In this document: piece after piece, positions 1 through 64,000 of the stretch
Position numbering within the stretch: position 1 is the stretch's first letter
How the letters are laid out: every line of letters begins with the position of its first letter
Assembly (NCBI GenBank): GCA_037447655.1
Contig: JBBHKE010003565.1
Span: 1 to 64,000, forward strand
Length of the DNA: 64,000 nt
From: Zygnema cylindricum
Taxonomy: Eukaryota; Streptophyta; Zygnematophyceae; Zygnematales; Zygnemataceae
Direction: 5' to 3'
Notes under the pieces: model-generated
Told to the model about the DNA's origin: nothing
The model's database searches: none
The model's input: only the letters and a program-made list of their open reading frames with translations
Made by a program: the position numbers and the translations under genes

Positions 1-864
1 TGAACTCTAATTTGTGTGATAGAACTTTTTCAAAAAGGAATTTTACTCTAGTTTATTTTAGTACTCTAATTTGACGCGTTAATATCCTCTACTGTAAACA
101 AGGTAGTCGTACAAAATCTGACAAAACGTACAGTTTATCGTCACTATGACGTTTTCACTACGCAGTTTGTTAAAACGCATTTACATGATAATGGCCTGTA
201 TTAAATCATTATTTGTACTTTTTTACTTATAAAAGTACAATTTTGCACGGTCGGACGTCGTCCGTACTCCACACTATTTAAAACAAACCTATATTAGAAT
301 TAAAAACGCTAATTAAACCTTACCTTTAATAGTATAATGAAAAATTTAGAATCATTTACTCTATTTAAGGTGATAGAGTCGAAATTTAGGGCGACAGAAT
401 TAGCGTTATTAACTCTAATTACGATCCGCAGTGTAGCTGTACAGACAAATAAACAAATACACGTAAAGACAAACTCATGTTCAATAAAGTTTGCACCAAT
501 AAAAAAACTTGTACGCGACGAGATAACGATGAGACACGCAACTTACCTTCTAGCATATTTATTATTGCATTTTTCCTTGTCAATCTAATGACCTTTTTAC
601 TCTTAACTCTTTCTACTTGTATTCCAAATATATTCTTAGTCTTCTCTAAATTTTGCATTTTGCACTTGTATTTTAAGACTGATTTATATTTGTTGCTCCT
701 TCAAAGGTCCTTTATGTAACTAGTTGGTCTATAGCTTTCTGATCCGGTGAAAGTTCCACAATTTCCCAATTTGGGGCCTCCAAAATATGCGTCATTGTAC
801 AATTTTTTGTCGTTATCCGTTGCTCTTTTTCATGTTCTGCAAATTTATTTTGACAGGTAAGAGG
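1..864. other. AT-rich stretch without a recognisable gene
   Basis: The short ORFs here (at most 83 codons) overlap on both strands and show no family motif, so I call none of them. The only recognisable content is a 90 bp segment at 435-524 that recurs at 11667-11756. The sequence ends in the 5 bp target duplication CTCCC at 865-869 beside the gypsy element. Confidence 0.6.
435..524. repeat. Dispersed 90 bp repeat, copy 1
   Basis: This segment, starting AGCTGTACAGAYAAATAAAC and ending CGACGAGAT, aligns without gaps to 11667-11756 in the same orientation with only a few substitutions. Sequence on both sides is unrelated. No terminal inverted repeats or target duplication are visible, so it may be a fragment of a larger LTR or another dispersed family. 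Confidence 0.75.
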
Positions 865-869
865 CTCCC

Positions 870-1381
870 TGTAACAAGGTTACAGAATTGGGTACTTAGT
901 GGCTGAAGCTAGGCTGCTATAGTTGCGATTTCAGAGCAGCGCAGTTGCGGTTCCAAAGCAGCCCAGCTACGATTCCGGACTAGCGCAGCATAGCAGCATA
1001 GCAACTTGGTAGCGCAGCAGCGCAGCATAGCAACTTAGTAGCGCAACAGCGCAGCATAGCAACGCCGCAGAATGTAGATGGAACTGTATAGTTCTTGAAG
1101 GAAGTTTTGGTTAGATCTCGGTTGGCCGCGAAGGTCCACGTGTACAGCTGTAAAGTACTAGGTTGACTAGCAGTTAGCTAGTTTAAATCGGCGAGTAGAC
1201 CTAGTGAATGGGACACCCAAGTAGACCTACACAGCTAGCGCAACCTTGTACTCTCTCTCTCAAGTAATAAAGCTTAACCTTGTATGTGAGTTCTGTGTAT
1301 TCCTGCTGTTGCTACGGGAAGATCCTTGGTGTTTTCCGCTGTGCACTGTAACGTGTTGTGGTGTATCTTGCCCCTTTTACA
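870..1381 (+). repeat. 5' LTR of the gypsy element
   Basis: The LTR is 512 bp, starting TGTAACAAGGTTACAG and ending CCCCTTTTACA. It contains a run of ~33 bp imperfect tandem units (GCGCAGCAGCGCAGCATAGC-like, about 940-1070), which explains the small length difference from the 3' LTR. AATAAA at 1266-1271 is a possible polyadenylation signal. Confidence 0.95.
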
Positions 1382-1382
1382 T

Positions 1383-1395
1383 TGGTATCAGAGCC
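1383..1395 (+). other. Primer-binding site, initiator tRNA-Met 3' end
   Basis: TGGTATCAGAGCC lies two bases after the 5' LTR. It complements the 3' end (GGCTCTGATACCA) of plant-type initiator tRNA-Met, the usual primer for plant LTR retrotransposons. Confidence 0.9.
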
Positions 1396-1414
1396 ATTAC
1401 CGTGACTTGACAAC

Positions 1415-2602
1415 ATGGATGAACACGGTGTATCCACTACAGAAATGTTGGCGCAAGTTCTCAGAGAGTTGGAAAGTGTGAGGTTACATAACGCGCAACT
1501 CAGTAACACTGTCACAGCCTTGGAGTCGCGTCTTGGGGAGCGACCTCATGGAGGCATAGAGCGAGACTTTCGGAGACCGAAATTAAGACTTCCTGACGAG
1601 TTTGATCCTGCAAGACACAAGAACCTTGACTCATGGCTATTCTCTATTGCAAACTATCTCGAGAATTTTCCTAGCCTGTTGGATCGTGAGAAGATTCAAT
1701 ACGCGGGTGGTCTTCTTAAAGGGGCAGCAGGGGCTTGGTGGAGAACATTGGTGGAGGACGATGAGTTACCGACCGTCTGGGCACTCTTCGTTCAACTTCT
1801 CCGCGACACTTGGCAGCCCGTCAACACGGTGAAGGCGGCGAGAGATAAGATCGCAGTATTGAAGCAACGAACTTCAGTGATGGAGTTTACGCAAAGGTTC
1901 TTGGAGTGCAAGGTTCAAATACCTACGATGACGGAGGATGAAGCCGTGGATCGTTTCGTGAAGGGGCTTAAGTCGTCTATTCGTAGAGATGTGGAACAAT
2001 GGCTTGCCCGGGAAAGCACGACTCCTCCTCTCTCAGCAATCATCCAGTTTGCGGAGCGGACCGATTCGGTCGACTTTAACCTCCAGAGACCGTATCACTA
2101 CGGGTCAAGCAGTAGCGGAGGACATCGACGAGACGAAGGTCCAACCCCTATGGAGCTCGACGTAATTAATGATGATAAGGAAGCGGTCAATGTCCTGCGG
2201 AGAAAGAAGAAAACTACCAAGACAAAGACAAATGACTTATCCCCCGAGGAAATACAGCGGAGGAGGCAAAATGGACTATGCTTCCAGTGCAATTCTCCCG
2301 ATCACATGGCTCGAGAGTGTCCAAAACGGAAAGGCCCCAAAAAGGGAAAACTTACCGTTATGAGGTTAGCCGGTGAAGGAGGAGACCCTTTCATAATTCG
2401 GGGTCAAATAGGAGTGAGTGCAGCTAACTTCATGGTGGACTCCGGAGCATCGGGGAACTTCATTAACGAGGCGACGGTGAAAAGGTTGAAATTTCCTCTT
2501 GTGGTACTAAAGGATCATCAGTCGGTACAATTGGCCGACGGCCGTTCCTTATCCATTACCCATCGTACCCCGAGGTTACGATTCAACATTGGGAAATTCT
2601 GA
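1415..2602 (+). CDS. gag: Gag with start of protease, Ty3/gypsy
   Basis: This 395-codon ORF is the structural Gag of the retrotransposon. It starts with a short coiled coil (residues ~10-45), followed by a retrotransposon Gag capsid domain (~55-225; LDSWLFSIANYLE, GGLLKGAAGAWW, FVKGLKSSIRRDVEQWL). A PTPMELD linker leads into a CCHC zinc knuckle at residues ~289-302 (CFQCNSPDHMARECP), which binds element RNA. The frame then enters the aspartic protease with active site D342-S-G (MVDSGASGNF). The ATG at 1415 is the first after the primer-binding site. The frame is lost at ~2595-2602 inside the protease, whose remainder (LWLQKWNPTIDWR) lies in another frame. Confidence 0.9.
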   Translation: MDEHGVSTTEMLAQVLRELESVRLHNAQLSNTVTALESRLGERPHGGIERDFRRPKLRLPDEFDPARHKNLDSWLFSIANYLENFPSLLDREKIQYAGGLLKGAAGAWWRTLVEDDELPTVWALFVQLLRDTWQPVNTVKAARDKIAVLKQRTSVMEFTQRFLECKVQIPTMTEDEAVDRFVKGLKSSIRRDVEQWLARESTTPPLSAIIQFAERTDSVDFNLQRPYHYGSSSSGGHRRDEGPTPMELDVINDDKEAVNVLRRKKKTTKTKTNDLSPEEIQRRRQNGLCFQCNSPDHMARECPKRKGPKKGKLTVMRLAGEGGDPFIIRGQIGVSAANFMVDSGASGNFINEATVKRLKFPLVVLKDHQSVQLADGRSLSITHRTPRLRFNIGKF

Positions 2603-4319
2603 TGGTACGATACACTTCATATATTACCTTGTGGGACCATGAGGTATTCTTGGGGAAGCTGTGGCTGCAAAAATGGAATCCGACAATTGATTGGAGAATT
2701 GGCGTCATGAGAGTGAAGAAAGGTGAAGAAGAGTTCGAGGTAAAAGCGGGAGCGGCTGGTAACGGAGCGGAAGAGGGACGCCTGCTTTAAGCCTTACAGC
2801 TTAAGAGGGCACTCAAGAAAGGGGAAACGATTGGTATGGCGGTCGTCCAGCCAATGGAGGAGGCGAAGGAGGAGATTCCGGAAGAATGGAAGAAGAAGGA
2901 CCCCGACTTCGTCTCCAAAGAAAGGGACGACGTTGGAAAGACTTCCGATGAGGCCCCGGAGGTCATGACAAAACTTCTCGAGGAGTACGCAGATGTATTT
3001 CCCCCGAAGCTCCCAGAAGGATTACCTCCAAAGCGCGAAGTATACCATAGGATAGAGCTTGTTTCTGGAGCTGTATCCCCGGCTAATCGGATGTACAAGA
3101 TGAGCTACACCGAATTGGACGAACTCAAAAAGCAACTCGCGGAGTTGGTCGAAGCCGGAGCAATCGAACCAAGCAAGTCACCGTATGGAGCCCCCGTTCT
3201 CTTTGTGAACAACAAAGATGGAGGTTTCCGTATGTGTGTAGACTACCGAGTGTGAACAAATTAACAGTAAAGAATGCGTACCCCCTACCAAGGATCGACG
3301 AATTGTTGGATTGACTTCGAGGCGCCAAGTATTTTTCGAAAATAGACTTGCGTAGCGGCTACCACCAGATCAGAGTTGCCGAGGATGATGTGGAGAAGAC
3401 GGCGTTCAGGACTCGATACGGTCATTTCCAGTTTCGGGTAATGCCGTTCGGGTTGACTAACGCACCGGCGACCTTTATGCATTTAATGAATTCCATCTTT
3501 CGGCAATATCTGGACGCTTTTGTGATCGTCTTCTTAGATGACATATTGGTGTATAGCCGAACGGAGGAAGAATATATGAAGCATTTACGGACGGTTCTAC
3601 AAGTTCTTCGGGAGCATAAATTATACGCAAAAAGAAGTAAATGTGACTTCTTCAAGGAGAAGATTGATTTTTTAGGCCATGTGGTGAGCCGGGACGGAAT
3701 CGCGGTGGATCCAAACAAGACTAGGGCAGTTAAGGAGTGGCCGCAGCCGGCGAATGTTACGGAGTTACGAAGCTTTCTCGGACTATGTTCCTATTATCGA
3801 CGTTTTGTCGAAGGTTTCGCAAAAATCGCTACACCACTCACGGAATTGCTCAAGAATGATGCGCCCTATGATTGGAAAGCGGCGTAAGGAACAGCCTTTA
3901 ACACTATAAAGGAGCGGTTGGTTACCGCCCCTGTGTTAGCTGTTCCCGATCCGGACTTATCTTGGACGATAATCACTGACGGTAGCGATATGGCGATTGG
4001 AGCGATCCTTATGGAGGATCAAGGAAAAGGCCTTCAACCCATTGCTTACGACAGTCGCAAACTAAAGGCGGCAGAGTTGAACTGGGCTACCCATGAGAAA
4101 GAAACAATAGCTATTATTAATGCGTTGGAGGTTTGGAAGTGTTACGTTCAGGGGAAACGGATCACGGTTATCACGGATCATCACGCCTTACAATATCTCC
4201 AAACCCAACCGAAGTTGTCCAAGAAACAAGTGCGCTGGATGACGTTTCTGCAAACCTTTGGTCTGGAACTTACTATTGAATATAAGCCAGGCAAAACGAA
4301 CCCGGCGGATGCGCTGTGA
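2602..4319 (+). pseudogene. pol: Protease C-terminus, reverse transcriptase and RNase H, broken
   Basis: Conceptual pieces cover the end of protease (2602-2790), reverse transcriptase (2836-3887) and RNase H (3918-4319). RT landmarks are [18 protein letters not shown], the catalytic FLDD (~3532-3543) and [10 protein letters not shown]. RNase H landmarks are ITDGSDMAIGAIL, HEKETIAI and ITDHHALQ. Breaks are a TAA at 2788, a frameshift after CVDYR (~3250), a TGA at ~3312, a TAA at 3885 and a TGA at 4317 where ADALSRR is expected. Catalytic residues remain, but no continuous polyprotein can be made. Confidence 0.92.
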
Positions 4320-5502
4320 AGAAGACCTGACGTCGCTGCGCTTGTAGCGGAGCAACGACCGCAAGCACCGCAGCAGGGGAACGGAGACTCTGTTAGGGAG
4401 AAAAGCGCAGCGTTGACCGAAGCGCAAGATCCGAAGCTCAGCGTAGTCACCAGTACGGTGCAAGTGGACGAACAGTGGTTACGACGGATAAAGGCCGCCT
4501 ACAGCGACAATGATTCACTAAAGGAACTCATCAAACAGAAAGTTCTCGTTCGAACCGCCAATGATATGTGGCGGTAAAAAACCGAGTAAGAGAACACGGC
4601 TTTATGTGCCATCAAATACAGCACTTCGTCACACGATTCTTCAAATGAGTCACGACGAGCCGCTCAGTGGACATTTTGGTCGGGATAAAACAACCGCACG
4701 TATCGCTGAGGCGTATAACTGGCCAAACATGACTCGGGACATTGCAGAATATGTCCGGACGTGTGACTCCTATAATAGAAACAAATCGGATTCAGGGCAA
4801 CAAGGTCTGTTACACCCCCTCCCAATACCATCTGTTCCTTGGGAGGCGATCTCGATGGACTTTATCGTGGCCCTTCCTCGGACGAAGGAGGGCTACGACT
4901 CAATCTTCATCGTCGTGGATTACCTGACGAAAATGGCACATTTTCTACCCACGTCCACTACAGCTACTGCACGAGATATTGCAGACTTATTCTTTCGGGA
5001 AATATTCCGCCATCACGGACTTCCAAAAAAAATCGTCAGCGACCGCGATCGTAAGTTTGTGAGCCACTTTAGGCAAAATCTGTTTGCGCTATGTGGCACG
5101 CGGCTGGCCATGTCCACAGCCTACCACCCTCAGACTGATGGTCAGACTGAAAGAGTGAATCGAACGTTGGAGGAAGCATTGCGGGCTTATGTATCGGTAC
5201 ACCAAACAGATTGGGTGAACCATTTAACGACAATCGAGGTAGCATACAACAGTGCAGTGCACTCATCCACCAATGCTACGCCATTCTCACTCAATGGACG
5301 ACAGCCCACTCTTCCACAAAACTTATTGGTTGCGGACTGCCAAACACCGACAGCTATAGACTTTGCCAAAACTTTGCAAGGAAACCTAGAAGAGGCGGCC
5401 AAGGCGCTCCAAATGGCTAAGGATCGTCAAAAGTCGCAGGCCAATGCTCACCGAAAAGACACCATCTTCTGTGTGGGGGACAAGTTCGCCTTAATATGGT
5501 AA
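4320..5502 (+). pseudogene. int: Integrase, Ty3/gypsy, disrupted upstream
   Basis: The core is a 313-codon ORF starting at 4561. The zinc-binding region reads H..H then CDSYNRNK, where the second cysteine of the usual CxxC is tyrosine (TGT to TAT). The rve catalytic core follows with all three acidic residues visible: SMDFIVALP, IVSDRDRKF and GQTERVNRTLEEALR. The linker from RNase H (4320-4560) contains a frame change. A further frame change at ~5496 separates it from the C-terminal GPY/F-like and chromodomain part. Confidence 0.9.
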
Positions 5503-5945
5503 ACCTCTCCTTGCCGGGTGCCCTCTCTAAGAAGTTGGCACCAAAGTTCACGCGCCCATTCACAATTCTTTCCCGTGTGGGCGACGTAGCGTACAAGTTG
5601 GATATCCCGACGGCCTGGCATATCCACAATGTTTTCCATGTTTCCCTTCTTAAACCATTCCGCGATCCTGATTTAATGTTCCCTAATCGACTACAACATA
5701 CTCCTTTACCACCTGTTCGAGGAACCTCAAACGAGTTTGAGGTGGAAGAGATCCTTCAGTCACGTCACTCTCGGAATTCCAACTCCACTCAATACTTGGT
5801 GCGTTGGAAGGGTTACGGTGCTGAAGACGACTCTTCGGTGGACAAAATGGATCTGCATTCCCCGGAGTTGCTGCGCTGGTTTCAGCGGAGTGAGGACACT
5901 CAGCCTTACCGGAGGGGCAATCGCTGCGGCCGCAACAAAGGAGCG
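5496..5945 (+). pseudogene. Integrase C-terminus with chromodomain
   Basis: This frame begins with a GPY/F-like module (KLAPKFTRPFTILSRVGDVA, then IHNVFHVSLLKPFRDPD) and continues into a chromodomain at ~5736-5885 (FEVEEILQSRH, YLVRWKGYGAEDD, LHSPELLRWF). Chromodomains at the end of gypsy integrases direct insertion to particular chromatin. The aromatic position normally filled in 'enTWE' is not aromatic here (DDSSVD), so histone-tail binding may be altered, as in some plant chromovirus groups. The ORF stays open to 6143, but I see no domain beyond ~5900. Confidence 0.85.
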
Positions 5946-6381
5946 AATCGCAATGGCGCAACCAATCGCAATCATAATGGGGACGCGGCAAATGACCGCA
6001 GCGAGGATGTTACCACACCGCAGCGCCGTAGCAGCGCAGCCACCGCAGCGCAACATGGTCACGATGACGTCAGAGGATCGCAACACCATCGCTGCACTGA
6101 CAGGAAAGCGCAACGGCGCAATTATGTTTCACTATGTAGGTGACGACGAACCCTCGGTTTCGCCGCAGCAGCGCAGTTTTCTAAATGTTCGACACTGCGA
6201 TACCCTCGCACGCTGCGACGCTTCGCACAGTCCAAAAGTGAAACCCTCAACCCCCGTGAATACCGCCGCCATTTGTCCTCACGACAAACCTAGTCTCGAC
6301 AGCTTGAAAACTGCTTCTCTCCGCACAATCAGTTTACCTTCGCTTTTGGAGCTACCAGAATTGTCTGGTTCAGCAGTGTCT

Positions 6382-7629
6382 ATGGCGTCGTCGTCCTCTC
6401 CACCACCGAAAAGGAGGAGACTGGTACGGGTGGGACAAGGAGACCCGAACCGTCTCGAGAGATTGCTAAGGGCGGCGGAGGCCATGGTGGAAGCAAGCAG
6501 GCGAAGAGAAGTAGAAGTGGAGCCGGAACCGGAGGAAAGCGCCAGTAGCGAGGCAGGACCGGCAGAAACCAGTGGAGGGGAGGGGTCAGAAAACTCACAG
6601 GACCCTGAATACACCCCAACTCGGGAAGGTGATCAGGAATTTCAAGCGGATCATGAGCTGTCGGAGGCGGAGGAACCGGAACGCGAACCAACGCCTCCGC
6701 CAATTGAGGAGCGCGCCTCAGATCTGGAGGTGATGCGGGACCCAAACAAGGAGAGCACCGCGGACGAGCAGTCGTCTGAAAGCGCGGAGAGGAAGGCAGT
6801 GGAACTATACCCCAGTGGTGACGATGTGTTTTTATTACGCAAAAACCGAAGAGATTCAGAGGAGGAGAGTGAACAGGGAGAGGAAATTCTCGACTACCTC
6901 TTCCCAGTACCGGTCGACACCCAGCATCCGGACATCGCCTTCAGCTTCGCCAAAAGGTTTTATTGGAACCCCTCGGAGTGGCCCGAGGAATGGCGTATAG
7001 GGAAGCCTGGAGATCCTATCCGTATCCTTGCCAACGTTCCCTCACACCCAGCGTGGAGTTTCATGAGGACCAAGGACCTGGGGAATAATCATAAAGGCTA
7101 TGTGCAACTGAATCCTCACACCTTACCGTTCGTGGAAGTGGTAGAGGACAACTACAGGTACAGGATTGATGTTCCTGGGTTACTCCGCTATTATCACCCG
7201 TGGGATGTCCGCCTCCACGACATCATCTCTCGAGCGGAGGTCACCCCTGAGGTGCGAGTACTCAAGCTGGCCCGAAGGAATGCTCTACAGCGGGCCCGAG
7301 CTGCAAGGAAACACGCGTCCTTCAAATTACGGAAGGTACCTCGGTGGGAAACGGCGGACGAGGAACCAAAAGAACCCAGGATTCCGGCCCCCGAGGAGCC
7401 TGCATCGGCAGACGTTCCGCAGCAACCCAAAGTACCAGACATTGAGGAAGGGGAAAATCAGGTTCGGGAATGCATCACTCGGAGGCGGTTGGCAGCTGCA
7501 GATCACCACATCGCGTTACTGGAGACCCGATGTGAACAGCTCCAAAATCAACTCGATAACCTTCGCCAGGAGTTCGAAGAGTATCGCGAGGAAACATATG
7601 ACATACTCCAGCAATTGCTGTTTCCCTGA
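6382..7629 (+). CDS. Intact additional 3' ORF, unknown function
   Basis: The 415-codon ORF starts at the ATG of MASSSSPPPKRRR; the open frame extends further 5' but there it overlaps the chromodomain frame. The N-terminus has a basic nuclear-localisation-like stretch (PPPKRRRLVRV). An acidic, Glu/Pro/Ser-rich region follows (residues ~45-165), then a folded-looking block (~170-290; DYLFPVPVD, FAKRFYWNPSEW, FMRTKDLGNNHKGYVQLNP, LLRYYHPWDVRLHD). The C-terminus is a clear coiled coil (HHIALLETRCEQLQNQLDNL onward). It lies between integrase and the polypurine tract, where some plant gypsy elements carry extra ORFs. It is unbroken although pol is not. A degraded homologue of the central block lies at 57361-57634. 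I do not recognise the family and assign no function. Confidence 0.75.
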   Translation: MASSSSPPPKRRRLVRVGQGDPNRLERLLRAAEAMVEASRRREVEVEPEPEESASSEAGPAETSGGEGSENSQDPEYTPTREGDQEFQADHELSEAEEPEREPTPPPIEERASDLEVMRDPNKESTADEQSSESAERKAVELYPSGDDVFLLRKNRRDSEEESEQGEEILDYLFPVPVDTQHPDIAFSFAKRFYWNPSEWPEEWRIGKPGDPIRILANVPSHPAWSFMRTKDLGNNHKGYVQLNPHTLPFVEVVEDNYRYRIDVPGLLRYYHPWDVRLHDIISRAEVTPEVRVLKLARRNALQRARAARKHASFKLRKVPRWETADEEPKEPRIPAPEEPASADVPQQPKVPDIEEGENQVRECITRRRLAAADHHIALLETRCEQLQNQLDNLRQEFEEYREETYDILQQLLFP

Positions 7630-7659
7630 GTCTATCAAAGTTCAGCGGGACGCTGAACC

Positions 7660-7674
7660 TTTAGTGGGAGGCAC
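7660..7674 (+). other. Polypurine tract of the gypsy element
   Basis: TTTAGTGGGAGGCAC directly precedes the 3' LTR, the position of the plus-strand primer. The AGTGGGAG core is also seen before other LTRs in the window. Confidence 0.75.
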
Positions 7675-8176
7675 TGTAACAGGGTTACAAAATTGGGTAC
7701 TTAGTGCCTGAAGCTAGGCTGCTATAGTTGCGATTTGAGAGCAGCGCAGTTGCGGTTCCAGAGCAGCGCAGCTGCGATTCCGGACCAGCGCAACATAGCA
7801 ACTTGGTAGCGCAGCAGTGCAACATAGCAACTTAGTAGCGCAGCAGCGCAACATAGCAACGCCGCAGAATGTAGATGGAACTGTATAGTTCTAGAAGGAA
7901 GTTTTGGTTAGATCTCATTTGGCCGCGAAGGTCCACGTGTACAGCTGTAAAGTACTAGGTTGACTAGCAGTTAGCTAGTTTAAATAGGCGAGTAGACCTA
8001 GTGAATGGGACACCGAAGTAGACCCACAGCTAGCGCAACCTTGTATACTCTCTCTCAAGTAATAAAGCTTAACCTTGTCTGTGAGTTCTGTGTATTCCTG
8101 CTGTTGCTACGGGAAGATCCTTGGTGTTTTCTGCTGTGCACTGTAACGTGTTGTGGTGTATCTTGCCCTTTTTACA
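7675..8176 (+). repeat. 3' LTR of the gypsy element
   Basis: This 502 bp LTR aligns along its length with 870-1381. It has a shorter internal GCGCAGCA-type tandem run and scattered substitutions. It ends TTTTTACA and is followed by the CTCCC target duplication (8177-8181). AATAAA is at 8061-8066. Confidence 0.95.
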
Positions 8177-8344
8177 CTCCCCTTGGTAAAAAAATTGTAC
8201 GTGGTGGTTTCTAATAGCATTTTCCTTGTTGATTCTCCATATCGCCCCCGGAAATCGTGTGGTTGGAGGCGAAGGTTTGGTTCGACTGTGAATTTTTGGT
8301 CTTTGTGCTTGCGGCGGTTCACTGGTGCTTGATAATATTGGTCT

Positions 8345-8574
8345 AGCGACGAAAGGGTCTCGTCGCTGGTACAATGACTAAACAAGCATATCGTTACTTC
8401 TACTAGATTCTCTTGTGCCCGTTTTCAAAATTATACTAGCTACATCATCTCGTCCTTTGTTCAGCGATGACGTTGTTTCGTTGCTATTTCTTGTTTTCCT
8501 TCAGAGCCCGTCATTGATAATCTAGCGACGATATCATCTCGTCGCTGGTCCAGCGATGAGACATAGTCGTCGCT
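8345..8574. repeat. Cluster of four identically shaped hairpins
   Basis: Four inverted repeats share one geometry: an 8-base arm, a 7-base loop and an 8-base arm. They lie at 8345-8367 (AGCGACGA/TCGTCGCT, perfect), 8463-8485 (AGCGATGA/TCGTTGCT, with wobble pairs), 8524-8546 (perfect) and 8552-8574 (one wobble). Similar AGCGACGA inverted motifs are known from subterminal regions of plant CACTA-type transposons, but no CACTA end is visible here. No gene is evident in 8182-8640. Confidence 0.65.
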
Positions 8575-8664
8575 ACTTGTGCTCAGTACCTTATCGAGTC
8601 CTTGTAACGTTTAAACTTGATCCATCCTAGGTTGAAAAATGACATATTCAGTAACTTTTTCTGT

Positions 8665-9500
8665 CTTTCTGTCAACAGGCTGAGTTTATTTCTCCTCATT
8701 TTTTATAATGAGATTTTTTCTTATTACTACCCTATTCATCTCAGGTACACATACTCTATATTTTTTTGACAAATCATCGTAACCAACTAGGAGTTCAAAT
8801 AAACCTTTCAGCTCCATTTTCCACCTAGTCTAAATGCTCTCTGGAATAAAAACCTTGCTACCAAATATTCTAAGATGACTAACTATTGATTTTCTTCCTG
8901 TTCACATCTCATGAGGTGACTTTCCTTTCATTACTCTAGACTCTATTATATTCTGGTATATGTGGCACAATTTAAAGCCTTAGCCCAAAATTTAAATCTA
9001 TATTTTTGTCTACAAGTATTGATGTGGCAGTTGCAGTTAATGTTCTGTTTACTCCCTGTGCTTCGCCATTTTTCTCTAAATTTCTTTGGGATATTTCATA
9101 TTCTTCCACATAAGTGATGAAATCTTGTGATAGATATTTTTTTTTGTTGTCCAATGTCAATGCTCGTAGTTGAATTCCGCGAATTTCCTCGCTCCAGGTT
9201 TTGAATTCTTTGAAGTGGGAAAACAATTCACTTTTCTCCTTCATGAAGTAGATTTTTGTGTAGCTTTAATAGTCATCTCTAAACGTCACCATATATCTCA
9301 TACCTCTTGCTGATGCGATCTTAGCCTGTTTCCATACATCCAAGTGAACTAATTCCAACACTTTTTTTGTTCTATGGCTGCTTTCGGATGGATTTATATG
9401 TATCCTTTCGAGAGCAAATCCATTGTATAATATTTCTTCCTTTTTGCTAAATTTTACACCTCTATTATACCTTTCTTTTTCGTATCCATCTCTCAACCAA
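8665..9500 (-). pseudogene. int: Copia pre-integrase and integrase fragment
   Basis: On the minus strand, 9496-9266 encodes the pre-integrase end and first catalytic region (VLELVHLDVWKQAKIASARG, MVTFRDDY). Positions 9244-8972 contain the second region (LRALTLDNKKKYLSQDF, in place of the usual RSDNGGEY) and 8930-8665 the post-core part (KGKSPHEM, LVGYDDLSKKYRVCVPEMN). The codon for the final catalytic glutamate cannot be placed. Frameshifts and stops show it is dead. Confidence 0.78.
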
Positions 9501-9961
9501 AATCTCTTTCTCCTGTAGTCGTGTTAGTGTGTGCAAAAAGGAATTGTCATTTGTTTTCGAAAAACTAACAACTTGTTCTTAATCGTAATTTTTGAGGATA
9601 AGGCATAATCTTGTGTAGGTTAGCGGAATTCTGATTTTCGTATGCACAACCGTGGACAAAAGTTTCCAGTTTCAACAGCCTTTTTATATTTTGGACAATT
9701 TCTATGGCCATGACCTTTTTCATTACAATAATAATATACATCAAGTCTTTGAGGATACTAAAGCTGACTATTCTAAAATTTTTCTTTTTGAAAATTTTCT
9801 ATATTAAAAGCTTCAGCTTGTCTATTACCTTTAAGAGATTCCTGACTAGACTCTTCATCTAACACATACTGAATTGCTATCGCTAGATTCCACTCAGCAT
9901 GTGGTAATTTTTTTAAATTGTCAGAGGCTCCTTTATATACCCTAGTAAGCCCTTTCATTAA

Positions 9962-10187
9962 TGTTGATTTCCAAGAAATCGGGATTCAGCATGTCCCACA
10001 CTTGGGAAAATTGAGCCGGCCAGGGTTTGAACGTGGGACCTTTCACTTCAGCTGCCAACGCACTACCACTGTGCCACCAGCTCGATGTAGAGACTGCCGG
10101 GTCCGTACCTATATATTACATGCATTTCGAGTATGGATATTCCATATTCTACCCTATATTGGACCGGCTTCATGTGCCAATCGAACA
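9962..10187 (-). repeat. TRIM LTR, last in transcription order
   Basis: 226 bp, aligned end to end with the other two and with somewhat more substitutions. Its tRNA-like unit is at 10013-10083. Confidence 0.9.
10013..10083 (-). ncRNA. tRNA-like unit, LTR copy in 9962-10187
   Basis: Same layout. The T stem is damaged (CCACG opposite CCTGG) and the B box reads GTTCAAACC, so this copy is the most decayed. Confidence 0.55.
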
Positions 10188-10244
10188 CACCCCGTCACAG
10201 GGAAGCCGGTCAAACCATCCGATATCCCGCTGGCTCCGATACCA

Positions 10245-10471
10245 TGTTGATTTCCAAGAAATCCGGGATTCGACATGTCCCACACTTGGGAAAATTGAGC
10301 CGGCCAGGGTTCGAACCTGGGACCTTTCACTTCAGCTGCGAACGCACTACCACTGTGCCACCAGCTCGATGTAGAGACTGGCGGGTCTGTACCTATATCT
10401 TACAGGCGGTTCGAGTATGGATATTCCATATTCTACCCTATATTGGACCGGCTTCACGTGCCAATCCAACA
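10245..10471 (-). repeat. TRIM LTR, middle copy
   Basis: 227 bp, the best preserved of the three. It is bounded on both sides by 57 bp internal regions, so it served as the 3' LTR of one unit and the 5' LTR of the next. Its tRNA-like unit at 10297-10367 has a perfect B box. Confidence 0.9.
10297..10367 (-). ncRNA. tRNA-like cloverleaf inside the TRIM LTR (best copy)
   Basis: The 71-base minus-strand sequence folds as a complete tRNA. The acceptor stem is GAGCTGG/CCGGCTC (7 pairs, one G-U), followed by T8 and G9. The D stem is GCAC/GTGC with loop AGTGGTA. The anticodon stem is TTCGC/GTGAA with loop AGCTGAA. There is a 5-base variable region. The T stem is CCAGG/CCTGG with loop TTCGAAC. The A-box region (TGGCACAGTGGTAGTGC) and B box (GGTTCGAACCC) are near-canonical RNA polymerase III promoter elements. 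TTTT follows two bases after the unit, a Pol III termination signal. Base 33 is G rather than U, so it is probably not a decoding tRNA. It is conserved in all three LTRs (also 10013-10083 and 10581-10651, where the B box is GTTCAAACC). Confidence 0.75.
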
Positions 10472-10528
10472 CCCCCCGTCACGGGGAAGCCGGTCAAACC
10501 ATCCGATATCCTGCTGGCTCCGATACCA

Positions 10529-10755
10529 TGTTGATTTCCAAGAAATCCGGGATTCGGCATGTCCCACACTTGGGAAAATTGAGCCGGCCAGGGTTTGAAC
10601 CTGGGTCCTTTCACTTCAGCTGCGAACGCACTACCATTGTGCCACCAGCTCGATGTAGAGACTGGCAAGTCTGGACCTATATCTTACAAATAGTTCGAGT
10701 ATGGATATTCGATATTCTACCCTATATTGGACCGGCTTCACGTGCCAATCCAACA
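10529..10755 (-). repeat. TRIM LTR, first in transcription order
   Basis: 227 bp; on the minus strand it starts TGTTGGATTGGCACGTG and ends GGAAATCAACA. It holds the tRNA-like unit at 10581-10651. Confidence 0.9.
10581..10651 (-). ncRNA. tRNA-like unit, LTR copy in 10529-10755
   Basis: Same 71-base layout as the middle copy. One substitution weakens the B box (GGTTCAAACCC) and others fall in the D loop and variable region. The stems are retained. Confidence 0.6.
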
Positions 10756-11184
10756 ATTAACAACAATGCTTGTTGGTCATTAAGAAAAGTGCCACCTGAA
10801 CTAGCATTTTCTACAAATAATTTTCTCAAACCATAATAGTATTCTGCCATAAAACCATTGGAGTACTTATACTCCCAAATTTTTCCAGTTGCAATCATTT
10901 GGTGTGGAACACTAGTCTTCGTGTATATGTATTTTAATGACTTCCAAATTTTTGACGCCTTTTTAATTTTAATACGTGCCATTCCAAGCTCCTTTGAAAT
11001 AAGTAATTTGATGATGTGGAGACACTGTATTTTTTTCTTTTTCCAGCTAGCATCCGATTTAGCCAGAGATCAATCCAAAACATCCATAAGGTTTATATTC
11101 ATAAAACATAACTCCACCATATCCGCCCAATAGATATAATCCGACCCGTCAAAGATAGGTATTCTTGAGAGAGGGCATGTAACC

Positions 11185-12289
11185 TATTGTTATGTGACAA
11201 CCGAAGCAGTACCAACTGCCGCTAAATCACAAACCACCATAGAACCAAAATGGGAAGCACTCAAGATACCAACTTCGGCCCACTGCACAAAGCAGTCAAT
11301 ATGGCCAAATGGCCTCCTAAACCACACCAATGTGTAGTTTATCGCGTGTGCTGACAACTCACAAAGTTTCAAGCAAAAATCTCAAATAGACCAAGAGATA
11401 TAGCCCTGCGTTTATCCCTTAAAATGCACAAACGTGCCCTTTGAAACCTTGTACAAGGAATACATCAAAAACACTAAGTCTTAGAATTTATACAAATAAA
11501 CTCTACTAATATCTGTCTGGCCAATCACAACACTGTAAAGTATGTTACGGTAACCGTAATCTAATGAAATCTGACTAGCTACCTAATATACGCTAAGTTA
11601 ATCAATAGTGCGTCTACTATTCCGTACAAACGGACAAACCCCAATTGTTTACGGATGACTAATACTAGCTGTACAGATAAATAAACAAATACACGTGAAA
11701 ACAAACTCCTGTTCAATAAAGTTTGCACCTATAATGAAACTTGTACTCGACGAGATTCGTCAAGTCATAGCGGTCCACTTGAAGATTCTATTACCTCTAT
11801 GTCGGTCTAATCTTGTCTATCGAAAACTATTTCATAAATAATGTATTGTGCCCCATTCCGCAATTTCTGTATCATATAAATAGCGCCCAATAAATGACTT
11901 CTTGTAAATATTGTCACAGGGTACATCTTGTCACGAAGCACACTGTAGTGACTTCTTCATACTAATTATGCTACCTATAACTAAATAACAACTCTGAAAA
12001 TATTTCTAAGACTTGAGGCTTCCTCTCACAAACTATAGAGAGGACTAAAGCTTTCAAAAACAACACTAGGCTCGTACTGAAAGTACTAAAAGTCCCGTAC
12101 GAAAACACAAACGAAATAGACGAAACCATTCACACTCTAATAAACGAAACTAAATGTATTAATGAGATGAAAAGAAATGAAATGCGCAACGTGACGCGCG
12201 ACAAAATTGACCCACACTAAAAACAATCCAACATTGACATTTAAATCTCACATTGCAATCCTAACAAATCTGTGTGTAATGCTTTTAAT
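11185..12289. other. No gene; probably LTR remains of elements A and E
   Basis: This lies between the primer-binding site of A and the RNase H end of E on the minus strand, so LTR sequence from one or both is expected. I could not find a matching second LTR to fix borders. It contains the second copy of the 90 bp repeat at 11667-11756. Confidence 0.4.
11667..11756. repeat. Dispersed 90 bp repeat, copy 2
   Basis: Gap-free match in direct orientation to 435-524; flanks differ. Confidence 0.75.
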
Positions 12290-13383
12290 TGTTAGAAATA
12301 TAGTCCATTCACTACATAATAGATCACAATCGCTTGGAGCTTGGAAGTCGAGGAGATAACAATCCTTTCCTATGCAAATGCATGTTTGGCAGTCGATGTG
12401 CTGGAATAATAATCGCCTCCCCAATCTGCATTACAACAGCCGTAACGATTTAAATTGCCACCGCTTAAAACACTAATTTGATACTCATTGGGCAGCCAAA
12501 TAACAAAATATACGTTTCACCACCTCCCTATGAGGCTTCTTCGAAGTGTAGAAATACATGTTGAACTAAAACAACCGAAGAAATATCTAAACGCGTCCCA
12601 CACTTAAATACATTACACAGTTGATTTTTCCCTGATACGGCACATTAAATGTTCCCAACTTTTTCGAATTAGATCATTGTGCTTTTCGGTTTGAGGGTGT
12701 CTAAAGCGGGCTAACATCAAGAAAACAAAACCGCGCTAAAGCCTTTAGGCAATATTGCTCTTGATTGACCTTGATGCATCCAAACGCATATTGAACAACC
12801 TTAATTCCCAAATATATTTAAATTTTCCTGAATCCATCAAAAAATGTTGTCTCATTAATGCCTTTAAATTCACACACCATCCTTGGTTGAAAGGTCACCC
12901 CCTTTGACACTTTTATATAAAGTTATTTTTTAACTCACGACTCAAGAGGGTCGTTTCCACATCCATCAGATGAATGTGTTTTTTAAATGCCAGTTAATCC
13001 ATAATCAAAGTTATGTTTTGAAATCATGATGAAATCATTAACATAGATTTGAAATTTCACTTTATTCTCACATTGTACTTTTACATCTACTCTGAGATAC
13101 AAAGTAATTCATACGTAATCTATCAACACCTTATGGAGCTTCAAATATCACTTCATCAAGGCGTGTTCCAACCTAAATAAAGACTTCCAAAGACTCCTCA
13201 CCATACACGGTTGAAAGGTCACCCTCTTTGACACTTTCATGTACTTTCTTTCTTCTAACTCAAGATGGGCGTTTCCCGACACATCTGATGGATACGTTTT
13301 TAACGGCCGCCTCGAATGCCACAATCATGCTCAAATATTCGAAATCCACAATGAAAACACATGTTCTAACGTAATTTATCCTC
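12290..13383 (-). pseudogene. pol: Copia RT and RNase H remnant (element E)
   Basis: Minus-strand fragments include two copies of the RT segment around IHQMDV...YMKV: 13330 to ~13190 (IHQMCRETP, YMKVSKRVTFQP) and 13010 to ~12850 (IHLMDVETTLL, IKVSKGVTFQP). They are a direct duplication with a 324 bp period. The pre-RNase H region follows at ~12617-12440 (MYLSVG, SKKPHREVVKRIFCYL, then a frame-shifted DADWGG region). The closest match in the window is element C (SLMYLSVGTRPDIA, KKNHREAVKKIF). It is full of stops. It ends exactly at the TSD of element B and resumes as gag at 18251, so it is the downstream half of E. Confidence 0.7.
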
Positions 13384-13388
13384 TCTTT

Positions 13389-14932
13389 TGTTGTCCATAG
13401 CTTATTTCAGCCATGGATGACTCACGGAAAACACCCACAGACTACCCCAAAACAGTTGTGTTTCAGACAACACAGATTACTCCACAATATACAAAAGCAC
13501 CCCAAACTGCACCAGTATGCAGTATGTACTAGACAATATAACCTCCCAAAGTTAAAACTTGATCCACAAATGAATCCAAAAGATATGAGCTCCAGAGTTT
13601 CCCAAAAACAGCTGACAGCTTATCAAACTAACCAATTAAATCTCTCACAGAATTCTAAAGAAACAGCAGAACAAAATGAAACTATACAACCATATAATTT
13701 CTATATCATAGAACATACACACAAAGTTTCATATCAAGATATTAATCAGAGTGATCACACTGACAGGTCAAAGATGCACAAAAACAGTCTGCCATTACTT
13801 TGATAAACTCAGCTGATAATGAAAATAAACTAAGTCCTACAATTTATACTCACATAGCTATCTACTGAGCCCTACACTAATTAAATAAATACACGTGTAG
13901 CTAAGTAATGTACTCGAATAAAGTCATTGTACGTCAGCAGTACGTCTACTGTAACGGAAGTACGTCTAAAGCCTAATTATAACATCTATCCTATTTCACT
14001 ATTGTAACACTAAAAATTAATTCACTATATACAAATTAAAGTTGCTTAAGATATTTACAAATAAGTGCCGTATATATATAGTGCTACTTGCTTTGTCAGC
14101 AATTGGCGAATCCGTCCAAAAGACCGTACACGCAAAACCGACATCTCTTGATAGCAAGTCGGTTGCGCAAAACGACGCAACCTGCTTTTCAATTGTTGTC
14201 TTGTCCGATTTTCTCCGTCGTTGATGTACGCGTGATCGGACGATTATATTAGCGTCTTGTTGCATTGTCCCAATGTGGTCCCACTTCGAATCGAGTCCGT
14301 CCACTCGATTCGTATCCACCGTTCATTCTTGTCGTTTGTTTCACCATATGTCACATGAGTCCAATCGACTCTTCTAATGCGGTACGAAGCACCTGAGTGC
14401 ATACGGCGAGCTTCATGACTTGTGGTCCCGCACGAATCACGTCCGTTGACACGATCTGAATCAATGTTGCATATTGAACCCGTACAGTAAATTTACTGGA
14501 TGTCTGGTCTAAACTATATCCGTTCGATTCTGCGAATCTGCTCGCTCGATGTTAGACGCGTGTATGTGAGTGTCGGCGCCATTCAGAAATACCTGCAAAA
14601 TCCTCATCTGCTGACGCGTGTCCCTGTAGAAATACAGTACACTCTTTTGTCCTTATACTACTGTAACACTATTAGGGGTCAGTACTAAAGTGTGTATACC
14701 AAAAAATATACTAATTACTAAACCCTCTCTCACTGACCTATTTACTGAGTACTAAAGTTCTCAAATCTTAACACTCCCCTAAAAATTTAGACTCAGTACT
14801 TCACTCAGTCTACAGAACTGTCTACTGTAATTAAGGTACATATTTAAGCATGGACTAAGAAAAATATTCTAAGTTCGGAAATTCCCTCTCAGGACCTTCA
14901 CTACTAAACATCCAAAACTTTACAAAACAACA
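13389..14932 (-). repeat. 3' LTR of element B
   Basis: 1544 bp, aligned with 16776-18245 except for indels in the central part. The open frame at 13417-13803 on the plus strand recurs in the other LTR (to 17190) only because the LTRs are duplicates; I do not treat it as a gene. Confidence 0.92.
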
Positions 14933-15003
14933 CTCCTCCTAAGTTTTGGATGTGTTAGTGTTAAGCATACATATATTAGCAACTCTAAGATTTTGTCAGA
15001 CTT
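14933..15003 (-). other. Polypurine tract region of element B
   Basis: On the minus strand CTTAGGAGGAG directly precedes the 3' LTR start (TGTTGTTTTG). Confidence 0.6.
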
Positions 15004-15912
15004 TCAGCCACTCCAATTTGTCTTCCTTTTCAACAATGATATTTTTCTTTGGAGGCGTCGATGTTTCCGCCTCAAAAATAACTTTTCCGGTCTTTTGTGT
15101 GGTCGCCTGTGGAGCTGGTTTCTCCAGTTGGTCTTCCGTAATCTGTACCTTCTTCTCGTTTTCTTACTATATTCTGATCTCCTCATAGACTTTGTACCAT
15201 TTCCATGATTGGCCTCCCCATTACCTCTATAAAGTCTGGTTTTTCTCACTAATATTTGGTCTTTTTCAGTAGATCTACCAATATTATGACTTTTCCCATT
15301 CTCATAAACTTCCTTTTTGAACCTCATTTTCTGAAAAAACTCTACCAATCTTTCGCTGAATTTATTAATTTTTAAGCCCACATTATTTTTCATCTCAAAT
15401 GTTAATTCCCCATCTTGTGTGAATTCACCATTTTCTATTTCATCATCTTCCTCCCTTACTCTAATTTTTCTGTCATCTTTCCCTTTCTTTTCTCTAACTT
15501 TTGCTTTCAGTTTATGTTTCTCCATATCTAAAGAATATTCTGATTTCAATTTTAAGTGTACTTCACTTCCTTTTACTCCCCTTTCTTCAAGAGGCTCATC
15601 CCCTTGTAAGTCATTTTCACACACTAATTTATCACAAGAAAGACTCACAAACACCGAGTCTTTTTCACTCTCTTCTTTTTCCCCACTATCTTTGATAGCC
15701 ACACTATTTTCAGTTTCTTCCACTTCCACTTTCGGGTGCCCTTCACTCCCTTCAACTCCTCCTATTTCGATAACCCCTTCTTTTCGGAAGTTTGTGTCTC
15801 TTACCAATCTGCCATCGAAAGCATTGATAGTAGACAAATCCTTTTCTGGTACCTCTTCCTCCACTCCATTTTTTGTGGCAACAAACTCTCCCTTTCCTTC
15901 CTCTTTCACCAT
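15004..15912 (-). CDS. Charged second ORF of element B, unknown
   Basis: This 302-codon minus-strand ORF lies just after gag. It is rich in Glu, Lys, Ser and Val, acidic in the first two thirds (VEEEVPEKD, VEVEETENSVAIKDSGEKEE) and strongly basic at the C-terminus (KKTRRRYRLRKTN, RRKHRRLQRK). No pol motif is present. It occupies the place where protease and integrase would be. Gag-only element G has a similar charged extension after its zinc knuckle (61480-61899), though I cannot show sequence homology by eye. The product may be a Gag extension or a decayed frame. Confidence 0.5.
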   Translation of the reverse strand: MVKEEGKGEFVATKNGVEEEVPEKDLSTINAFDGRLVRDTNFRKEGVIEIGGVEGSEGHPKVEVEETENSVAIKDSGEKEESEKDSVFVSLSCDKLVCENDLQGDEPLEERGVKGSEVHLKLKSEYSLDMEKHKLKAKVREKKGKDDRKIRVREEDDEIENGEFTQDGELTFEMKNNVGLKINKFSERLVEFFQKMRFKKEVYENGKSHNIGRSTEKDQILVRKTRLYRGNGEANHGNGTKSMRRSEYSKKTRRRYRLRKTNWRNQLHRRPHKRPEKLFLRRKHRRLQRKISLLKRKTNWSG

Positions 15913-15972
15913 ATTCCGAAAAACATAGACAGTCGGTAAGTAAACAAATTCGTCAACAGAAGGTGTAAGTCT

Positions 15973-16801
15973 TCAGTCATCGGTCAAGTCTTGTTCCTCA
16001 CTCATAAACGCACTTGTTTCCCTCCTTGTTGAGGGCCGAACTTGGTTGTTGTCCCATCCATCTCCGAATTTTCCTGTAACACATGCACTTTTATATGATG
16101 GGCATACCCTGAAGGTATGTCCTAAATCATTACAATAAAAACAGTTTTTAGGTCCATTTCCAGACATAGTGTTACCTCTAATTTTCCGAAACTGTGACTT
16201 AGAAACCTCCATATTCCTTTCAAAGACCTTTTTACTATCTTCTTCATGTAACACTATGCGGATTCCCATGCTTAAGTTCCAATCCTTTTTATCAATTTGA
16301 GCGAGTCTATTTGATGCATTTCTATATTCACTAGGTAAGCCTCTCATTAATAAGACAACTTGTTGTGCGTCTGTAAAGCTTCCTCATGCCAAAGCATTTT
16401 TTTGCAAATAATCTTTCTATACTAGTACAATACTCTACCATGCTTCCGCCTACATACTTATATCCAAAAAGTTTAGTGGCGCTACTAAACCAGTGATACA
16501 AAGAAGTCTCCCAATACCTACATTCTAGACATTTCCATAGTTCAGCTGCATTTCTTAACTTAAGGTATGTCATTACCAATTTCTCTGTCAAGGAGTTCTT
16601 CATAACACTTAGACACTCACGGTTCTTTTTCTCCCATCCACTTGATGTCTCGGCCAAACTCCCGTCCACCACATCCATTAACTCCATCACCTCGAAGTAG
16701 CTCTCGAGCATACACCTCCAGTAGTAATAGTTAGATCCATCAAATATGGGTAGCCATGGGTGTGGGCCCATAACCTGTTGTCCATAGCCTATTTCAGCCA
16801 T
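15973..16801 (-). pseudogene. gag: Copia-type gag of element B
   Basis: Two minus-strand ORFs (16801-16331 and 16347-15973) overlap in different frames and together give a Gag of about 270 residues. It begins MAEIGYGQQ inside the LTR and reads through the primer-binding site as VMGPHPWLPIFDGSNYYYW. It continues through the UBN2-type capsid region (CLSVMKNSLTEKLVMTYL, LMRGLPSEYRNASNRLAQID) to a CCHC zinc knuckle, CFYCNDLGHTFRVCP (16146-16099). The frame change at ~16350-16380 would need one indel or a programmed shift. Gag packages the element RNA. Confidence 0.85.
16761..16775 (-). other. Half-tRNA primer-binding site, element B
   Basis: Minus-strand GGTTATGGGCCCACA begins at the LTR edge. 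Its first 14 bases complement the anticodon arm (GTGGGCCCATAACC) of plant-type initiator tRNA-Met, the internal priming mode known from Drosophila copia and yeast Ty5. Confidence 0.85.
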
Positions 16802-18245
16802 GGATTACTCACGGAAGACACCCACAGACTACCCCAAAACAGCTGTGTTTCAGACAACACAGATTACTCCACAATATACAAAAGTACCTCAAAATGCACC
16901 AGTATGCAGTATGTACTAGACACTATAACCTCCCAAAGTTAAAACTTGATCCACAAATGAATCCAAAAGATATGAGCTCCAGAGTTTCCCAAAAACAGCT
17001 GACAGCTTATCAAACTAACCAATTAAATCTCTCACAGAATTCTAAAGAAACAGCAGAACAGAATGAAACTATACAACCATATAATTTCTATATCATAGAA
17101 CATACACACAAAGTTTCATATCAAGATATTAATCAGAGTGATCACACTGACAGGTCAAAGATGCAGAAAAACAGTCTGCCATTACTTTGATAAACTCAGC
17201 TGATAATGAAAATAAACTAAGTCCTACAATTTATACTCACATAGCTATCTACTGAACCCTACACTAATAAGAGAGCTACACGTGTACCTAAGTACTTTAC
17301 ACTAATAAAGTCACTGTACGATAGTGGTACGTCTACTGTACCGCAGGTACGCCTAAACCCTAATTATAACTCCTATCCTAATTGTAACACTAAAAACTAA
17401 TTCACCACATACAAAATAAAGTTATTTCAGATATTTACAGATAGTGGCCGTACATGAATTGTTCCACTTGCTTTGTCCGCAATTGTCTAATCCGTCCAAA
17501 AGGCTGTACCATTAAAACTGAAATCTCCTGGTAGCAGGTCGGTTGCGAAACGCGACACGACTTGCTTAGTCAACTGTGGTCCCGGCAGATTTCCTCCGCC
17601 GTTGATGTACGCGGAATCGAACGATTAGATTAGCGTTCGTGTAAGAGAGTTCCGGACTTTTGCGGATAACCGTAAGATGTAAGTTTTACCTTCGCGGTGG
17701 ACGACACGTGTCCAGTAACATTTCCAATGTGGTCCCATTTCGAATCCCGTCTGTCGACTCGATTCGTATCCGCCGTTCATTCCTGCGTCCGTACTCTGTT
17801 AGTGTATTTGTTGAAGCGCACAATTCTGTCCGTCCGATTTGCCGTGTGTCACTGTATTTATTAATCTCGGATTCCGTACTGGATCCTTCTTGTACGGAGA
17901 CATATGATCTGCGCGTGCTGACGCCGCGTGTCCTAAGGAGGTACATTACACTCTTTTGAACTGCTGCCACTGTCACACTATTAAAGGTAAGTATAACAAA
18001 GACTTATACAAAAATATTCTAAGTCCTAAAAGTCTTCCCTCACAGGCTCATCTACTGAGGACTAAAGCTTTCAAATTACAACACTCCCCTAAAGCTTTAG
18101 ACTCAGTACTTCACTCCGTCTACAGATCTTTCTACTGTAATGAAAATATACACGAGAGCAAGAGCTTAGAAAATAATCAGAGTTAAAACAAAATTCCCTC
18201 TCACAACATCTACTACTAAACATCCAAAACTTTACAAAAACAACA
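16776..18245 (-). repeat. 5' LTR of element B
   Basis: 1470 bp, homologous to 13389-14932. On the minus strand its last bases encode the first nine residues of gag (ATG at 16801). It is followed on the plus side by TSD TCTTT. Confidence 0.92.
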
Positions 18246-18250
18246 TCTTT

Positions 18251-19636
18251 TTACTAGAATCCTTTCCAAACAAGTTTTCCCTAGTACTTAATAATCATAC
18301 ACGAGTACTTACAATTGATAATGTCTTCCCAATAAGTGCCAAAAAGGGAAGATTGAAGGAGGCGAACGTTGGTGCACATTTGCCTCCTTCAGAACTCTCT
18401 TACAACATGAATTGACCTCGTTTATCAAAAGGTTCGCCACGACCACCATATTTTTGCCTCTTTCTCTTCTATAACCTCCTATGTCATTATTTGTGTAACG
18501 TTGCAAGATTATGTGGTTGCATTGCATACAATAGTTTTCATTTGTCCATGGAATATAAAACATAGAGGCGAGTTTCCCACACTAAAAGCCAACCACGTTG
18601 CGTAGATTTTCAGACGTCGTTGGACAGTCAATTTTTTTAACCTTCTTTGTACCCTATCTCTTCTTCCCCTAGGATTCCTACCGCTTTTTCCACCTTTTCC
18701 ACGGAGATAATTTAGATCCGGAGATTTCATGATCGTAGCTTTCAAAGTATTGGCCGATGGTTTGCCTCTACGAGAGATAAATCTATTTCCCTTAGGGGAT
18801 TTGAGCTTATTGACCACGAAGGTATAGGTAGAATCGTCCTTCGCCTAGAGAATTTTTTAAATGGATCAAACGGAGGAGATGAAAAAGAGGAGATGCCGAT
18901 TTCAGATCCGAAAGCAAAGAGAGCTTGGAAACGCAAATCTCTGTCTGCTATTACTGCACTGATGTAATCGTCTACCGCGTCAGTCCGTGACCATTTTCTT
19001 GCTTATAATTTTCGTATGAGCGTCGGACGGCCTTGGAAAATCAATTTGCGAAAGGAGTCTCAAACATTGGGCAATATTTGTTCTCAGATTTCAACCAATT
19101 TAAGATCAAACCAAATAAATCCAATGACGAATCCTCCACAAAAGCAATTTTGGCGGCGAAGTACGGATTGTGCTTTATTATCATTTTTCACGCTTGATAA
19201 TTTGTGCCATTAAATTTCACTATCGATCTGTGCATTTTTTATACCAGCTCTTCATCTTCACTCCATTCATCTAGATCGAAATCATTGTCTACGATAAATT
19301 TTCCCTTACAAATTCGCTGCTTTCTCCCCTTCTCATTTTCCACTCCCACCCGAAAACGACTGCCAATTGCTTTTTGAAGGGTCTCTTCCATCCCTCTTCC
19401 GGTTGAACAAGTAAATCGGATGGAAGTGACGCCTCAACCGCCTCCTTCCAAACATTAAGGCAAAACCACTTGGTTCTTGATTTGGCAAAGAACCTAACCG
19501 ATCTGGCGGGTCCGGATCGGATGAGGGGTCGAAGAATGAGATGGACTCCAAACTGGTTGTGATTTTTTTCTTCCCATGACGGCCAAGCTAACAACCATTC
19601 ACTGGTCAACGCAGGAGACAAGGCTCCAATACCACT
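18251..19636 (-). pseudogene. gag: Copia gag and primer-binding site of element E
   Basis: A tRNA-Met type primer-binding site TGGTATTGGAGCC lies at 19634-19622 on the minus strand. Downstream are gag pieces clearly related to element C: GKFIVDNDFDLDEWSEDE matches C's GKFVIENDSDLENES, and SPDLNYLRGKGGKSGRNPRG matches C's EPADLNFLRGGRGGRGKGG. Frames are broken throughout and the mid-gag region is missing. Gag stops at the TCTTT duplication of element B and the RT part resumes at 13383, which makes E one element split by a nested insertion. Confidence 0.7.
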
Positions 19637-19639
19637 TGA

Positions 19640-20935
19640 TAGACCAATAAAAAACGGATTTAAAATAAAGTAGGATGCGGAAGCATACACAGAAACATAC
19701 ACAAAAAAAAACACCCACCGAAATGCTGAAGGTTTTTTGACATAAAAGATAACTCTCCTGCTCTCTCTACTTCACCTTAAAACACTCCAAACGCCAAACG
19801 CTAAGTTTGGCAAATCAAACATTAACACGCAATACCGCGCTTATCAAAAGTAGCTAACAAAAGAACTACATTTTACAAACGGACATATCAGAAACTACAT
19901 AGACTGAGGCAAATACAACCTTTTACTCAAACCGAAACAACATCCAACGTGAACCGAAAATTGAATTGCCGGTTTACTAAAGCTCGCGCGATCCCAAACT
20001 TGTGCCAACAAAAACAAGATAGCTATATAAAACACTGACAATAGACGACGTTAAACGAAACCAATAGCTACACAGGACATACGTCGGTTCGCCGAAACAT
20101 CAAAAGCCCGATTCTACAATGCAACAAGTACCAAAAGTACCAACTCAACCGTACACATTGTCAGTTATGCATGCCATGGAGTCGAAATCCCGAGTCTGTC
20201 TTGCAGTTGCCCTAAGTCATGGTCAACATGTGATTACACTTGGCCAACATCCACGAATATTAAACATGGAATAATTTTGAAATAATATCTCTAGCAAATA
20301 TCAATTTTAGTTCATCTGCACTCATCAAAACCATGCAATTCAGGCGATATTTGATCAACACGAAAGGTGATGAAGACCTAACGTAATTCTCGTTCTAGAT
20401 TTCTCAGGCTCACAGGATAGGTAGCAAAATAGAAATTTACATTGAAGAAAATGAAAATTCAAGTTCACACTAAAAGACTAAGGTGCAAAAACTTTGAAAC
20501 TTGATATTACTCAATAAATTTTCCAAAAACCGGTATAACACTTTACGGTGACGAGCCATCATTTGAAAGCTCCTAAAACAGTAAAAAACTTTCCTTTATC
20601 GACTAGAAAGGCTCTAAAACACAAATAAGAGGATCGAGAAAGGTCAAAAGAGAACTCACCACCAAAAAACAAACTAACTTTAACAGAAACGCCGAGGTTA
20701 AACAGTTAAACGTCACCACCAAATAACCATTTCAATAAGGTTCAGATTTTTTTGAAAAACCCTTTTGTGAAAGTCACTATGACAAATATAGTGCACATTC
20801 GACTTTCAAATGCATCTGCCAACCTTTCTATTTTCAAATATTGTCTATTCTAACCCATAAATTTTTGTGTTTGAAACTTTTGCTGACATCTAACACGTAT
20901 CGGTTGTTGAAAAGGAGGAAGAGGCAACGCGGAGC
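19640..20935. other. No gene; possible 5' LTR of element E
   Basis: It adjoins the primer-binding site of E on the side where the 5' LTR should be (plus-strand edge TGATAGACC). No second copy exists in the window to prove it. I see no coding sequence. Confidence 0.35.
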
Positions 20936-21126
20936 TGGATACTAAGAGAAAGAGAGAGAGGAGCAGGGAGTTGTGGAGGTGGGGTGTATAGAGGTGAGGG
21001 AGGAGGAGGGGGACGAGGAGGTGCGGTTAGTGAAGGAGAGGGAGTAGTAGGGGAGTTAAGAGGACGTGGGGATTGTGGAGGACGATTAGGAGGAGGGGAG
21101 GAATGAGGTGGTGGTGGTGGTTGTAG
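20936..21126. repeat. Purine-rich GGAGG/GAGGTG low-complexity tract
   Basis: About 190 bp almost free of pyrimidine runs on the plus strand (GAGAGAGAGGAG, GGAGGAGGGGGA, GGTGGTGGTGG). The proline-rich minus-strand ORF (20890-21144) is its translation and not evidence for a gene. Confidence 0.7.
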
Positions 21127-21228
21127 CACTGCAAAACATTGCAAGAAAAAAATCCATTGTCAATCACAGTGTTTTATTGCCGCAAAATTAGCAGTTTCTT
21201 CTCAAAAATTTTAACTTCATGGAGGGTA

Positions 21229-22324
21229 TGTTGTCCTTGGCCTATTTCAGCCATGGATTACTCACGGAAGACACCCACAGACTACTCCAAAACAGCTGTG
21301 TTTCAGACAACACAGATTACTCCACAATAAACAAAATCACCTCAAACTGCAGCAATATGCAGTATACTATAGACACTGTCAACTCCCAAAGTTACAGCTA
21401 AATCCACCAAGGAATCTAGAAGATATAAGCTCTAGAGTTTCCCAAAAACAACTGACAACTTCTCAAACTAACCAAGTAGACACACCACAGAAATCTACAG
21501 AATTGACAAAACAGAATGAAACTTAACACACATTTATTTTGTAGGTCAAAGAATATCTCTACAAAGTTTCATACAAAAAAATCAATCAGGGTGATCACAT
21601 CATCAGGTCAAAGTTGCAGAAAAATAGTCTGCCATGGCTTTGATAAACTTCAACTGATAATCAAAAGTATTGTAAGTCCTACAAGTTATACTTACTCTAC
21701 TGATTCCTACGCTAATCCTAAAGCTACACGTGTCACTACTCTAAGAATGAAATACTATTTTATAATGCGTTAAACTACAAACAGATGTTTCTCAAGTATT
21801 TACAAATATTTGTCCGTACAAAAAGTGTTACCGATGCTTAGTCATTTTGTGGTCCCCGAGTGAATCACGTCCTTAGAATAGTGTGAACCTCCAAGTATAT
21901 CGGCGGCCGCCGTGCGCACTTCAAATGTACCATGAACCATTTTTGTCGAAGTTGAATCGTGCCACTTACATCGTGTCCGTACTAAGACTTCGTCTTTTAC
22001 CATAAATGTCGGTAACTGATTTATTGTCCACTTGCCAAATATGATTGCCCTACTGTTGCCTTACTTTTCTATTAATTCCGTTTGTTTTATTATGTTACAA
22101 ATCACACACTTTGTAATGTTTCACGTCAGATCGCTTTGAGATCTGCTGTCCATTTCAAATGCTTGTTAGCGCCACTCAATTTGACCTTCACGTCACTTTT
22201 GTATTATACGTATAATTACTCCCCCAATCCGCAAATCCATTTGAACCTGCACGTTAAATTAAGTTAGTACTTAATCATTATAACTCGTGTCAAGTACGCA
22301 CGAAACTATCTTTTCAAAACAACA
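21229..22324 (-). repeat. LTR related to those of element B and the 50 kb solo LTR
   Basis: TGTTGTCC...CAAAACAACA, 1096 bp. The left ~550 bp matches the left part of the B LTRs, including the ATG context for gag (CAGCCATGG). The right ~160 bp (CCCCCAATCCGCAAATCC, GTACGCACGAAACT) matches the right end of the solo LTR at 50068-51637. No target duplication is visible, so it may be the 3' LTR of fragment F or a recombinant. Confidence 0.7.
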
Positions 22325-22690
22325 GAGGTGCCATAGAATGAAGTCATTAGCAGGCATTTTTATGTCTTCCCACATTTGAGTATCGTTCTCCGCGGTTTTC
22401 ACGACCGCTGTTCCCGGTGCCGTGGCTATAAGAGTAAGGGGTGTCTCCTTCCCTTTCCCATTATTTGACACACTGTTGTCCTCATCATCTGCCTTCTTCG
22501 TAGAAGCAGTTGCTGCTGCGGGAAATCTTACTCCTCCAAATCCTAATGAAGTTCTTGAAGGTGGACGTTTCACTTGTCCACAGATGATACCCCAATATCG
22601 TTTTTCGCACAAAGATCCCATCATCATGGCTTCCCAATAAATAAACCCTGATCCATTGAAGGTGGGCATCAAGAGGGTGGGTCCATAACC
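22325..22690 (-). pseudogene. gag: Short copia gag remnant F with half-tRNA primer site
   Basis: A primer-binding site GGTTATGGACCCACC (22690 to 22676, one mismatch to the consensus) is followed on the minus strand by MPTFNGSGFIYWEAMMMGSL and CEKRYWGIICGQVKRPPS. These align with the gag start of element G (LLFDGTDFTYWEFIMEGLLF, EKHLWEIFSRQVRCSPSS). Only ~120 residues remain before the LTR at 22324. One frame change lies near the start. Confidence 0.7.
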
Positions 22691-23402
22691 TCAAATTCAA
22701 TGTCCTCTATTGGACTATACAATCTAGGAAGCCTCTAGATAGTGTTTAACTAACCCACTTCAAGCCACAACCACTACTGCCCAAGATAGAAAAATCATAG
22801 TTTGACTTTCACTTTGTGTAGCATGGACTCCTTTGAGTCAGTAGGAAAAAAAATCACTTAAAACGGACAACCGACCGATTAATTATGAGCTGGCAAAGTT
22901 GCCAAGTTTATAGAAACTCTCAAAGGGATAGAGGTCACTTCCTACCAAATTCTCTAAGTCCTAAACCCCTCTCACAACCCCTATCTACTGATGTACAAAC
23001 CAATCAAATGAGTGTAGGGTACAGAAAGGTACTACGGCCGATGTACTTTCTGTACAGCTTGTGTTCGGAAAGGCCATTGAGTGGACGCATGTCCACTTTT
23101 AACTCGTCCTTGTGTTCTCCAAAATTCCCCCAACCGAATGTTTTCTCTCCTTGTGTTGCCAGGTCACGCCACGTCCACAAACCGTCAAGATGACCACTCC
23201 ACAATTTTGGCAACGATATGTGCTGTCAGATCACAAATCGACATTCAATATTGGTTGTCGAAACAAATGTCTGATTTATTTGTTTTGTGCCGATAAAACA
23301 CTTTGTTCTATGTTCTTTCGTCCTTCATTCTCTTAATTGAATTTATGGTCTGAACAGTGTTTAAATAATTATCAAACCTAATGTATCCTAACGGACTTCT
23401 AT
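22691..23402 (-). other. No gene; presumed 5' LTR side of fragment F
   Basis: The sequence to the right of the F primer-binding site should be its 5' LTR, but it does not match the LTR at 21229-22324. I see no genes. Confidence 0.35.
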
Positions 23403-23411
23403 GACAGACTG

Positions 23412-23620
23412 GTAATAGCTAATGGCTACGCCGCGCTCTGTCGGTCGAAGGTTTGAGTCCTGCCGGACTCAACCTTTTGTCGAGAGTGACATAAGTCACT
23501 CTTTAGTCCTGCATGCTAAACTTGGACAGCCATGGCTCAACCACCCTCTCTATCCCTCAGTGACTACAACAATTATGGTGGGTAGAGAGAGAAGGTGGAG
23601 GCAAGTTGTCCGCCTTTTTC
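23412..23620 (+). mobile_element. SINE-like element with tRNA-like head
   Basis: The head has a tRNA-like string (TAATGGCTACGCCGCGCTC, then GGTTTGAGTCC as a B box) followed by CTCAACCTTTT. The body (CAGCCATGGCTCAACCACCC, CAGTGACTAC, GGAGGCAAGTTG) aligns with the reverse complement of a segment inside both LTRs of element G (59352-59600 and 62478-62715), where the core is CAGCCATGGCT...AGTGACT...GAGAGTGGAGCGAGAGGCA. No target duplication is evident, so the borders are approximate. Confidence 0.55.
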
Positions 23621-23689
23621 TTTTCATATTTGGACTGAACTATTTAGACTTTGAAAATACCATATTAATTTAATAATTTCAACATTTAA

Positions 23690-24115
23690 CACAATATTTC
23701 TATGTAGTTCTCGGCTCATTAAAACTTTTTTACAGCTTACAATCTAAACTATTTTCCTATTTTCAGTTAAGTACGCAGTTTGTACAATATGTCTGTAGTT
23801 TCTAGCTCATTTAACTTTTTGACATGTTAGGACTTCAACTAATTTCTTGTTTTTAGTCTAATAGATATTATCACATTTTTTTATAGTTTCTTTGGTGTTG
23901 ATGTACGTAGTTTTGAAATTAAAACTTTCCTACAACTTCCAATCTGAACTATATTCTTTTTTTTCAGTTTAGTACACATTTTTGACACTACATGGTTGTT
24001 TTTGGCTCATTATAATTGTTTGTACAACTTACAATCTGCACTATATTCATTTTCTATTTCAGTACACAGTTTTAACACTACAACATGGTTTTTTTCAGGT
24101 CATTATAATTTTTCG
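23690..24115. repeat. Degenerate ~115 bp tandem repeat
   Basis: About four imperfect units share CTCATTAWAACTTTTTTACA, ACAAYTTACAATCTRMACTATATTC and TTTCAGTTWAGTACRCAGTTT. The region is AT-rich and non-coding. Confidence 0.6.
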
Positions 24116-24460
24116 GGGCGGGTAAGGAATAAAAGAAGTAATATTTGGTGATGATAATTCAAAACTACACACTTGTCTTGATAACGACCATCCAAATTGT
24201 CATGAAAACGTTCTTGGCGTCCATATTTGACGACCTACATATTCGACAAATAACTCAAACGACTATAATGAAATTGGTGGCCAACATTATAACTAGGACA
24301 CTATATCGACAAACAAGTGCTCAACCTCATTCAAATGGTTTGTATTATATAGAAATAAGGTCAAGAAGAAGAAGTCCTCATCCACACCTTCTCCTATTGC
24401 GGCTCCTAATCGGATCTACCGGATCTACTAGATCTGGCCAATTCATCTCCAGATCAGAGG

Positions 24461-25660
24461 GTGAAAGATTTCGGCTTCGTAGGAGAGATTTTTGAAAAGG
24501 GTTCTCCTTCCAAACCACTTCCAAAAGAGGAGAAAGAGAAACAAGAAGGGGTGGTGTTGATCGAAGATCGTCTCAATGAGTATTTTGACGGCTTTTTCAC
24601 TCTTTTATATCAACAAATCACGGATGCCAATCGAAAGGGGAAATTTAAGGTAGAAGAAGAGGATCCGATCTTTAATACTTTTGAGGTGGCTTCGGATGGA
24701 GGGGTTGAGGATGACGATATTTTGAGGGAGGCTCTCAGAATGGGGAAGTTTGTGATCGAGAATGACTCGGATCTAGAAAATGAATCCAATGACAAGTTAC
24801 CGATCCCTTCAATGCCAGGGAAGATCTTTCTTTTCAACGGATCTTACTAACAAATTTGGAAGAAGTACATCAAAGCTCAACTCATCCTCCGTCACCTTTG
24901 GAAGATCGTGAATGGAGAAGAAAAGATGTCGATCGATGATCCGAAGGCTCGCCGCCTTTGGAAGAAGAAAAATCTTGCCGCAATCAACAGTCTTATGCAA
25001 TCTTATACCGCTTCGATACATGATCATTTCCTTACCCGAGATACGGCGCATGAGTGTTGGAAGGCGCTCAAAGGCCAATTTGAGAGGAGGCTCCAAAACA
25101 AGGGGCAATATGCCTACACGGATTTTATCCAATTTAAGATAAAGTCTAACGAATCAATTGATGATGCCATCAAGTGATATTATATTATTGTGGAGCAACT
25201 CTTGAATAACAGCCAGATTATTATCAAGGAGAATAAAGTGATCGGTCTCATCAATGCGTTACCCGAAAATTTTACTTATCTTAAAGAAATATTTTGGGCG
25301 CAAACGAATCCGACCCATGAATTTATCGTGAATTACCTTAAAACCAGTGAGAAAAATTGCGGAGGCCCTCCTAAAGCTCCGGCCTCGAGTGGATCTATGA
25401 ACGCATCCTCTGAAGAACCCGCGGATCTAAATTTTCTCCGTGGGGGAAGAGGGGGAAGGGGAAAAGGAGGCGGATCTAGCGGAAGGGGGAGAAGCAACGA
25501 AAGGAGGGGAAACTTTCCCGGCCAACCTCTTTTCCAAGACCAGTCGTGACCTGTTTTCGTTGCAAAAAGGCCGGTCACATGTCCTCCTCATGCCGGGATA
25601 TGGAGACACAATGTCACTATTCCGGGAAATGAGGACATATTAGTCCCCAATGTTACCCGA
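24461..25660 (+). pseudogene. gag: Gag of element C
   Basis: Pieces at 24461-24850, 24908-25177 and 25190-25549 share one coding order. They comprise an N-terminal acidic region (KFVIENDSDLENES), a UBN2-type capsid (RRLWKKKNLAAINSLMQSY, HECWKALKGQFERRLQNKGQ, KVIGLINALPENFTYLKE) and a Gly/Arg-rich linker (LNFLRGGRGGRGKGGGSSGR). Two adjacent zinc-knuckle-like motifs follow at ~25550-25660 (CFRCKKAGHMSSSC-type, then CHYSGK..GHISPQC). In-frame stops lie at ~24848 and ~25175, with a frameshift near 25549. Confidence 0.82.
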
Positions 25661-25819
25661 GAGATGACGGCAGCGGCGGTCGCGCCGGCGACAACGGCTG
25701 ATTTAATGGACGTGGCGGTGGTCAATTTGATAGAGGGGGGCGTGGTGGACGTGGCGGCCGATTCGGCGGCCATGGCCACTTCGTTTGGGAGAACGACAAA
25801 CGAGACGAAGAACCGATTA

Positions 25820-27364
25820 TTTTTTTTATGCTAGGTGTCACCAACAGATCTACGTCCTTCGAAACGCAAAACGAGAAGGAGTGGATCATTGACCCCGGTG
25901 CTTCGCATAATGTACGTACGGACGGCACACTTTTCCATAAAATGCGCGCCTTAATTGTACCGAAAATCATTACCGTCGTAAGTGGTCAAGTTATTTCAAT
26001 TGGCACAATTGGTATTGTAGGACTTCACTTGATTTTGCTAGGTCGAAATGGATCTGACGAATCTCTGAGATTGAACTATTGGACGTGCTCTATATTCCGG
26101 GCGGCTCAGCGAATCTTTTGAGCGTACTCCAAATCCAGAGATCTGGCGCCAGCGTGTACGCCTATTCTACCATCAAAATTGTAGGATCTGATGGAATTAC
26201 GATCGGTGCGGAAGAAGTGTCTAACGCATTCTATGGTTGTCTTTTATGGAAGCGTCCAAAGTCAAAGCGTCATGATGACGACATCATTAGACAGATCGCC
26301 AAAATTAAAGGAGATTTGACGCTATAGCATCATCGCATGTGCCATATGTTAGAACAAAATCTAAAACGTATGATCAAAGTCGGTTCCACGCGCGGTCTAG
26401 ATTTGACGTAAGGAGAAAAAGTCAACGGTTGTGACGCATGTAGTTAATGGCGTCAGATCCGCAAATCCCATCCTACCAAAGACACTAATTTTCAATCGAG
26501 GCATCCACTTGAAAAAATACACGTGGATCTTTGTGGTGACGTGAAGCTAAAAAGCTTGGGGGGGAACAAATAGTCGACGACTACTCCAGATTTACTTGGG
26601 TATATCTACTAAAATATAAATTTGATGCATCCGCAAAGTTTGAAAAGTGGCATGTTATGGCCGAGCGACAACGTGAGAGAAAATTAAAGGCGGTTCGGTC
26701 TGATAATGGCGAGGTGTTTAAGGCATTTGTTTCTTATTGTAAGAAATGGCGGATTAAGCAAAAATTTACGGCATCATACTCACCGGTATCGAATGGAATC
26801 GACGAGTGTAAAAATCGAACACTTCAAGAAATGGTGCGCTCGATGATTTACGGATCGGGAAGAAAGGAGTATCTATGGGGAGATGCAATATTAACGGCTA
26901 ATTATATTTGTAACCGTCGACTTACCTCTATTTCGGGAAATAAGACTCCTCACGAGTTATGGTATGGTCGAAAACCCTCGTTACATAATTTACGAATTTG
27001 GGGGTGTCAGACGACGGTGTATATCGAATCCGTAAAACAACGAGGCAAATTTCCTTCTCGTAGTTGGTCGGGAATCTTTGTGGGGTATAGCTCTAAAGGG
27101 AGTTTATACCGGGTTTATGATCAAATTCGTCATGTAATTGAAGAGAGTCATAATGTGAATTTTCATGAAGATCTCAAAGTTGTTATTTCTCGTTCCGAAA
27201 AATTCTTTACTAATCATGATTTTCTTCAAGTAAATGAGACACTCTCTTTTCCTCATCTCGATGATTCGGATTCCGAATATGAGGCGGATCCGATCGTCAA
27301 TATTAAGAGGGGGAAAGCTAATTCCGAAACTCATCCGGAATTAATTAATTTTGACGAGATCTGA
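25820..27364 (+). pseudogene. Protease and integrase of element C
   Basis: The protease motif is EWIIDPGASHNV (~25880-25915), with DPGA instead of the common DSGA. Pre-integrase and the first integrase catalytic region are broken (HHRMCHM, EKIHVDLCGDV, ~26330-26560). The 235-codon ORF 26657-27364 has AVRSDNGEVFKAF (second Asp), NGIDECKNRTLQEM (Glu retained) and WGCQTTVYIESVKQRGKFPSRS. Stops at 26323 and ~26570 and a frameshift before 26657 make it non-functional. Confidence 0.85.
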
Positions 27365-27379
27365 AGTGGAAAGTCTCAA

Positions 27380-29182
27380 ATGTCTTCGGACACTCGCCGA
27401 TCTAAAATTTCCGAATCTTTGAGTGCTTCATTCCACGAGGAAGAAACCGAAATCGAACAATCCGCAAATGAAAAAGAAAACGACATCCCATTGAGAAGGA
27501 GTCAACGCGAGAAAAAGGGGAAGAAACCGGATCGGTTATCATTTGATCGCAAAGGTGGAAATATCAAAAAATCCAATTATTTTATCTCGGCGGCCTCGGA
27601 GGAGGCATTTATTTTGTAGCAATCATTAACCGAGAATATGCCCGGCGATCCCCAATCTTATGCCGAGGCACGAAGTTCTATGGATTGGGAGGATAAGTGG
27701 AAACCGGCATGGGAGAGAGAATTAATAAAACTTTTGAGGAGGTGAGTTTACCGGAGGGGAAGAAGGTGATTGATGCTAAATGGATATTTACAACAAAAAC
27801 TGGTGCTACAGCGGAGATAATTAAATATAAGGCTAGATTGGTGTGTAAGGGTTTTCAACAAGTAGAGGGGGTTGATTATTCGAAAACTTATGCACCAGTT
27901 GTTAAGTTTGATTCTTTGAGAATGATAATTGCTATTGCAGCCGCGCGGAATAAACACACACATCAGATGGATGTAGAAACAACCTTTTCAAATGGAGAAT
28001 TAGAAGAGGAGGTCTATATGAAGGTGCCTGAGGGTGTGCCTTCAAAGGGAGAAAAAATATGGCGGCTGCGAAAATCCTTGTACGGAATAAAACAAGCGCC
28101 GAGGAAAAGGTACCTTTGTCTTCATAAAGTACTTACTAATTATGGTTTTGTTTGTACAATTTCAGATACCGGAGTTTACGTGAAAGGAGAGGGAAAGGAC
28201 CAAATTATTTTTTCTGTGTATGTCGATGACTTCCTAATGATTAGACTTCCTAATGATTAGTGACACGTTGTCTGTTATTAATTAGTTAAAAGATTACCTA
28301 AGCATATATATTAAAGTTAAGCATTTTGGAGAAGTAAGGTTAATTTTGGGGATAGAAGTCATAAGGTCCAACGAGAATGTAATTAAATTAAGTTAACCTC
28401 AGTACTATAGAGAGGTCTTGACTAGATTTGGTATGATTAGCGCGAAACCTGTCTCGACGCCATTAGATCCAAAAGTACCATACAGAAAGTACGAAGAGGA
28501 AGAAAATGTTTTAACACCATACAGTGAAGCAGTTGGTAGTTTGATGTATTTAAGTGTAGGCACGCGTCCAGATATTGCGCCGGCAGTGTCAGTTATTAGT
28601 CGTTATTGTAACACTCCAAAAAAAAATCATAGGGAGGCAGTGAAAAAAATATTTCGCTACTTCGCTGGTACAATCGATTTTGGCTTGGTATATACTTCCA
28701 AACGAGACTCTTTGCAGTGTATCGGTTACTGCGACGCAGATTGGGGAGGAGATTTTGACAGTGGAAAATCCACGTCAGGATACGCTTTTATTTTGGGCCG
28801 CGCGGCAGTATCTTGGAGTTCGCGACTCCAACCTACGGTTGCGCTAAGTTCCACGCAATCAGAATATATGTCTGCGTGTCATTCTGGGAAGGCGTCTGTG
28901 TGGATCAAGGAAATGCTTGGTGAGTTGGGCGTGTTAATTGGCTGCCTGCAAATTTTTGTTGACAGCATGAGCTCGAAGGCGCTCGTGAAAAATCCGGTCT
29001 TTTACAAACGTACAAAATATATACACATCCAGTGGCACTTCGTAGAAGATTTGGTTGCGGCAAAGGAGATTGAGTTTATGTACGTGTCCACTTTGGAGGA
29101 GGCCGCAGATATGTTGACTAAAACTGGGGTTTATGACGTACTTTTACGTGGAAGACCTAAGTTAGCATTGTTCTCAATTTAA
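27380..29182 (+). pseudogene. pol: Reverse transcriptase and RNase H of element C
   Basis: The linker ORF (27380-27619) leads to RT at 27697-28260 (DAKWIFTTKTGATAE, KARLVCKGFQQVEGVDYSKT, HTHQMDVETTFSNGELEEEV, SLYGIKQAPR, catalytic YVDD at 28219-28230). A short 16 bp repeat (CTTCCTAATGATTAGA) creates a stop just after it. RNase H at 28418-29182 keeps CIGYCDADWGGD, TQSEYMSACHS and FVDSMSSKALVKN and ends TLEEAADMLTK. The segment 28260-28417 is frame-broken. Confidence 0.88.
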
Positions 29183-29210
29183 GAGGGGGGTTTCACAATG
29201 AGAGGGAGAT

Positions 29211-29704
29211 TGTTATATTCATTGGGAAACGGCGTCTCAGTTTGTTAAGCGTTGTACTATAGTTTATGTAGTTAGGGTGTGACGTAGTTTGGTGTGATAT
29301 GATTGGTTTGTCTTAAGTATAGTTTGGTTTAGTTTTGCATGCGTAGTCCTTTAGATTCGTACGGTAGTCGTATGTTTTCGTTTGGTACCTTATATTTATG
29401 TACGGCGTTCTTATATTTTTGTATAGTACTGCATATAGTACTTTTCGCTTTGTTTGTTCTTTTTGTTTATATGTTTGCGTGCGTACTTTTGTACGACGTG
29501 CGATAGAGTAGTACCTTTGGTAGGAGTTTGGAGTATTTAGGACTTAGTCGTTTGGCGGAAAAGTAATCTTTTTGTAAGAGGGGAAAAACTTCCGTTGAAA
29601 TATGTTTGTCTTTTGATGGATTGCTCTCTTCTTGTAGTCTCTTGCTTCCGCACTACATTCATTCCTTCTTCTATCATATTGTGGTTTATTATAACAATTC
29701 AACA
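29211..29704 (+). repeat. 3' LTR of element C (borders inferred)
   Basis: The LTR starts TGTTATATTCATTGGG directly after a purine tract (ATGAGAGGGAGAT) and ends ATAACAATTCAACA where transposase-like coding begins. The TGTT/AACA ends fit an LTR, but no second copy is present to confirm it. Confidence 0.65.
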
Positions 29705-30492
29705 GTAGTGCACGCGGTCGTAGACCACCAAATGAGATTTATAAATATAAATTTGGGATCACCAAGGTCAATTCACGATTATATAATTTTTAGAAGATCA
29801 AAATTGGGGAAAAAAATTGAGAAAAAAATGCATGCAATTGGTAGTGTTTTCCAATGGGGAAGTATTGACGTTTTTCTATACCTTATAAGGGATTCCGGCT
29901 ACGGATTATCCCCCAATCTAATAGTGTCATACCCTTGTACATGACTAACTCCATTGCAAACGAAGTTTAATTTTCAACATGCATCACTTAAGATGGTAGT
30001 GGAGAGAGCATTCGGGAAGTTGAAATGTCAATGGAGATTCCTTCTAAAAATATTGCATCCTAAAAAATAATCGTTGTTGACATTCATTTTGGATGCTTCT
30101 ATCTTGCATAATATCTCCATTGCACGGAATAAAACAAACATCGATTGGGAGCTTGAGTTTCGGAACGAGCAAGCGAAAAATGAAAGTGGCGTTTGACAAA
30201 GAGCCGCTCGAATCGCTAGGGCTCAAGAACAACAAGAACGACGAGTTCAATAAGGTAGAGAAGTGGAAAGAAGAATGTTTGGTCCTAGTACCTCCACAAT
30301 CCAAATATGAAAATAAGAGATATTTTATGTGACTATGTTACAAGGACATGGATGGGGGAACATGAGAATGATGGTGTATACATTTCGGACATCGAAGTGA
30401 GGGATTTGGATATTGAAGTTGATGACGTTGGGCAAACGCTTCATCGTAGCAGTACCAAAGATACTACCGATGACATGGACCTTGACGAGTAA
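29705..30492 (+). pseudogene. PIF/Harbinger-like transposase, 3' part, degenerate
   Basis: Translated pieces resemble a plant PIF/Harbinger DDE nuclease: HAVVDHQMRFININLGSPRS, SIHDYIIFRRSKL, LIRDSGYGLSPNLIV, then after a stop LTPLQTKFNFQHASLKMVVE and RAFGKLKCQWRFLL. The tail is acidic and in another frame (DIEVRDLDIEVDDVGQTLHR, ending DDMDLDE). Stops after SYPCT and frameshifts near 30190 and 30330 show a dead gene. The 5' half is missing. Its start coincides with the end of the C LTR, so C probably inserted into it. Confidence 0.7.
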
Positions 30493-30727
30493 CCATTTTG
30501 ATATGTTGCATGTACGGTGATGATGTTTAGTCTATTTTTTTCTCAAGATTACACTTTTTTGTACAATTTTATCGTTTTTGGGTTTACAAAAATCGCTTAT
30601 ACTGCAGATGTCTAGTGTGATCTATAACATTTAAATTTTAGTCGAATAACATAGCCAACATTTTTGTTTTATGTTTTCTTAGATTTGGTTTATAATTTTT
30701 AGTGTTTCTGTTTTAATCTTTATTTTA

Positions 30728-31440
30728 TTGCCATGTCTCTATCTTTTGTCTCTTGTGACAATTGTGCTCTATCGATCTCTTTCCCTAATTTTATCTTTTA
30801 TCTCTTTTATACCTTTTGGCTTTCTGTCTCACTGTCTCTCTCTCTGTATCTCTCTATTTTTGTGTCTTTGTCTTATGTCTCTCTGTCACATGACTGTGTC
30901 TCGCTGTCTCTCTCTGTGTATCTCTCTATTTTTGTGTCTTTGTCTTGTGTCTCTCTGTCACGTGACTGTCTCTCTGTTTTTGTGTTTCTGTCTTATGTCT
31001 CTCTGTCACGTGACTCTCTCTCATGTCTCTTTGTTTGTCACGTATCTCTCTGTCATGTCTCTTTGTCTGTGATGTATCTCATGTCTCTTTGTCTGTCACA
31101 TATCTTTTTGTCTCTCAAATTTTGTCTCTTTGTCTATGTCTCATTATCTCTCTGTCTTTTATCTCTGTCTCTCTGTCTTTTATCTCTTTCTCTATCTCTC
31201 TGTCTCTTGTCTGTCTCTACCTCTTTGTCTTTCTCTCTTTTATTATGCTTTGTCTTTTTGTTTCTTTCTCTTTGTCTCTGCATGCTTCTCTTTGTTTCTG
31301 TTTTTCAGGCTCCATATCCGTCTCTCTGTCTTTTTATCTTGTGTCTCTTTGTCACTCTTTGTCTCTCTCTGTCTCCGTTGCAATATCTTATGTCTCTCTG
31401 TCTCTTTGTCTCCTTTATCTTGTTGTCTTATTGAGAACAA
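30728..31440. repeat. Pyrimidine-rich TGTCTCT simple repeat
   Basis: About 700 bp is built from variants of TGTCTCTCTGTC and CTTTGTCTCT on the plus strand. The Leu/Ser/Cys-rich ORFs in all three frames are repeat translations, not genes. Confidence 0.9.
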
Positions 31441-32039
31441 AGTTGAAGATACTCCACATCTTTCGATTTCATGTGTTATAAGTTACAAGTTTCAGCTACA
31501 GGTGTTCCCAGTTTCAGTTTTCATAGTTGCTCCCAATTTTTGTTTTCAGTGAATTCCAAGCTACTGCTGGACAATCAATTTACATTTCAATGGGAACTAC
31601 TGTGACTTCTAAGCCGTAAATTTCAACTACATGTGTTCTCATTCCTAATATTAGTTAACAATTTTGAGTAAGTGGTCAACTAACTTTGTCACTGACATCT
31701 TTCAACTGTTGAGGTCCTTTACCTTACGTGTTGAAATTGACTAATTTCCATGTTTGAGAAATGTTCCGATATAGTGATGACTTAAATTTATCAATTCCAG
31801 CCGCGGTTCTCGATAACAACAATCAAATGCTTACCATCCTCGGTATAAAACATAAGTGTATTGTTCCGTGAACAATAATACTCAGATTTAAGGATTCAAG
31901 TACGATAATCGTTTTAATGTGCTCTGCTGTAGAGCTCACTTATAATTAATAGATAGGTGATATAAACACTTGTTACAACAATAAATTACAGTGCTCACCT
32001 ACTTCAATCAGATGGTTTAAATGCGGAAATAAGCATTAT
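31441..32039. other. Unique spacer between inverted simple-repeat arms
   Basis: AT-rich single-copy sequence with no gene; it would form the loop of the large inverted structure described in the findings. Confidence 0.6.
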
Positions 32040-33660
32040 AACAACTCCAAAAATACACAAGGACTATAAAGAAGATACAAGAGACAGAGACAAAGATACG
32101 AAGACAAAGAGACGGGGAGAAAAGGTAAGAAACAAGAGATGAGATAGAGAGACGGAGATGAGGAGACAGAGAGAAAAAGTAAGAAACATTAGACAAGATA
32201 GAAGACACAGAGACAAGATACAAAGACAAAGACAGAGACAAACAAGATATACAGACAAGACACAGAGACAGAGAAAGATAAGATACAAAGATAAAGAAAC
32301 ATAAGGGAGAGAGATATAAGACAAAGAGACAAAGACAAGATATAGAGATAGAGACAAAGAAAGACAAGATACATAGACAAAGATATACATGAACAAAGAG
32401 AGAATGACAGAGGTAGCATAGACATAGACAATGAGACAAGGATAGAAATAGAGTCAGACTTACACAGCGAGAGACAGATAAAATTTAGACAGACAAGAGA
32501 CAGAGAAACGTCAAAGACGAAGAAAAAACATAGTTAGCTTCACATAAGCTAGAGAGACAAAGATACAAAGGCAGATAGAGACATAAAAAGAGAGACACAA
32601 GACAATATGACCAAGACAAAGAGACGGAAAAAGAGAGACAAAGAGAAAAAGTAAGAAATGGGAGACAAGATACAGAGACACGGACAGAGACAGGGATAGA
32701 TATGATATTAAGACAGAGAAAGACAGAAATAGAGAAAGACATAGACATAGAGAAAGACACGGAGGCAAAGACAAAGTTAGTCTCAACAGACAGAGATAGA
32801 GAAAAGAGAGAGGCATAGAAAAAAAAGAGAAAAGATAGTGAAAAGACAGGGACAGCGACATAGTCAGAATCACAAAAACAGACACAGAGAAAAGACAAAG
32901 TCAAACTCACAGAGACAGAGAAAAGACAGAGAAAAGAGAGTTAAAGACAAGTACAGCAACATAGTCAAAATCATAAAGATAAATATAGAGAAATGAGATG
33001 TTAGAGAAGAGACAGATGCAGACAAAGAGGCTGAGACACAAAAATTGAGAGACATACAAAGAGAGAAACAAGACAAAAAGACAAAGACAAAGAAACAGAT
33101 ATAGAGAGACAAAAAGAAAAAGTAAGAAATAGGAGACAAGATACAAAGACACGGAGAGAGACAGACAAGATATAGAGACAGAGATAGACAAAAAAATAAA
33201 ATAGGACAAAGAGACAGTGAAAAAGACATCATAAACATAGACAAAGAGACAGACAAAGAAACGAGGACAGAGACAGAATGCGACTCACACGAACAAAGAC
33301 AGGGAAAAGAGAGAGACAGAGGAAAGATAGGGAAAAGACAGGGATAGCAACAGAGTCAATCTCACACAGACAGACAAAAGAGACGTAAGACAAGAGACAG
33401 ATACAATGAAAAATACGAAGAGACATAGAGAGAGTTGGAGCCAGAGTCAAACTCACAGAGACAGACACACAAAAGAGACGTCAGACAAGAGACAGATACA
33501 ATGAAAAATACAAAGAGACATAGAGAGAGTTGGAACCAAAGTCAAACTCACAGAGACAGACAGACAAAAGAGACGTCAGACAAGAGAAAGATACAATAAA
33601 AAACACGGAGAGACAAAGAGAGAGTTGGAGCCATATTCAAACATAGAGAGACATAATGGT
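32040..33660. repeat. Purine-rich GAGACAAAGACA simple repeat, inverted arm
   Basis: About 1.6 kb of AGAGACAGAGACAAAGA-type units, the reverse complement of the repeat at 30728-31440. Near the right end a ~105 bp higher-order unit (GAGAGTTGGAGCCAGAGTCA...CAAAAGAGACGTCAGACAAG) is repeated about three times (33360-33640). Confidence 0.9.
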
Positions 33661-34165
33661 TAACAAGAGACGAGAGAAAATAGAAAAAATATATTAAATT
33701 TCATATTGATGTTTTTAAAGATTACATAATTCCCTGACTCACCTTTTTAGTTTTCCAAAGATAAAAGTATTGAAAATAGAGGAATCCACAAACATCTTTT
33801 CAGAAAAAGTTTAATCCTTTCCCAACCAAAAAAAAATTAAAAAAACATACCTCAATAACATTATTTTATGTCTTCTATTTTTTCCGTAAACTAGTCAGAA
33901 TTTGTTTTAATGTTACCTTATAAAAAGTATAACACCTTCCTATGATTTTGGCATTCCAAGTTATTACATATTTTTCTAGCTATAAAAATTCCTTGGAATA
34001 AAGTATATAAAAAATTAATTTTTAGTATTCTTTCAGTGGTTGCAACAATGGATGAGATCACTTGATTTACAATTCGGTCGAGGGTATTTTCGACCGATCG
34101 AAGAAGCTCTCAATGTAATACTTGTTGGTCTTTGTTTGTTTCCTTCAACATTTCTCCAAGCTCTT
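33661..34165. other. AT-rich stretch, nothing recognised
   Basis: No coding or repeat signal beyond AT-richness. Confidence 0.5.
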
Positions 34166-34399
34166 TCACCAAATGCAAATGTGAAGGGCCTTCTTCCTAA
34201 CCTTGCGTCCGTCTCGTTTACGTTTTCGTGTGGTTGTGAACTTCTCACTTTTGGTAGTTGACTGTTGCCCGGTAACCATTTCTTCATTCTTATTGTCTTC
34301 TTTCCCGTTTTTGTCGTTATTAAAGACTCGGTTTTTTTCATCGCCGCAGTATTTCGAAAAACCTGTGCCCCCACAAGTTTGACCTCCACTAGTTTGACC
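34166..34399 (-). CDS. Fragment of unknown ORF interrupted by element H'
   Basis: The minus-strand frame reads hydrophilic, basic sequence (GGQTSGGQTCGGTGFSKYCG, KFTTTRKRKRDGRKVRKKAL). The TSD of H' (TGACC) shows that 34399 was joined to 40164 before insertion. Across that junction the frame stays open into EEENLVFPERNPNGRSATGG (minus, ~40240-40160). It could be a piece of a host exon or of another element. I do not recognise it. Confidence 0.3.
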   Translation of the reverse strand, partial: GQTSGGQTCGGTGFSKYCGDEKNRVFNNDKNGKEDNKNEEMVTGQQSTTKSEKFTTTRKRKRDGRKVRKKALHICIW

Positions 34400-35007
34400 T
34401 GTTGGATTTATGCGATCTCGAGCGATACCTCTCGATACATTTTGGTACAAATGAACCTACACGATTTATATATGTGACGTCACGGACTCACACGTGCGGA
34501 ATCTGATGGATGATTCCATGACAAAAAGTACAAAAACAGGACAAAAGAAAAACGGCCGTTTGTGGCAAAACAGTTACACGTGGCATCATGTGATAAGACA
34601 ACCCAAATAGACATTTCACAGCATAGTGAACACACAAAAATATAAAATGCATTCAGGCATTAGAGACAATTATCTCACACAGACATTACAATTCATAGAA
34701 TTCATGGAATTGGGATATGACATTATTTCTGAGTCTTTATGTACATAAAGATAGATAGCATTAGAATTAGGAGGATAATTCAGCTTTATTAGAGTAGAAA
34801 GTTAAGGAAATAATTGTACTTTGCTGTCCTATTTTATTAATAAAATCAAAGCTGTCTAAACCTGCCTCTCTAATCTACCTATCTACGCCTTCTCCCTTCT
34901 CTATTCTAACAACTATGATTCTCTAAGGTCCACCCTAGCGGTGTATGTTTGGGACGCGACTACTTTTGCCTGAGGCCACGAGCTACAGTGATTGTCCTAA
35001 ACTAATA
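34400..35007 (+). repeat. 5' LTR of element H'
   Basis: 608 bp, nearly identical to 39550-40158 by eye, suggesting a fairly recent insertion. AATAAAATCAAAGC (~34839) is a possible polyadenylation signal. Confidence 0.95.
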
Positions 35008-35023
35008 GGTTATGGGCCCACCA
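35008..35023 (+). other. Half-tRNA primer-binding site, element H'
   Basis: GGTTATGGGCCCACCA, the most complete example in the window, 16 bases complementary to the anticodon arm of plant-type initiator tRNA-Met. Confidence 0.88.
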
Positions 35024-35690
35024 AAGTGTGGCACTACAGAGTTTAACTGTTTAGATCTAAAGATGCGGAGATGTAGGGCCAAAGAGGCCTGCGAAAGGAG
35101 GAGTCCAAGGATCGCATCACTTTACGAGGCAAAGTCGACTCAAATGAGTGCGGCCATCAGTAGCAAAACAAACAGAGGATAAGAAAGTGTTTGTGAGGGA
35201 TCTAGGCATAGAGACAGGACACATTATATCCTGCCCGACAAAGCCTACGAGGGACCAGGTCACACAGGCGACCAGGTCACAGGAGACAGTGAGGAGGGGG
35301 CATGCAAGGATGACCGAGAAGGAAAGGAGCATGGGAGATGTCAAAAATTGGAGCTTCCCAAATTCAAATCCACAAACGTCAAACAGATTCAAAGAGATAT
35401 TTTTTTCAAGAATTAAACATGCTAAAAACTCACCTATCATCTCCTATGGGGCTAGAACACCCATCACACCATTAACCACCCACATCTTTCACACATTCCC
35501 AGCAGCTCATTCTGCGACCACACTTACCGTGTTGGTTCAGAAGGATCTGGCACCATGGAGGAGCGAGGCGGCCAAGCAGTCGGAGGTCAAGACCGACAGC
35601 GACGAGTCACTCCGAGATGTGGACTCCAACTGCTTTTTGTCTGCAAGAGCAAGCACAAAAAGAGAAACAGGAGAAACAGACATGGTCAAA

Positions 35691-35884
35691 AATCATACTA
35701 ACATTTAAAGACCTTGTGAAACTCCTATGAAGAAGAAAAGACACCTCCGTCATTTTAACGAGGAGCTTCAAATTGCAGCATGCCTGAAATCATACTAACA
35801 TTTAAAGACCTTGTGAAACTCCTATGAAGAAGAAAAGACACCTCCGTCATTTTAACGAGGAGCTTCAAATTGCAGCACGCAAGA
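35691..35884 (+). repeat. 97 bp tandem duplication in H'
   Basis: 35691-35787 and 35788-35884 are near-identical (AATCATACTAACATTTAAAG...). Ninety-seven is not a multiple of three, so the duplication shifts the frame between the ORF at 35148-35708 and that at 35824. Confidence 0.9.
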
Positions 35885-37260
35885 AGCATACCAAGGAGCA
35901 TACCACAAATCCAAAATCAGCAACAAACGAAGGCACAAGCATTACACGACTCAACAGAAGCAAAATGGCGCTCGTCATCGACATAGGCATAGAGGCTTAC
36001 GAATGGAGATGTGCAGATTGCAGCCGAGAAGTTGCAGACAGAGATGGCTCCAATCGGGTTGGATGGGTGCAGATGAGGAAACTGCAATCACACAATGACA
36101 AGGACCTCAGCATCACCAACAACAAGTTGATCTCATCAAGGGATCAGCAAGAAAGCAAATCTGAAACATTAAAGCTCACACGAGATCACCAGGGATCAAT
36201 GTTCACTAAAAGAAGCAATGAGCAGTGCAACAGTGGGAGGGAAAGCTATGGGAGGAGACAAAACTTACAAGAGAAGGTCAAACACCAGGTGATAGGCAAG
36301 ATGCAGCGCTTCGATCCAAAAAGGGAGCGCCACTCTCCTCTATTTCTATTTCCACCAGATTCCAGCACCGAATCAAGAACATCAATCAAATCAGATTATA
36401 CGGACCTGCCACATCAACAAAAAGCAAGCCAAGTCAGTGAATACCTTAGTAAGTCTAATTGGGGATATATCACGAACAAAAACATGGCTATCAAGAGTAA
36501 ACTAGAAACAAGTCGAACGAGAAGAAAACTAGAGAATCTGAGATCAAAAGAGGAACTTATACATGGTGATAGAGCTCACAAAATAATCAGAAAAGGAATC
36601 TGGACAAAACAAAACACAATAGATTCTCGGACTGAAAACAACTTAGAGATGCTAATCAGTAGAGGTCTTAATTCTCACCAAATAAGGAAGACCGAAAGAG
36701 TGGAGAAATAAATGTCTAAAGCTAGAAACAGAGGTAGCCGCAGCGCTACGAGTGACCTCTGTCATGGTCACCAAGGCAAAAAGTCCAAAACTAGGAAGAA
36801 TCTGCAACATGAGAGCAAATCCATTAGAATCCATATAGCTAAGAATGACAACAGGGAGAAAATTCATAGTGTGAAACAGAAGGTAACATTTTACTATAGG
36901 CACAGAAAACATGAGGCATCACACAACGTAAAAGTCAAAAAAATGCTAGTTTGCAGAGACATAAAGAGCACTGGGAGAACAATAAAAGGAGTAGAGTTCT
37001 TACCAGATTTGCAGCAAGTAGCCACAGGTGCAAGCCAAGAGAGTTCGATGTCGCCCAAACTGAAATCAAAGGGAGCCTCCACAGCTCGTAGTCTCCATAG
37101 AACCACATGTCAAATAGCTGATGGAGAAGGGGAAAAATGCTCGCACAAAGACAAGGACAAGGATCTTGCAGCAAAAGAAAGTCATATGTCAGAGTCGACA
37201 TCATTATGTGGCTTACAAGACTCTCATTCACACAAACCGAAGGAAACAAATCAAAAGTGA
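35824..37260 (+). pseudogene. Hydrophilic ORF of H', one internal stop
   Basis: A single reading frame of 479 codons is broken only by TAA at 36709-36711. The product is Lys/Arg/Ser/Gln-rich without a hydrophobic core or pol motif. Its middle aligns with the minus-strand protein of element H: LIHGDRAHKIIRKG and TIDSRTENNLEMLISRGLNS match H's LEVRTSE...HTIKQVAKR and LDSITDRRGVKTLINRGQRT, and QIRKTERV matches HQVERVKT. Conservation between two separately inserted copies suggests a real element protein, possibly a Gag extension with nucleic-acid-binding character. A short upstream ORF (35148-35708) may be its 5' part before the 97 bp duplication. Confidence 0.6.
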
Positions 37261-37752
37261 TAGAGAACTTAGAAGTCGGAAAAGAGGAATTTAAATCACA
37301 TAGAGACAATGCAGGCAGAATGACAACTCGAGGAGGGATGAATGGGAACTTATCATTCGGCCATTGGAAATGTCAAAGAACAAGGAATCAGGAGAGAGCT
37401 AATTCCGCCACCGCCTGCTCACATAGAGGAGCTCCACCAAATAGAAGGAACTTTTAGTGGAACGACTGAAGAAAGATCATTATGTGGCTTACAAGACTCT
37501 CATTCACACAAACCGAAGGAAACAAATTAAAAAGTGATAGAGAACTTAGAAGTCGGAAAAGAGGACTTCAAATCACATAGAGACAATGCAGGCAAAACGA
37601 CAACACGAGGAGGGTTGAATGGGAACTTACCATTCGGCCATTGGAAATGTCAAAGAACAAGGAATCACAATGAGCTAATTCCGCAACCGCCTGCTCACAT
37701 AGAGGAGCTCCACCAACAGAAGGAACTCCTAGTGGAACGACTGAAGAAAGAT
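37201..37752 (+). repeat. 276 bp tandem duplication in H'
   Basis: 37201-37476 and 37477-37752 are near-identical (TCATTATGTGGCTTACAAGA...). The period is a multiple of three. Confidence 0.9.
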
Positions 37753-38009
37753 CTGCAGCAAAGAGTGCAGCAAAGAGTGCAACAGAGAAAGGGATAAAGG
37801 GACAGTCAAGGATTAGAAGGCAATCAAAGGAAGCTGCCATGAATCACGGAATAGGAAAGGGAAACTCAGATTTTCTAACCAATGTTGGCCGGCAAAACCT
37901 ACAGATTTCTATAGACACCTCATCACAAGTGCAGGTCATGCAGGACAGGAGTCGATAGACAGAGGAAGGAAACCGGAATTACTAAGCAATATTCGGGAGT
38001 ACAAAGAAA

Positions 38010-38796
38010 GTGGGAGAAGATTCAGGAAAAACCACCACAAATAATCCCAGACCGCCAAGAAAATTCTCTGAGCCTATACAAGAAACCAAACAGTTAGTTG
38101 AGAGGTCCAAAGGAAAGGGAGAAATTAAGCGGGATAGAAACATGAAGAAAAAGGCATTGAGAAATCCGAATTGCAAAACAATTAAGATTAAGGAGCATAA
38201 GACAAAGTTCAGAAGGAACTTACAAGATTCCAGAGAAACTAATGCTCGCAGATTGTCTCCACTCCAAGGGAACATGGAGACCACAGAAGTCCAAATCGAT
38301 TACATTTCCACAAAGGAAATCTTTGCAAACGGCAACGGAAGGCGTGATGGAGAGAAAGGTAAAAATCAGAACTCAGATGTCACACTTCAAGACCAAAGTC
38401 AAGCAGAAATCAAGTGGACAGATTAAGGATAGCTATTCAGTGAGTGCACAGGAAAAGAATAGCTCATTAGAAATTACAGCAAAAAAAGGAACACATCATC
38501 GCTTGCCTAAACAGAAAATTGCAAAAGTAAGCGGGGGTAGACACATAGAAGGGAAATTCCGAAAGAAAAGGAAGCCTAGAAGTGTCTTACCTCAACATGT
38601 ACAGCAAACTGGCGGTAGATGCCTCAGGTCACCATCGAAAGGAGCCTCCAATGTACAGATTGCAGCGGAAGCCGTGGTGAGTAAAAACTGGAACGAGCTC
38701 CAAAAGTCCAAGAGGGACTCCATGATCACGCAAAAAGGAAGGAAAGCCAGGCGGAGAACTTTGCTAATTAAGGAAAGTACAATCGGAAAAGGTTGA
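38010..38796 (+). pseudogene. Downstream hydrophilic frames of H'
   Basis: Overlapping ORFs 38010-38426 and 38242-38796 continue the Lys/Arg/Ser-rich composition of the upstream protein (TKEIFANGNGRRDGEKGKNQ, AKKGTHHRLPKQKIAKVSGG) in two frames. They look like the frame-shifted C-terminal part of the same protein. No known domain is present. Confidence 0.35.
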
Positions 38797-39549
38797 GTAG
38801 ATCGTACCAAAAGTCCATATCTAGCTGCAGGAGTTTCGAGGAAAGGAAATAGAGGTACAGAGGACAGGCAAGGAGGGAGGGAAAACCAAACCTAATCTCA
38901 ATTGTCAGAGTGAGGACATATTTGTTAGTCTCACTACATATAGAGGCGACAGGGGTTCAACGAGGTACATTGCAGGTACAATTTTGCAGGAGCGACGAAA
39001 GCGCGAACCGAAACCGATGTCGCACATTGGATTCTCACGAAACCGAATCGTCACGACAAAATCAGTGATCGGACGGCCACAAATACAGGTGGCATCCAAA
39101 CGAATACAACGAAGTCATACGACAAGTCACACGAATCAGATTGGTTCGCAAATTCGTAGTGGAATCGACGGATGAAAACAGATGATCAGCGCGCGAATCA
39201 AGGACTGCAAAAATTGTACAATTGAGATCTTTAAGACATTGGATGATCCAAGTACTTGTCCATTCGCATTCAGAGGAGGCGCCAGCAATGCAAACAAATT
39301 TAGCGCTTAACGCGTTGAGATTGGCTACAATTGTACCACCCTGAGTTTACACAAGTTGAAATTTCAAGACCCCTTGAAATTGTCAAGACATCATTAAGCT
39401 GGCCAATTCCGGAACGAGCCACTTGTACGGAGAAGAACAAAAATATTTTTTCAAGAATCGAGTGTACCTTTGCGAGAGTACAACTAGAACAAGTCAAATC
39501 GAGGACTACGAGATCAAACGACAAGTATCGCTACGACATCGAGTGGGAG

Positions 39550-40158
39550 TGTTGGATTTATGCGATCTTGGGCGATACCTCTCGATACATTTTGCTACAA
39601 ATGAACCTACACGATTTATATATGTGACGTCACGGACTCACACGTGCGGAATCTGACGGACGATTCCATGACAAAAAGTATAGAAAACAGGACAAAAGAA
39701 AAACAGCCGTTTGTCGCTGAACAGTGACACGTGGCATCATGTGATAAGACAACCCAAATAGACATTTCACAACATAGTGAACACACAAAGATATAAAATG
39801 CATTCAGGCATTAGAGACAATTATCTCACACAGACATTACAATTCGTAGAATTCATGGAATTGGGATATGACATTATTTCTGAGTCTTTTTGTACATAAA
39901 GATAGATAGCATTAGAATTAGGAGGATAATTCAGCTTTATTAGAGTAGAAAGTTCAGGAAAAAATTGTACTTTGTTGTCCTATTTTATTAATAAAATGAA
40001 AGCTGTCTAAACCTGCCTCTCTAATCTACCTATCTATGCTTTCTCCCTTCTCTATTCTAACAACTGTGATTCTCTAAGGTCCACCCTAGCGGTGTATGTT
40101 TGGGACGCGACTACTTTAGCCTGAGGCAACAGGCTACGGTGATTGTCCTAAACTAATA
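39550..40158 (+). repeat. 3' LTR of element H'
   Basis: 609 bp, preceded by the polypurine tract at 39537-39549 and followed by TSD TGACC. Confidence 0.95.
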
Positions 40159-40239
40159 TGACCTCCAGTGGCACTTCGTCCATTTGGGTTTCTTTCTGGA
40201 AAGACTAAATTTTCTTCCTCTTTCAAAGGTCTAAAGGAT

Positions 40240-40676
40240 CCATGAATATACAACTCTATATAGATGTATTTATCTTTATATATATATACATATGTATTCA
40301 TCTCTATATGTATATATAGGCAGGCAGTTGGCGGACATATATGTATATATATATATATATTTATATAAAATGACATATATATCTAATATGTCTACCAACC
40401 GCATGCTTGTCCACATCTGTATATATATATATATTTTTTATATATGTTTATGCATATTTATATAAAAGTCACATTGATACATTTCTATATATATATATAT
40501 ACAGATGTATATGTATGCATTTTGCCGACAGGTATACAGGCAGGCGGATGGGAAGCAAGCAGGCAGGAGGTTGGGAAGCAAGCAGGCAGGCGGTTGGGAA
40601 GCAGGTAGTCAGTTTAGAGGTAGACAGGTAGTCGGTAGACATATTTATATACATATATATAAACATATAGACAAGC

Positions 40677-40712
<36 letters not shown>

Positions 40713-41036
40713 ATATATACATTTTTTATCTTTACATATATAAATATACAACTCTATATATATGTACATCTCTATATATATGTATTCATCTCTCTATATA
40801 TATATAGGCAGGAAGTTGGCGGCCATATATGCATATATATTTATATAAATATATATAGACATATATATCTAATATGTCTGCCAACCGCCAGCCTGGCTAC
40901 ATCTGTATATATATATATATAGTTAGCTTATCTCACCCTACCTCCCTCCTTGCCCTCCCTCCCTTCCTCCATATGTAAATATATATAGTTGGTTGGTTTG
41001 CATCTGTATATATATATATACGTAGTTGGGTGGAAG
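40240..41036. repeat. TATATA and GGCAGGCAAGCAG microsatellite block
   Basis: Runs of (TA)n, (GA)n at ~40687-40708 and a GGAAGCAAGCAGGCAGGCGGTT-type repeat at ~40530-40630 alternate with longer units (TATATAGGCAGGCAGTTGGCGG...CTAATATGTCTGCCAACCGC) repeated about three times. There are no genes. Confidence 0.85.
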
Positions 41037-41041
41037 GCAGG

Positions 41042-41737
41042 TGATAGTTTTACAGGGTCATATAAGCCAGTGCGCACCCAACTTATAAACACATGAAATC
41101 TATACACAGCGAAACTTAGCCTGTACAAACCACTAGGTAGAAAGCAATGGGAGAGAAATGGAAACAAATCAATAGATTGGACAGGTTTAAGCAGCTTGAG
41201 AAATTTAGTTATAGTCAAGAGGCCGAAGGCGTAAGCCGAAGTGAGCCCCGATTGGAATACAAATTGTTCCTACGGACTATCTTTTAATAAAGTTGCGTTC
41301 TAATTCTATGTTCTATGATCTGAATCCTAATAACAATGTACAAAGAGTTTTGATCTAATAAAGTAAATGCTTCTTCTATGAATCTTGAGAGTATTCTGAG
41401 TCTGAGAGTGATGTGCATGCTATTTCCATGAGATAACAGTTCTAAATGCCTTGCTGCACTATATATCATCTTGTGTGTCATCTTCTGATGAAATGCCTAA
41501 ATAAATGGTGCAATGAGATGCTGCCGTTTTGTCGTTTTCCACCACAATGTGCCGCTCCTCAGTTGTTACACAATCTGTACTCGAAATAAAGGTTGGCGGA
41601 ATCGTCGTCAGATTCTGTACACTTCGATTTGTCGCGTCACGTCACGTCACGAAATGTGAATCGGTAAAAGTCTGCCGGTACAAATATATCCTGTTGCCGG
41701 TATAAATAAATCGCCAAAGATCGCACCAAAACCAACA
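41042..41737 (-). repeat. 3' LTR of element H
   Basis: 696 bp, aligned with 45939-46625. Its LTR start (minus TGTTGGTTTTGGTGCGATC) closely resembles that of copia D. Confidence 0.93.
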
Positions 41738-43406
41738 CTCCCACTCGATGTTTCGGCGATGCATTTGGTACGAAATCGTCCCTGATGACTTTTAGTTTGT
41801 AATAAAAAAAAAAAAAAAAAATCGCTTGTTCGATATTCCCGCGGAATATTTCGGTTGACCGCCGTACAGTTTGGTCAATTCGAAGTCGATACAATATGTC
41901 GCTTTATCGATTCGGAATGGTACTCGTTCCGATTGAAGTATGTTCCCGTGGGGACCACTTGTGGTCCAATTTTGATCTGAAAAAAAAATATTAGGACCAA
42001 TTAAAGCGCGATTTGCGCCGTCAATCGCTGCGTCGCTGGCGCTCATTTTCGCTGCCTACGGTTAAAATCTGGGACCATCTGACGTGTCCCATATCTTCAT
42101 TGCGAACTCATTCCACGAAATCAAGATGTCGTTTCGATCGTTGATTTGGATGTCCGTTTGTGGTTCGATTTCGATGTACGTCTGACTTCATACTTTTGTC
42201 GCGTATGTCATCGCAAAGTCCATGTGTTGTCGCTCGAATGATGTCAAAATTTTCGTCCGTCCGATTACCTCACTTTCGGCGACGATGTAACTTCGGTGTT
42301 TCCCAATGTGCGACTCCAAATTTGCGTCGCGCATTTGTCGCGCTGCATCAAAGGTACAACCTGTACTTTGTAAAAACATAAATCTGTTAGTACTTTCAAC
42401 TTGACGTTCATTCAGTCCTTAGAAAATTTTCCAGTCCGAAACTTCCTCCTTTTAGGGTTTCTGCCGAATCCTCCTCTCTCCTAAGACTGCCATATATAAG
42501 CGAGCCTTTTTGAAGACTAAGGCGTAGCTTCTTCTTTCATGGCGCCTGGTGTTCGTTCTTCCTTTCGCCCAGCCACGGCTTCCGCTGCACTCTTTGCGTG
42601 GGTTTTTTTGACCTGCAGTTGTCTTTCATACTCCTCCTCCTCAAATTTTCTGAGGTAAGATTTTCCGAGGTTCCTTATTGTCTGACATTTTTTTGAATCC
42701 TCTTTCTACTCCTTTCTGGCAGCTATTTAATTAGATGACGTTTTGCCTTCTATCTTCTATCTTTGACTGCCTCTATTGAAGTTTCTACGCGAAGTTCATT
42801 TAAGTCTTTATCTTTAGACTTCCCTAACCTTTGGATTCTAACTGATGTCTTCATGTCTGCAGCTGAGTTTGATTTTCCAGGTTTCTATGTTGTAAGATTG
42901 AAGTCTGACCTAAGTTTAACATGGGTACTTAAGGGCTTGAAACTAATCTTTTGTTCTTTCCCATCACGCCGTCCGTTGTGCTTGGCGTTTCTAGGTGCTC
43001 TCCGCTCTTTATTGCGGCCTTCTCAGTTTCGGCCACATCTGGAGATCCTTGAAATGGATGATTAGAGAGGACATTCCTGGCATTGAGGTGAGAAACCCTG
43101 TCTTTCACATCCAATTTGTCCCAATTTGTTAGTTCTGGTCAGCAAAACATCCCTGTTTGTCTTGAGTTTATAAGCCTTGACCTTCGGTTTTTCTCCTGCC
43201 ATACTCACAAATGTGGTGCTTTCTTTGACAGTTTAAATTTCACCGGCTCTTTGGAGTCGTCTGTGGGTGTTCTCCTTGAATCTGCTCCCACTAACTTCGA
43301 GCTCCCTCTTAACACTTGGATAGGCGTCCCTTTTCCTTCGGTGTTGTTGTTCTGCTTCTGTTGCACGCTGCTCACACACTGTGAGCTGGAGAGTTCTGTA
43401 AGGCCC
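41738..43406 (-). other. 3' untranslated interior of element H
   Basis: No supported ORF. The last ~150 bp before the 3' LTR, ending in the polypurine tract at 41738-41750, has GACCGCxGxAATATTTCG-like sequence also seen before the D 3' LTR. An (A)18 run sits at 41802-41820. Confidence 0.5.
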
Positions 43407-45863
43407 TCACTGACAAGCACTGATTGAAATATGATCTGTGCTTTCCCTTGTGATTAGGTTCTCTGTTTCTGACCATTCCCCTCTCTCTCTCTCTAATTTG
43501 CAGAAATTTTCCTTCTTCATGGCGGTAGGAGTTCCTCTTGGAGGTGGAACTCCTTCGAATTCGCCTTTGGGAGTGGACTTGGCCTTCGGCCAATCCTTGA
43601 TTTTCTTCCCTCTTGGCTGGAGGCATGGTAAGTTCTTTTCCATCGTCTCCTCTTCAACTGAAAGCACTCCTGCATAAGCTGGCTCACTATGTGAGTGTCC
43701 TCCAATTGTTATTTTTTTGGTTGATGTCTCTTGCACATTTCCTTTCGAAATGCTTTCCTGCAAGATTACCCTTTCTGAGCCGCGGTCCCTTTTTGTTGTA
43801 GATTCGGCTCCTTTGGTTTGTGGTCCTCTGATCTTTAACCCTTCGGTAGAAAAGCAGGCGCCTTCGCTGGAGATGGTGGTCTGAGGGGTTTTCTTGTGCG
43901 GCTGACTCGTCGGTCGTCTGCTTGGATTCTCCTCCACGATGTGAGCTCCTCTTGGTGAGTCACCTCCTGTACCTGTGTGACTCCCACTGCTGCTGAACGC
44001 ATTTTGATCTTTATTTTTCGATGCTACATTTTTAATGTCTCTCTTTCGATCTCCTATTAGTCTCTGCACTAACTTTCTTCCCTCTATACTTTTATCATTA
44101 TCTTTCTTGTATTTAATGTTCTTTCTCCCTTTGGCCTCCTCTATGTTTCTTCTACCTGTGTGAACCTGATGGATCTCACCATTTTGACTTCTATCTTGCA
44201 GATTGACCTTTCTGTCCTCTCCACCTTGGCCCATGCGAGCGTTAACTGAGCTCATATGACCGCTTGTAGCCCAATGGCTACCTCTAACATCATTACTCCT
44301 CATGTACCTCTGAATTGTCTTGACTCTTTCTACTTGGTGAGTTCTCTGACCTCTATTAATGAGAGTTTTGACGCCTCTTCTGTCTGTTATTGAATCTAGT
44401 CTACCTGTCTCCAATGTCTCTCTGGAGACCCGCTTCGCAACTTGTTTTATAGTGTGACTCCTGACTTTGAACTATTCAGATGTTCTGACTTCTAGAAAAA
44501 AACTGGACTTGCTACTTGTCATGCCCAATCTACCGCTAAGGTTCATTTCTTTGTTTTCTGTTTTAATGACCCTTGTTTTGGTTTTGTTGCTAGGTTTCTC
44601 TATGACTGACAGGTTTCTCCATTCACAGACCTTAGATTCTTTTTCGGAATTTGCTGACGTTGGTGGTGAAGACATAGGCGGCTTGATGTGGTTTTCCGAT
44701 GCATGGGGTCGGGGCCGTATGATCTTTGCCATCTGATGGCGAAGTCTCCTTGGTAAGTACTCCCCTCCTTTCATCCACGCCTCTTTCCTCCCACTCTTTC
44801 CTTGCTTGTCATTGTGAAATGACACTCTCGTATTTGTGACCGCGCTTTCCCTGCAATTTTTGGAATCGGGCCAAACTTTTTGTGTTGACTGACGCTTCGA
44901 TTTTCTGCCATCTGTCTGCAGATTTCGTATATCTGTCCGTTCGACTCTTTTGGAGTTGTCGCCCTCTGCAGTGTCGTTGCTGCGGCTGAACTCCTGATCT
45001 GTGACTCGTTCTCCGATCTCTGCATCCCTTTTCTGGTAAGCCATTATGCTTGACTCTGCAGCAGACCCATCCAACACATCCTCACTTTCTTCTCTAGGTG
45101 TGGATTTGATTGCTCTGGTTTGGTTGCTGTAGTTGTATTTGCAGTCTCCGGATTTGGTCTGATCTCTTTGTCGTGTGGGCGAGTTGCATTGGTCACTTTC
45201 GTCTTCCTTGCTTGGATTTTCTGTGACACTTTGACAACCTCCCCTCCTTGCATGTTCGATGCATGCCTCAAAGAGATACTCCTCCTTTTCACTGTGGAGG
45301 GAACTCTTTTGTCTGTCACACTTTTGACTTCTAACTCCGTCTTCTCCTTGGCTGTTTGCAGGCTCCTGGAAGATCTTGGAATCCTTGTCGATCTGTGACT
45401 CCTCGGTGCTGTTGGAAACGGATTCCAACACTGCGATCACTGCTTTGCTCCACGTCCATGTCCTCGGATTTCTGTATGACCTAGTAAGATTCCTCTTGAT
45501 GTCACCCGGGAGGGATAGGATAAGTAGCGATGTTCTTTTATCCTCTGAGAGTTGAAGCCCGATAGAATCGGCTTCATCTAGTAGACTAGTGAAGTGGGAA
45601 ATGTGTGCCTTCGTTGTCACTTTGCTGTTGTACTGTATCATCACGAGGTTCTTTAACTCCTCAATCTCTGCACCAAATCCTCCTGCTGTCTGCTCTGCTC
45701 TCACTTGGATTCCTTGTAACCCCTTCACACGTGAAGTGTCCTGAGGCCATATGTCTCTCTCTCTCTTTCTCTCTCTAAGCATCTGATCCTCTTTCATTCT
45801 TGCCGCTGGTGTCTCTGCAGGAAGCAAACTCGGTTTCATTGGAGTCGTTCCACGGATCTGCAA
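43407..45863 (-). pseudogene. Gag-like plus hydrophilic protein of element H
   Basis: One minus-strand frame of about 818 codons is interrupted by a single TAG at 44474-44472. The N-terminal part (residues ~65-170) is a copia UBN2-type Gag segment: HISHFTSLLDEADSIGLQLS, LLILSLPGDIKRNLTRSYRN. It matches D's AYTSYYANLLAEAEAIGFTL. The rest is Arg/Lys/Ser/Glu-rich without known domains and aligns with the H' protein around the stop. No zinc knuckle or pol motif is seen. The size suggests a long Gag-fusion protein that replaced pol. Confidence 0.7.
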
Positions 45864-45924
45864 GACTCTTCTCGGCTCAACTCCCTATTAGCTAGCTAGA
45901 CTTAGAGTTCTGTAGGCAAGGGCT

Positions 45925-45938
45925 GTGGGCCCATAACC
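45925..45938 (-). other. Half-tRNA primer-binding site, element H
   Basis: Minus-strand GGTTATGGGCCCAC, immediately next to the LTR ending AACTAACA. Confidence 0.85.
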
Positions 45939-46625
45939 TGTTAGTTTTACATGGTCATATAAGCCAGTGCGCACCCAACTTATAAACACATGAGATCTAA
46001 ACACAGCGAAACTTAGCCTGTACGAACCACTAGGTAGATAGCAATGGGAGAGGCATGGAAACAAATCAATAGATTGGACAGGTTTAGGCAGCTTGAGAAA
46101 TTTAGTTATAGTCAAGGGGCCACAAGGCGTAAGCCGAAGTGAGCCCCGATTAGAATACAAATTGTTCCTACGGACTATCTTTTAATAAAGATGCATTCTC
46201 CTTCTATGTTCTATGATGAGGTTCCTAAAAAAGAATGTACAAAGAGTTCTGATCTAATAAAGTAGATGCTTTTCTATAAATCTTGAGAGTGTTATGAGTT
46301 TGAGAGTGATTTGCATGACATTTCCATGGGATGATGTTCTAATGTGCTCTGATGCATTTTATGCTTTCCTGATTGTCATCTTGGGATGAAATGACTAAAT
46401 GTTTGGTGCAATGAGATGTTGCCGTTTTGTCACTTTCCACCACAAAGTGTCGCTCCTCGATTCTGACACAATCTGTAAAATAAAGTTGGCAAAATCGTCG
46501 TAGCTTCCGTACAGTTCGATTCGTCGCGTCACGTCACGTCACAAAATGTGAATCGGTAAGTCTGCCGGTACAAATAAATCCTTGTCGGTACAAATGAATC
46601 GCCAAAGATCGCACCAAAACCAACA
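45939..46625 (-). repeat. 5' LTR of element H
   Basis: 687 bp, aligned throughout with 41042-41737. The plus-strand right edge is ACCAACA. Confidence 0.93.
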
Positions 46626-47755
46626 GTGGGAAGGAAGGAAAAAGGAAAGGAAATGTGATGTCGAAAGAAAAATATGGAAGGGAGAGGAGAAAGGAAGAAT
46701 AGGTTCGCACCAAACCATAAAGGTGGAGATATAAAGATATTTGAGGGTTTTAGAGTGGGAAAAATTGGGATTAGAGGAGTTAGAAGGTCTTTTTTTCTGA
46801 TTTTTTTTTATGCACAGGTTGTAAACGAGATAGGAGATGATCGATCGAGCAGTTTATAATGTTAAAAAAAAGGACATTAGAAGAAAATTTAGGTCCACTT
46901 GTTTTGGTTTTTCATTTTTGGCTCTCTGAAATTTTTCGGAAGGGAAAAAAGGAAGGGAGAGGAGTGACGATTTTTCTAGACATGATGATTACACATTCTG
47001 TGTTGTTTATTGTCAAATGTTAATTCTTTTTCCAAATTAATTGATGTTTTTGAAATAGAAGAATATGACTCTGTAAAGCCAAAAAAAAATTACGACCACG
47101 ATAAAACATCGACAATATTTTTTAGAGACGAGAAAAAATGTCGACTAAGAAAAGAGATTCCTAAATATTTTAATTTTATTTCTTTTGTTAATTTAACGTT
47201 CTTTTGAAAAACGTCAACCATTGTTTAAAACTGCACGACAAGTTTAATAGACATGCCACCCCAACCCAACTCTACATATGACAATGTGTTTTTCCTTTTT
47301 CGACAACCTTATGTTACAAGCACCAAGGCTTTACCTCCACCATATGGAAGTAAAATCACGTTAAAGATGTGGTATCTCATTTGATGCAAAGCCTCCCACG
47401 TACGCTACACCTTTTAAGCTATTTTACAAAGTAGTAGAAAAGTCACTCTCGATATGGTTTTCCTTTCCCATCAATTTTTCCAAGCCCCTTCTTTTTACCG
47501 TGGTTTCGTTAGATGCCGAGCCCATTCCACTAGGGACCAAAATGGGGAACGGTAGTAAAGATACTTTGCCCTAGAACCTATTGGTTGGCCGTGTCCCGAA
47601 GTCATGGTTTATCTTTTGGTGTTAGAATGGAGAACCTTCCAAAAGGAGACAAAAGGTTAGCATGACAACAAAGCAAATTGACCCCTATCTAAGAGTGCTC
47701 CTTTCCCCGATGGTTCTTGTTATGTATAACGTTTCCTAACTTTCATCTGGAATAA
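46626..47755. other. No recognised gene
   Basis: A purine-rich start (46626-46700) is followed by unremarkable AT-rich sequence. Short ORFs at 46674-46859 and 47010-47207 have no known motifs. Confidence 0.5.
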
Positions 47756-48535
47756 GGGTGCGTCTCCATGTGCCTAAGTAAGGGTTTTTTTCTGTCATTT
47801 TCCTGTAAAACTTAGAGCCGTACCGCGTAAGTTTCAACAGTACAAAAAAAAGAAAAAATGAGAAATACATTTTGCGTCATCATCGAATTTAAGATGTACT
47901 ACATATTGTCGTTTTGTGTTCTTCGACCCACGACCACGCCAAAAAACGTCATCTTCAAACTTTTTCTTTAAAACACAGGGAAGATGTGTTTTAAAACAAA
48001 GATTTTTCGAAAAACAAATAAAAACACGTAGTCGCACGAGTAAAAAATTTCCAGTAAATTTCAAAAGAATTCAATCAACGACGAAAAGTACACGATCCGC
48101 TATGTTTTGTCCGTTTGCGTTCAGGTACGACAAAGCAAAGTACACAATTTGTTTGGTTTTGTCTGTTTGCGCCTGGTACGGATTTTATTTCGCCAGGGGT
48201 CTCAAAATCCGATGCCATTTCACGTCGCACGGACAAGAGACGCAAAGGCAAAGTGCATCTTCCTTAACCGTGAAACGGCACAGGCTGGATGGCGGTACGT
48301 CTACAATGTCACGAAAACTTCATGCGACGTCATAACCTGCTACAAAAAATAGCGGGCGTCATCACAGATTATAGACGTTGACAGCCGTCACGGGCACTGT
48401 CCGCATATAGAATCGTCACACGCTTAAGTAATTATGTCGTTGTTACACATAAGGACACCCGAAATCCGGGTCCGCCGGATCTGCGCTAAAAAACAAAGTT
48501 TTTTCTCTAAGTTTCAAGTACATGGAGACGCACCC
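47756..48535. mobile_element. Non-autonomous Harbinger/Tourist-like element, copy 1
   Basis: Terminal inverted repeats GGGTGCGTCTCCATGTG (left) and GTACATGGAGACGCACCC (right) are bounded by a TAA target duplication (47753-47755, 48536-48538). A 3 bp TAA duplication with GGG ends fits the PIF/Harbinger superfamily. It is 780 bp with no transposase. Related copies lie at 58010-58715 (inverted) and 58829-59325 (truncated). Confidence 0.85.
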
Positions 48536-48825
48536 TAATATTTTAAAGGTATTGCCCACATGCTTAAGTAGGGGCATTTGTTTTGTCGAATTTGCTTTAC
48601 CTGTCGAGGCCAAAGATGCAGTTCCTCCATTCACTTCCCTTGACACCAACAGTCACTGTGTTAGGTTTTACATTGTGGGATTTGTGTTAGCGTCGATTGT
48701 CAGTTTAGCAATCATTGTACGCTTCGTTTAAGTGTTGATTTTGTGCATCGGGGTTATTTGTGTCGTGTTTTATTTAAGTGTTTATACGGAGGGTTAAGGT
48801 CATTGTACGGTTTTGTGTCATATGC

Positions 48826-49460
48826 GTGGTTCACACTTGGAAAAACGGGAAAACGATGTCATAAATTTTGGGATCCGTACGCCAAATTTCATTAAATGAC
48901 AAAAAACGCGGCGGTGACGGTTGGGGCAGTTGGTTTCGACCGTTTTGGAGCGTAGCGGCGGACAAAAGATGCAGTTCTATGCGTCAAAACTCGACAGCTG
49001 CGTAAAGCAAACGGCAACTGCCGTCCGCCATCGGACATCATATTCGGAATACACCTTTTCGTTTTTGAAGAATTACGAAAACGAAGCGCACGGACGTGAA
49101 CCGTACAAGAATTCATTCCGTCGCAAACTTATGAACAAACAAGGAGACCAATCACATAAGAGAACACGTAATGTCAGAAAAAAAAAAAACACCGATGGAA
49201 AAAAATAAAAAAAGGGCATGTCCAAAGTTCTTTCGCGGTTATTTTCGGTCTGTTCAAAACGCTTGCGTGGCAGTACATTTTGGTTTGGAAAGATTCGTAC
49301 ATATCACGTCCGCAAAGCGTTTCCATTTCGTACGGGCAAGTGGCTCCTATCAAGACACGCTAGTTGACGTAGGCTAGCGCCATGTGCCAGTTCACGGCGG
49401 ACAAAAAAAAGTACCTTTTTCATACTATACCATTTTCCCCTTTTTCAAGTGTGAATCAGG
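48826..49460. mobile_element. Inverted-repeat DNA element, copy 1
   Basis: GTGGTTCACACTTGGAAAAA at the left and TTTTTCAAGTGTGAATCAGG at the right are imperfect inverted repeats. The interior has no transposase. A second, truncated copy follows after only 8 bp. ATATGC precedes the left end of each copy, so a target duplication may exist but is not clean. Confidence 0.6.
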
Positions 49461-49468
49461 CAATATGC

Positions 49469-49845
49469 GTGGTTCACACTTGAAAAAGAGGAAAACGGAT
49501 GTCATAAATTTTGGGATCCGTACGCCAAATTTCATAAAATGACAAAAAACGCGGCGGTGACGGTTGGGACAATAGGTTTCGACCGTTTTTGAGCGTAGCA
49601 ACGGACAAAAGATGCAGTTTTATGCGTCAAAACTCGGCAACTATGTATAGCAAACGACAAATGCCGTCCGCCATCAGACATCATGTTCGGACTACACCTT
49701 TTCGTTTTTGAAGAATTACGAAAACGAAGCGCACGGACGTGAATCGTACAAGAATTCATTCCCTCGCAAACTTATGAACAAATTAGAGGACCAATCAGAT
49801 AAGAGAACATGTAATGTCAAAAAAAAAAAAATCACCGATGGAAAA
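49469..49845. mobile_element. Inverted-repeat DNA element, truncated copy 2
   Basis: Direct repeat of 48826-49195 (GTGGTTCACACTTGAAAAAG, GGGATCCGTACGCCAAATTT, ACCTTTTCGTTTTTGAAGAA). It stops at a CACCGATGGAAAAA-like point and lacks the right inverted end. Confidence 0.7.
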
Positions 49846-49879
49846 AGAAAATGGGTTACGTATGCATATCTCGTATTAG

Positions 49880-50067
49880 TAAAGTGCTTAATCTATATAT
49901 TTAGTATTACTATCCTTTGTATTCTGCATAATTAGGATTGTTATTAGGATTAGTACAGTTATTAGTAATGTAGAATTAGTATTATGATAGTTATTAGTAA
50001 TGTATAATTAGTAATAGTACAGTTATTAGTAAGTATAATCAATATTAGTACAGTTATAAGTATTTAT
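49880..50067. repeat. ATTAGTA-rich degenerate repeat, left part
   Basis: Repeats of TTATTAGTAATGTATAATTAGTA and variants. The same repeat continues at 51638-51830 beyond the solo LTR, so it was one block before insertion. Confidence 0.75.
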
Positions 50068-51637
50068 TGTTGTTCTTTGGTCTAAAATAGACCGCAGAAG
50101 CAACCCAAACTATCATGCAAGAAGCTAAGCAAAGCTAGGCCAATGAACAATCATTTGAAATGCATCCTCCATATGCGTACACAGACGCAACAAACAACAT
50201 TTAGGGTTTCATGGAATAATCAACATAAATAAACCCTATGACAACATCTAAGGTTTGATGGAATAATCGACATAAACAAACCCTATGACAACATCTAAGG
50301 TTTGATTAAATAATCGACATAAACAAACCCTAGGACAAATGCATAAACAATGCATATCAAACATATATAAAATAACATAAATAAATAATAACAAACAAAT
50401 GCATCACACATAAACAAAAGTATAATCAAAGTATAATCAAATAATCATTATATCATTCAAAGTGCATGACCTAATCGACAACCCTAAAATACTACATCTT
50501 TGGTCCCCACTTTACTAACCAGCATTGATGATTAATTCCTAACAAATCTCATTCCTATATATACACTTGTGAGCTGTCAACGAATCACTAAGTGTCAAAA
50601 TAACCAACAAGCATTGATGATTAATTCCTAACAAAGCTCATTCCTATATATACACTTGTGAGCTGTCAATGAATCACTAAGTGTCAAAATAACCAACATA
50701 CATTACGTACATGTCATCAAGTCCTAGTTAACCATAATAGACCATCACTAAGAATAAATTAATCGTAAGCGTACACCTGAAAGTCAAACAATCGTAAGCG
50801 TACACTTGTCTGCAAATACGACACATAAAGAGACATAAATTAAACTGTCGAAACCCTAAATGATCACGTAAATATAACTATTTTAATCAACGCTAAATCA
50901 TTAGTTAGCATAAAACAAAATATTGATGTTTCAAATATTTACACGGACGCGTCCGCAAAATACGCGTCATATGCGACAACTTGCTTAGTCACTTGCAGAT
51001 AAATCCACGAAGTGAACCGACATCGCATATGTACGGTCCACTAGATAATGCGTCATAAAAACAACGTGATCTCTTAAAAATATCGGCAGACGCCGTCCGC
51101 CCTCCACGTGTACCATGACCAACTTGCCGAAATCAACCGTACGATCCAAATCGTGTTCGTATGAAACCACGTACTTCGCCATAAATGCGCCTTGTCGCAT
51201 ATAAGGTACACGTCATTTTCGATAAATTCGTCAAACCATCCAAAATTGTCCGTACCGCAATTTTGTTCCTCGTCATAAATGCGCCTGCCAAAAATAAGTA
51301 CACCTTTCCCCAAAAAGATTCTATGAACTGGCGGCGTCCTTTTTCATATATCCCACGTGTCGCATTATGTACTTTACGTGCGACGTACCATTTTATCTTC
51401 GTCGATTATCTCATGTCGGATCGCTTCGCGATCCGCCGTCCATTTCCTATCACATTTTGCGCCACTCAATTACTTCATTAATTTTACTCGTACATTAAAT
51501 TCCCCCAATCCGCAAATCCTTTCGAACCTCCACAGTATATCACGTAAATGCGTACGCACGAAACATCGCGTACGCACGAAACATCGCGTACGCACGAAAC
51601 GCCGTGTTCGCACGAAACTAACTTTTCAAAAACAACA
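50068..51637 (-). mobile_element. Solo LTR inside the ATTAGTA repeat
   Basis: A 1570 bp TGTTGTTC...AAAAACAACA sequence is flanked by the perfect duplication TTTAT (50063-50067, 51638-51642) with no internal domain, the signature of LTR-LTR recombination. The right end resembles the LTR at 21229-22324 (TTCGCGATCCGCCGTCCATT, CCCCCAATCCGCAAATCC, TACGCACGAAAC), which sets the minus orientation. Internal repeats are three ~48 bp units at 50203-50345 (CATCTAAGGTTTGATGGAAT), two 89 bp units at 50521-50698, and four CGTACGCACGAAAC-like 18 bp units at 51550-51620. Confidence 0.88.
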
Positions 51638-51830
51638 TTTATAATAAGTATTAGTACAGCTACTAGTCTGTATACTTAATATGAGTCCAGTTATGAGTTT
51701 GTATAATCAGTATTGGTACACCTATTAGTCGGTGTAATTAGGATTCATAGAGTTATTAGTCTGTATAGTGAGTGTTAGTACAATTATTAGTAATGTTTAA
51801 TTAGTATTAGGACAGTCAATGTATCCTTTC
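51638..51830. repeat. ATTAGTA-rich degenerate repeat, right part
   Basis: Continuation of 49880-50067 after the solo LTR (AGTATTAGTACAGCTACTAG, GTTATTAGTCTGTATAGTGA). Confidence 0.7.
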
Positions 51831-51849
51831 TATGAGTACTTTGATACGC

Positions 51850-52504
51850 GGGGTCGGCCATTAGGAGCGACAAAGATAAATCTGAGCGCCACAGATTTCC
51901 GACTCCGGAGCAGAATAACACAAGGCTGAACAAGTGACCAGGCAGTTTGATCAGAATTTAGAGTGGGTAGAGATAGGACAAACACAGAGAAGCTTCAGAC
52001 AGATTTGTTACTTCCCATTATAAGAATAGAAGTACAATTGATGTAAGACAAATCTGGACAAATTGTCCCTATTAAGACAGATTTGTTACTTCCCATTATA
52101 AGAATAGAAGTACAGTTGATGTAAGACAAATTTGGACAAATTGTCCCTATTAATAAAGCTGGATTCCTGTTCTGTCTTGTCTTTTCTGTTCTGTGAATGA
52201 TATGTGAATGATATTTTACTGTTCCTAAGCACACGACAAAATAACCTAGAGCTAACATACTTCTTAAGTGGCGGTTCAATCATAATCAGCCACGTGTAAA
52301 ATGTCCACCGCACATTAAGACGTGGGGGACAGCTGCATGTTCAGACAAAAAAACTGCAAACTGAAAAACTGACAAAATCCTGCTATGATTCCCCTCCCAA
52401 AAATATCGCCTATACTAAGCAATCCGATTCGTGTATCAAACACAAACGATACGATGCAAATCGGTGTACCGGAGAATCGCCCAGAATCGCACCAAAAACT
52501 AACA
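51850..52504 (-). repeat. 3' LTR of element D (far border uncertain)
   Basis: The right edge is fixed by the polypurine tract (minus AATCGAGTGGGAG, 52517-52505), after which the LTR starts TGTTAGTTTTTGGTGCGATT. The left border is a guess because no second LTR exists. It contains a 78 bp tandem duplication (~52001-52156). Confidence 0.65.
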
Positions 52505-52567
52505 CTCCCACTCGATTCTGCGGTGATTTCTGTACTTTCAGACTTCTAATGACTACAAACCTTCGTC

Positions 52568-52791
52568 GAAATATTACGCGGTCACTTTCGGTAAATTCCA
52601 ATGACGTAATCAAGATCGAACCGTACATTTGGCGAAATCGTATGTGTACGTTCCACAGAATGGTCCGTACAAGACCGGTCGAAATATTACGCGGTCACTT
52701 TCGGTAAATTCCAATGACGTAATCAAGATTGAACTGTACATTTGGCCAAATCGTATGTGTACATTCCATAGAATGGTCCGTACAAAACCGT
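52568..52791. repeat. 112 bp tandem duplication before the D polypurine tract
   Basis: 52568-52679 and 52680-52791 match closely (TCGAAATATTACGCGGTCAC, TTTGGCSAAATCGTATGTGT). It lies in the 3' untranslated part of D. Confidence 0.85.
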
Positions 52792-52914
52792 TTAAAAAGA
52801 TAAAAATGAACAATGTCGCGCCACTGGCGTGCCACAGAATCATACAGGACCGTGTACCTCGTAATCGTACATTTGTCAGTTTCAGATCGAAAGTTCTGAG
52901 TGACCGATGGCGGC

Positions 52915-53778
52915 TCACTCCAACGTATACATGTTCATGAACCGTAGAGGTTCGGAACTCCAAGCACCACTAACATTTTCCCGAACCTGTTTGATTTTTC
53001 CGAAGGGCCAAGGTTGGTAATAGTACTCCGAGAGTACATTACTCAGATTTTTCCACGCGTCACTCATTTTTCGTTTCTTGATTTCATGAGTGATAGTGCT
53101 CTCCTTAGGTTCCTCCTCCTTAGCTTTTTCTGTACCACTTTTTGTACCTGCAAGAAAATTAGTTAGACCTGCCTTTCTCGCGCAAAGACTTAGCTTGTCT
53201 CTTCCTACAGCCTTAGTTAGCATATCAGCTGCATTCTCTTTATCAGGAGTGTAGACAAACTCCACTGCTTCCGCTGCAATTTCATTTCTAACAAAGTGAT
53301 ACCTCATAGAGATGTGTTTAGACTTAGGATGGTTTACAGGATTCTTAATTAGTGCTAAACAACTTTGGCTGTCTGTAAAAATTTTGGTCCTCTCAGTCTG
53401 CAAAAAACCTATCTCATTCAGGAATGCTCTCATCCAAAGGACCTCTTTTACAGTTGCGGCTGCGGCCATGTATTCCGCCTCCATAGTGGAGAGTGCCACT
53501 GTTTTCTGGAGCTTGCTCGCCCAACTCACGCTTCCATCTCCAATATTACACAAGTAACCACTCGTGGACTTCCTTGTGGTAAGGTCACCTCCCCAATCTG
53601 CGTCGCTGTAGGCATAGATGTTAACGCTTTCCTGTACTCCTCCCAATGTCAATGTGTAGTTTCTTGTTTCTTTTAAGTACTTCAACACCCTTTTAACCGC
53701 CATCCAATGTTGCTTGCTTGGCCTGTGCAGGAATCGGCTTAGGATGCCGACGGCGGTGGCGATGTCGAACGAGTGCAA
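52915..53778 (-). CDS. RNase H of element D
   Basis: This 287-codon minus-strand ORF covers the end of RT and RNase H. Landmarks are AVGILSRFLHRPSKQHWMAV, YSDADWGGD (first Asp), KLQKTVALSTMEAEYMA (Glu), FTDSQSCLALIKNP (Asp) and KHISMRYHFVRNE. It ends in the usual ENAADMLTKAVGR. The catalytic set appears intact. It degrades the RNA template during reverse transcription. A frame break near 53790-53960 separates it from RT. Confidence 0.88.
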   Translation of the reverse strand: MHSFDIATAVGILSRFLHRPSKQHWMAVKRVLKYLKETRNYTLTLGGVQESVNIYAYSDADWGGDLTTRKSTSGYLCNIGDGSVSWASKLQKTVALSTMEAEYMAAAATVKEVLWMRAFLNEIGFLQTERTKIFTDSQSCLALIKNPVNHPKSKHISMRYHFVRNEIAAEAVEFVYTPDKENAADMLTKAVGRDKLSLCARKAGLTNFLAGTKSGTEKAKEEEPKESTITHEIKKRKMSDAWKNLSNVLSEYYYQPWPFGKIKQVRENVSGAWSSEPLRFMNMYTLE

Positions 53779-53967
53779 TTCATTCCGTAAATGAGGGCTC
53801 CCAGTGCTTCGGGGTAGGGGGCGTCCACTTGTTCCCCTTGTCCCTCTTTAGACTCCTCAATCAGCTTTTCCCCAAGTTCCAAAGGGGTGCTGACTCCTCT
53901 TCCATCCTCCAAGCTAAACCTGGCAAGTAACTCTCCAATGTACTTTCTTTGAATTAAGTGTATTTCT

Positions 53968-54876
53968 CTATTTGCTCTCTGTAATAACCTCTATGCCTAG
54001 GACATACTTTAATTCTCCGAGGTCTTTCATTTCAAATTGACTCCTTAGCATATCTTTTACTTTTGCTATATCATCTTTGGTTTTGCCTAGGATAATCAAG
54101 TCATCTACATAGATAGCAATTATAATGTTCATTTCGGCATTGTAATAAACAGAGTGATCTGACTCAATTTTTACGAACCCTTGACTTTGCAGGTACTCAT
54201 CAATCTTAATGTTCCAAAGTTGTGGAGATTGTTTCAATCCGTACAGTGCCTTGGACAATTTACACACTTTGTTCGGGTTCATGAGGTCTTCGAACCCTTC
54301 GGGCTGCTCCATATACAGTTCCTCCTCCAGTTCGCCATGAAGGAACGTCGTCTTCACATCCATCTGCTCAATTTCCAGGTCGAGGATGGCGGCCAGTGCA
54401 AGTAAGGTGCGTATGGAATTATACCTTACAACTAGAGCGAATGTTTCTTTATAATCAATGCCTTCCTTTTGAGTGTAACCCTTGGCTACTAGTCTTGCCT
54501 TGTAGCGATCGATGGTTCCATCTGGATTTCTTTTGATTCGAAAGGTCCATTTGCTGCCAATGGGTTTTCTTCCCTGTGGCAAGTCTTCTAATGTCCATGT
54601 CTTGTTTTGCAGAATGGACACCATTTCCTCATTAACTGCGGCCTTCCACTTTCCCCCATCCTCACCGTTCAGTGCTTGGTGGAGAGTTAAAGGCTCTTCG
54701 GCTTGAGCCATCTTGGCGAACTTTTTCCTTGGGGCGCTCGTGGTATCATACCACTCTCCAAACTTTGATGGAGGTTTTCTGGCCCTGCTACTGCTAGCCC
54801 TTCCTATGGGCACTGAGGTAGGGTTTTCCTCTACGACCTTTTTCTTAGTTTCTTTAGCTACAGTCACTTTTTCCAT
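53968..54876 (-). CDS. Reverse transcriptase of element D
   Basis: This 302-codon minus-strand ORF has a linker (RASSSRARKPPSKFGEWYDT), then RT: GSKWTFRIKRNPDGTIDRYK, RLVAKGYTQKEGIDYKETFA, QMDVKTTFLHGELEEELYME and SKALYGLKQSPQLWN. The catalytic IYVDDLIIL is at ~54118-54098. Compared with the family, FALVVRYNS replaces FAPVVRYDS and KTTFLHG replaces KTAFLNG; these fit C-to-T and G-to-A transitions. The ORF itself is unbroken. Confidence 0.9.
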   Translation of the reverse strand: MEKVTVAKETKKKVVEENPTSVPIGRASSSRARKPPSKFGEWYDTTSAPRKKFAKMAQAEEPLTLHQALNGEDGGKWKAAVNEEMVSILQNKTWTLEDLPQGRKPIGSKWTFRIKRNPDGTIDRYKARLVAKGYTQKEGIDYKETFALVVRYNSIRTLLALAAILDLEIEQMDVKTTFLHGELEEELYMEQPEGFEDLMNPNKVCKLSKALYGLKQSPQLWNIKIDEYLQSQGFVKIESDHSVYYNAEMNIIIAIYVDDLIILGKTKDDIAKVKDMLRSQFEMKDLGELKYVLGIEVITESK

Positions 54877-54993
54877 TTCCTCAGTTGTGGTAACCTCTTT
54901 CTCATTGATTTCACTCTCGCTGTTTGTTTCTTGTGCAGGTGGTGAATTTTCAATTTCAGTTTCAAGAACGTTAGTTTCACCAAGGGATTCGTT

Positions 54994-57389
54994 TCATTTA
55001 TTTGCCTCCTCTTCAGCAGACTCATTGTCGCTCGGTGACCAGTCATCAAACGAAGGGGAGTAATTTTCCCCTTCCTTTCTCCCACTGTTGCCATGCACCT
55101 CGTTCCTTGCCAGTGTTTCTCTCTCTGCAAATTTCACATTTTTGCTTATCATGATGGTCCGAGATTCAGTGTTGAAGATTCTGTAGGCTTTTCTGCTTTC
55201 TTCGTAACCTACAAATATTCCTTTTTTTTGCTTTGGGGGCCAATTTTCCTCCTTTGTTTGCATGGTCATGAACGTATGCTCGGCTTCCAAACACTTTCGG
55301 GTGAGAAATGGTTGGTCTAAATCCATGCCATTTCTCAAACGGATTTGCATTGTCTAACACAGATGTTGGACACCTATTGCGCAGGTACAATGCTGTACAC
55401 ATGGCTTCTCCCCAATATTCAGAGCCAATTTGATGGGTAGCCATCATGCTCAGTGACATTTCGTTGAGTGTGCGGTTCATCCTCTTCGCAACACCATTTT
55501 GCTGAGGCGTGCCTGGAGCCGTCAACTGATGTTTGATCCCTTCAAGGGTAAGGAAGCTTTTAAATTCTGAGGAAAAGTACTCCCCTCCATTGTTGCTTGT
55601 TAGTACAATGATAGACTTTCCGTGTTTCTTTTCAGCCATAGCCTTGTATTGCTTGAAACATTGGAATACCTCACTCTTGTGCTTGAGTAGGTAGATGTGA
55701 GTCATCCTTGAGTAATCGTCTATGAAAGTAACGACAAATCTTTTCCCACTGCAGGATTTGACCTTCGTCCGTCCCCACACATCTGAGTGGACAAGCTCAA
55801 GTGGCTGAGTAGCTCTTCTTCCTCCGTCTTTGGGAAAGGGAAGACGATGTGATTTTACCCAATTCGCAGCTGCAAGATTTGACCTTCGTCGGTCCCCACA
55901 CATCTGAGTGGACAAGCTCAAGTGGCTGAGTAGCTCTTCTTCCTCCGTCCTTGGGAAAGGGGAGACGATGTGATTTACCCAATTCGCAGCTACGACATGG
56001 ATCTGGTGAGTCGGTCACATTGTTGAGTCCTAGTCCGTGAACAAGCTGTCCTTTGACTAGTTTTCTCATACCGTTTGTGTGCAAATGTCCCAGTCTTCGA
56101 TGCCACAGCATTTGATTGTAGCTAGGCGTTTTGGTGTCTTGCTCATGCTTGATTGGCATCTCAGACTTCTCGACTGACATTTCCAGTTTCTCTCCATTCG
56201 CAGATCGTACATTAGGTGGATTCTCCTCACTTGATTTTGGGAGAACTGCGCTTGCGGCAAGTGCGAGGCCTCTGGGTTTTGGACTGCACTTCAAACGGTA
56301 GGTTTTGTCTACCATTCGTTCGCCTTCTGCAATTGTGACACCATTTCGCATGAGTTTGATTTTTCCATGCTTCTGCCACACCGGTGTGATGCCATTGTCC
56401 TTAGCTTGAGGAATAGAGTATAGATTTCTTTTGAAGGAGGGAACATAGAGCACGTTCTTGATGGTCCGTGGATGGATTCGGCCATCGACTAACGCCTCTA
56501 TTTCGACGTCTCCTTTTCCTGTGGCATATGCGCTATGGTTGTCTCCCATGAAGATCCGCGATGGAGCAATTTCGCGAAAGTTGGAAAACCACTCTCTCCT
56601 GAAACACATGTGCTCAGACGCACCAGTGTCCACCATCCAGTGATCGTTGCTGGTCGCGATGGAGGACGCCATCATTGCTTGTGAGGTGACGATCTCCTTC
56701 CCTTTTCCCTTCCCCTTTTTCAGTTTTGTCTCGTCTACTTTCCCATGTAATTTGTCATAGGAGTATTTCCGACAAACCGAGATGAAATGACCCGTCTTAT
56801 CGCAATAAAAACATTTTCTGTCTGTTTTTCTGTCACGATTTTGATCCCTCCTCTCCTTTTTGCCTGCAGCGTACACGGAGCTTTCGGCAATGGACTCACG
56901 GCTCGTCATAATTTTGGTGTTGAACTCGTCTTTGAGGAGCGCCTCAACAACCTCATTCCACTTCCATGAGTTTACATCTTTCTGATCCAGCCAGGTGAGA
57001 ATTGGTTTGTATTCCACCAGGAGGGAAAGACTGAGGAGGGTGATCTTCGTGTCATTAGGAAGTGTGAAGCCGATGGCCTCGGCTTCGGCCAGCAAATTGG
57101 CATAATATGAGGTATAAGCCTCCATAGACATTCCGTCCTGATAAATTGTTGTCATTAACGTCTTTCCCAACTTGATGCGTGCTGTCATCCCTGAAAGTTT
57201 GTGTGTAGTCTCCAAAGATGCCCAGATCTCAGATGATGTCTTAAGCCTTCCAGGAATCCCAGCGGAGACAAGGTATTTCGCCTTCCAGGAATCCCAGCGG
57301 AGACAAGGTATTTCGCCTTCCAAGGGAAAAAGGGGACATGGACGGGGAGAGTGAAGAGAAAGTGGAAACTCTCGATTACCTTTTTCCAC
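54994..57389 (-). pseudogene. Gag, protease and integrase of element D
   Basis: The 530-codon ORF 57389-55797 starts with antisense gypsy sequence, then true Gag from about 57310 (SSEIWASLETTHKLSGMTAR, SYYANLLAEAEAIGF). A zinc knuckle CFYCDKTGHFISVCRK lies at 56818-56766. The protease is WMVDTGASEHMCF and the pre-integrase LWHRRLGHLHTNGM. A 121 bp tandem duplication (55751-55871, 55872-55992) shifts the frame. Integrase continues in ORF 55921-55166, where TSNNGGEY replaces the usual SDNGGEY and GVAKRMNRTL replaces GVAERMNRTL, so two of three catalytic acids are lost. The integrase C-terminus is at 55350-54994 (KKGIFVGYEESRKAYRIFN). Confidence 0.9.
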
Positions 57390-57691
57390 TCCCTATCGAC
57401 ACACGGCATCCGGACTCTACCTTCAGCTTTGCCAAGTGCTTTTATTGGGATCCTTCGGAGAAGCTTGCATCGTGGCGCACATGAAAACCTGGGGACCCTA
57501 TTAATATTTTTGTTGATGTGCTGTCACACGCGGCCTGGAATTTTATGAGGACGAAGAACCTAGGGAATAACCATAAGGGTTATGTGCGGTTAAACCCTCA
57601 TACCCTGCAGTTGGTGGAGCAGGGAGACCATTAGAGCTTTCCGTTGTGCATTGTGGTGTGTTGTGGAGCATTTTTTCCCTTTTACATTTGT
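57335..57691 (+). pseudogene. Relict of the gypsy family: aORF block joined to LTR end
   Basis: The plus strand encodes DYLFPLPIDTRHPDSTFSFA, FYWDPSE, then GDPINIF and FMRTKNLGNNHKGYVRLNPH. This matches residues ~170-255 of the additional ORF at 6382-7629. It then jumps to CCGTTGTGCATTG...GTGTGTTGTGGAGCATTTTT and CCCTTTTACATT, homologous to the 3' end of the gypsy LTR. About 1 kb is deleted between the two parts, and an in-frame stop (TGA after WRT) is present. It is the only other trace of that family in the window. Confidence 0.82.
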
Positions 57692-58009
57692 TGTTATACT
57701 GTGGCGTCACACCATTTTTCTAAGTACATGTTGTCATGCACTTTTACAAAAAGGATGGTTAAAACTTCAAATGTCATAAAAAGTCTACCACAACCTTTTA
57801 GGAAGCTAAAAAAAACATGATTTTTCCACGCATTTAAACTAAAGATTAAGTTACTATAACCACTATTGATGTAATGATTGAAGTAATTCATGTGATAGTA
57901 ATTTTCTTAGGTATTATAATAATAAGCACTAAAAAGATAACATTGGCATCCGAAAAGATACTATTAATCCTTATAAAAAATATTTACACGTGATTCAAAA
58001 TAGCAATAT
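57692..58009. other. AT-rich spacer, no gene
   Basis: Nothing recognisable between the gypsy relict and the inverted DNA element. Confidence 0.5.
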
Positions 58010-58715
58010 GGGTATGTCTCCATGTATTTGTAAATAACGAACTTACTTTGTATTCTAATGCAAATTCTCCGTACACGGTTTTGAACTGTTCCAATATGTA
58101 ACAACAAATTACTACTTAAGGGTGTGACAATTGAATATGTGGACAATGCCTGTGATGATTGTCAATGTCTACAATTTATGATAACGCACGATTTTATTTA
58201 ACCGCTTCTGATGCTGCATGTCTTTTTTTGATTTTGTAGATGTACTGCCTTCCAACCTATGTTGTTTCATCATTGAAGAAGATGCGCTTGGCCTTTGTGT
58301 CTTCTTTCTAGTCGACATAAAATGGCGTTGAAATCTTTTGAAAAATCCGTACTTGACGCAAAAAGACAAAACATTGCCAATCGTTTACTTTTCATTGTCG
58401 CTCGAAATTGTTAAAAAAAATGAATTTTTTTGACACGTGCAAAAATGTGTTTCTATTTGTTTAGCAGTGATACTTTGACTTAAAGCACATCACCGATGTG
58501 TTTTAAAATAAAGTTTGAAAATGACTTTTCTTGAAGTGGCCGTTGGTGTTAAAAAAAAAGACGAATATGAATTACATTTTAAATTCGACGATGACGCAAA
58601 ATGTACTTCTATATTTATCTTTTTATTTGAATGGTGGTAACTTAAGCGGTACGGCTCTAAGTTTTAGTGCAAAATAAAAGAAAAATCCCTCACTTCGGCA
58701 AATGGAGCTTTACCC
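58010..58715. mobile_element. Harbinger/Tourist-like element, copy 2, inverted
   Basis: The ends are GGGTATGTCTCCATGTATTTG (left, degenerate) and CAAATGGAGCTTTACCC (right). The reverse complement aligns with 47756-48535 through most of its length (AAAACTTAGAGCCGTACCGC, ACATTTTGCGTCATCGTCGA). Flanking triplets are TAT and TAA. Confidence 0.75.
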
Positions 58716-58828
58716 TAAGTGGTGGTTCCCAAAGTTAGCACTTATGGACGAGTGAATTTACAAATAATCAAATGTCGATAGCACCAAGCATGTGGAACAA
58801 TGTGAAATGTGTAAGAATTAGGCGCTAA

Positions 58829-59325
58829 AGGTGCGTCTCCATGTGCCAAAGTAAGGGTTTTTTTCTCTCGCTCGATTGTAAAACTTAGAGCCAAACTGCG
58901 TAAGTTTCAACCGTACAAAAAATAGAAAAAAAAAGTACATTTTGCGACATCGTCAAATTTAGGATGTACTACATGTTGTCATATTGTGTTCTTCGACCCA
59001 CGGCCACGCCAAAATACCTCATCTTCAATTTTTTTTTTAAAAACATCGATGGTGTGTTTTTAAAAAAGTATTTTCGAAAAACAAATAGTAAAACGTATTC
59101 GCACGTTTAAAAATATAACAAAAAATTCCAATGAATTTAACCAAAGGCGAAAGGTACACTATTCGTGATGTGTTGTCTGTTTGCGTTAAATATGACGATG
59201 AAATGTACATAGTTTGTTTTACTTTGTCAACTTGCGTCTGTAACGGTTTTTATTTTGCGGGGGTCACAAAATTTTGATGCCATTTGAAGTTAACTCGATA
59301 GGAGACGCAAATGCAAAGAGCATCT
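58829..59325. mobile_element. Harbinger/Tourist-like element, copy 3, cut by element G
   Basis: It starts AGGTGCGTCTCCATGTGCC after a TAA triplet (58826-58828) and parallels copy 1 to GAGACGCAAATGCAAAGAGC, where the LTR of element G begins (59326). The right half is not seen beyond G. Confidence 0.8.
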
Positions 59326-60489
59326 TGTTGAAATGTATGTATTTTCTAAATCAGAATAGAGGAAAAAATAATAAGAGGAAGTCAGCAAAGGCAGCTTGCC
59401 TCTCGCTCCACTCTCCAAACCCCCACACTTGTCGCAGTCATTTAAGGTTGGAGAGGATGCTAAAGCCATGGCTGCCCATGCCGCTCAGCGAGAGAGACAG
59501 GCTGTAGTTTTTGGTAGGTTTACCAAAAGGGACTTGACGGACCTAGGATTTGACCCTTGTACTTGTTGTACGTAAAGAATCCGATAACTTGTAGCTTTAT
59601 CCTATAGTCTAGGATCAGTGCTAGAGTATATAGGATATGAAAATTATATTAACATGAACTACGCAATATGTTTCATTTAACTAAATACGCGACGCACTAT
59701 ACACAGAAATGGATTAGACCGCACGAATTCCGGACCTCACAAAATTAACGAAACAACATTTTATTTAGAGGGCAAATATTAAATGTCAGACTTCATCGAT
59801 CGGCCGTGGTGCGAGCCAGGACTTCGGAGTGGGCGACTTGGGTTTTTTCGGGCACCACCACTCTAGATGACACGTGGCAGGATCAAGGAGGTTTACGGGA
59901 TCTTCGAAACTCGAGATGACAATTCCGGACGTGACAAATGTCACAAAAAGGCGATGTGGAACATAGACCGTATAGAAATTTCTCCAGTACCTGTACTTTC
60001 TTGTACAGTACAATGTTATGACTAGTGTGTACCTCAGTACTAGGAGGCTTAGAGAGGGGTTTTAGGAGTTAAAATAATTTTGGTAGGTAGCCACCTCTCT
60101 CCCAAAGAGCATCTGTATAAATAAGCAAACTTTGCCATTTAATAACAACTCATTTAGTTGACCTATTTCAGTGATTCATTTTGCTTCAGACTCAGAGGAG
60201 TCCAGCTACACAAGGGTGTAGTCGGTCAAAGGTTTTGCATGCCAAGGTGGTTGCATTTCTTAGGGAAAGTCAAAGTGGGTGAATGAGTCCAAAACTCATA
60301 TTATAACTATGCATTCGTGGTGGAACAGAGCACAGAGAAAGTCTTATTTCAGAAGGGTGAAGCTGTATTCGGGTTTTGATTTTCATAAGGTCAGTCATTT
60401 GGGTTTGTATCAACTTGGAGTCGTCACTTTGTAGATAAGCTTCTTTCGAGCTACAAATTATATGGGGGAATGCACCCAATAGAATTGCT
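59326..60489 (+). repeat. 5' LTR of element G
   Basis: TGTTGAAATGTATG... The first ~497 bp is matched by 62448-62945. TATAAATAAGC at ~60115 is a plausible core promoter. The far end is placed by the adjoining primer-binding site. It carries the antisense SINE-like segment at ~59352-59600. Confidence 0.75.
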
Positions 60490-61899
60490 GGTTATAGGCC
60501 TACCATCTAGGGTGCTTTTGTTTGATGGAACAGACTTCACTTATTGGGAGTTTATAATGGAGGGACTTCTTTTTGAAAAGCACTTATGGGAAATTTTTTC
60601 GCGACAAGTGAGGTGTTCGCCATCGAGCTTTGGTGTAACTAACTACGGAGATTCATCTAGGGCTTCCCAGAAAACTAACTGGATTTCAGATGTTACGGAA
60701 GTTGAAGGAAAATCATTGCCATGGAAGGGGGAAAAGGGGAGAAGGAAAAAGGAACACCTATGGTGAGGGGTGCTAGGCTCTCGGCTACGGTTCCACTTGT
60801 AGGGGTTATAACTAAACCAAAAAATAAAAAAAAAAACAGAATAATATGGGAATACAAATACATTATAGCAAAACATCTCATACTTAGAAACGTGTCTAAG
60901 TCCATAGTTATCACTCTTATTAACTTAACCAAGCCTTCAGAGATCTGGGAAGGACTAATTCAGATTTATAAGAGTGAGACTATACAGAGGCAGCAATTAG
61001 TAAAATAGGAAATAGAGGCCTATGTTTATAAAGGCGCTAGCGTGATAGAGTTTTGTAATGATATTGCTGCGTTATATGTTGAGCTTGCTAGTGCGGGATA
61101 TGTAGAATCTAATGAGATAAAGATTAACACACTAATCATTAAACTCCCAGATGAGTACAAAAACATCATTAACCGTATGCTGGGAATGGATGGCTTCTGA
61201 TGGACTTGGAGCATTACCATAGGGATAATTCTTTTGAGGGAAAGCACTTTGGAGTTTTGCAGGGGAAGTGATACGGTGAATGCACTAACAACTGGTGGTG
61301 ACTGGCGGAAGCGTGATGAGAGGAACGGCGGTGACGAGCGGAAGCGTGATGAAAGGAAGAAAGACAAAGGTAAACCTTATCATAACTTTGGTGGAAAGAG
61401 ATGGAGAGGAAAATAAAAAGGAGCTTTGAAAAAAGGGGTTTGCTTCTTTTGTAGGGAACCGGGTCACTATATGGAGGAGTGTCCTTGTTTGGAAGAAATT
61501 AGAAGTTGGAAAGTGAATGAGGAGGAAGAAGGGGAAAAGGAGAAAGAGGATGAAGATATTTTGGAGCTTCTTCACATCGGTAGAATGGAGAAGAGAGAAA
61601 AGCACACAGAAATTCCAAAAAAGCAACAGTGTGCTTTTGGAGGTATAAGGGAAGTAAAGAGAGAGAAGGTACTTGAGAATATCAAGGAGTGTAGAGTGTA
61701 TGACATAGAAATGAGAAAGTCAGATCTAGGATCCATAAGTGAAAAAGGGAAAAATAAAATTAATGAGGATAATTTCATAGATATCTTGGAAACTGAAAAC
61801 TGGTCCGAAATGGAGACTTCAACGGATTCCGAGGCAAGGGGAAAAGTAAGTCTAGAGGGTCCTCCAAAGGATAGGGGAGAAGAAGAATATTTGATTTAA
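60470..61899 (+). pseudogene. gag: Gag of element G with charged extension
   Basis: It starts in the LTR (MHPIELL) and reads through the primer-binding site as VIGLPSRVLLFDGTDFTYW, the same arrangement as element B. UBN2-type capsid pieces follow in other frames (SEIWEGLIQIYKSETIQRQQ, FCNDIAALYVELASAGYVES, IIKLPDEYKNIINRMLGMDG). A CCHC knuckle is at ~61438-61482 (CFFCREPGHYMEECP). A Glu/Lys-rich extension runs to 61899. Breaks occur near 60720-60766, at 61006, 61198 and 61414. Confidence 0.78.
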
Positions 61900-61923
61900 A
61901 GTTTAGGGGAGGAGAACTATATT

Positions 61924-62205
61924 TTGGGAATAAAAATAGAAAGTGATAATGGAAAGAATCCCATGGGAGAGAGTGAGGAAAAATCAGAAAATGGGGTAAT
62001 TATCATGGATAAAAATATGAGTTCGAAAGATGTAGATTTTATGAAGAGTTTTGTGGGGAATCTTCATTTAAGGATAAATTTGGGGGGTAATGGTTTTGAC
62101 ATCACTAATGGGAGTGATGCCATATATGAAGGTGTGCCTGTAAAAGGATTAGCATCTGGGTGTGTGTTGCAGATTGGAGATGGGGTTGGCTATTTGAATT
62201 GCTAG
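61924..62205 (+). pseudogene. Short ORF after gag in element G, unknown
   Basis: This 93-codon frame (MSSKDVDFMKSFVGNLHLRI, GVPVKGLASGCVLQIGDGVG) lies beyond the stop of the charged gag extension. I do not recognise it; it may be decayed C-terminal sequence of the same protein. The region 62206-62447 has no ORF and ends in the polypurine tract. Confidence 0.3.
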
Positions 62206-62447
62206 AGGGAAATTGGATTTTGTGTGGATGGAAAAGAGATGAGGTGGATAAAATCTTTGTTCGAATTTATAAAAAGTGGGATGCTAAATAGAATGTGTGA
62301 TCAACAAGATGCTATGATTATTTAAGGTCATATAACAGACCTTTTTAAATATGAGGTTATTTATTGAAAGATTTATGAGAAGAAAAGAAATAAGAAAAAT
62401 GTATGTGGTAGGAGATGAAAGGAAAGTAGACTAGAAAATAAGGGGAG

Positions 62448-62945
62448 TGTTAAAATGTATGTATTTTAAAGATCTGAATAAAGGAAAAATTAATAAGAGG
62501 AGGTTAGCAAAAGCAGCGTGCCTCTCGCTCCACTCTCCAAACCCCCACACTTGTCATAGTCACTGAAAGTTGGAGAGGATGCTTGAGCCATGGCTGCCCA
62601 TGCTGCCCAAAGAGAGAGACATGCTGTAGTTTTTGGTAGGTTTACCAAAAGGTTATTGACGGACCAAAGATTTGATCCTTGTACCTGCCGTCCGTCAAGA
62701 ATCCGATAACAGATAGCTTTATCCTATAGTCTAGGATCAGTGTTAGAGTATATAGGGTACGATAATTATATAAACATGAACGACGCAATGTGTTTCATTT
62801 AACTGATTACGAGATGGATTGTACACGGAAATGGATTAGACGGCATGAATTCCGGACAGCACGGAATTAACGAAACGACATTTTATTTAGAGGGCCAATA
62901 TTAAATGTCGGTCTTCATCGAACGGCCGTGGTGCGAGCCGGGACT
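62448..62945 (+). repeat. Truncated 3' LTR of element G
   Basis: TGTTAAAATGTATG... aligns with 59326-59821 and breaks off at CGAGCCGGGACT, less than half the 5' LTR length. It also carries the antisense SINE-like segment (~62478-62715). Confidence 0.88.
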
Positions 62946-63948
62946 ATGTTTTACCATTACTAATCAACTGCCCAAAAAAACTTAAAACCGGCAACCTTAT
63001 CATTATTTGATTTGTTTGTTTTGAATTTAAACCGGATGAAGTTTTGAAATACATATTGACCTTTATCCTTGATGCCCTTCTCAAATGAATTTTCTAGTAC
63101 TTTGCCCTCATGGGTAGTGTACTGTATTTAGGAAATGACATTCACCAAGCTAGTGCAACTCTGCATCAGTCCTATGGTGGCCTCAATGTCATTCAACCAT
63201 CACATATTTCTTGCTTTTGGATCCTTGGGTTTTGGCTCCTTTTCAATTACAGTATTCCACAGTTTTTTCATGACAATCTATCAGCTGATATTTATTTTGC
63301 AAACGCCATAGCTTTTGTCGTTACAAAAAAATAAAATTTATAGAGAAGATTCAATATAACAACTTTTTGATTTTCGAGTTGTAATTTTCGGATATGGCCC
63401 GTCCTTGTGCAAGTTCGGATGCGTAATGGAAGATTAAATAGCATAATTTATCTTAGAAAAACCACACAAAAAATTAAAACCGACTTCATTTGTAATCACG
63501 TACAATACAAAGTAAAAAAAATTATACCTATTTTTACAAAAACTACATAAATCCATGTTAAGTTATTTCTTTCTAGATAGTTGTAGAAACATATGTATAT
63601 CTACACTAAGTTAAAAAATGTAATCACTTATTGAAAATGAAAATTGGAGACAATATGGGCCAAAATAGTTTTTCAAAGGTTTCATAATAAGTTCACTTGA
63701 TTCCAAAAATAATACTGAAAACTAATTTTAGGAGAAAATATCGTTTCTAATACAATTGAAAAAGAATGAAGACTAATTGTTACAAATAAACTTAGCAAGG
63801 TTTTTAAAATGATTGTCAATTTAGCAAAACATCAGCCGTTATAACTAGAATTTATATATCCTTCCCGACTAAACATTTAGAATCAAGGCATTTTGTCCTT
63901 CAAACATGCCCTCCTCCCTTATACCCCCTCGGAAAAAAATTGAAGCAT
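62946..63948. other. AT-rich stretch, no gene
   Basis: The ORF at 63110-63334 (74 codons) has no known motif and a transposon-like context; I do not call it. Confidence 0.5.
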
Positions 63949-64000
63949 ATGAATGTATATATATATACATATATAAATATGTATATATATACATATATAT
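63949..64000. repeat. TATACA/TATATA microsatellite at window edge
   Basis: ATGTATATATATATACATATATAAAT-type repeat running into the window end. Confidence 0.85.

Follow-up and report, generated by a model that had tools for sequence, protein, structure and literature searches.

The LTRs of a miniature retrotransposon in Zygnema cylindricum carry a tRNA-like unit with the boxes of an RNA polymerase III (Pol III) promoter, and we consider it probable that the element is transcribed from them. By structural criteria, the family is a new member of Helenus, the miniature LTR retrotransposons (TRIMs) with tRNA-derived LTR sequence named by Kojima in 2024, and its host lies outside the Helenus table in the available text of that paper (PMC10886601). 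We analysed a stretch of 64,000 nucleotides (the window; contig JBBHKE010003565.1, positions 1 to 64,000) and searched the host genome (352,776,454 bases in 2689 contigs).

Anatomy of the window element

Performing a repeat comparison, we found three direct repeats at 284 bp spacing within positions 9962-10755. On the minus strand they form the LTRs of a 794-bp element, ordered LTR-interior-LTR-interior-LTR (227/57/227/57/226 bp, limits read from the sequence). All three LTRs start with TG and end with CA, and the 5-bp target duplication ATTAA on both flanks was scored exact. These limits agree with the three LTRs of 226-227 bp, the two 57-bp interiors and the ATTAA duplication described in the earlier note on this DNA. 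The features are as follows.

10756-10760, no strand: target site duplication ATTAA, right copy (sequence)
9957-9961, no strand: target site duplication ATTAA, left copy (sequence)
10529-10755, minus: first (5′) LTR, 227 bp (repeat comparison and sequence)
10580-10651, minus: tRNA-like unit of the 5′ LTR (ARAGORN tRNA-Gln(CTG); Rfam 53.6 bits)
10575-10578, minus: TTTT behind the 5′ LTR unit, possible Pol III stop (sequence)
10472-10528, minus: first interior, 57 bp (sequence)
10514-10528, minus: primer binding site in the first interior, initiator tRNA-Met, 14/15 (sequence match)
10472-10482, minus: purine-rich tract GTGACGGGGGG ahead of the middle LTR (by eye only)
10245-10471, minus: middle LTR, 227 bp (repeat comparison and sequence)
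10296-10367, minus: tRNA-like unit of the middle LTR, box B GGTTCGAACCC (ARAGORN tRNA-Gln(CTG); Rfam 53.6 bits)
10291-10294, minus: TTTT behind the middle LTR unit (sequence)
10188-10244, minus: second interior, 57 bp, with primer site at 10230-10244 (sequence)
9962-10187, minus: last (3′) LTR, 226 bp (repeat comparison and sequence)
10012-10083, minus: tRNA-like unit of the 3′ LTR, two pairs broken (ARAGORN tRNA-Gln(CTG); below the Rfam gathering score)
10007-10010, minus: TTTT behind the 3′ LTR unit (sequence)
10761-11069, minus: insertion site, upstream side, piece of a Copia-type gag (PF14223, E 1.7e-7)
9776-9961, minus: insertion site, downstream side, continuation of gag by eye, no Pfam match

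At 14 of 15 bases, the primer site TGGTATCGGAGCCAG fits the 3′ end of a host initiator tRNA-Met gene (L115), and the odd base can form a G.U pair with this tRNA, in agreement with the tRNA-Met primer site first read in the interiors. Together with the TG...CA ends and the 5-bp duplications, it bears out the reading as a miniature LTR retrotransposon. We found the traits that define a TRIM, namely two LTRs, a primer site, a purine tract (by eye), a length below 1000 bp and no coding capacity, the 57-bp interiors being too short for protein genes. Judging by its flanks, the element is inserted into a Copia-type gag gene, of which the downstream piece was assigned by eye. Its neighbouring LTRs differ by 12 and 13 substitutions, and by this sequence divergence the window copy is an old insertion.

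A family of mostly two-LTR copies

Looking for more copies, as the earlier note had proposed, we counted tags across the genome with up to 2 mismatches, using the reversed pattern as control. The unit tag was found at 608 places, the LTR 3′ part tag at 532, the LTR 5′ part tag at 478 and the interior tag at 185 (control 0 in each case). The LTR tags exceed twice the interior tags, which points to solo LTRs; one such LTR (L070) has ATGAA on both sides, by eye.

We read 40 loci (the window, L002 and L009-L046; L001 and L003-L008 were omitted as duplicate places), of which 31 had both outer LTR ends and 9 were partial. Among the 31 complete copies, the 5-bp duplication was exact in 25, had one mismatch in 1 and was missing in 5. 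Re-paired flanks gave a mean of 0.8 exact duplications, with a maximum of 5, in 1000 trials. Two LTRs were present in 24 complete copies, three in 4, four in 2 (one of them, L031, disturbed) and five in 1. The two-LTR copies measured 511-515 bp (LTR 227-229, interior 57). By these counts, the three-LTR form of the window is a tandem variant of a mostly two-LTR family (24/31). Tandem forms are known for Cassandra, where they are argued to come from recombination or template switching (PMC7215508), and those of the present family may have arisen in the same way.

Neighbouring LTRs within copies differed by 0 to 30 substitutions, with identical pairs at several loci, and on the evidence of these identical LTRs some copies are recent insertions. 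The majority form accounted for 21 of the 80 full LTRs. At L067, four family LTRs lie in a run beside an inverted LTR, and their three spacings of 243 bp have a 17-bp spacer different from the normal interior. At L068, a copy of the element has inserted into sequence that looks, by eye, like the LTR of the window's Gypsy element.

A tRNA-like unit in each LTR

Each window LTR holds a 72-nt tRNA-like unit, and ARAGORN called all three as tRNA-Gln(CTG). Two of the three passed the gathering score of Rfam RF00005 with 53.6 bits each. The copy that falls short of it is the 3′ one, where one pair is broken in the anticodon stem and another in the T stem. The cloverleaf with all four stems, earlier seen in every LTR, is therefore present in the first two copies and damaged in the third. 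ARAGORN made a call in none of 2000 dinucleotide shuffles of the middle LTR versus 78 of 80 real LTRs (71 tRNA-Gln(CTG), 7 of other or unclear types, 2 without a call). The tRNA-like fold is beyond chance by this measure. The free energy of the three window units was no better than that of shuffled sequence (z -0.66, -1.18 and -1.27), which comes near to the outcome that the earlier note had named as refuting the fold. The fold check is favourable by Rfam (2/3) and ARAGORN (3/3) and unfavourable by energy. The minimum-energy fold was not the cloverleaf for the third window copy and for one unit of subfamily B (described below). Since free energy does not separate the units from shuffles, the case for the cloverleaf rests on profile scores and pairing.

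Comparing the unit with the box A and box B consensus, we found box A TGGCACAGTGG and box B GGTTCGAACCC intact in its common form. Both boxes, the TTTT two bases beyond the 71-mer and the G at position 33 are in the sequence as first described. As for the functional Pol III promoter by which a TRIMp3 is recognised, boxes and T4 are present and the promoter is predicted.

Performing the proposed comparison with host tRNA genes (20 read of 63 places listed), we found that the closest agrees with the unit at 51 of 73 positions. The unit is distinct from these genes, and a host tRNA or SINE was rejected as its recent source. In a search with the 72-mer, the 40 scored places of 1115 first-look candidates were all identical to the query. 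Four further loci from this list (L067-L070) proved to be LTRs of the window element family. A loose first look across the genome listed 24620 tRNA-like candidates, and tRNA-derived repeats may be frequent in this host. Predictions of tRNA genes would be inflated in such genomes, because ARAGORN reads 71 of the 80 family A LTRs as tRNA-Gln(CTG) and 8 of 8 subfamily B LTRs as tRNA-Glu(CTC).

The unit belongs to the LTR

The earlier note had held that family members lacking the cloverleaf would reveal a SINE inserted into one LTR lineage. To look for them, we picked 20 places with one tag and without another among the listed exact hits (100 places listed per tag). Of 12 places that carried the LTR 5′ tag, 8 have an LTR that runs on through the unit, two (L077 and L082) are truncated, and two (L075 and L081) are relatives with a divergent unit, which led to subfamily B. 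At 7 of 8 places that carried the unit tag the LTR is complete or largely so, and at L089 its first part is missing. At these 20 places, chosen to reveal it, no intact LTR without the unit was found.

We also asked whether the unit is conserved, taking alleles common to several loci as changes of the source copies and single-locus alleles as decay. In 101 LTRs from 55 loci, the unit showed 3 shared and 58 single alleles and the flanks showed 19 and 75 (p 0.0087, where shared means an allele in at least 4 loci). We ran this test in 16 settings, with a cut-off of 2 to 5 loci, with CpG in or out, and with or without 8 loci that had been found by the unit or its query (reduced set, 88 LTRs from 47 loci). 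Fourteen of them gave p values of 0.006-0.046 and two gave 0.11 and 0.14; neither the settings, as tests, nor tandem or related copies are independent of one another. In the source copies the unit shows some excess conservation over the flanks, shared changes being rarer in it.

A sister subfamily with a compensated anticodon stem

The subfamily B tag was found at 195 genome places (reversed control 1), and the better matches were 83-85% like the L075 query. We read four elements (L111-L114), which have the same plan as family A. L112 has identical LTRs and the 5-bp duplication TCTTG, L114 has the duplication AATTG, L111 has none, and L113, whose 5′ LTR is without the usual start, was unscored. 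ARAGORN called tRNA-Glu(CTC) in 8 of 8 LTRs of these elements, and 7 of 8 passed Rfam. At the two places that led to the subfamily, L075 and L081, which are relatives of it, the LTR 5′ part is repeated in tandem, each repeat being about 65 bp long.

The A and B units differ by 7 letters and one insertion, and 5 of the 7 fall in the anticodon stem. There, from A to B, T-A becomes C-G, C-G becomes G-C and G.T becomes A-T, with no pair broken. The two double compensatory changes fall outside both promoter boxes. When we placed 7 changes at random, at least 2 double compensations arose in 0.0014 of the trials, and at least 2 without a broken pair in 0.00025. Nine aligned units (7 distinct) scored 0.168 for covariation, where the mean of shuffles was 0.118; this score was attained in 2 of 500 shuffles, and sliding gave at most 0.054. 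By contrast, 326 of 500 shuffles had as many pairs changed on both sides as the units (2), and 474 of 500 had as many pair types. The identity between A and B was 90% in the unit and 82% and 88% in the flanks, a difference that is not significant (p 0.22).

The compensated stem is a lead and not a proof, because all its changes come from one evolutionary split. Its main rival, to which we give an even chance, is that the anticodon arm was exchanged for that of another tRNA or SINE. Any tRNA arm would bring a paired stem with it, and a single split with the remainder of the unit nearly identical between A and B is what such an exchange would leave. Against it, both arms keep the unusual G at position 33 in the loops AGCTGAA and AGCTCAA, and no such loop occurs in the 20 host tRNA genes read of 63 listed places. 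A sister subfamily with a compensated stem is new in that the available text of PMC10886601 does not discuss one.

Proposed transcription and life cycle

We favour, with good though not full confidence, a non-autonomous Helenus-type TRIM whose LTR unit provides an internal Pol III promoter. From the sequence we infer the use of Pol III, the RNA ends, the R region and the helper. Pol III would start a few bases ahead of the unit in the 5′ LTR, pass the short TTTT behind this first unit, cross the 57-base interior and stop at the corresponding TTTT in the next LTR. The resulting RNA would have a tRNA-like unit at both ends, and the unit would thereby be the R region for strand transfer, of roughly 80-85 nt. 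The host initiator tRNA-Met would prime reverse transcription. Copying and insertion, which leave 5-bp duplications, would fall to the enzymes of another, autonomous element that is probably a Copia.

In the sense strand, T runs of at least 4 occur only just behind each unit (checked in L012, the window and the B copy L112). Among the 94 LTRs (of 101) in which a script recognised the unit, CAA stands at -7 to -5 in 64 and T4 lies at most 8 nt behind the unit in 91. CAA is absent from the three window copies and from the four subfamily B elements read. In angiosperms, 36-45% of tRNA genes have CAA within 10 nt upstream, and four T is the shortest termination signal listed for plant tRNA genes (PMC11700998). 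Both are weak markers in this host, because only 4 and 9 of 20 host tRNA genes carry CAA (at -10 to -1; 2 at -7 to -5) and T4 (within 25 nt), respectively. Many high-scoring host tRNA genes (L091-L110) are without T4 in the following 25 nt and without upstream CAA.

The first TTTT should stop Pol III early, so that our model needs read-through. It is conceivable, though we hold it rather unlikely, that Pol III stops there and mainly yields a short tRNA-like RNA, the mobile full-length RNA being either scarce or a Pol II product. The TTTT two bases behind each window unit, at most 8 nt behind it in nearly all the recognised LTRs and of the shortest length listed for plant tRNA genes (PMC11700998), agrees with this. 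Copies with identical LTRs speak against it, because they indicate that full-length RNA has been made recently.

We regard as improbable an ordinary TRIM transcribed by Pol II from the LTR 5′ part, whose unit would be a passenger left by a SINE or tRNA that inserted long ago. TATA-like letters are seen by eye ahead of the unit in the window copies, and Kojima proposed a SINE insertion as the origin (PMC10886601). However, hundreds of copies and both subfamilies retain the unit, its boxes are intact in the common forms, and it has fewer shared changes than the flanks. Tandem tRNA genes or SINEs with an accidental LTR appearance, as three evenly spaced tRNA calls might suggest, are hardly credible in view of the TG...CA ends, the primer site, the 5-bp duplications at 25 of 31 complete copies, the 24 of 31 with just two LTRs, the G at 33 and the 51/73 agreement with the closest of 20 host tRNA genes.

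Relation to known elements

The earlier note had placed the element as the tRNA counterpart of Cassandra, and the tRNA-like unit with box A and box B in the LTRs agrees with this. It is not a new kind of element, having been described as Helenus (Kojima 2024, PMC10886601). Among the best-ranked matches in the open-licence literature, judged by title and start of abstract, we found no other description of tRNA-bearing TRIMs.

Helenus hosts are reported to be fungi, animals and one plant, Selaginella moellendorffii (PMC10886601). The trait that names the group, tRNA-derived LTR sequence, was found by ARAGORN in 78 of 80 LTRs and by Rfam in 2 of 3 window units and 7 of 8 from L111-L114. Besides this sequence, the window family shares with Helenus as reported a primer site and a purine tract, a tRNA body and anticodon that yield no functional tRNA, tandem arrays (in Helenus, reported from one family), and 5-bp duplications (fungal and plant Helenus; here 25/31 exact) (PMC10886601). 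Most Helenus families have box A TRGCY with YGG and box B GGTTC (PMC10886601); the present unit has GGTTC and TGG, and TGGCA in place of TRGCY. Its primer, the initiator tRNA-Met 3′ end, is reported for few fungal Helenus families (PMC10886601). The likeness is one of structural criteria.

Cassandra is likewise a TRIM with a Pol III promoter gene in the LTR and forms tandem LTR-interior-LTR-interior arrays, but its LTR carries 5S rRNA sequence instead of a tRNA-like unit (PMC7215508, PMC10853983). No 5S rRNA sequence was found in the window, where the Rfam matches are only tRNA. Ajax is also a TRIM with small-RNA-derived LTR sequence; unlike the window family, it carries partial 5S rRNA and is reported from two nemerteans (PMC10886601). 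SINEs, unlike the window family, are without LTRs or a tRNA primer site (PMC10886601). The tRNA-derived ones (SINE2) resemble it in being short and non-coding with a tRNA-derived internal promoter.

The present data add, in a streptophyte other than Selaginella, a Helenus-type family that numbers hundreds of LTRs, includes recent insertions and is divided into two subfamilies. It offers a system for two points left open in PMC10886601 as available. One is whether Pol III transcription is driven by tRNA units in the LTRs, and the other is whether the unit acts as promoter only or also as RNA.

Candidate helper and neighbouring sequences

The primer-site variant of the element, TGGTATCGGAGC, recurs twice in the 200 kb of host sequence examined (L052 and L053), both times beside reading frames that look Copia-type by eye. 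This favours a Copia helper without proving it, and the helper is probably an autonomous element of this type. In the host sequence searched, we found no autonomous element with more in common than the primer site. We rejected the window's Gypsy element (869-8176) as helper, since it has the canonical TGGTATCAGAGC and other LTR ends.

This Ty3/Gypsy element has LTR pieces 83-97% alike, gag with a zinc knuckle, an integrase, and its TGGTATCAGAGC primer site at 1383-1394. The integrase is followed by a 650-aa open frame (5677-7629) that has no Pfam match. Two decayed Copia elements (RVT_2, integrase and gag pieces) lie at window positions 26540-29182 and 52915-57392. A direct repeat of 300 nt, 87% alike and 3122 bp apart, was seen at 59326-59625 and 62448-62747.

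Protein searches with a Copia reverse transcriptase and an LRR gene of the host returned no close relative. At L049 we noticed a multi-exon GDP-mannose 3,5-epimerase gene that appears intact, its exons being in order; by this one gene the host is a streptophyte green plant, perhaps an alga. Among 120 listed proteins, the most similar by identity was a EukProt transcript (91%). In a tree of 24 rows, in which the moss and the named algae took no firm position, the host protein and this transcript grouped together (support 100/99) and fell outside both the angiosperms and the liverworts.
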